From Coprobacillus sp. (GTDB lineage: Bacteria > Bacillota_I > Bacilli_A > RFN20 > CAG-826), in assembly GCA_021203745.1 (NCBI GenBank), contig JAJQAP010000034.1:4317-39424 (forward strand): a stretch of 35,108 nt of DNA, written 5' to 3'. The position numbers and the translations under genes were made by a program. This document shows positions 1 to 35,108 of the stretch, one piece after another. The notes under the pieces were generated by a model, which was given only the letters and a program-made list of their open reading frames with translations, did no database searches and had not been told where the DNA came from. Position 1 is the stretch's first letter. Every line of letters starts with the position of its first letter.

Positions 1-122
1 TCATCTGGGTTTACATCCACACCAACATCGACATCACCGACATCGACATTTACTTCACATGCCCCTAAGCCTAGTACTAGAGATAGCATGGCGATACAAG
101 TAAAGAATTTCGTTTTTTTCAT
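1..122 (-). CDS. Lipoprotein, N-terminal part only (truncated by window edge)
   Basis: Reverse complement reads MKKTKFFTCIAMLSLVLGLGACEVNVDVGDVDVGVDVNPD; lipobox LGAC; RBS AAAGGAG upstream of the ATG. Confidence 0.75.
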   Translation of the reverse strand, partial: MKKTKFFTCIAMLSLVLGLGACEVNVDVGDVDVGVDVNPD

Positions 123-245
123 TTACTAAATCTCCTTTATTAAATATTTATTTCTAAACATAGAAAAATTAAGAATGGCTTAAAATCTATATGTTTAGAT
201 TTGATGCTTTTATTGTACACACAAAAAAAAAAAAAACAAGATTTT

Positions 246-261
246 AGGAAAGCGGTTTCCT
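246..261. promoter_or_regulatory. LacI-family operator (AGGAAAGCGGTTTCCT)
   Basis: Palindrome with central CG; near-identical to two sites at 12645 and 12809; lies upstream of the lipoprotein gene at 1-122. Confidence 0.7.
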
Positions 262-284
262 ATAGTCTCATTTTTTATCATTCT

Positions 285-2015
285 TTATTTATAGACACGA
301 ACGTAATCGACATACATATTCGCACTAGTAAAGCTAGATTCGGGTGATTTATTATCATCAAAATTACCACCAACAGCAAGGTTTAAAATGATATAGAAAG
401 GAACATCAAATGGAGCGGTCTCACTAGAAGTGTCTCCTCCTGAATACCACTGGTTAGAATTTATCGACATCGTTAAAGAGTCGTCACAGTAATAAGAGAT
501 GTTGTTTGTGGCCCAAATAACAGAATATGTATGCCACTCGCTAGCGGGACTATTTAATGTATACTCTGTTGATTTATATTCATCGTAGACATTGCCGTAA
601 TGCAATGCACTAGATCCCCAGTATGGTAATCTTCCTTTTCCTTCAAAGATATCAATCTCACCGCTAGAAGGCCAAGTCCCATAGATAGAAGAGTCGACTG
701 GTAGTAGCCAGAAAGCGGGCCACATCCCGGTTTGTGTATCGTATTTAATTCTTGCTTCGACTTTCCCGTATGTAAGGTCAAATAGACCAAAGGTTCTTAT
801 TCTCCCTGACGTATATTGATAATAATCATCGGTTCCATAGATATGTTCTTTTTTCGCACTGATGAGAAGATTTCCGTTTGCGGTAGAAACATTAGACTCT
901 TGATACCATTCTAGTTCGTTATTCCCCCAACCAAAACCAGGTTCACCCGCGCCATATCCTCCTCCTGTCTGGTAAGACCATTTAGACTTATCTAGAGATG
1001 ATCCTTCAAACTCATCAGACCATATAAGGGTTGTATAATCCCCTCCATATAGAGTCCAACTAAAGGCGATAAGAGAAAAGGATATAGTTCCATTTGTGAC
1101 ACATGAGTTTGTGGATTCCACTCCCATCTGGATAGAGATATCGGCACTATTATCACTACTAAAGAGATTATCTATACTAACACTATTAAAGCCATTAACG
1201 ACTTGTATAACATTACCATTAACTGTAATAGAATCGTTAAAGTTAGCATTAAACTCTAAAGTTAAAGAGTACATACTACCATTAGTGAGTCCAACATCTT
1301 TTGGTAATTTTAAGAAAAGCTGCATATCCCACCACAAAGTGGAGCCAGTCGTCGACCAACTAAAATCGTAAGTCGCGCTATTTGCGTTATATGAATAGGT
1401 ACCAACATATGGTGTAGAGCCCCCGTCATAAGAGTAGTTAGACCAGTAATATAAATTACCATCACTAAGACTTACCACTTCTGTCTCTGCCATATACCTA
1501 GAGGGAGATAGTATCTTATCTAGTTCTACTTTATAGTACTCATCTTCATCTTCTGGGATTTCAACATCTGGGTCTTGACTCTCTCCAGTTTCATTATCTT
1601 TAACTGTTACTAGACAAGAAGCGGTTAACCCGAGATCAGTTGTGGTCGCAGTCACTAGGGCATTACCCTCTTTTAAACAGTTTAGTGTGGTCCCGTTAAT
1701 TGATATAACACTTAAATCAGATGAGTAAAGTGAATAGGATTTATCGTCAGCATTATCAGGTTTGACACTGATTAAAGAGGCTATATCAAACTTATCTCCT
1801 GTATATACAGAGAGTGTACTACTAAAAAAGGAGATAGATTCAACATGGATCACTCCATCATCATCATCATCCTCTTCAGTAGGAGAAGTGTCTATATCTA
1901 TAGACTCACTTGAACTATCACTAGAAGTTTGTCCACCTATAGTAAAAGAGAGATCGCAACTAGTAAGTGATAAGACACTAATAAGTAAGATAGATAGTAA
2001 GTATTTAAGTTTCAT
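285..2015 (-). CDS. GH16 endo-beta-glucanase (laminarinase-like) lipoprotein with N-terminal Ig-like (BIG2-type) domain
   Basis: Lipobox LTSC; acidic Ser/Asp linker; catalytic motif GEIDIFE (E-x-D-x-x-E); C-terminal FYIILNLAVGGNF...MYVDYVRVYK typical of GH16. Confidence 0.9.
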   Translation of the reverse strand: MKLKYLLSILLISVLSLTSCDLSFTIGGQTSSDSSSESIDIDTSPTEEDDDDDGVIHVESISFFSSTLSVYTGDKFDIASLISVKPDNADDKSYSLYSSDLSVISINGTTLNCLKEGNALVTATTTDLGLTASCLVTVKDNETGESQDPDVEIPEDEDEYYKVELDKILSPSRYMAETEVVSLSDGNLYYWSNYSYDGGSTPYVGTYSYNANSATYDFSWSTTGSTLWWDMQLFLKLPKDVGLTNGSMYSLTLEFNANFNDSITVNGNVIQVVNGFNSVSIDNLFSSDNSADISIQMGVESTNSCVTNGTISFSLIAFSWTLYGGDYTTLIWSDEFEGSSLDKSKWSYQTGGGYGAGEPGFGWGNNELEWYQESNVSTANGNLLISAKKEHIYGTDDYYQYTSGRIRTFGLFDLTYGKVEARIKYDTQTGMWPAFWLLPVDSSIYGTWPSSGEIDIFEGKGRLPYWGSSALHYGNVYDEYKSTEYTLNSPASEWHTYSVIWATNNISYYCDDSLTMSINSNQWYSGGDTSSETAPFDVPFYIILNLAVGGNFDDNKSPESSFTSANMYVDYVRVYK

Positions 2016-2018
2016 GTA

Positions 2019-3608
2019 TTAACGAAGTGCCTTTGTACTTAAGGGGTCAAAGAGAGTCACTTTTTTAAGGTCAATAGAGGCTTTTACCTTATCTCCTCTT
2101 GATAATTCTGTATCCGCACCAGCTTTTGCGATAATGTTATCGTCTTCAAAGAACTTTAAATGGAGATAGTATTCATTACCAAGAAGTTCCGCAACATCAA
2201 CTTCATACTCTTTAAACTCGGTTAAGGCTGTGGCTTTCGTTGGTTCTCCTTCAATATGGATATCTTCTGGTCTAATACCAAAGAGGATTGGGTGTTTCTT
2301 TGTTTTTAGGTACTCTTCATATTCACTGATATGTTCTCTCATCTCTTGGATAGGAGTATCTTCTTCTATCTCTTTAGCAACTTCAGGATCAGAAGGGTCT
2401 TTCATGATGACCTCTTCCTTATTCTTTTTATTGACAGAGGTACAATAATTTTGGATACGTTTATCGATTTCTCCCTTCAAATACTCGATTTCATCCTTAT
2501 AGAATTTATCGTGTATTTTGGTGTATTCCTTTAGTGTTATTACCTCTCCATTTTTAAAGGTAATAACACCATCATCATAATCACCCTCAATGATATTCAT
2601 CGCTGGAGATCCAATAAAGGTGCCCACAAACGTATTAGCGGGGTGGTTATATATTTCTTTTGGAGTGCCAATCTGCTGGATATGACCTTTATCCATAACG
2701 ACGATTCTTGTGGCCATCGTCATCGCTTCTGTCTGGTCATGGGTAACATAAATCGTCGTCGCTCCTAGTTGATGATGGAGTTTAGTAAGTTCACTTCTCA
2801 TCTGCACTCTGAGTTTAGCATCGAGGTTAGAGAGCGGTTCATCCATTAAGAAGATCTTGGTGTTACGAACGATTGCCCTCCCGAGCGCCACTCTTTGACA
2901 CTGACCTCCAGATAAGGCTCTTGGCTTTCGATCAAGATAATCTTCTATTTCGAGGATTTTCGCGGCGTTATGCACTCTTTCATCGATTTCATCTTTTGGA
3001 ACATGACGCATTTCAAGACCAAAAGCGAGGTTTTGATAAACGGTCATATGAGGATAGAGGGCATAGGACTGGAACACCATCGCTACATCTCTATCTTTGG
3101 GTTCTAGTTGATTAGCATACACCCCATTGATATATAGGTCACCTGCGGTTATATCTTCTAGTCCTGCAATCATACGTAATGTGGTTGATTTCCCGCATCC
3201 TGATGGTCCCACAAAAACGACAAATTCTCTTTCTTTTATATCGAGTGAGAAATCAAAGACCGCTTGAACGTGGTTAGCGTAGATCTTATTGACATTTTGG
3301 ATAGAGATACAGACACCTTCTGGAGCGACTTTCTCTTTCTTACGGTTTTCCTTTTCATATAAAACCATTTGACGATAGATATAGTCATTTTGTTTTTCTG
3401 TCGCTTTATCATCGATCTCTTTTTGCTTGTTTAAAGCGGCTCTTTCTTTTTTGCGTTCTTTTCGCTGTGCTTTCTGCTTTTCTTTTAACCTTTTGTAGTA
3501 TTCTTTTTCACTAAGTGGCTCTCCGTTTTCATCGAGATAATCTTCGACTTCTTCCTCTTCCGTTATCTCCTCTTCTTCAAGCTCTTGTTCAATTTGTTCG
3601 TCTTTCAT
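2019..3608 (-). CDS. Sugar ABC transporter ATPase (MsmK/UgpC/MalK type) with long charged N-terminal extension
   Basis: Walker [10 protein letters not shown], signature [14 protein letters not shown], Walker B IFLMDEP, C-terminal FGIRPEDI. The ORF opens at 3635, but GGGGAGGT RBS lies just upstream of the ATG at 3608. Confidence 0.93.
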
Positions 3609-3609
3609 T

Positions 3610-4494
3610 TTAATCGACCTCCCCAATATATTCATACATTCTGACGCAATCTATTTTCATTTCGCACTCACGAAAGTCATCTTCAGGTTCTAGATATCCA
3701 TCAAAGTGACCTCCAACTGCGCAGTTAATTAGCATATGAAACTCCGTATCAAATGGAGCGCGTGGATTATCATAATCCGCCTCAGTCCACCAACAGTTAA
3801 TTCCTGTAGAGTTCATCCTCATCACTTCGTCGTCATCGACATACCACACCATATAATCAGGGAACCATTCCAATGCGTACCAATGGTAGTTAGAGATATT
3901 ATCGTTTCCACTCATGATATATGTTTTTGTGGTGTACGTACTAGTGTGTTCTTGACCATAATGGAGGGCGCAGCTTGTCATATCGGTAACTCTTCCTCTT
4001 GCCTCCATTATATCAATCTCCCCAGATGCTGCCCAAATACCATAGGGGGTATTATCTTCTGGGAGCATCCAAAATGCTGGCCACATACCTTGGACCATAG
4101 GAAGAGATATAAGTGCTTCTATTCTTCCATATTTAGTATACATCTTTCCCTTACTTCTTATACGGGTGGATGTATATTTATAACCTTTATAATCTTCTCT
4201 TCTAATATGGATAGTCATTTCACTATTTTCAAATGTTGCGTTTTCATCGGTGTAGTATTCTAGTTCTTCGTTTCCCCAACCGACGTTACCATACTCCTCT
4301 CCGTTTCCAATCATGTACTCCCATTTAGATTCATCTAAATGGTCGAGATCAAACTCATCTTCAAAGATTAAGGAGAATTGAGTCTGATCTACATATGGTT
4401 CATAACGTCGATGACTAGTTTCATTACATCCGGTTATTGAGGATATAGATAGTAAGACAACTGAAGGAACAAGGATAAGTTTAGAGACTCTCAT
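3610..4494 (-). CDS. GH16 endo-beta-1,3-glucanase-like lipoprotein
   Basis: Lipobox ITGC; catalytic motif [12 protein letters not shown]-terminal [14 protein letters not shown]...IDCVRMYEY. Confidence 0.9.
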
Positions 4495-7400
4495 TTGGAA
4501 TTACCTCCACTTCGATTTTGTCTATTTTTGCCGCTCTTATATCTTTAACAAGACTAGGTTCACTAATAATATCTTTATACTCTTTATCATTAATCTTATA
4601 GAGAAGATGAGAGCCTTTATATGTATCAATTCTCGATGGGTTATGATAAATAATCTTTATTTTTCCAAGAAAGGTATAACTAACTTTATCATCACCATCA
4701 AAGAAAGAAGATGGGAGTACTGGATTTAAAGAGAAGGTAAGAGTCCCTTTTGTATCTAGTTTAAATGGGTGCTCACCAATAAAGATGATATTACTCATAT
4801 TGAGTACTTCGCTATTTGCCCCGGTTAGTCTAGCAAAATATCCTCTTCCCCATCTCGAACTGTCTGGATTACAAGTTGGAACGATAAAGGAAACATTCTC
4901 AATTGGACTACGTCCATAAACACTTGGATCCATGTAACAGACAAAGTTTGTTTTTAACTCGGTATAAAACTCGTCATAATAGCCCGCTTCTAATAGTCCT
5001 AAAAGGTATTTATAAGCCATATGAACAAAATCGCATTCTCTTTCTAGCCATCCTTTCGTAAAGGCATGCACTCTTCCTATTTCAAAGGGGGCATCGTCTA
5101 TTGCGGCGCATGTTTTATATATCCCTAGACTCTTATCATAAAGATCTGATTCCTTTATATATTTATAGTCTTCTAGTGTGGCAACATCCTTCCCTAGTTT
5201 AAACATGCGCGCACTGGCTTCTAGGAATGGGGGTATAGTCTCTAGAGTAAACTCTTTAACTTTTACTGTCTTTAAACCTAGATGAGATACTTTACCAGTT
5301 TCTTCATACTCTTTAACGTTATAGATAAGATAAGAGGGAAGAATTCCACCACCTATCTCTTTAGCCTCTTTAATACCTTTTGTAAGGATACTATCTACCT
5401 TAGAAAGAAATAGAATAATATCGTTAATCTTAATCTTTTTAGACGCGCCTTTAACAAAATAATGAACTTTATCTCTAAAGGTTTCTCTCGCACTTGTAAC
5501 CTTATCCCAATAGCTAAAAGAGGATAAAGAGCTTTTGATAAGTAAATCGAGGTTCTTATTAACTTCTTTATAGAAGCTATACTGCTCTAAGAGGATATAG
5601 ATACTTTTCTTTCTATCTTTTTTTGAAAGTGATCTTAAAGACTTAGAGAGAAACCTAGTTAATCTAAGGAGTTCCACAGTTTCACTAAGGCCACTGCTAA
5701 AGAGTCCAGGTAGCCCATTCATCGCATCGTTCCATCCAGGTTTCTCGCACTCCATCTCTATCCCTAGCTGCTTAGAATCGAGAGTGGAAAATTTAATGAG
5801 GATTAAGTTAAATATTTTACTTAGAAGGGTTGTTTGAACTTGTGTCCCATGCTTATCCACTAACCAATGGGTTTCATTCATATCAAAGCCTTTATCTTTA
5901 GCCTCTCTTTCTACCGCTTTTAAGTCGATTGCCCCGTATTGACGTACTTGTTTATCCTCTGTTAAGCAATACTTTTCGCTTCTTGGATTTACATAGACAA
6001 GAGAATAGAAGTATTTATAAGAATCATCAAAGAGAAGGTCTTTAATTCTATCTGGATAGATGGCTATATAGTTTTCGAGTAGATCGACATTATATGTCCA
6101 GTGATCAATCCAGTACCCTTCTGAGAAAGAGGCTTCCACTTCTTGATTAGAGTGATCAATTATCATTTCAAAGAGTTCTAATTGGTCTTTATCTTTTAAA
6201 TACGTATATAAAGAAGATGGACTATAATCCTTAATTAACTCTTTTAATTCTTGCCTATTTTCATATTTATCTAGTATCGATAAATCAAAGGTATCTTTTA
6301 TATGAAAGGAGTTAGGTTTTATCGTTAATGGGTTTTGTCCATCAATCTGAATAAGATTAAAGAAAGTCTTAATATTATAATCGTTTAGATACGGAGCGAA
6401 GTATAAGTCATTTCTTCGATTCTGATTTATATCGCGAAAGTTCCCATTCCCTGAAGAATAGAACTGGTAAGGGATATTAAAGAAGTTATAATCACGCTCC
6501 ATATCTCCATGTTTACGTCCATAGACATAATATGGAGTGTTTCCAATTAATGTTGGGAAGCCCCCACGTAGCCCATTATCGAGATATGACTGTTTAATAT
6601 AGTTATCAAAGACTTCATTTGAGGTATGGAGGTCAACACTTTTAAGGAGATCATTAACTATCTTACTTGTTTCATCTTTAAGGATGATATCTAAGAGATT
6701 ATCGTTATTTACAATATAAGTATTAAACTCCTCTAAAGAGGAAAAAGAGCCATATAGAGAGTAAAATGTTAGACTTTCTCCTGGCTCTAGACTAATCGAG
6801 AGCCCCGAAAAAGCACAAGGTAAGATATTCTCTTCTTGAATAGTCTGATTAATAAACTCTTTATACTCTTTTTCGATAAAGTTAACTGGATGGATGAGGG
6901 CGCTGTCCCCACCAAAAACAAGATCGAGATTAATGAATGGGTCTAGGGCTATCTTTTTACCATCCCTTATATAGAATGAATAAAAGCCATTACCCTCCAC
7001 CCTCTCTTTCACCACTGGGTTATCCCCTGTCGATGTTTTAAACTTGACGAATGGTGCTTTTTTATCGAGGTTATGGATTTGACAGTACGCTTGCATTAAA
7101 GAAACTTCTTCTTTATAAGCGACATTATCGAGTCCATAAGGGAAAAACACCGGTAAACCATCGAGGATATCGTATGTAAGTGTTTTTGAAGATGGATTAG
7201 TAATCGTCACCTTTCTAATTAAAGAGTTAAAAGGCTCGTTAGATATCGTGTTATAGTTAACACTAATCTCGTAAAGATTAGATTTTTCTTCAATTGTAAT
7301 ATTTGTTTTATCGATTTTTAAAATCTGGTCATCGGGTTTAGAAAAAGGTTCATAGGTTTTACCATTTACTTTAATAAAGGTTCTAAAACCCTTTAAAGGG

Positions 7401-7618
7401 ATATTCTGATAGGCAAGAGTGGCACTGTCAAACGGGGTAATTGGAGTGTTACGAGAATCCACTCCAAAACCACCGACACACTGACCGACACTCGCATAAA
7501 ACACCCACATTGGTTTTCCTCTCTCCCCCGCAATCGCGGGTAAAAAGGAAGAGAATGTTTTCCCATTTAAATAGTCCTTTATGATAAATGTGTCACCACT
7601 AAATTCGTATTTAACCAT
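4481..7618 (-). CDS. GH94-superfamily glycoside phosphorylase (possibly beta-1,3-oligoglucan phosphorylase, GH149/GH161-like)
   Basis: 1045 aa; glycoside phosphorylase motif CEKPGWNDAMNGLPGLFSSGLSETVEL; no signal peptide; sits in a beta-glucanase/transporter operon. Confidence 0.82.
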   Translation of the reverse strand: MVKYEFSGDTFIIKDYLNGKTFSSFLPAIAGERGKPMWVFYASVGQCVGGFGVDSRNTPITPFDSATLAYQNIPLKGFRTFIKVNGKTYEPFSKPDDQILKIDKTNITIEEKSNLYEISVNYNTISNEPFNSLIRKVTITNPSSKTLTYDILDGLPVFFPYGLDNVAYKEEVSLMQAYCQIHNLDKKAPFVKFKTSTGDNPVVKERVEGNGFYSFYIRDGKKIALDPFINLDLVFGGDSALIHPVNFIEKEYKEFINQTIQEENILPCAFSGLSISLEPGESLTFYSLYGSFSSLEEFNTYIVNNDNLLDIILKDETSKIVNDLLKSVDLHTSNEVFDNYIKQSYLDNGLRGGFPTLIGNTPYYVYGRKHGDMERDYNFFNIPYQFYSSGNGNFRDINQNRRNDLYFAPYLNDYNIKTFFNLIQIDGQNPLTIKPNSFHIKDTFDLSILDKYENRQELKELIKDYSPSSLYTYLKDKDQLELFEMIIDHSNQEVEASFSEGYWIDHWTYNVDLLENYIAIYPDRIKDLLFDDSYKYFYSLVYVNPRSEKYCLTEDKQVRQYGAIDLKAVEREAKDKGFDMNETHWLVDKHGTQVQTTLLSKIFNLILIKFSTLDSKQLGIEMECEKPGWNDAMNGLPGLFSSGLSETVELLRLTRFLSKSLRSLSKKDRKKSIYILLEQYSFYKEVNKNLDLLIKSSLSSFSYWDKVTSARETFRDKVHYFVKGASKKIKINDIILFLSKVDSILTKGIKEAKEIGGGILPSYLIYNVKEYEETGKVSHLGLKTVKVKEFTLETIPPFLEASARMFKLGKDVATLEDYKYIKESDLYDKSLGIYKTCAAIDDAPFEIGRVHAFTKGWLERECDFVHMAYKYLLGLLEAGYYDEFYTELKTNFVCYMDPSVYGRSPIENVSFIVPTCNPDSSRWGRGYFARLTGANSEVLNMSNIIFIGEHPFKLDTKGTLTFSLNPVLPSSFFDGDDKVSYTFLGKIKIIYHNPSRIDTYKGSHLLYKINDKEYKDIISEPSLVKDIRAAKIDKIEVEVIPNESL

Positions 7619-7653
7619 ACTAAACCCTAGAAGTATTTATTTAGTTTTAATCA

Positions 7654-9102
7654 TTATTCTCCGTAAATATATGAGGAGATAATTGGGCACTTTAAGGAAG
7701 GTAAAACACCATCCTCGATATCCCAAATATCGGTATCATAAGTTGTGTAGAGTTCCGCCTTAACGATATCCTCATCGGAGTAAACATCGCAGTTTGTGAT
7801 TTGACCAAGATCGACATCTCCAGATGTTGGTTTATTCTCTCCTTTATGGGTTTGACCAAAACTAGCAGCGTGAGTGGTATAACCTTCTAGTTCGGGTTGA
7901 ATAACATCAAAAGCAGAAGATGTGCAGTTAATAGCAGTTCCCCAGCATTTACCAACGAAAGAGTAGACACCATTGGTAGGCATATTATTGGAATCTGTTG
8001 CTTTCCCTGATCCAGAAGCGGCATCTTTATCCACAGCGCAGAAAATCCATTCAGGAAGTTGCATATTATCTCCACTTGCCGCGTGATCCCATCCATTACC
8101 TGGGGTGCCAATATAATCCGCGCCAAAATCGATATAATAGTCAGGCATGCTGACGCTTGTGTTATAGCAGATAACATTAGAGACAACCGCCCCAGAAGAG
8201 ATAATTCCTACCACTCCCCCGCAGTTACAATCATCATCATAGAAGTGTGTGGCCATCGTGACGGAAGAGTTAGTTACAAGACAATTTTCTAGTGTTCCCA
8301 TGATGTTTCCAGCGACCGCACCAACAATGGTTCTTCCTGTAACATCGAGGTTATCAAAATGAACGTTTCTAACAACACCTGAAGAGCCAATAACTTGGAA
8401 GAGTCCAATATTATCGCCATTAACATGGCAGCCCTCACTAAATCCATATCTATCAGAAGAATATGTTCCGTAGTAGACATCGGAGTTTGATGGATAGACC
8501 TCTCCTTTTGAAGACCACTGGACTTGTTGACCAGGGAGTTCAGAATAGGCTAGATGGGCGTTAGAAACTGTATATCCATTACCCTCTAATGTTCCATGGA
8601 AGTACTCATTTCTTGGATCCGTTTCTTCATAGAAGCGACCAAATGGTTCAAAGTTAGGGATACTAGATAGGTCGATATCATTCCCTAAAGCGTATGTCCC
8701 TGATAGGTTATCATTAATCGCTTGAAACTCGTCTGCATTTCTTATTACTTTGGTGCAGATCATGACGTTGACTCTTTCCACACTTCCATCAGTGTAAGTG
8801 ACTGTCATTGTCTTTTCTCCGGTTCCCTGCTGAGAGAAATAGGAACCGTCAATTGTTAAGATTCCATTTTTATAGGAGTATTGAGATTTATCCGCAAAAT
8901 AACGTGACATACTGATTTCTTCAATCTTTTTATCAGCATTATCTAGCTCCACTCCTACTAGGTAGTCTTGTTCACTACTATCATAGATAAGTAAGTCTTT
9001 TTGGTAGATTTCTTCTCCTTTTTGTAATGAGACACCACCGCATCCAGTCAGTGAACCCACCGCAAGGAGACACGCTACCATACTAAGTCCGATTTTTTTC
9101 AT
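7654..9102 (-). CDS. Lipoprotein with GLUG/right-handed beta-helix-like repeats
   Basis: Lipobox LTGC; repeats such as GTLEGNGYTVSNAHL, NIGLFQVIGSSGVVRNVHFDNLDVTG, GAVAGNIMGTLENCLVTNSSV. Confidence 0.75.
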   Translation of the reverse strand: MKKIGLSMVACLLAVGSLTGCGGVSLQKGEEIYQKDLLIYDSSEQDYLVGVELDNADKKIEEISMSRYFADKSQYSYKNGILTIDGSYFSQQGTGEKTMTVTYTDGSVERVNVMICTKVIRNADEFQAINDNLSGTYALGNDIDLSSIPNFEPFGRFYEETDPRNEYFHGTLEGNGYTVSNAHLAYSELPGQQVQWSSKGEVYPSNSDVYYGTYSSDRYGFSEGCHVNGDNIGLFQVIGSSGVVRNVHFDNLDVTGRTIVGAVAGNIMGTLENCLVTNSSVTMATHFYDDDCNCGGVVGIISSGAVVSNVICYNTSVSMPDYYIDFGADYIGTPGNGWDHAASGDNMQLPEWIFCAVDKDAASGSGKATDSNNMPTNGVYSFVGKCWGTAINCTSSAFDVIQPELEGYTTHAASFGQTHKGENKPTSGDVDLGQITNCDVYSDEDIVKAELYTTYDTDIWDIEDGVLPSLKCPIISSYIYGE

Positions 9103-9144
9103 AATTAAATCCCCTTTATTAATAAATTTATTTAAAGATAATAA

Positions 9145-10089
9145 TTAACCTTTTAAACCTCCAACTGAGGTATTTTCCATAATAGTCCTATTAAAGACAA
9201 TAAATAGGATGATAATTGGTATGATGGCGACGATTATTGTGGCAAACAGCAGAGGATAACTGTTTTTCTGCAGCATCTGGTCGGAAAGCGTTTTTAAACC
9301 GACGGCAATCGTTGGTTTCTGTGGTAAGTAAATACTTGGAGTTAAATAATCGTTCCAAAGACCAATTAACTGAATGATTGAAACCGCGATAATTGAACCT
9401 TTTGCCATAGGAATAATAATTCTAAAGAAGATGACAAAGTCATTGGCTCCATCGATTTTTGCCGCCTCTACATAAGTCCAACTTAAATTCTTAAAGAATG
9501 AATATAGAAGCAAGAAGTTAGAACCAAATCCTCCTGAGTAGAGGAATATACATCCTATCACAGTGTTTGTCAGTCCCATCGCTCTCATGAGTTGAATCTG
9601 AGAAGGTAATGCTCCAACGATAGGGACAATGAGCGAGAAGATAACAACCGCCCAAATAACATTTCTTCCTGGGAATTTATACTTTGCCACAACGTAAGCC
9701 GCACAACTTGAGAAAAACACGGTGACAATTGTTCCTACTCCCGCGATAAGTACAGACATCCCAAGCATCTGCCAAATATTAAACTCGCCCGTTGATCTAG
9801 ATGTACGTGTGGTAAAAGCTTCTTTATAGTTTTCCCATGTTAATTGGCTAGGCCAAGACATAAAGTTATCCGCAAACTCAGATGTCGTTTTAAAAGAGTT
9901 CATAAGCATCCAGGCAAATGGGAAGAGGAATGTTATTGCAAAAACAATAAAGATAACAAGGACGATAATAAAGACCGCTCTTTCAAGCCCTTTTCTCTTA
10001 TAGAGAACGTCGTGCTTTCTCGCGTAGCGAGTTTCCTTAGTGCGTTCTCTTCTTCCTTTCCACCAACGGGTTATTGCGTTTTGTGCCAT
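9145..10089 (-). CDS. Sugar ABC transporter permease (MalG/AraQ type)
   Basis: Six-TM pattern; EAA-loop region EAAKIDGANDFVIFFRIIIPMAKGSI. Confidence 0.92.
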   Translation of the reverse strand: MAQNAITRWWKGRRERTKETRYARKHDVLYKRKGLERAVFIIVLVIFIVFAITFLFPFAWMLMNSFKTTSEFADNFMSWPSQLTWENYKEAFTTRTSRSTGEFNIWQMLGMSVLIAGVGTIVTVFFSSCAAYVVAKYKFPGRNVIWAVVIFSLIVPIVGALPSQIQLMRAMGLTNTVIGCIFLYSGGFGSNFLLLYSFFKNLSWTYVEAAKIDGANDFVIFFRIIIPMAKGSIIAVSIIQLIGLWNDYLTPSIYLPQKPTIAVGLKTLSDQMLQKNSYPLLFATIIVAIIPIIILFIVFNRTIMENTSVGGLKG

Positions 10090-10091
10090 AG

Positions 10092-11081
10092 CTAGAACTC
10101 CGCATCCTTAAAGCACTTATTCATCCCCCACCTCACCAGCAAGATGACTGGAGCCCCGATTAATGAGCAGAAGAGACCAAGTGTCGCAGGAGTATTAAGT
10201 CCTGATCCACCACTTTCTTGGTAAATCTCTAGTCCAATAGTCATCGTTCCGTATTGCCCTGAAGTCAGGAAATAAGGCTGTAAATAAACGTTAAACATAC
10301 TCATCATACCGAGAATGAAGAGTGTGGTAATAGTTGACCAAGTTAAAGGAATAATAATCCTTACAAACTCGACAATTCCAGGAGTGCCATCCATCTTGCA
10401 CTGCTCTAAAATATCACGAGGGATTCTCGCCATTCCAGAGGTTATTAAGATAACATCGTATCCAATTCCTGCCCAGACACAGAATATATAGACCATCCAC
10501 TGGGCACTAGAACCAGTAAAGAAGTTAGCGACATTATCCCCAAACAGATAATACCCTGGTCCATTGACGTTAAAGAATAGAGAATAGACAAGAGTTAAAG
10601 CAACAAGAGGAATAACACTAGGTAAATAGAATATCGCCTTAAAGAATCCCGCTGCCATAATCTTTTTAAAGATAAAGTAAGAGAAGATTAAAGCGATTGG
10701 TAGTGTCACAAAACAAGAGACCACGATATAACCTGCGGAGACTGCAAACATCCTCTGAGTGGATGACTCTCCAAAGGAGAGAAACAGCACTTTAAAGTTA
10801 TAGAATAGGTCATCCCATCCAACGAATTGTAATTTCCCTTGGACTGGTTTCTGGAAGGCTAAAAGAATGGAGTTAATGTTCACTCCTACCCACATAAGGA
10901 GAAACTGAGCCACAGGATAAGCAAGCATCACAATGACAAATATTGTGCTCTGCTTAATGACGTGACGACGATGTTTCTGCTTTGGAGTTAAGACTTTTTC
11001 TTCGGGTTCCCCTGTAACTTCTTCGGTAATCGTCGAGTCACTCGTTTCAATTCGTTGTACTTTTAATGCACCTGTTTTCAT
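10092..11081 (-). CDS. Sugar ABC transporter permease (MalF/UgpA type)
   Basis: EAA-like loop EQCKMDGTPGIVEFVRIIIPLTWSTI; TM pattern; adjacent to SBP and MalG-like gene. Confidence 0.92.
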   Translation of the reverse strand: MKTGALKVQRIETSDSTITEEVTGEPEEKVLTPKQKHRRHVIKQSTIFVIVMLAYPVAQFLLMWVGVNINSILLAFQKPVQGKLQFVGWDDLFYNFKVLFLSFGESSTQRMFAVSAGYIVVSCFVTLPIALIFSYFIFKKIMAAGFFKAIFYLPSVIPLVALTLVYSLFFNVNGPGYYLFGDNVANFFTGSSAQWMVYIFCVWAGIGYDVILITSGMARIPRDILEQCKMDGTPGIVEFVRIIIPLTWSTITTLFILGMMSMFNVYLQPYFLTSGQYGTMTIGLEIYQESGGSGLNTPATLGLFCSLIGAPVILLVRWGMNKCFKDAEF

Positions 11082-11105
11082 ATTACGTATTTATTTTTTT
11101 AGTTT

Positions 11106-12608
11106 TTATAAGCCTGCACTCATGCACCATCCTTGCCAACCAGCATTGGCATCAGCATACATCTTTGCCCCAACGGCAGCAGGAGCGGCACTTGCTTTAT
11201 CGTTAGCGTTATTAGATAGAGCCAAAGCATAGTAGTAATCGTTATTAACCCAAGGCATCACTTTATTAGAGGTCCACACAGTAATTGGATTTGTGGATGC
11301 TACTGTAAATGATGTAGATTGCGTTAATTTATCGTAGACACTCTTTGTGTAAGTATCGGTTTCTGTAAGTCCAGAGATATCGACATCGGAGTAGTCAAAG
11401 GCAAGGAAAGCACCTTCCGCTTTATCGACAAAGGTATAACAAGCATCATATGTTGCCATAAAGAGTAAGAAGTCTTTTGCCCCTTCCACGTTATAAGCGT
11501 TAGAAGGGATAATCATTGAATCACCATATCCAACAAGGTAATTGAATGGTCCTTCTTCTTTCGCATTTGGGGCAGTAGGAGTGTTCATAAAACCGATGTT
11601 AAATGGAATCTCTCCATCTTCAGCGACAGAGGATATCTCATATTTTGCCCATTGAGCGTATGGGATCATCGCTGCTCTTTGATTGACGAATTCAGATTGA
11701 GCACTCATAAGGTTATAACCTTGAGCTCCACTTGTGGAGTATTCAGGATGCTCAGCGATAAGGTCATACCATAAAGAGTAAGCTTCGATAAATTCTTTAT
11801 AATATGTATCAGGGTTATATAATTCATAACCATTATAGACGTTAGTTAAGGCATCTAAATCATTGGGGTCGTAGTTATTGACATCTTCTGGTCCGTAGTA
11901 GCGGCAGATAGCCTCTACTTTATCGACCCCCGCAAGTTGAGCCCACCACTCAAAGACAATATAGTCCCAGTAATATTGTCTATCAGTGCCTGACCAAGTA
12001 AAAGGTACGAGGACATTTCGATCATCATCGATGATGTTAGCATCGACAATTGTCTTACATAATTCCGTAAGTTCTTCATAGGTGGTTGGTACTTCCCAAC
12101 CATACTTTTCAAACATATCGATGTTATAGACAATACCACCACAACCTTGGGTATAGCAGACTTTGTAGTAATGCTCTTGCCCATCATCACCAGTGGTTCT
12201 TGAATATTCGAGGTTTTGTTCAAGGTTACGTTCTGCAAATGTCTTGCCAGTTCCCTCTACTTCTGTCTCATAGATATCATCGAGTGGTTCGAGCCACCCT
12301 TGAGCGGCATAAGCTTGCCAGTTAATATCATGGGACATATAGATATCATAATCTGACCCATGACTAACAGCGTCTTCAATACGATCGAGGATTGATTCAT
12401 CCGCTTCAGCGACCACTCTCACACCAGTTAATTCACTATACTGTTCAGCTAGTGATTCAATCCAAGCGGTTCCATATCCACCATCATAGACGCAGATATA
12501 AATAGCATCACTATCAGATCTTGAACTACCACATCCCGCAAGGACTGGGGTGGTAAGCGCAAAAACACACATAAGCGATGCTACTGATAAAATCTTGTTA
12601 AATTTCAT
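11106..12608 (-). CDS. Extracellular sugar-binding lipoprotein (ABC transporter SBP)
   Basis: Lipobox LAGC; family 1 SBP-like architecture; start of transporter operon. Confidence 0.9.
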   Translation of the reverse strand: MKFNKILSVASLMCVFALTTPVLAGCGSSRSDSDAIYICVYDGGYGTAWIESLAEQYSELTGVRVVAEADESILDRIEDAVSHGSDYDIYMSHDINWQAYAAQGWLEPLDDIYETEVEGTGKTFAERNLEQNLEYSRTTGDDGQEHYYKVCYTQGCGGIVYNIDMFEKYGWEVPTTYEELTELCKTIVDANIIDDDRNVLVPFTWSGTDRQYYWDYIVFEWWAQLAGVDKVEAICRYYGPEDVNNYDPNDLDALTNVYNGYELYNPDTYYKEFIEAYSLWYDLIAEHPEYSTSGAQGYNLMSAQSEFVNQRAAMIPYAQWAKYEISSVAEDGEIPFNIGFMNTPTAPNAKEEGPFNYLVGYGDSMIIPSNAYNVEGAKDFLLFMATYDACYTFVDKAEGAFLAFDYSDVDISGLTETDTYTKSVYDKLTQSTSFTVASTNPITVWTSNKVMPWVNNDYYYALALSNNANDKASAAPAAVGAKMYADANAGWQGWCMSAGL

Positions 12609-12644
12609 ATGATTAATCTCCTTTACTCAATAAAATTACTATTT

Positions 12645-12660
12645 AGGAAATCGTTTTCTT
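12645..12660. promoter_or_regulatory. LacI-family operator (AGGAAATCGTTTTCTT)
   Basis: Palindrome with central CG; upstream of SBP operon; matches sites at 246 and 12809. Confidence 0.75.
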
Positions 12661-12808
12661 AATAGTAGTATATTCTCTTAAAAAATAGACTTCAAATAAT
12701 TTTTGGGATTTTGTGGAAAATTATCAAGATTAGTAAAATAAATATTATTTTAGTAGACATTTAAATAAACGTATGGAAAAAGAAGAAAATAACAATTAAA
12801 ATAGAATT

Positions 12809-12824
12809 AAGAAATCGGTTTCCT
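12809..12824. promoter_or_regulatory. LacI-family operator (AAGAAATCGGTTTCCT)
   Basis: Palindrome with central CG; immediately upstream of the GH16 gene at 12841. Confidence 0.75.
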
Positions 12825-12840
12825 AGATGGAGGAATTGAT

Positions 12841-14319
12841 ATGAAAAAAGTAAATAAGAATATATGGTCACTCGCTTTAAGCGCCTTACTTTTATGTGGT
12901 TGTAGTGGTTCTTCTACCACTCAAAATAGTGTTATTGAATTTGGAGATACTGATTACTACAGCACTATTGAAGATAGGGTTTCCTTTAACTATAACGATG
13001 AGAGAAATATCGATGAACATTTTGAAGGTGGGATGGATGATTCTAAATGGTATGCCCTTGAAGGAGCGTGGCACAATACCGATAGTACCGCTCCCCATAA
13101 CGGAATGAAACATCGTAATCTCTACTATACAGAAACCCCAAGTGGAAGCACATATCTTGCAATAAAAGGTAAAGGTTATTACTATACGGGTGATGACTTT
13201 GAATACAATAAACCAGAAGGTGGATGTATTATCTCAAAAGATCATTTAGGTCCAGGAAGATATGAAATAGAAATGGCCGCTCTTCCACGCGAGGGAGCGG
13301 TATCAGCAATGTGGACATATTGCACCACGACAGGTAACGAAGCAACAAGTCAAAATGAAATAGATATAGAACTAGGTGGAACCACAAACGGCACACAATT
13401 TGAAAACCTCTGGTCCACCACTTGGACAAAACAATCTGTCAAAGATACAGATACCATTGATGTTACAGATTATCTCTACACTAATGATGGACAAATCCAT
13501 AAATACACTTTTGACTGGTATACAAATTACCAAGGAACTGGCGAAAAGAGAGTGGACTGGTTTATCGATGGAATCTTTATGGATTCCATAACTGGTAATG
13601 CTGTCCCTGAATACGACACTCCACTTTGGATTGGTGTGTGGTTCCCTCCTCTTTGGGCTGGTAACCCATCATTTGTGGAAGATTATATGGTCGTTAAGAG
13701 TGTTACTTACACCGCTTTTGAAAATAGACAATGGTACGATGAGTGTAAGGCTGGTGCGGGTTATAACAAAGTTGATCCCTCTAGTTTAGATTTCCAAACA
13801 ATCCCTTGGGAAACAGTTAGAGATGTCGAAAAACTTGGTAATTCCCATCTTGATAATCTCGAACAGGCTCCAAGAGATGGTTCCTATTATGGCTGGGCCG
13901 AAGAAAGCGCCTCAAAAGGCGAGGTCTCCCTTGTCGATGGAGAGTCCGATAAAGCAATTAAACTAACGGCCTCGGATAACACATCAGAGTCCATCCATGG
14001 AGAATATCTAAAACAAACAATCTCAAATGCTTTTGATGGATATAAATATCATTTAACAGGATCCGCAAAACTTGAAGACAGTGCAAGTTCTGGAAATATC
14101 GAGATAAGATTCTTAAATAAATCAGGCTCTTCAATATCTAATTCAAAAATTGATATACCAATTGAATCATATGAAGAATATCAAAAAATTGACATACAAT
14201 TAAGTGTGCCAACTGGTGCTAAGAGTCTAACGATAGGATTAACCGCTGAAGAGGGGTCAGTCATCTACGATGAGATGAGTCTTATATTTGAGGCTGGTGT
14301 TCCCAATATCTCAATTTAA
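12841..14319 (+). CDS. GH16-family lipoprotein, non-bulge (lichenase/XTH-like) active-site type, with C-terminal carbohydrate-binding-like domain
   Basis: Lipobox LCGC; catalytic motif NEIDIEL (E-x-D-x-E); HKYTFDWYTN...VDWFIDG; C-terminal jelly-roll-like region; RBS GGAGG. Confidence 0.82.
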   Translation: MKKVNKNIWSLALSALLLCGCSGSSTTQNSVIEFGDTDYYSTIEDRVSFNYNDERNIDEHFEGGMDDSKWYALEGAWHNTDSTAPHNGMKHRNLYYTETPSGSTYLAIKGKGYYYTGDDFEYNKPEGGCIISKDHLGPGRYEIEMAALPREGAVSAMWTYCTTTGNEATSQNEIDIELGGTTNGTQFENLWSTTWTKQSVKDTDTIDVTDYLYTNDGQIHKYTFDWYTNYQGTGEKRVDWFIDGIFMDSITGNAVPEYDTPLWIGVWFPPLWAGNPSFVEDYMVVKSVTYTAFENRQWYDECKAGAGYNKVDPSSLDFQTIPWETVRDVEKLGNSHLDNLEQAPRDGSYYGWAEESASKGEVSLVDGESDKAIKLTASDNTSESIHGEYLKQTISNAFDGYKYHLTGSAKLEDSASSGNIEIRFLNKSGSSISNSKIDIPIESYEEYQKIDIQLSVPTGAKSLTIGLTAEEGSVIYDEMSLIFEAGVPNISI

Positions 14320-15318
14320 TTTTATATTTTTCACTGTTTCTCCTGTAATAAGAGTTCCCTCAAGTTCTGTTACTTGGGGGACTTTTTGTCCGTTCATTAA
14401 AGCGATAAGATGATCCGCAAGGACTTTACCAATCCTTGAAGCGTCTTGTTTATAAGTCGTTAATGTTTTTGGGAGAAGATATCCAACATCGGTTCCATCA
14501 AATCCGGTTATGGATATATCTTCTGGGACTTTTTTTCCAAGGGCGTTTGCCGCTTTTATGGCCGCACAAGCGGTGTAATCGTCGGGGAACATGATACAAG
14601 TAACCTCAGGATGATTTAAGATAATCTCTTGGGTTATTTGATAGGCTTGATTAGTCCCGTAGTAGGGCATTGTTTTAAAAAGATACTTATTAAAAGACAA
14701 ACCATGTTTAGCTAATGAATCTTGATAACCTTTTAATCTATAATTTGCAACAAGGGTGTCATCTCCAAGTACTAGATATATATTCTTATGTCCCATATCG
14801 ATGACATAGTCCGTTAACTCTTCCATGGCTTTCACGCTGTTTGAGCGGACAGAGCAAGTATCCTCTCCATAATAGTCAAAGACAATTGTGGGGATATCGC
14901 TCTTTAGAAGGTCAAAAGTCATTTCATCGATGATAAAACCAAAGATTAAGACTCCACCGATATTTCGAGAACGGCAGTTCGCAAGATAAGACTCTTCTCT
15001 TCCTTTTATTGATTTATCCACAAATAAAAGATCATAACCATTTTTAATAATCTCATTTTGGAAGGCAACAAGGATTTTAGAAAAGAGAGGATGACCAAAA
15101 GGGGACTCTTCATTAGATAAAAATCCTAGTATTCCAATATTTCTCGATAATTTCGTGGAGAGTTGAGAAGCCACGCTATTAGGGTAAAAGTTATACTCTT
15201 CAATCGTCCTTAAAACCTTCTCACGGGTTTCCGCAGGAATTGAGGGGTAATTGTTGATTACCTTACTGACAGTGGAAGTCGATACACCACAAATTTTAGC
15301 AATGTCTTTAATGGTCAT
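14311..15318 (-). CDS. LacI-family transcriptional regulator
   Basis: N-terminal HTH MTIKDIAKICGVSTSTVSKVINNYPSIPAETREKV; periplasmic-binding-like ligand domain. Confidence 0.96.
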   Translation of the reverse strand: MTIKDIAKICGVSTSTVSKVINNYPSIPAETREKVLRTIEEYNFYPNSVASQLSTKLSRNIGILGFLSNEESPFGHPLFSKILVAFQNEIIKNGYDLLFVDKSIKGREESYLANCRSRNIGGVLIFGFIIDEMTFDLLKSDIPTIVFDYYGEDTCSVRSNSVKAMEELTDYVIDMGHKNIYLVLGDDTLVANYRLKGYQDSLAKHGLSFNKYLFKTMPYYGTNQAYQITQEIILNHPEVTCIMFPDDYTACAAIKAANALGKKVPEDISITGFDGTDVGYLLPKTLTTYKQDASRIGKVLADHLIALMNGQKVPQVTELEGTLITGETVKNIKLN

Positions 15319-15322
15319 AATC

Positions 15323-16627
15323 CTAAATCTCTAACGTCACTGTGTTCATTGAATGACTTCTAAGTTTTATAAGATAAAACTTATTAGATACCTTAACCTT
15401 TAGGAAACGAGAATTTCCTAAATTAAGGATTAAAATTATTATACACTTTTTCTTGCTATTGTAAAACGTGGCGATATTTAACTTTTTAAGGGAAAAAACA
15501 TCTAAAACCACTCTCTGGCAGTCACTTCCAATAAAGGAAGATATATGTTTAATCGCGTAATATGAGGGATTAATAACAATGTTGTTATTATCTTTATCAT
15601 ACATCAGTGGTGCTTCACAGAAATTACCGACATGATTAGGCCCACCATCGGTATCTAAAAGTATGTTCCAATCAAGGAAAATCGATGTTCCTGAATTTAG
15701 ATCTGTTATATAGGAGTTAAAATACCTTAGGGCGTCTTCATACTTCTTTTTTGGGGTTTTCGATAGTCCTTCTATACAACCTTCTGAAAACACAAGGGTC
15801 TTTTTAGGATATTTATCATGAACCTTTTTGACGTTTTCAAATTGAATATCGTCATACCAATGGAAGGTAACGTAGTTAAAGAGGTTATAGGTATTATATT
15901 TGGTAAAAGATTTGTCAACCCAAGTATAGAGATCATCTCTATTATGATCATATATCGCTAGGTCGACATGTTGACCATTTTGTTTCAATACGTTATATAA
16001 AATTTGCGCAAAATGGGCTTCTTCATCCACTTTATAAAGGCATGATTCCCAAGGGACTTTTGCTTCGGGTTCATTATTAATAGAAAGAAAGGAAAAATCG
16101 ATTCCTGACTCTTTCATACTTTTTAGGTATTTAGAGATGTATTGAGCGTGATTTTGATAGTATTGGGGAAGGAGTCTTCCACCCACTTTATTTTGGTTAG
16201 ATTTATAGATTGGGAGTGGGGACCAAATAGATCCCATCAATGTTAAAGGATGATATTCTTTTTCTACCCTTTTAATAAAACCAATTAAATCGTCTTCGTA
16301 TGGGTGGATATTAAAGTCTGAAAGGTCCACTTTTTTTGCATACGTATAATCATTTTTATTAAAATCACACGTTCCTATTGGGATTCGTGCGTATTTATAA
16401 TTTAGACCAGTTTCTGCGTAGATTAAATCGAGAAATGTTTTCTTTTGAGCTTCATCTAAAAGGTTGTAGTTATATAAAACGGCATTAGTAATAGCCCCTC
16501 CAAAACCAAGGATCTTTTGATCGAGTTTAGACACATCAATATTAAGAGCCTTTTTGCTCTTAGATGTTTTCTTTACTTTGCTTACAGCAAAGTATTTATT
16601 TTTCGTGCTGTATAGGTGAGTCATCAA
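15323..16627 (-). CDS. GH30-family glycosidase (beta-glucosidase / beta-1,6-glucanase-like), predicted cytoplasmic
   Basis: LGFGGAITNA; acid/base motif NNEPEA; nucleophile motif FSEGCIEG; no signal peptide. Confidence 0.85.
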   Translation of the reverse strand: MMTHLYSTKNKYFAVSKVKKTSKSKKALNIDVSKLDQKILGFGGAITNAVLYNYNLLDEAQKKTFLDLIYAETGLNYKYARIPIGTCDFNKNDYTYAKKVDLSDFNIHPYEDDLIGFIKRVEKEYHPLTLMGSIWSPLPIYKSNQNKVGGRLLPQYYQNHAQYISKYLKSMKESGIDFSFLSINNEPEAKVPWESCLYKVDEEAHFAQILYNVLKQNGQHVDLAIYDHNRDDLYTWVDKSFTKYNTYNLFNYVTFHWYDDIQFENVKKVHDKYPKKTLVFSEGCIEGLSKTPKKKYEDALRYFNSYITDLNSGTSIFLDWNILLDTDGGPNHVGNFCEAPLMYDKDNNNIVINPSYYAIKHISSFIGSDCQRVVLDVFSLKKLNIATFYNSKKKCIIILILNLGNSRFLKVKVSNKFYLIKLRSHSMNTVTLEI

Positions 16628-17462
16628 TTTCTTTTGCCAGTCCTTTTCGATAAACTTCTGGATATGATTTAGAGTTTATTGTTCGATCAAAGATATACAT
16701 GGAGTAAAGCATAAATACAGCGGTAGAAAACCCAAAATAAAACAGGGCGCACACTAAAACCACTATCGCTTGCCCAATAAAGTAAGGAATAAAGCTAAAA
16801 CAGAAAAATGGCACGAGCATGATTGCGGTGACCCCAATCACTCTTCCAAAGTCACCAATAATAAACCTTACCGAATTAGTAATAAGTTGGGTAAAGGTGG
16901 CGTTATAGAAAATCGATTGAGTTAAAGCTAGGGCGGTTACCATAAAAACGATAATAAAGATAACATACATTAAACCGATAATGATGACTTTCCAAACTGT
17001 TGACATGCTGGTGTTATAATCGAGCATTGCTCCAAAGATATTCATTAAAAAGTAAACGATTCCAAAGGTTAAAAAAGAGAGCGAGCATCCTTTCGCGTAT
17101 TTTCTTACTCCTTCAAAAAAGTCTTTTGTGACTGTCGAACCTTCATTATAAAAAGTCTTTTTAAAGAAGTTTAAACCCCCACCTATTCCAAGACCAAAGA
17201 CCACAATGAGAGGGATAGCCACTCCATAGACAATAAGGTAGATCCAAATCGAGGGATCAACATCGCTTAAAAAAGTATAGTAAGAAAAGATAAGCCAAAA
17301 GACTAAGGGAATTAAAAAGATAAACATATAAATAGAAACGATGACATAGTCCCAAAAACGCCACCTAAGGGTGTCTTTTAACTGTCCTCTTCGATTTATT
17401 GGAAGCGGTACATCAGTCGCGGCAAATGGTGCTCTTTTTTTTCTTGGCATCTTATTCTCCAA
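16596..17462 (-). CDS. YesL/DUF624-like integral membrane protein
   Basis: Multiple TM helices; GLGIGGGLNFFKKTFYNEGSTVTKDFFEGVRKYAKG resembles the YesL family; association with sugar ABC loci. Confidence 0.6.
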   Translation of the reverse strand: MENKMPRKKRAPFAATDVPLPINRRGQLKDTLRWRFWDYVIVSIYMFIFLIPLVFWLIFSYYTFLSDVDPSIWIYLIVYGVAIPLIVVFGLGIGGGLNFFKKTFYNEGSTVTKDFFEGVRKYAKGCSLSFLTFGIVYFLMNIFGAMLDYNTSMSTVWKVIIIGLMYVIFIIVFMVTALALTQSIFYNATFTQLITNSVRFIIGDFGRVIGVTAIMLVPFFCFSFIPYFIGQAIVVLVCALFYFGFSTAVFMLYSMYIFDRTINSKSYPEVYRKGLAKEIDDSPIQHEK

Positions 17463-18120
17463 ATCTATTTATTAAATAACCTAAAGCAATAAAGGCATTA
17501 TCGGTAACACTAGTTTCGATGTATGAGTGTATATTCTCACTAAAGAGGTTAATGATTAGATAATAAGAGTCCTCTTCTCCCTCATAGTCTAGCCAGTTAG
17601 TAAATCCTACGTATTCATTATACTCTTTGTCGTCTGGATCAAAAATCTTTATCCCATAATAGAGTCCATCATACTCAAAGTGCTTATAAGAGTTAAAATC
17701 TTTATCCACATTAGAGTAGTTAAAGAGATTCTCATCGTATCCAAGGAAGTTATCACCGACTAGCTCCGCTAAATCAGAAAGGTCATACTCTGGCATGATA
17801 AGTAAATCCGCATAAACCCCAAGAGATAGGTATATCTGGTAGAGGTTTGATTCGTTTTTTGGATAGTCGTATAAATCTACTTCTAAAACAGGGTCATCGG
17901 TTACCCCGCTATTCATATAATCATAGATATCACTAGCAATATCTTCTTTCACATCGTTAGCAATAACAAAGAGTGATATCTTTTCGTAGTCGTAGATTCT
18001 ATTTATTAGTTGAAAGGTATAATACCAAGCAACATAAACGAGGACGATAACGATAATTAAAGGAACCGTAAAATAGGTAAAGAAATTTCTGACTCCTCTT
18101 TTATTTAATCCTGAGTGCAT
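17452..18120 (-). CDS. Uncharacterised protein with one N-terminal TM helix and acidic extracytoplasmic domain
   Basis: TM YFTVPLIIVIVLVYVAWYYTF followed by an acidic, Tyr-rich domain; overlaps neighbours by 11-16 nt. Confidence 0.7.
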   Translation of the reverse strand: MHSGLNKRGVRNFFTYFTVPLIIVIVLVYVAWYYTFQLINRIYDYEKISLFVIANDVKEDIASDIYDYMNSGVTDDPVLEVDLYDYPKNESNLYQIYLSLGVYADLLIMPEYDLSDLAELVGDNFLGYDENLFNYSNVDKDFNSYKHFEYDGLYYGIKIFDPDDKEYNEYVGFTNWLDYEGEEDSYYLIINLFSENIHSYIETSVTDNAFIALGYLINRFGE

Positions 18121-18593
18121 TCTTGATACTCTCCTAAAAAGAAGTCTCGATAACTAACCTCGTATGTTTTACCCGCTTCCAAATCCACTTTAACATCCTT
18201 ATAGATATAGAAATGGATTTCATTCTCGTTATCGACAAATTTAAATGATAAGCAGTGGCATTCAAGCCTTTTCACTGTCTCTGTCTTTTCCCTTTCTTCT
18301 AAAAACACAAGTGTGAGTTTTTGATGTCCAACATTATTATAGTCGTAGATTATTTTTCGGTATCGTCTAATAGGGATAACAGAAGCATATATAATAAGCC
18401 AAAAGAAGAAGATATATAAGGCTGTTGCAATTGTAGAAAGTATCACATATAGAGTCTGTAATTCTCTTATCTGGAAATAGAGAATAAGAAAAATAATAAG
18501 ACCAAAAATAACACTTATGCCTATTAAAATATAAAGATTCTTATAGTTCTCTTTCTTTAGGTGTTTCGATAAATCATCATTAAGTATTTTCAT
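18105..18593 (-). CDS. Uncharacterised small membrane protein
   Basis: Two TM helices (LYILIGISVIFGLIIFLILYF; YVILSTIATALYIFFFWLIIYASV); translationally overlapping operon. Confidence 0.68.
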   Translation of the reverse strand: MKILNDDLSKHLKKENYKNLYILIGISVIFGLIIFLILYFQIRELQTLYVILSTIATALYIFFFWLIIYASVIPIRRYRKIIYDYNNVGHQKLTLVFLEEREKTETVKRLECHCLSFKFVDNENEIHFYIYKDVKVDLEAGKTYEVSYRDFFLGEYQECTQD

Positions 18594-18898
18594 GTTTTAT
18601 TTATTTTATCAAAGATAAAGGATTTTATAAATAAAAGTAAATAAAGGAACCTCAAGGTGCCTAATTTAATAGAGTTAATTATGGAAGATATTTTTAAATA
18701 CGTATAGACTGTCGCATCATTCTTTATAGATAATTTAAAAATATGAATGTTTGTCAAAATGAGGTAACCACTATTATGTTTCTTTTTTATCGTCTATGTA
18801 AGGATATTAGTCTCTAAAAGAGATAAAAATAAAATTACATAGTTATCTTTTTCTCTAAGTGTGGTAAGATACTATATTGAATTGAGGTACATAGTATT

Positions 18899-20107
18899 AT
18901 GGAAAAAGTGATGACGATCAATTCTGGCAGTAGCACTGTTAAATTTAAACTATATGAAATGCCAGAAGAAGAAGTGATTTGTTCTGGTAACTGCGAAAGA
19001 ATCGGAGAAAAAGAAGGAATCTTTACCATTAAATGGGGGACAAATAAAGAATCTTATCCCTGTAATTTCCCTACGCATAATGAAGCAGCGCATAAAGTAA
19101 TCGATACCTTACTAGAAAAAGGATTTATTAAAGACTTTAATGAGATAAAAGCAATTGGACATCGTATTGTCCAAGGTGGAAAGTATTTTAGTGAGTCAGT
19201 TCTCTTTGATAAAGAAACAGAAGACTTAATTGAGAGTCTAATCCCACTTGCCCCACTTCATAACGCCGCGCATTTAACTTGTTATCGAGCGTTTAAAGAA
19301 GTACTTCCTAACACTCCCGCAATTGCGGTTTTTGATACCGCTTATCATCAAACTATGGCGGAAGAGGATTACCTCTTTGCTATCCCCTATGAACTCAGTG
19401 AAAAATACTCGATTAGACGATATGGGGCGCATGGTACAAGCCATCAATATTTAAACCAAGAAGCAAAAAAATACCTAGAAGGTGTAGAGCATCCAAAAAT
19501 TATCTCTTGCCATATTGGGAGTGGGGCGAGTATAACCGCCACCAAAGATTATAAGGTTGTAGCGACATCCATGGGTTTAACACCACTAGGTGGTATTATG
19601 ATGGGAACACGTACAGGAGATATGGATCCATCAGTGTTTAACTACTTAGTTTCTGTCACTGGTCAAAGTGCTGAAGAAGTCTATCAGATGTTAAATAAAA
19701 AATCAGGACTCCTTGGAGTGAGTGGTATATCAAACGATTCTAGAGATGTCCTTGAAGCTGCGGAAAACGGTAATCCAAGAGCAATCACGACAATTAATCT
19801 CTTTAATCGACGCATTGCGGATTATATTGGTCAATACTTTGTAAGACTCGGAGGATGTGATCTTATTATCTGGAGCGCGGGGATAGGAGAAAATGAACCT
19901 CGTACCAGGGCATCTGTCTCTAAACTCCTAGAAGAATCACTAGGTGTTAAAATAGACGAAGAAGCAAATAATAAACTCCATGGACAAGAAGGAGTGATAT
20001 CCACTGACGATAGTAAGATTAAGGTTGTGGTTATCCCCACCGATGAAGAGGTGATGATTGCAAGAGACTCTTACCGAATTGCCCATGAAATTAAAGATAA
20101 AAAATAA
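18899..20107 (+). CDS. ackA: Acetate kinase
   Basis: MTINSGSSTVKFKLYEMP; AVFDTAYHQTM; GAHGTSHQYL; CHIGSGASI; MGTRTGDMDPS. Confidence 0.97.
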   Translation: MEKVMTINSGSSTVKFKLYEMPEEEVICSGNCERIGEKEGIFTIKWGTNKESYPCNFPTHNEAAHKVIDTLLEKGFIKDFNEIKAIGHRIVQGGKYFSESVLFDKETEDLIESLIPLAPLHNAAHLTCYRAFKEVLPNTPAIAVFDTAYHQTMAEEDYLFAIPYELSEKYSIRRYGAHGTSHQYLNQEAKKYLEGVEHPKIISCHIGSGASITATKDYKVVATSMGLTPLGGIMMGTRTGDMDPSVFNYLVSVTGQSAEEVYQMLNKKSGLLGVSGISNDSRDVLEAAENGNPRAITTINLFNRRIADYIGQYFVRLGGCDLIIWSAGIGENEPRTRASVSKLLEESLGVKIDEEANNKLHGQEGVISTDDSKIKVVVIPTDEEVMIARDSYRIAHEIKDKK

Positions 20108-20129
20108 TTAAAGAAAGAGGGATTTAATT

Positions 20130-21137
20130 ATGCCAAAAGTTCAAGATTTACTTCCAGTTAGAGAAAGAGCCCATAAATGGGAATACCAAAAAATCTTTAA
20201 CGCGATTAGAGATTATAAAAGAATTGCGATATTTAGACACATTATGCCTGATCCTGATTGCCTTGGGTGTCAGATTGGATTAAAGACATGGATTAAAGAT
20301 AACTTCCCTGATAAAGAAGTCGTCTGTTTAGGGGATACTCATCCCACTTTAATTCCTAAGGTTTTCCCAGAGATGGATAAACCTGATAATTCATTCTTTG
20401 AGGAACCATTCCTCGCGATTATTGTTGACTGCTCAAACGGAAATAGAGTGGCCGATCCTCGTTGGAAAGATGCCTCGTTAAAGATTAAGATTGACCATCA
20501 TCCAGATGTCGACCAGTTTGCTGATATTGAGGTTGTCGATACCGATATGGTGGCAAATAGTGAACTCACTGTGAATATGCTCCTCTCCTTTGGTTCGTAT
20601 TATGATCTCACAAAAGAGGCGGCGACTTGGTTTTATATTGGAGTAGTAGCAGACTCAAATAGATTTATGTATAACACTTCTTTACATACCTTCCAAATTG
20701 CGGAAGTCCTATTAGATGCAGGAGTAGATATCCAAGCGGCTTATAACACCTTATATGAAAAGCAAATCGATGATTTAAAAAATACCGCTTATGTGTTAAA
20801 CCACTTTAATATATCTAAACATGGAGTGGCTTACTATATACTTGACGCCGCAACACAAGAAAAACTCAACATCACCGTGGAAAGAGGTAAAGATAATGTC
20901 AATCTCTTCCAAAACGTCGAGGGTATTGGAGCGTGGTGCTCAATAACTGAAGATCCTAAAGATCAGTGCTGGAGAGTTTCAATTAGATCTAAGTCCGTAC
21001 CTATTAATGGAGTGGCCTCGATGTTTGAAGGAGGCGGACATCCTAACGCCGCCGGAGCAAAACTCTGGAGCCTTGATGATCTTCCTCGTCTTATCGATGA
21101 ACTAGATAAACTCTTCGTAGATGAAGAGAATTACTAA
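20130..21137 (+). CDS. DHH/DHHA1 phosphoesterase (NrnA-like bifunctional oligoribonuclease/PAP phosphatase)
   Basis: IFRHIMPDPDCLGCQIGLK; IDHHPDVDQF; GGGHPNAAGAKL. Confidence 0.93.
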   Translation: MPKVQDLLPVRERAHKWEYQKIFNAIRDYKRIAIFRHIMPDPDCLGCQIGLKTWIKDNFPDKEVVCLGDTHPTLIPKVFPEMDKPDNSFFEEPFLAIIVDCSNGNRVADPRWKDASLKIKIDHHPDVDQFADIEVVDTDMVANSELTVNMLLSFGSYYDLTKEAATWFYIGVVADSNRFMYNTSLHTFQIAEVLLDAGVDIQAAYNTLYEKQIDDLKNTAYVLNHFNISKHGVAYYILDAATQEKLNITVERGKDNVNLFQNVEGIGAWCSITEDPKDQCWRVSIRSKSVPINGVASMFEGGGHPNAAGAKLWSLDDLPRLIDELDKLFVDEENY

Positions 21138-21154
21138 TCACTATAAAAATAAAA

Positions 21155-21180
21155 GAGTCTCCTAATTGGGGACTTTTTTT
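21155..21180 (+). terminator. Rho-independent terminator, potentially bidirectional
   Basis: AGTCTCC-TAATT-GGGGACT stem followed by T7; the reverse strand has TCTTTTATTTTT after the stem. Confidence 0.85.
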
Positions 21181-21182
21181 AT

Positions 21183-21249
21183 GATGGTAATTTATTAACC
21201 GCTGCACCATCAACGCGGGCTACTTCTCGTCTCCTTATCTCTAAGGATT
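21183..21249 (-). ncRNA. Small RNA, copy A: GNRA hairpin plus H-type pseudoknot, paralogue of copy B; candidate type III antitoxin RNA
   Basis: Minus strand AATCCTTA-GAGA-TAAGG...CCGC-GTT-GATGGT-GCA-GCGG-(L3)-ACCATC; about 86% identical to 21922-21987; own promoter at 21256-21283; runs into the terminator at 21155. Confidence 0.7.
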
Positions 21250-21255
21250 GTTATT

Positions 21256-21283
21256 ATTTTAACATAAGCAAGAAAAATATCAA
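21256..21283 (-). promoter_or_regulatory. Sigma-A-type promoter of RNA copy A
   Basis: Minus strand TTGATA - 16 nt - (TGT)TAAAAT; 6-nt gap to the conserved RNA block. Confidence 0.7.
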
Positions 21284-21291
21284 CAAAAATA

Positions 21292-21813
21292 TTACTTTAA
21301 TTTCCTATCCAACAAAATTTTCTCTAATCTATTTATATCGGGTTGAGTGCTCACAAATTTAAATCCATTTTTAAGCAAAGAAATCACTTCTCTTGCTTGA
21401 TTGACAATTGTTTGGGTCTCATATTCGTCAAAAGTAAAAGGTCCATGATTAATTAAATAATATCGAACAATATAATCTCGTGAAACTGGAAACATATCTT
21501 GAAACAATAGGACACTCTCTCTATCAGCATAATGAACAATCTTCATACCTAGCATGAATTTGCTGAGTATTTCCTTTGCATCGCTCCTTGAACTATTTGT
21601 CCATTTATAAAACGTTTTTCTATAATACCTTTTATATTTATCCACTTTACTGGAAAGCGGTATCATCCAATATAAGTCAGTAGATGAATCATAAATAGCA
21701 AGGTAGTATGGTCTCAAACCACCTGGATGATTTTTAACTAGATATGGGTCGTTAACATCGATGAAAAACTGATCACTAATGACATATAAATAACCTGTAA
21801 CTAATTTTAACAA
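21292..21813 (-). CDS. CptN/ToxN/AbiQ-superfamily type III toxin endoribonuclease (candidate)
   Basis: 173 aa; motifs GGLRPYYLAIYDSSTDLYWMIPLSSKVDKY and DRESVLLFQDMFPVSRDYI resemble CptN-type toxins; TTG start with RBS AAGGAGG; preceded on the same strand by a pseudoknot RNA with a terminator U-tract. Confidence 0.72.
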   Translation of the reverse strand: MLKLVTGYLYVISDQFFIDVNDPYLVKNHPGGLRPYYLAIYDSSTDLYWMIPLSSKVDKYKRYYRKTFYKWTNSSRSDAKEILSKFMLGMKIVHYADRESVLLFQDMFPVSRDYIVRYYLINHGPFTFDEYETQTIVNQAREVISLLKNGFKFVSTQPDINRLEKILLDRKLK

Positions 21814-21915
21814 TATGTTTTTGCCTCCTTATGGTTAAGAGAAATAAAAAACTCCTCTATTTACTATAAGTAGCAGGGTAAAGCAAAAAACTTCCGAAAA
21901 TTTTTTAAAAATTAG

Positions 21916-21987
21916 AAAAAAGATGGTAACTTATTAACCGCTGCACCATCAACGCGGGCTGCTTAACTCCCCTTATTTCTAAGGATT
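21916..21987 (-). ncRNA. Small RNA, copy B, upstream of the toxin: GNRA hairpin, H-type pseudoknot and U6 tract; candidate type III antitoxin RNA
   Basis: Minus strand AATCCTTA-GAAA-TAAGGGGAGTTAAGCAGCCCGCGTTGATGGTGCAGCGGTTAATAAGTTACCATC-TTTTTT; own promoter; paralogue of copy A. Confidence 0.75.
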
Positions 21988-21993
21988 ATCTAT

Positions 21994-22021
21994 AGTGTAC
22001 CATAAACTAGTCACAAGTCAA
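21994..22021 (-). promoter_or_regulatory. Promoter of RNA copy B and, by read-through, of the toxin gene
   Basis: Minus strand TTGACT - 16 nt - (TGG)TACACT; same spacer length and same 6-nt distance to the RNA block as copy A. Confidence 0.7.
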
Positions 22022-22084
22022 GAGTGGGCTTCCCCTTTCTTGTTTTCTCTTTATAAATACCTTTATAAAGAATATACTAAAAGT

Positions 22085-25000
22085 ATGTTTAATCCCTTAC
22101 ACATAATATCAGGTTATACATTCCTCTCTTCTGGTCTCACCGTAGATAAAATCGTCTCTTGTTTAAAGAAAGGTAACTATCTAGGAGGGGCTCTAACAGA
22201 TGAGGGAGTGCTTTATGCATTGCCTGAATACTACACTAAATGCGAAGAGGCGGGACTAGTCCCAAGAATGGGAATACAACTAGAAATTGATGGCATTTTA
22301 TGTTGTCTCTATATAAAAGATGAAGATGGTTATAGGGGCTTATGTCGTCTATCGAAAAGCCTCGATGGAATGGTTACCACTCTTGAAGATGTAAAAGAAT
22401 ACACCGATAAACTAACACTTATAATCGATACAAATACAGATAAGTTTAAAACGCTTCTAGAGGATGAAGAAGCCTTAAAGAAAACGCTTCTTTCTTTCTC
22501 TCGTGTTTATAAAGATATGTATTTAGGGGTAGAAATATCAAAAAAAGAAGAAAGAGAATACGTAGCAAAAATTAGAGAATTTGCCACTCGTTACCCTTAT
22601 AATCTTGTGGCCTTTCCTAAAATCCGTTATGAAAAAGAAGATGATGCGATTGTTTTAAAAATTGTTAACGCAATAAAAAATGAAGAGACACTAACGGAAA
22701 AGAGTGAGAAGGGGATGGAGTGTTTTCACCCTCAGTCATTTTATGAAAAACTCTATACCAAAGAAGAGATAGATAATACAGAAAAAATCTTAAAAGATTC
22801 CACTTTTACATATAAAGTTAAAAGAGGAAAGATGATTAAATTCCCCACAGAGAACTCAAAAAAACTTATAAGAGAATTATCAGAAAAAGGATTAAAAGAA
22901 AAAGGTATATATAACGATACATATAAAGAGAGACTAGATAAAGAGTTAGATGTTATCGACTCGATGGGTTATAACGATTATTTTCTTGTTGTCTCTGATT
23001 ATGTAAAAGCATCAAGAGAAAAGGGTATATTAACCGGTCCAGGAAGAGGGAGTGCAGGGGGGTCACTTGTGGCCTATACTCTTGATATTACTCAAATTGA
23101 TCCAATTAAAAACGACTTACAATTTGAAAGGTTTTTAAATAAGAGTCGTAAATCAATGCCAGATATCGATATCGACTTTATGGATACAAGGCGAGACGAA
23201 GCAGTAGCCTATGTTAAAGAAAAATATGGTGAAAATAAAGTGGCAAATATCATCACTTTCCAAACAATCCTCGCTCGTCAGGCTTTAAGAGATATAGGAA
23301 GAGTGTATAACTATAAAGAGGAGCATATCGATAGACTATGTAAAATGCTCACTAATCCCCACTACTCATTAAGGGAGTCTTATAAATATATCAAACCATT
23401 TAAAGAAGAAGTCGATAGGGATAAATATATATTAGAGATTGTTACCCTTGCCTCTAAGATTGAATTTTTACCGCGTCAAGAAGGACTTCATGCTGCAGGT
23501 ATTATTATTAACGACCAACCATTAGAGGAAGTGATCCCAGTAAAGACTGACTTTGAAGGAAACTATATAACCCAGTATGAAATGGGCTATCTTGAAGAAG
23601 ATGGTTTTCTTAAGATGGACTTTTTAGGGTTAAGAAACCTTACGATTATTGACTCTTGTGTGAAACAGATTAATGAAGACTATAACCTAAATCTAGATCC
23701 ATATAATCTTCCTTATGATCAAAAGGAAACATACCAGATTATATGTAAGGGAGAAACTATGGGAATATTCCAACTAGAAAGCGCGGGAATGAAAAGAGCA
23801 ATAAAAGAAATAGAGCCTTCTTCTTTTAATGATATTGTCGCTCTCCTTGCTCTTTTTAGGCCAGGACCAATGGATTCTATTCCTATCTACTCTAAAAGAA
23901 AGAAAGGATTAGAAAAGGTTACTTACTCCTCTCCTGAAATGGAAAAAATCCTCTCGCCAACTTATGGAATCATCGTATATCAGGAACAAATTAACCAAAT
24001 TGCGATAGTTATGGCGGGTTTATCTGGAGATGAGGCGGATAACTTTCGACGGGCGGTCTCAAAAAAAGAGAAGGATATAATTGCAAGCGAAGAAGAGAAA
24101 TTTATAAACGGAGCCATAGCAAATGGATACACCCAAAAAGAGGGAAAAGAAACCTTTGACCTTATCGCTAAATTTGCTAACTATGGTTTTAATAAATCTC
24201 ATGCAGTGGGATACGCGACAATTACCCTCGAGATGGCCTATCTAAAAGCCTTCTATCCTTTAGAGTTTTACTCCGCTATTATGCAATATGGATCAAATAT
24301 CTCCGATAGTAAGTTTAATGAATATATCCAAGAGATGAGGAAAAATGGTGTGGATATCCTTTTACCCTCAATTAATAAATCCTCTACTTCTTTTAAGATA
24401 TACCAAGGTAAACTTGTCTATCCGTTAACGGGGATAAAAAACATGAACATGGCAATGACCTATAATATCGTAAAAGAAAGAGAGGAAAATGGAGAGTTTA
24501 CTGATTTCTACCAGTTTGTCACAAGAATGCATCCTTATAAAATAAGTGAATCGCAGGTTTTAAAACTTATAGATGCGGGAGCTTTTGACCAGCTTAATCC
24601 TTCTAGAGCTAGTCTCCGCTCCTCCATTAACTATGCTTTCCAACTTGCTAAACTCTCTTATAACGGAGAGAGTCAAATTGATCTTGGTTTAGCGCTTCCT
24701 AAACCAAAGATTATAAAAGACGAGGATGACACAAAAGAAAACCTCGAAAAAGAATATGAAGCACTAGGAATTATTTTAAGTGATAATCCACTTAGTTATC
24801 GAAAAGATGTTTTAGTGGCAAATAATGTCACTCCTATCGCGGATGTTAAAGAAGGAGAAAAAACCACTATCGCAGGTATATTAATAACAAAGAAAGTTAT
24901 TCAAACAAAAGGTAAAAAACAAATGGCCTTTATTAAGATCTTTGATGAATCGGGAGAGATGGAAATAACCGTGTTCCCCGATTTATACGATAAATCATTC

Positions 25001-25099
25001 TCCTATCTATCAAACTATAATGCTCTTATAATTAAAGGGAAGAAAGAAAAAGGTGATAATACATTTATCGCTGATGAGATTAGTTTAATTGAGGTTTAA
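22085..25099 (+). CDS. dnaE: DNA polymerase III alpha subunit, DnaE type
   Basis: PGRGSAGGSLVAYTLDIT; PDIDIDFMDTRRDE; C-terminal OB fold. The ORF opens at 21995, but DnaE-like homology begins at MFNPLHIISGYTF (22085). Confidence 0.95.
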   Translation: MFNPLHIISGYTFLSSGLTVDKIVSCLKKGNYLGGALTDEGVLYALPEYYTKCEEAGLVPRMGIQLEIDGILCCLYIKDEDGYRGLCRLSKSLDGMVTTLEDVKEYTDKLTLIIDTNTDKFKTLLEDEEALKKTLLSFSRVYKDMYLGVEISKKEEREYVAKIREFATRYPYNLVAFPKIRYEKEDDAIVLKIVNAIKNEETLTEKSEKGMECFHPQSFYEKLYTKEEIDNTEKILKDSTFTYKVKRGKMIKFPTENSKKLIRELSEKGLKEKGIYNDTYKERLDKELDVIDSMGYNDYFLVVSDYVKASREKGILTGPGRGSAGGSLVAYTLDITQIDPIKNDLQFERFLNKSRKSMPDIDIDFMDTRRDEAVAYVKEKYGENKVANIITFQTILARQALRDIGRVYNYKEEHIDRLCKMLTNPHYSLRESYKYIKPFKEEVDRDKYILEIVTLASKIEFLPRQEGLHAAGIIINDQPLEEVIPVKTDFEGNYITQYEMGYLEEDGFLKMDFLGLRNLTIIDSCVKQINEDYNLNLDPYNLPYDQKETYQIICKGETMGIFQLESAGMKRAIKEIEPSSFNDIVALLALFRPGPMDSIPIYSKRKKGLEKVTYSSPEMEKILSPTYGIIVYQEQINQIAIVMAGLSGDEADNFRRAVSKKEKDIIASEEEKFINGAIANGYTQKEGKETFDLIAKFANYGFNKSHAVGYATITLEMAYLKAFYPLEFYSAIMQYGSNISDSKFNEYIQEMRKNGVDILLPSINKSSTSFKIYQGKLVYPLTGIKNMNMAMTYNIVKEREENGEFTDFYQFVTRMHPYKISESQVLKLIDAGAFDQLNPSRASLRSSINYAFQLAKLSYNGESQIDLGLALPKPKIIKDEDDTKENLEKEYEALGIILSDNPLSYRKDVLVANNVTPIADVKEGEKTTIAGILITKKVIQTKGKKQMAFIKIFDESGEMEITVFPDLYDKSFSYLSNYNALIIKGKKEKGDNTFIADEISLIEV

Positions 25100-25101
25100 T
25101 T

Positions 25102-27705
25102 ATGGCAAAACTCGTTGTTGTTGATGGAAATTCGTTACTATTTAGAGCATACTACGCGACCGCATATACAAATATGGGCATCATGAGAACATCCTCAGGC
25201 ACTCCGACAAATGCGATTTTTGCTTTTTCTAATATGATTAACTCAATCTTAAAAGATGTAAATGAGGGCGACTATTTTATGGTGGCTTTTGACACCGGAA
25301 AAGAAACCTTTAGACATGAAGCACTTGATACATATAAAGCAAATAGAAAGGCCGCACCTCAAGAGCTAGTTGAGCAGTTCCCAATTTCAAGAGAAATGTG
25401 TAAAGCACTAGGTATCTTTATGTTTGAAGAAGAAGGATATGAAGCCGATGATATTGCTGGCACTATCGCAAAGATTGCGGAGAAAGAAGGTATAAAATCA
25501 ATCCTTTATACCTCTGATAGAGATTATCTCCAACTTGTTGATGATAAAATTAGTGTGGATATCCTTAAAAAGGGAATGAGTGATACTGAGCTATATAACG
25601 AAGAAAAAGTCATCGAAAAATATGGGTTTGGTCCAGAACATATAATCGACTTTAAAGGGTTAAGAGGAGATGCCTCAGATAACCTTAAAGGGATCGATGG
25701 AGTGGGTGAAAAAACCGCATCCACACTTATCCAAAAGTATGGTGACTTTGATTCAATCGTTAAAGCGATGGAAAACGAAAAAGGAAAAGTTGCAGAAGCT
25801 ATCGTTAGAGAACAAGAGCAAGGAAGAATGTGTCGAGATCTCGGTTTAATTAGAACTGATATCGATTTACCTTTTACTCTCGAAGACACTAAATATGAAG
25901 GATATTCTTTTTCTAAAATAAAGGAGTTTTGCGATAAATACGAATTAAAAACACTATTAAATCGACTTGTTAGTAAATGGAAACGAAATGATGAAGAGGA
26001 TGCCTTTCTCCTCGACGATGAAACAAAAATCGACTACAAAATGGTTAAGGAAATCGGAATTGCTATCGATTTAGAGGATGAAGACGACTACTATGGATCA
26101 AAAATCTATGGAATTGGAATATACGCAAACGATAAAAACTACTACATTTCTGTGGACGAGCTCAAAAATGACGAGAATTTAATCAAAATACTAGAAGATA
26201 AGAATATTAAAAAGTACTGTTACGACTATAAATCGATAAAAGTGTCTCTCTCAAATATCGGCATAAATATTGATGGGCTCGAATTTGATATACTTATTGC
26301 CTCTTATATTCTCGATACAAGCCTCAATAAAAATAAAGAGCATATCTTCTCCTATTTTGGAGTGAATATCTCAGGTAAGACAGATGAGAATATAAGTTTA
26401 TTTGATGACCCGGTTAATAAAGAAGAAACATGTAAAGTCGCTTACTATTCTTATAAACTCTGTCATAAAGTGCTCACAGATCTATCGATGGTAAACGCCC
26501 TAGATTTATATAACACACTAGAACTACCACTTGTTGATACACTTGCCAATATGGAAATAGAAGGATTCCCACTAGATGTAGCAACCCTTGATGAATATGG
26601 ATCCGATTTTAAGGCGAGATCTGATGCCCTAGAAAAAGGGATCTATGATATTGTGGGTCACGAGTTTAATATCAATTCACCAAAACAAATAGCGACAGTC
26701 TTATACGATGAACTCGGTCTAAAAGATAAATCCGGGAAAGCTTCCACTTCTAGTGAATACCTTAAAGAAATGACCGACCAACACCCTATCATTGAAAAGA
26801 TTCTCGACTATCGAAAATACTATAAACTTTATTCTACCTACACCGAGGGTTTAAAGAATCATATAAGAAAAGATAATAAGATTCACGCGCAATTTAATCA
26901 GGCCTTAACGCAAACCGGAAGGCTATCATCTTCTCATCCAAACCTTCAAAATATCCCCATTAGAGATGAAGAAGGTAAGGTCATTAGAAAAGCAGTTTTT
27001 TACACTGACAAAAATTATGAGATATTAACACTAGATTATTCGCAAATTGAACTCAGAGTGCTTGCCTCAATGTCGGGATGTCAGGCGATGAAAGATATCT
27101 TTGAATCAGGACTTGATATTCACGCGGAGATGTCGAAAAAAATCTTTAATTTAAAAGGTGAACCAACAGAACAGCAAAGAAGAATGGCTAAAACTGTAAA
27201 CTTTGGTATCATCTATGGAATTAGTGATTGGGGTCTAGCGGATCGACTTGGTATTCCTCTACCTATGGCAAAGGATATAATCAATAACTTTTATGAGTCA
27301 TTCCCAGAAATTAGAGAGTTCTTTATAAATGTTCAGGCGGAAGCGGACAAAAAAGGCTATGTTTCCACTCTCATGAATCGAAGAAGATATATAAATACAT
27401 CAATTGAACCCAACTTCCAGGTTAGAGAATTTCTAAAAAGAGCAGCAGTTAATGCTCCTATCCAAGGAACTGCCGCAGATTTAATTAAAATGGCGATGGT
27501 TAAATGTGAAAAAGCCTTAAAAGATAATAACTTAAAGACAAAGATGATTCTTCAAATTCACGATGAACTTATCTTTAAAGTGCCAAAAGAAGAGAAAGAT
27601 ATCGTCTATCCACTCCTTAAAGACATCATGTTAAATGCCTTAAAACTCGATGTCCCACTAGAGGTAAAAGGTGGATTTGGTCAGACTTGGTATGATGCAA
27701 AATAG
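25102..27705 (+). CDS. polA: DNA polymerase I
   Basis: N-terminal 5'-nuclease LVVDGNSLLFRAYYA, GLRGDASDNLKGIDGVGEKTA; polymerase motifs LDYSQIELRVLAS, RRMAKTVNFGIIYG, LQIHDELIF. Confidence 0.97.
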   Translation: MAKLVVVDGNSLLFRAYYATAYTNMGIMRTSSGTPTNAIFAFSNMINSILKDVNEGDYFMVAFDTGKETFRHEALDTYKANRKAAPQELVEQFPISREMCKALGIFMFEEEGYEADDIAGTIAKIAEKEGIKSILYTSDRDYLQLVDDKISVDILKKGMSDTELYNEEKVIEKYGFGPEHIIDFKGLRGDASDNLKGIDGVGEKTASTLIQKYGDFDSIVKAMENEKGKVAEAIVREQEQGRMCRDLGLIRTDIDLPFTLEDTKYEGYSFSKIKEFCDKYELKTLLNRLVSKWKRNDEEDAFLLDDETKIDYKMVKEIGIAIDLEDEDDYYGSKIYGIGIYANDKNYYISVDELKNDENLIKILEDKNIKKYCYDYKSIKVSLSNIGINIDGLEFDILIASYILDTSLNKNKEHIFSYFGVNISGKTDENISLFDDPVNKEETCKVAYYSYKLCHKVLTDLSMVNALDLYNTLELPLVDTLANMEIEGFPLDVATLDEYGSDFKARSDALEKGIYDIVGHEFNINSPKQIATVLYDELGLKDKSGKASTSSEYLKEMTDQHPIIEKILDYRKYYKLYSTYTEGLKNHIRKDNKIHAQFNQALTQTGRLSSSHPNLQNIPIRDEEGKVIRKAVFYTDKNYEILTLDYSQIELRVLASMSGCQAMKDIFESGLDIHAEMSKKIFNLKGEPTEQQRRMAKTVNFGIIYGISDWGLADRLGIPLPMAKDIINNFYESFPEIREFFINVQAEADKKGYVSTLMNRRRYINTSIEPNFQVREFLKRAAVNAPIQGTAADLIKMAMVKCEKALKDNNLKTKMILQIHDELIFKVPKEEKDIVYPLLKDIMLNALKLDVPLEVKGGFGQTWYDAK

Positions 27706-27713
27706 AGGTTAAT

Positions 27714-29084
27714 ATGCCAGAGCTTCCGGAAGTTGAAACAATTAAAAACATCCTTAATGATATCCTTCCTGGGAAGGTTATTTCTTCTGTCGAGATAAAC
27801 CGAGAGAAATCAGTCCTAGGAGATCCTAAAACATTTATGGATTCATTAAAAGGTAAGAAGATATTAGAGATAGGAAGAAAGGGAAAATATCTTATATTCT
27901 ATCTAGCGGATGATTATGTCATTATTTCTCATTTAAGAATGGAAGGTAAGTACTATTTAGAGGATGAAAAAGAGGATGATACTAAATATGCTCGTATTGT
28001 CTATCATTTCACGGATGGCTCTAAATTATGTTTTGATGATTCCCGTTCATTTGGAATTACAAAACTCACTAAAAAAGACCAATATCTTGATGAAAAGGAA
28101 TTAAAAACACTAGGATTAGAACCCTTTTCAATTGAAAATGTCGATTACTTAATCGAGAAAACAAAGAATATAAGCACGCCAATAAAGTCAACATTACTTG
28201 ACCAATCAATAATCGCAGGACTCGGTAATATATACGCTGATGAAGTTCTCTTTTTATCGGGAATTAATCCAATGGAAAAAGCAAAAAAACTTACAAGAGA
28301 AGACTGGGAAAAAGTCCTTACTAATTCAATAGACGTTTTAAATAAAGCAATTAAAGAAGGTGGATCTACAATTAGATCATATCACCCAGGAAAAGGGATA
28401 GATGGTAACTTCCAAACCCAGTTAAATGTCTATGGTAAAAAGGGAGAACCTTGTCCTAAATGCGGACACAAATTGTATTATAAAAAAATAGGTGGAAGAG
28501 GCTCGACATTCTGCCCGAGATGCCAAGCAAAAAAGAACCCACCAATTTACTATGGATTAACCGGTCCGCTCTCCGCGGGTAAATCGACAGTTTTAGATAT
28601 TTGTAAGAAGCTAGGGGTAGCAACACTATCCGCCGATGATATTGTCCATGAACTATATAAAAACGGAAAAGTGATTAAAAAGATTAACCAAATAACCTCG
28701 CAAAATTTTGAAGGTGAAGTTAATCGAGAACTTTTACGAGATTACTTAATTGAAAATCCTCGTAAAGTGAAGCAAGTCGATAATTATATTCATCCTCTTG
28801 TTAAAGAGAGAATCATTAGTGAAATGACTCGTAATAAAAAGGAGAAAATGGTCGTTGAAGTTCCACTACTCTTTGAAGCGGGTTTTGATAATCTCTTTGA
28901 TTACAATATTGCTGTGTCTATAAACGAAGATTCTAGAAAGTCACATATAAAAACTAGTGATTTATTAAAACTTAATAAAAAAGATAATGATTTTTACACT
29001 TCTCAAGCGGATATCATTATCGAAAATAATTCAGATTTAAAGAGTCTTGAAAAAGAAGTTAGCGATAAGCTCCTTCAAGATTAA
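27714..29084 (+). CDS. mutM-coaE: Fused formamidopyrimidine-DNA glycosylase (MutM/Fpg) - dephospho-CoA kinase (CoaE)
   Basis: N-terminal MPELPEVETIKNIL, C4 zinc finger CPKCGHK...FCPRCQAK, then directly IYYGLTGPLSAGKSTVLDICKKLGVATLSADDIVHELY (CoaE P-loop) in one uninterrupted frame. Confidence 0.93.
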   Translation: MPELPEVETIKNILNDILPGKVISSVEINREKSVLGDPKTFMDSLKGKKILEIGRKGKYLIFYLADDYVIISHLRMEGKYYLEDEKEDDTKYARIVYHFTDGSKLCFDDSRSFGITKLTKKDQYLDEKELKTLGLEPFSIENVDYLIEKTKNISTPIKSTLLDQSIIAGLGNIYADEVLFLSGINPMEKAKKLTREDWEKVLTNSIDVLNKAIKEGGSTIRSYHPGKGIDGNFQTQLNVYGKKGEPCPKCGHKLYYKKIGGRGSTFCPRCQAKKNPPIYYGLTGPLSAGKSTVLDICKKLGVATLSADDIVHELYKNGKVIKKINQITSQNFEGEVNRELLRDYLIENPRKVKQVDNYIHPLVKERIISEMTRNKKEKMVVEVPLLFEAGFDNLFDYNIAVSINEDSRKSHIKTSDLLKLNKKDNDFYTSQADIIIENNSDLKSLEKEVSDKLLQD

Positions 29085-29967
29085 ATTCTATTTCCCCACC
29101 ACAGGCACCTCTTATAGTTTCTACTAACCTGGATGCTTTTGCATTACCTCCAGCGCTACTACCACCATAAATGCCTCTAATTTCATCGAGGTGATAATGA
29201 CTGACGAGGATGGTAATTAAATCATGAGAATATCTAAACTCTAAAATTGGACTAATAATCGCATCTCTAATATAGTCACTCGTATATTCATCACCAAAAT
29301 TATCGATAATTAAAACATTACATAACTGATAACGTTTAATTAAATCTTGTTGATCTTGTTTATAAGCATCAGAGATTTCTTTAATTCTGATTGGAGCGTT
29401 TATAAAGCAGATTGGTCCTTGACCAGACCTAGCTAGTTCATTAGCGAGAACCGCGGCAAAATAAGTCTTCCCTGTTTTATCTAGTCCATAAATATAAGCG
29501 GATTTTTTCTCACCCACCACTCTTTTAAAGGCTTTATTTCTATAACGAGTTCTATCAAAATCTTTATCGGTTATCGTGGCGTGGCTCCACTGCTCAGGAA
29601 AATCATGGATTTGGAAGTTAGATCTAATTGAACTCTCTTCAAGTGATAACTCACAGGGAGAGATAGAACGTTCAATAATGTTATGAGAGAAATTTAGACC
29701 AATTTGTTGTTGAGGGAATCTCTTTTCACATTTATCAAGTCCAGGACAAGAAGCGCAGTATTCTTTATCCTTTAAATAATCGTAAACTTTATCGTAATAC
29801 TTAAAGATGATGTCGTCGGATATAGTAACGAGTAATGGGTCTTCGTTTTTATGCTCAGCGACATATTTTTTACACTCTTCCATAAACTGTTCGTCAGAGG
29901 TCGAAAAGATTGGGTCCTGTTCGAGCTCTTCACTTACTCTCTTAATGTCAAAATCATTTTCCGCCAT
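29059..29967 (-). CDS. dnaI: Primosomal protein DnaI-like AAA+ helicase loader
   Basis: Cys-rich N-terminal domain CASCPGLDKCEKRFPQ; Walker A GLDKTGKT; Walker B NVLIIDNFGDE; downstream of the dnaB-like gene. Confidence 0.9.
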   Translation of the reverse strand: MAENDFDIKRVSEELEQDPIFSTSDEQFMEECKKYVAEHKNEDPLLVTISDDIIFKYYDKVYDYLKDKEYCASCPGLDKCEKRFPQQQIGLNFSHNIIERSISPCELSLEESSIRSNFQIHDFPEQWSHATITDKDFDRTRYRNKAFKRVVGEKKSAYIYGLDKTGKTYFAAVLANELARSGQGPICFINAPIRIKEISDAYKQDQQDLIKRYQLCNVLIIDNFGDEYTSDYIRDAIISPILEFRYSHDLITILVSHYHLDEIRGIYGGSSAGGNAKASRLVETIRGACGGEIEFNLEGAYR

Positions 29968-31252
29968 TTCGCACCATATCGATTAATCGATTCCATTCTT
30001 CATCAGAGTTATCGATTTCTTCCTCTTCTTTGTTTATTTTATCATTTTTTGCTTCAGTTTCACTACTACCTGCTTTTTTTGCACTAGTTTTACTTCTCTT
30101 TTTTCTTTCTCCATTAAGATAATCAAGAGCATCAGCGGCATTTGTTACTCCCTCTCTTACAAGGGTAGCGGCAACCTTTTGCATGTAGTTAGATGGTAAG
30201 GTATTGTTTTGCGTTTCAAGTGTAAAACTAACAAGAGCGTTTATTACGGGGTTAGTTAGATGATATTTACTACTTAATGTATTAAGGATATTTAAGTCTG
30301 CATCTGCGGGTTCGATTCCCTTTTGAAGATCTTGAAGATATTTAACTGGGGCTTCACTTTCCATCTGATTGATCTTTTTTGCAAGTTCAGATTCAGAATT
30401 GAGTTTTTTGGGATTAAGGTTATCACGTAATATTTGACTTTCCACTCGATACTGACTGTTATAGGATAGTTGTCTCATGATTAATTTCGTGTCGATTCTT
30501 TCTCCAACAGGTTTATCCGCTTTATAGGTAATATTTACCGCAACGGCCATCTCTAGTTCACTCGCTCCATACAACTCGGCAATACGACTTATTTCATTGA
30601 GTTCGTCTTTTGAAAACGAGTCTTTTGTTAAAGATCCGACTGGCACTTGTAATGAACAGGCTTCAATAAAATCTGCGGTAGAGAAGGTCGAATTAATGTG
30701 AGCGTTTTCTCTTCCTTTAATCTTGTCGGTATTTGTCGCACTGCTAAATGGTTTTGAATCGTAGTTAGGTCTATATACTTCTTTAAAGGTCGCCGATATA
30801 TCTTCTCCTTCTATTTCTTCTTCACTGGTCACATAAATCGATTTAATTAACTCCGCTTCTTGGTCCCCTAAGTTTCTTTTTAGCATCCCGTAATACAAGG
30901 TATTATTAATAAACCTATCAGGAGGATAAGGTGGATATAGTTCATAATGGTATAAGTTATACTCTTCTTTTTCTTCTAGGTATGTTTTAACTAGACCCAT
31001 CGCTTCTAGTTGTTCTCTTGCACTGTTAAAGGTATCGAGATTCATCTGAATCCTATTTAGAAACTTTTCATGACTAATAATAGGACCAACCTCTTCTAGT
31101 TTACTCTCCGTTAAAAAAGAGAAGTATAGGGCTAGAGCGGCGTAGCCAATTATAGGTTCATATAAATTAATGAGGGTATCTCGATCATAATCGGCGAATA
31201 ACCCTTTAAAGGAAACAGAAAGATAATCTTTACCTAACGCAATACTTTTCAT
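29954..31252 (-). CDS. dnaB: Replication initiation / membrane attachment protein DnaB-like (Firmicutes DnaB, DnaD/DnaB domain)
   Basis: 432 aa, N-terminal LINLYEPIIGYAALALYFSFLTE, DnaD-like C-terminal helices; 14-nt overlap with dnaI. Confidence 0.85.
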   Translation of the reverse strand: MKSIALGKDYLSVSFKGLFADYDRDTLINLYEPIIGYAALALYFSFLTESKLEEVGPIISHEKFLNRIQMNLDTFNSAREQLEAMGLVKTYLEEKEEYNLYHYELYPPYPPDRFINNTLYYGMLKRNLGDQEAELIKSIYVTSEEEIEGEDISATFKEVYRPNYDSKPFSSATNTDKIKGRENAHINSTFSTADFIEACSLQVPVGSLTKDSFSKDELNEISRIAELYGASELEMAVAVNITYKADKPVGERIDTKLIMRQLSYNSQYRVESQILRDNLNPKKLNSESELAKKINQMESEAPVKYLQDLQKGIEPADADLNILNTLSSKYHLTNPVINALVSFTLETQNNTLPSNYMQKVAATLVREGVTNAADALDYLNGERKKRSKTSAKKAGSSETEAKNDKINKEEEEIDNSDEEWNRLIDMVRNGGK

Positions 31253-31313
31253 AACTTCTTTATTATCTAAAAAGTTTTGTGTGTAATCAACTAATAATAT
31301 TTACATATTATTT

Positions 31314-31332
31314 GGTGGATAATTTATCCACC
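31314..31332. promoter_or_regulatory. Inverted pair of DnaA-box-like sites
   Basis: GGTGGATAA-T-TTATCCACC, each half one mismatch from TTATCCACA. Confidence 0.6.
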
Positions 31333-31378
31333 TAAAAACTAGTCAGTGTATAAATAAATGAGTGAATAACTCGTATAT

Positions 31379-31387
31379 TTATCCACA
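31379..31387 (+). promoter_or_regulatory. Consensus DnaA box TTATCCACA
   Basis: Exact consensus 9-mer in the dnaB-pfkA divergent intergenic region. Confidence 0.65.
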
Positions 31388-31485
31388 TTTAAAATGTGAG
31401 TAAATCTAGTCTTGGAAATTATTATTAATAATTTACAAAATAGGGTTTATACACTAAACTATAAGAAGTAAAAGAGGACATAGAT

Positions 31486-32451
31486 ATGGCAAAAAAAATC
31501 GCAATACTCACAAGTGGGGGTGATGCCCCTGGAATGAACCCCACAATTAGAGCTCTTATTAGAGCGGGCTTAGATGCAGGAGACGAAATGTATGTCGTCT
31601 ATGATGGCTTCAAGGGGTTATACGAAGGAAATATAGAACAAGTTGATAAGAAATTCTCTTCTGGGATCTTAAATCGAGGTGGCACAGTGATTAGAAGTGC
31701 TAGATTCCCAGAGTTTGCTGATGTTGAAGTGGCGAAAGTTGCGGCAAAACAGCTTAAGGATAGAGGAATAGATTATCTAGTAGGTATAGGAGGGGATGGA
31801 ACATACCATGGTCTAGCATCTCTTCATAAATTAGGTGTTAAGGTTATTGGACTACCTGGCACAATTGATAATGATATAGCAACAAGCGATGAAACAATCG
31901 GTTTTAATACATGTCTAGAAACAATTGTTGATGCTCTTGAAAAGATTAAAGATACTTCCTCCTCTCATACAAGATGTGCGGTTGTCGAAGTGATGGGTAG
32001 GCTTTGTGATGATCTAGCGATAAATGCTTCTATTGCGGTAGGAGCAGAGGTAACAGTTACCCACTCCCACAATCTCAGTGAAGAAGAGATTATTAAGCGT
32101 GTGCAAGCGGTAAAAGATGAACGAATCTCTCATTGCCTTGTAGTTGTCTCTGAACATCTTTTAGATGTCAATGAACTAGCTAGTCATATAGAAGCGGCTA
32201 CAGGATATGAAACTAAAGCGGAGGTTTTAGGTAGACTCCAACGTGGTGGGGTGCCTTGCGCAAAAGATAGAATCCTTGGCTCCACTCTTGCAATGCATGC
32301 AATTGAGCTTATTAACGAAGATAAAACAGGAAGACTCGTTGGTATCCATAATGGAAAGCCAGCGGATTACGATATCTTAGAAACTGTCGATATTAAAAGA
32401 CAAGTGGCAAATACAGACTTATATAAAGTTGTCGATACATTAGGGAAGTAA
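31486..32451 (+). CDS. pfkA: 6-phosphofructokinase
   Basis: AILTSGGDAPGMN; GGDGTYHG; PGTIDNDI; VLGRLQRGGVPCAKDRILG. Confidence 0.97.
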   Translation: MAKKIAILTSGGDAPGMNPTIRALIRAGLDAGDEMYVVYDGFKGLYEGNIEQVDKKFSSGILNRGGTVIRSARFPEFADVEVAKVAAKQLKDRGIDYLVGIGGDGTYHGLASLHKLGVKVIGLPGTIDNDIATSDETIGFNTCLETIVDALEKIKDTSSSHTRCAVVEVMGRLCDDLAINASIAVGAEVTVTHSHNLSEEEIIKRVQAVKDERISHCLVVVSEHLLDVNELASHIEAATGYETKAEVLGRLQRGGVPCAKDRILGSTLAMHAIELINEDKTGRLVGIHNGKPADYDILETVDIKRQVANTDLYKVVDTLGK

Positions 32452-33302
32452 TGGAAAAAGTCATATCGCTCGATATCGGGGGAACAAATTTAAGAGCGGC
32501 CCTCATTAACTCTAATTACCAAATCGAAAAAGTTATTAAGAAAGATAACAATACTTTTGGTGATTTAGATAAGTTTTACGAAGAAATCATCAATTTAATT
32601 AGAGATTTAAACGTAAATTTAGATGAAGTATCAAATATTTCTATTGGAGTGCCAGGTCGCGTTAGACATAACGGAATGATTGACGCTCTCCCAAATATTG
32701 GTATCGAGAATATCGACTTAAAAACAAAATTAAAGACCACTTTTAACAAAGACGTATATATAAAAAACGATGCAGAAATGGGTTTACTAGCGGAAGCCGT
32801 TCTCGGCGCAGGTAAAGACTATGACGGTGTTTATTTTATTACGATCTCCACTGGTGTAGGAGGGGCTTTTGCCTATAAAGGAGAGCTAAAAAACTACGGA
32901 AAAGAAATCGGTCATATCCCAGTGCTTTATAAAAACGAATACTACGACTTTGAATCGATCTGTTCAGGAGGGGGAATTGTAAGACTCTCTAAAATGAATG
33001 GGTTAAGAGTTAAAAATTCTAAGGAGTTTTTTGACCTAGTTAGAAAAGAAAATAAAAAAGCACTATCTATATTTAACACTTGGATAGAACTATTCTCTTC
33101 TTTTTTAAGGTATATAAAGGATATTTATAACCCAGATATCTTTACCTTTACGGGAGGGGTATTTAAAAATAAAGACTTAATTTTCCCTAAATTAAAAGAG
33201 AACAATCCCAGTCTAAATATGGTAGAATGTTATTTTGAAGAGAACGCTGGCCTCATTGGTGGGGCGGTTTATGGTTTTCAAAGAGAGAGGAACAAAGTAT
33301 GA
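32451..33302 (+). CDS. ROK-family glucokinase
   Basis: VISLDIGGTNLRAALI; KNDAEMGLLAEAVLGAGKDY; STGVGGAFAYKGEL; start codon overlaps pfkA stop (TAATG). Confidence 0.88.
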   Translation: MEKVISLDIGGTNLRAALINSNYQIEKVIKKDNNTFGDLDKFYEEIINLIRDLNVNLDEVSNISIGVPGRVRHNGMIDALPNIGIENIDLKTKLKTTFNKDVYIKNDAEMGLLAEAVLGAGKDYDGVYFITISTGVGGAFAYKGELKNYGKEIGHIPVLYKNEYYDFESICSGGGIVRLSKMNGLRVKNSKEFFDLVRKENKKALSIFNTWIELFSSFLRYIKDIYNPDIFTFTGGVFKNKDLIFPKLKENNPSLNMVECYFEENAGLIGGAVYGFQRERNKV

Positions 33303-35065
33303 AAATAACCTTACATGATGGATCATTAAAAGAAATTGATAAGGACTCGAAAGAAGCTTTTGCGACTTTAAATCATAGCACTGCCCATTTACTCGCTGAA
33401 GCAGTACTTGCCCTATATCCAGACTCTAAACTATCGATAGGTCCTTCTATTGAAGAGGGTTTTTACTACGATATTGATTTCTCTTTCCCTTTTACTGAAG
33501 AGCATATGAAACTCATCGAAGATAAGATGAAAGAGATTACTAAAAAGAACTATAAAATTGAATACCTCACAATGACAAAAGCGGAGGCACTCGAATACTT
33601 TAAGGATAACCCTTATAAAGTGGAGCTTATAGAAAACCTTCAAGATGGAGATATATCTTGTTTTAAACAAAATGATTTTATCGATTTATGTCGCGGACCA
33701 CATCTTCAAGACTCGACGATGATTAAACACTTTAAACTTCTCTCTATTGCAGGAGCTTACTGGAGAGGGGACTCCAAAAATAAACAACTAGTAAGAATAT
33801 ATGGCACCTCTCATTTTAGTGAAGAGTCTCTTCAAAACTACCTCAATCTTGTGGAAGAAAGAAAAAAGAGAGATCATAGGCTACTTGGTAAACAGTTAGA
33901 GCTATTCTCTATCTCAGAATACGGACCAGGATTCCCTTTCTGGCTTCCTAATGGATTAATCGTTAAAGATGAAATTGAAAAGTATTTAAAAGAATTACTT
34001 CATAAATATGGTTACCAGTTAATACAAACCCCAACGATTCTTTCAAGAGAACTCTGGGAGACATCAGGTCACTGGGACCACTACCAAAACAATATGTACA
34101 CCACAAAAGTCGAAGATAAAGAGTTTGCCATTAAACCGATGAACTGTCCAGGAGCGGTTATTGTCTATAACTCCTCGCTTCACTCCTATAGGGACCTACC
34201 TATTAGACTAGCGGAGATGGGTCATGTCCACCGCCACGAGGCTAGTGGGGCTCTAAATGGACTCTTTAGAGTGAGATCTTTTACCCAAGATGATGCCCAT
34301 ATATTCTGTCGTGAAGATCAGTTAGCAAAAGAGATTAATAACTGCATTAAACTCTTTGATGAAGTTTATTCTCTCTTTAATCTCGATTATTCAATAGAAC
34401 TATCCACAAGACCAGAAACTGGATATATCGGAGATCCTAAACTTTGGACAAAGGCGGAACGCATTCTAGAAAGTGCCTGTAAAAGGACCCATAAAGAGTT
34501 TGATATTAATCCAGGAGATGGAGCATTCTATGGTCCTAAACTAGATTTTAAAGTAAGAGACTCGATGAATAGAGTCTGGCAATGTGGAACAATTCAACTT
34601 GATATGAATCTTCCGACAAGATTTAACTGTACATATGTTGACTCTGACGGAGAAAAGAAAGAACCAATTATGATCCATAGAGCGTGTTTTGGTTCATTTG
34701 AAAGATTTATTGGTATACTCATTGAGCATTTTGGTGGGGCTTTCCCTGTTTGGATGGCGCCTACACAAGTAGTCATCTTACCAGTGAATAACGAGTATCA
34801 TCTAAAAACCGCAGAAAAGTTAAGAGATCAGTTTGATAAAAAAGGCATTAGAGTGACACTCGATGATTCTAATGAGAAATTAGGATATCGAATGAGAAAT
34901 GCTCAGATGAAAAAAGTTCCTTATACAATCGTGATTGGAGATAATGAAGTTAATAATAAGACTGTTACTTATCGTACCTATAAAGATAAGGAACAAATTA
35001 CAGTCCCTACCTCAGACTTTATAAAGATGATTTGTAAAGAAAGAGACAGTAGAAAAATAAATTAA
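33299..35065 (+). CDS. thrS: Threonyl-tRNA synthetase, apparently lacking a full TGS domain
   Basis: Editing motifs NHSTAHLL and CRGPHL; class II motifs MNCPGAVIVY, RHEASGALNGLFRVRSFTQDDAHIFC, GCIQ-like CGTIQLDMNLPTRF. Confidence 0.95.
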   Translation: MKITLHDGSLKEIDKDSKEAFATLNHSTAHLLAEAVLALYPDSKLSIGPSIEEGFYYDIDFSFPFTEEHMKLIEDKMKEITKKNYKIEYLTMTKAEALEYFKDNPYKVELIENLQDGDISCFKQNDFIDLCRGPHLQDSTMIKHFKLLSIAGAYWRGDSKNKQLVRIYGTSHFSEESLQNYLNLVEERKKRDHRLLGKQLELFSISEYGPGFPFWLPNGLIVKDEIEKYLKELLHKYGYQLIQTPTILSRELWETSGHWDHYQNNMYTTKVEDKEFAIKPMNCPGAVIVYNSSLHSYRDLPIRLAEMGHVHRHEASGALNGLFRVRSFTQDDAHIFCREDQLAKEINNCIKLFDEVYSLFNLDYSIELSTRPETGYIGDPKLWTKAERILESACKRTHKEFDINPGDGAFYGPKLDFKVRDSMNRVWQCGTIQLDMNLPTRFNCTYVDSDGEKKEPIMIHRACFGSFERFIGILIEHFGGAFPVWMAPTQVVILPVNNEYHLKTAEKLRDQFDKKGIRVTLDDSNEKLGYRMRNAQMKKVPYTIVIGDNEVNNKTVTYRTYKDKEQITVPTSDFIKMICKERDSRKIN

Positions 35066-35108
35066 TTAGTTATTTACACTTTATATCATAAATGATATAT
35101 TATCAGTG

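What the first reader, a model, noticed from the sequence alone, without database searches (positions are those of the whole stretch)
21183..21249. Second, orphan copy of the antitoxin-like RNA immediately downstream of the toxin gene
21183-21249 and 21922-21987 are about 86% identical. Both lie on the minus strand in direct orientation, each with its own promoter (16-nt spacer, extended -10, exactly 6 nt between -10 and the conserved block). Substitutions fall only in predicted loops and linkers (tetraloop GAGA vs GAAA, the linker between hairpin and pseudoknot, one L3 base); all three stems are unchanged. The downstream copy has no toxin after it and ends at the shared terminator. It could raise antitoxin dosage, buffer toxin expression, act as an anti-addiction copy, or be the other half of a mobile/duplicated unit.
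Basis: partly seen in the sequence, partly recalled or inferred. Interest (0 to 1): 0.72.

Follow-up and report, generated by a model that had tools for sequence, protein, structure and literature searches.

The report
RNA antitoxin genes flanking a toxin
In an uncultured bacterium, a toxin gene appears to sit under a DNA-uptake (competence) type switch, with separate small antidote-RNA genes before and after it; the supposed 'orphan' second copy is in fact the position found in every closely related locus we could examine.

Summary
The repeat is real: two 66-67 nt minus-strand units, 90% identical. Each has its own extended -10 promoter, a 5' hairpin and an H-type pseudoknot, and all 7 differences fall outside the stems. 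The gene between them is a CptN toxin (CptIN family, type III toxin-antitoxin), so the units are CptI-type antitoxin RNAs. 'Orphan duplicate' is the wrong reading. All four CptN loci of this subclade (three in this genome, one in a sister species) carry a stand-alone antitoxin unit 32-45 nt after the toxin stop codon. Upstream units vary from none to three or more. None of 35 other CptN loci with downstream sequence has such a unit; almost all have ordinary repeats upstream. Between copy B and the toxin lies a bipartite motif found at 14 sites in this genome (1 in the reversed control), including all three cptN genes, comFA-comFC, dprA, recA and ssb. In the sister species the toxin leader instead matches that species' own comFA promoter. 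Best reading: a split type III system with constitutive antitoxin sRNA genes on both sides and a toxin on its own competence-type promoter. Copy A probably also ends the toxin mRNA with an antidote. Expression and toxicity are untested. New variant of a known kind.

The parts
21183..21249 (-). Copy A: downstream stand-alone antitoxin unit. 5' hairpin 21246-21233, S1 21218-21215 with 21202-21199, S2 21211-21206 with 21188-21183; begins 45 nt after the toxin stop codon (hairpin)
21922..21987 (-). Copy B: upstream stand-alone antitoxin unit. 5' hairpin 21984-21971, S1 21957-21954 with 21941-21938, S2 21950-21945 with 21927-21922
21916..21921 (-). U6 tract directly after the S2 strand of copy B (pseudoknot seems to double as terminator); absent after copy A
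21256..21283 (-). Promoter of copy A: TTGATA - 16 - TAAAAT with TG extension
21994..22021 (-). Promoter of copy B: TTGACT - 16 - TACACT with TG extension
21292..21813 (-). cptN: CptIN-family type III toxin (predicted endoribonuclease), 173 aa, TTG start
   Evidence: NCBIfam NF047359 116.6 bits; PDB 4RMO E=3.5e-27
21865..21895 (-). Competence-type promoter motif GGAAGTTTTT-N6-ACCCTGCTACTTATA in the toxin leader, shared with comFA, dprA, recA and ssb of the same genome
   Evidence: G000:C79:26181-26211 = window 21865-21895
21150..21179 (+). Terminator of the DHH gene; weaker on the minus strand, where it would end copy A and toxin transcripts

Best explanation
This is a CptIN-family type III toxin-antitoxin locus in a split arrangement peculiar to this genus. 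SHOWN from sequence: the antitoxin is not one precursor of tandem repeats but separate 64-72 nt sRNA genes, each with an extended -10 promoter, a 5' hairpin and one CptI-type H-type pseudoknot, in most units running straight into a U-tract. They lie on one or both sides of the toxin, and the downstream position (copy A here) is the constant one. SHOWN: the toxin leader carries a motif shared with the competence genes of the same genome. INFERRED: antitoxin RNAs are made constitutively and bind CptN directly. INFERRED: the toxin is transcribed from its own competence-type promoter rather than by read-through from the antitoxin promoter. INFERRED: transcription from that promoter runs through copy A, so each toxin mRNA carries an antitoxin pseudoknot in its 3' UTR and ends at or just after it, tying antidote supply to toxin transcription, while copy A's own promoter keeps a constant supply. 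Copy A is therefore a regular working part, not a relic.
For: Toxin identity. Pseudoknot layout matches the published E. rectale CptI repeat (PMC4627078), which also shows that a single repeat is fully antitoxic. Downstream unit in 4/4 subclade loci, hairpin 32-45 nt after the stop, and in 0/35 other CptN loci with downstream sequence. Locus L014 has only the downstream unit. Hairpin and S2 sequences differ between loci while pairing is kept; all six S2 pairs differ between the window and the other loci. Positioned extended -10 promoter in 9/9 units. RNA model and blastn find units only at CptN loci (two weak extra hits lack a pseudoknot). Leader motif at 14 sites, 1 in the reversed control, in front of cptN x3, comFA-comFC, dprA, recA, rpsF-ssb. 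In G071 the split cptN leader matches that species' comFA promoter over 42 nt (33/42, 0 of 1000 shuffles), while its canonical cptN does not. The four split toxins are separated from the 32 others by a branch with 99/94 support.
Against: No expression, toxicity or binding data. Only four split loci in two draft genomes of one genus. Copy A lacks the U-tract, and its minus-strand terminator is imperfect. Model R1 finds copy B only weakly (E=0.04) and misses copy A, because the window S2 sequence has diverged. The G071 leader does not match its dprA promoter significantly. The three other split toxins score 73-87 bits, just under the NCBIfam cut-off of 90. The sigma factor was not identified. 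Two S1 stems in L016 units hold a mismatch.
Confidence: 0.72

Rival explanations
1. Canonical coupling: copy B is the only working antitoxin, its promoter also drives the toxin by read-through past the pseudoknot/U-tract, and copy A is a decaying duplicate.
For: Published CptIN/ToxIN loci use one promoter and read-through. Copy A has lost its U-tract.
Against: Copy A keeps all stems and its promoter. The downstream unit is present in 4/4 loci, and L014 has no upstream unit at all. The toxin leader holds a separate promoter-like motif.
Confidence: 0.15
2. The downstream unit serves mainly as the 3' end (terminator and stabiliser) of the toxin mRNA; its antitoxin role is secondary.
For: Fixed distance after the stop codon and a U-tract after the pseudoknot in the other downstream units.
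Against: Copy A itself has no U-tract, and each downstream unit has its own promoter and 5' hairpin, which a terminator does not need. Not exclusive of the main reading.
Confidence: 0.08
3. The units are an unrelated mobile repeat (MITE/REP-like) or an insertion hotspot product without antitoxin function.
For: The DHH-dnaE gap is a variable site: empty in G027, other toxin-antitoxin genes in G050 and G071.
Against: No dispersed copies; units track CptN genes, and their stems keep pairing while changing sequence.
Confidence: 0.03

Closest known systems
CptIN of Eubacterium rectale (type III toxin-antitoxin; PDB 4RMO; PMC4627078)
   Same: CptN toxin by sequence; antitoxin an H-type pseudoknot with two short stems and an A-rich crossing loop; one repeat is enough for antitoxicity in the published system
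   Different: There: two 45-nt tandem repeats in one precursor upstream. Here: single-pseudoknot genes with their own promoters and 5' hairpins on both sides, a 15-20 residue insertion in the toxin, and a competence-type promoter for the toxin
ToxIN / AbiQ (type III; review PMC5086642)
   Same: Protein toxin neutralised by pseudoknot RNA
   Different: Known loci are bicistronic from a single promoter with tandem repeats and an intergenic terminator
AbiF-RCd22 of Clostridioides difficile (PMC12373285)
   Same: Small RNA antitoxin that acts in trans on the toxin protein and ends before the toxin gene
   Different: Unrelated toxin; RCd22 and toxin share one promoter; RNA upstream only
toxTA of Haemophilus influenzae (PMC6957337)
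   Same: Toxin-antitoxin pair placed in the competence regulon
   Different: Type II (protein antitoxin), both genes under the competence promoter, Gram-negative host

Membership tests
CptIN type III toxin-antitoxin | Toxin belongs to the CptN family | tested here: met
   Window toxin 116.6 bits vs cut-off 90; 4RMO E=3.5e-27. The other split toxins score 73-87
CptIN type III toxin-antitoxin | Antitoxin RNA is an H-type pseudoknot with two stems and an A-rich long loop | tested here: met
   S1, S2 and loops located in both copies; pairing kept across nine units. By sequence only, no probing
CptIN type III toxin-antitoxin | Antitoxin is a tandem repeat array in one precursor upstream of the toxin | tested here: not met
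   Single units with own promoters, also downstream
[quoted passage not shown]
   U-tract after copy B fits a terminator, but a separate promoter-like motif precedes the toxin; no transcript data
CptIN type III toxin-antitoxin | RNA neutralises the toxin; toxin cleaves its RNA | not testable with these tools
   needs expression and in vitro assays
Competence regulon | Promoter motif shared with competence genes of the same species | tested here: met
   comFA-comFC, dprA, recA, ssb and three cptN in G000; comFA of G071
Competence regulon | Induced by the competence regulator or sigma factor | not testable with these tools
   no expression data; sigma factor not searched for

The most novel reading that the evidence does not exclude
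Probability: 0.4. Interest if true: 0.8.

Novelty: new variant of a known kind. Interest (0 to 1): 0.63.

Why it matters
Type III systems are described as one-promoter operons in which read-through sets the toxin level. Here the two halves seem to be separately controlled, and the toxin is tied to competence. I found no description of a competence-linked type III system, or of antitoxin RNA genes downstream of the toxin, in the held open-access library; Blower et al. 2012, the main catalogue of type III loci, was not held. It gives a testable link between RNA antitoxins and natural transformation.

Tried and rejected
Rfam: no family matches the window at gathering score, and none matches the units in related loci even at E<=1. 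PADLOC and Pfam: no match for the toxin; only NCBIfam and PDB name it. Phage records: no CptN relative. Plasmids: three distant relatives only. Viral contigs: one clear CptN relative plus four distant ones; no copy of the unit pattern. Dispersed-repeat idea: rejected. First leader pattern had the wrong spacing (7 instead of 6) and found nothing; corrected. A 24-nt leader comparison for G071 was not convincing; a 42-nt comparison was. The 42-nt length was chosen after seeing the alignment, so its 0/1000 is somewhat optimistic. Structure prediction was not run, as sequence already gave 4RMO.

Full report
Observation. The two blocks 21183-21249 (A) and 21922-21987 (B) are real direct repeats on the minus strand, 90% identical with all seven differences outside the three stems (p=0.012). 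Each has an extended -10 promoter with a 16-nt spacer. The genome draft (961 kb, 92 contigs, 81% complete) holds no other copy; a 19-nt third hit lies inside an open reading frame.

What lies between. The 173-aa minus-strand ORF at 21292-21813 is a CptN toxin (NCBIfam NF047359, 116.6 bits; PDB 4RMO, E=3.5e-27). Read on the minus strand, the units give a 5' hairpin and then an H-type pseudoknot with S1 CCGC/GCGG, S2 GAUGGU/ACCAUC and an A-rich crossing loop, the layout of the E. rectale CptI repeat printed in PMC4627078. That paper shows a single CptI repeat to be fully antitoxic and CptI-CptN pairs to be specific.

Comparative architecture. I collected 41 distinct CptN loci and scanned both flanks with a pseudoknot descriptor. 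The usual pattern is one to three tandem repeats upstream; a few loci gave no descriptor hit. Four loci differ: the window, C40 and C56 of the same genome (L016, L014) and C15 of a sister species (L005). All four have a stand-alone unit downstream whose hairpin starts 32-45 nt after the stop codon. Upstream units number one (window), two (L016), at least three (L005, with an assembly gap) and none (L014). Of 35 other loci with downstream sequence none has such a unit; pseudoknots found downstream in L038 and L048 belong to a second adjacent cptN. Chance for 4/4 against 0/35 is about 1 in 80,000 (one over the ways to choose 4 of 39). The four toxins share an insertion of about 15-20 residues and lie apart from 32 others on a branch with 99/94 support; the placing of one very long row, L021, is unsure.

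The units as genes. Hairpin and S2 sequences differ between loci with pairing kept: all six S2 pairs differ between the window and the other loci. Nine of nine complete units have the positioned extended -10 promoter. In all but copy A the pseudoknot is followed at once by a U-tract, so it may also act as terminator. A covariance model of the units finds them only at CptN loci in the four genomes of the genus; two weak extra hits show no pseudoknot. The model detects the diverged window copy B only weakly and copy A not at all.

The toxin's own promoter. The three split cptN genes of this genome share a leader motif GGAAGTTTTT-N6-ACCC(C/T)GCTA(T/C)TTATA. A relaxed pattern gives 14 sites here and 1 in the reversed control, and none in three sister genomes. 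Besides cptN the sites precede recA, dprA and ssb (named by NCBIfam), a PriA-like helicase followed by a ComF-type phosphoribosyltransferase (taken as comFA-comFC; TIGR00201 79 bits, below its cut-off), a C39-peptidase protein, a ToxN-family locus and some unknowns. These are classic competence genes (compare the SigH regulon of L. sakei, PMC3364868). In sister species the motif has another sequence: in G071 the split cptN leader matches that species' comFA promoter in 33 of 42 positions with equal spacing (0 of 1000 shuffles), while its canonical cptN does not. In G027 a distant CptN-like gene (L021) shares its leader with that species' comFA and dprA (42 of 48, shuffle maximum 33).

Site. 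The DHH-dnaE gap is empty in G027 (about 80 nt). In G050 it holds a RelB-family antitoxin gene, and in G071 a DUF6088-like gene and a further gene resembling that RelB. So it is a variable site that takes up different toxin-antitoxin genes; that concerns the whole locus, not copy A alone.

Mechanism and limits. Shown: architecture, conservation of the downstream unit, shared leader motifs. Inferred: constitutive antitoxin supply, competence-linked toxin expression, and the toxin mRNA carrying copy A in its 3' UTR. Precedent for a toxin-antitoxin pair in a competence regulon exists in H. influenzae (type II, PMC6957337). None of it has been tested at the bench, and only four loci in one genus support the split arrangement.

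Noticed in passing
G000 sites listed (L070-L083): A genome-specific bipartite promoter motif in front of comFA, dprA, recA, ssb and cptN genes; its sequence differs in sister species. Resembles a SigH-type -35 (own knowledge).
   Followed up: partly
L076 1500-2343 (G000:C4): A ToxN-family locus (PF13958, 127 bits) with about three repeats upstream and a weaker copy of the competence-type motif before them, so all four type III toxin loci seen here lie near such a motif.
   Followed up: partly
L021 1435-1884 minus (G027): Distant CptN-like gene (24% identity) with no pseudoknot nearby but with that species' competence-type leader; in the same neighbourhood (rluD, rnhC) as L005.
   Followed up: partly
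window 21138-22084 and L111-L113: The DHH-dnaE gap is a variable site: CptIN here, RelB-type in G050, DUF6088-like in G071, empty in G027.
   Followed up: partly
L010, L012, L023, L024, L025, L029 upstream of cptN: In several canonical arrays the last CptI pseudoknot runs straight into a U-tract, so the pseudoknot may double as terminator there too.
   Followed up: no
L038 and L048: Two cptIN systems in tandem, each with its own repeats.
   Followed up: no
window 27714-29084: Apparent fusion of formamidopyrimidine-DNA glycosylase with dephospho-CoA kinase (read by eye).
   Followed up: no
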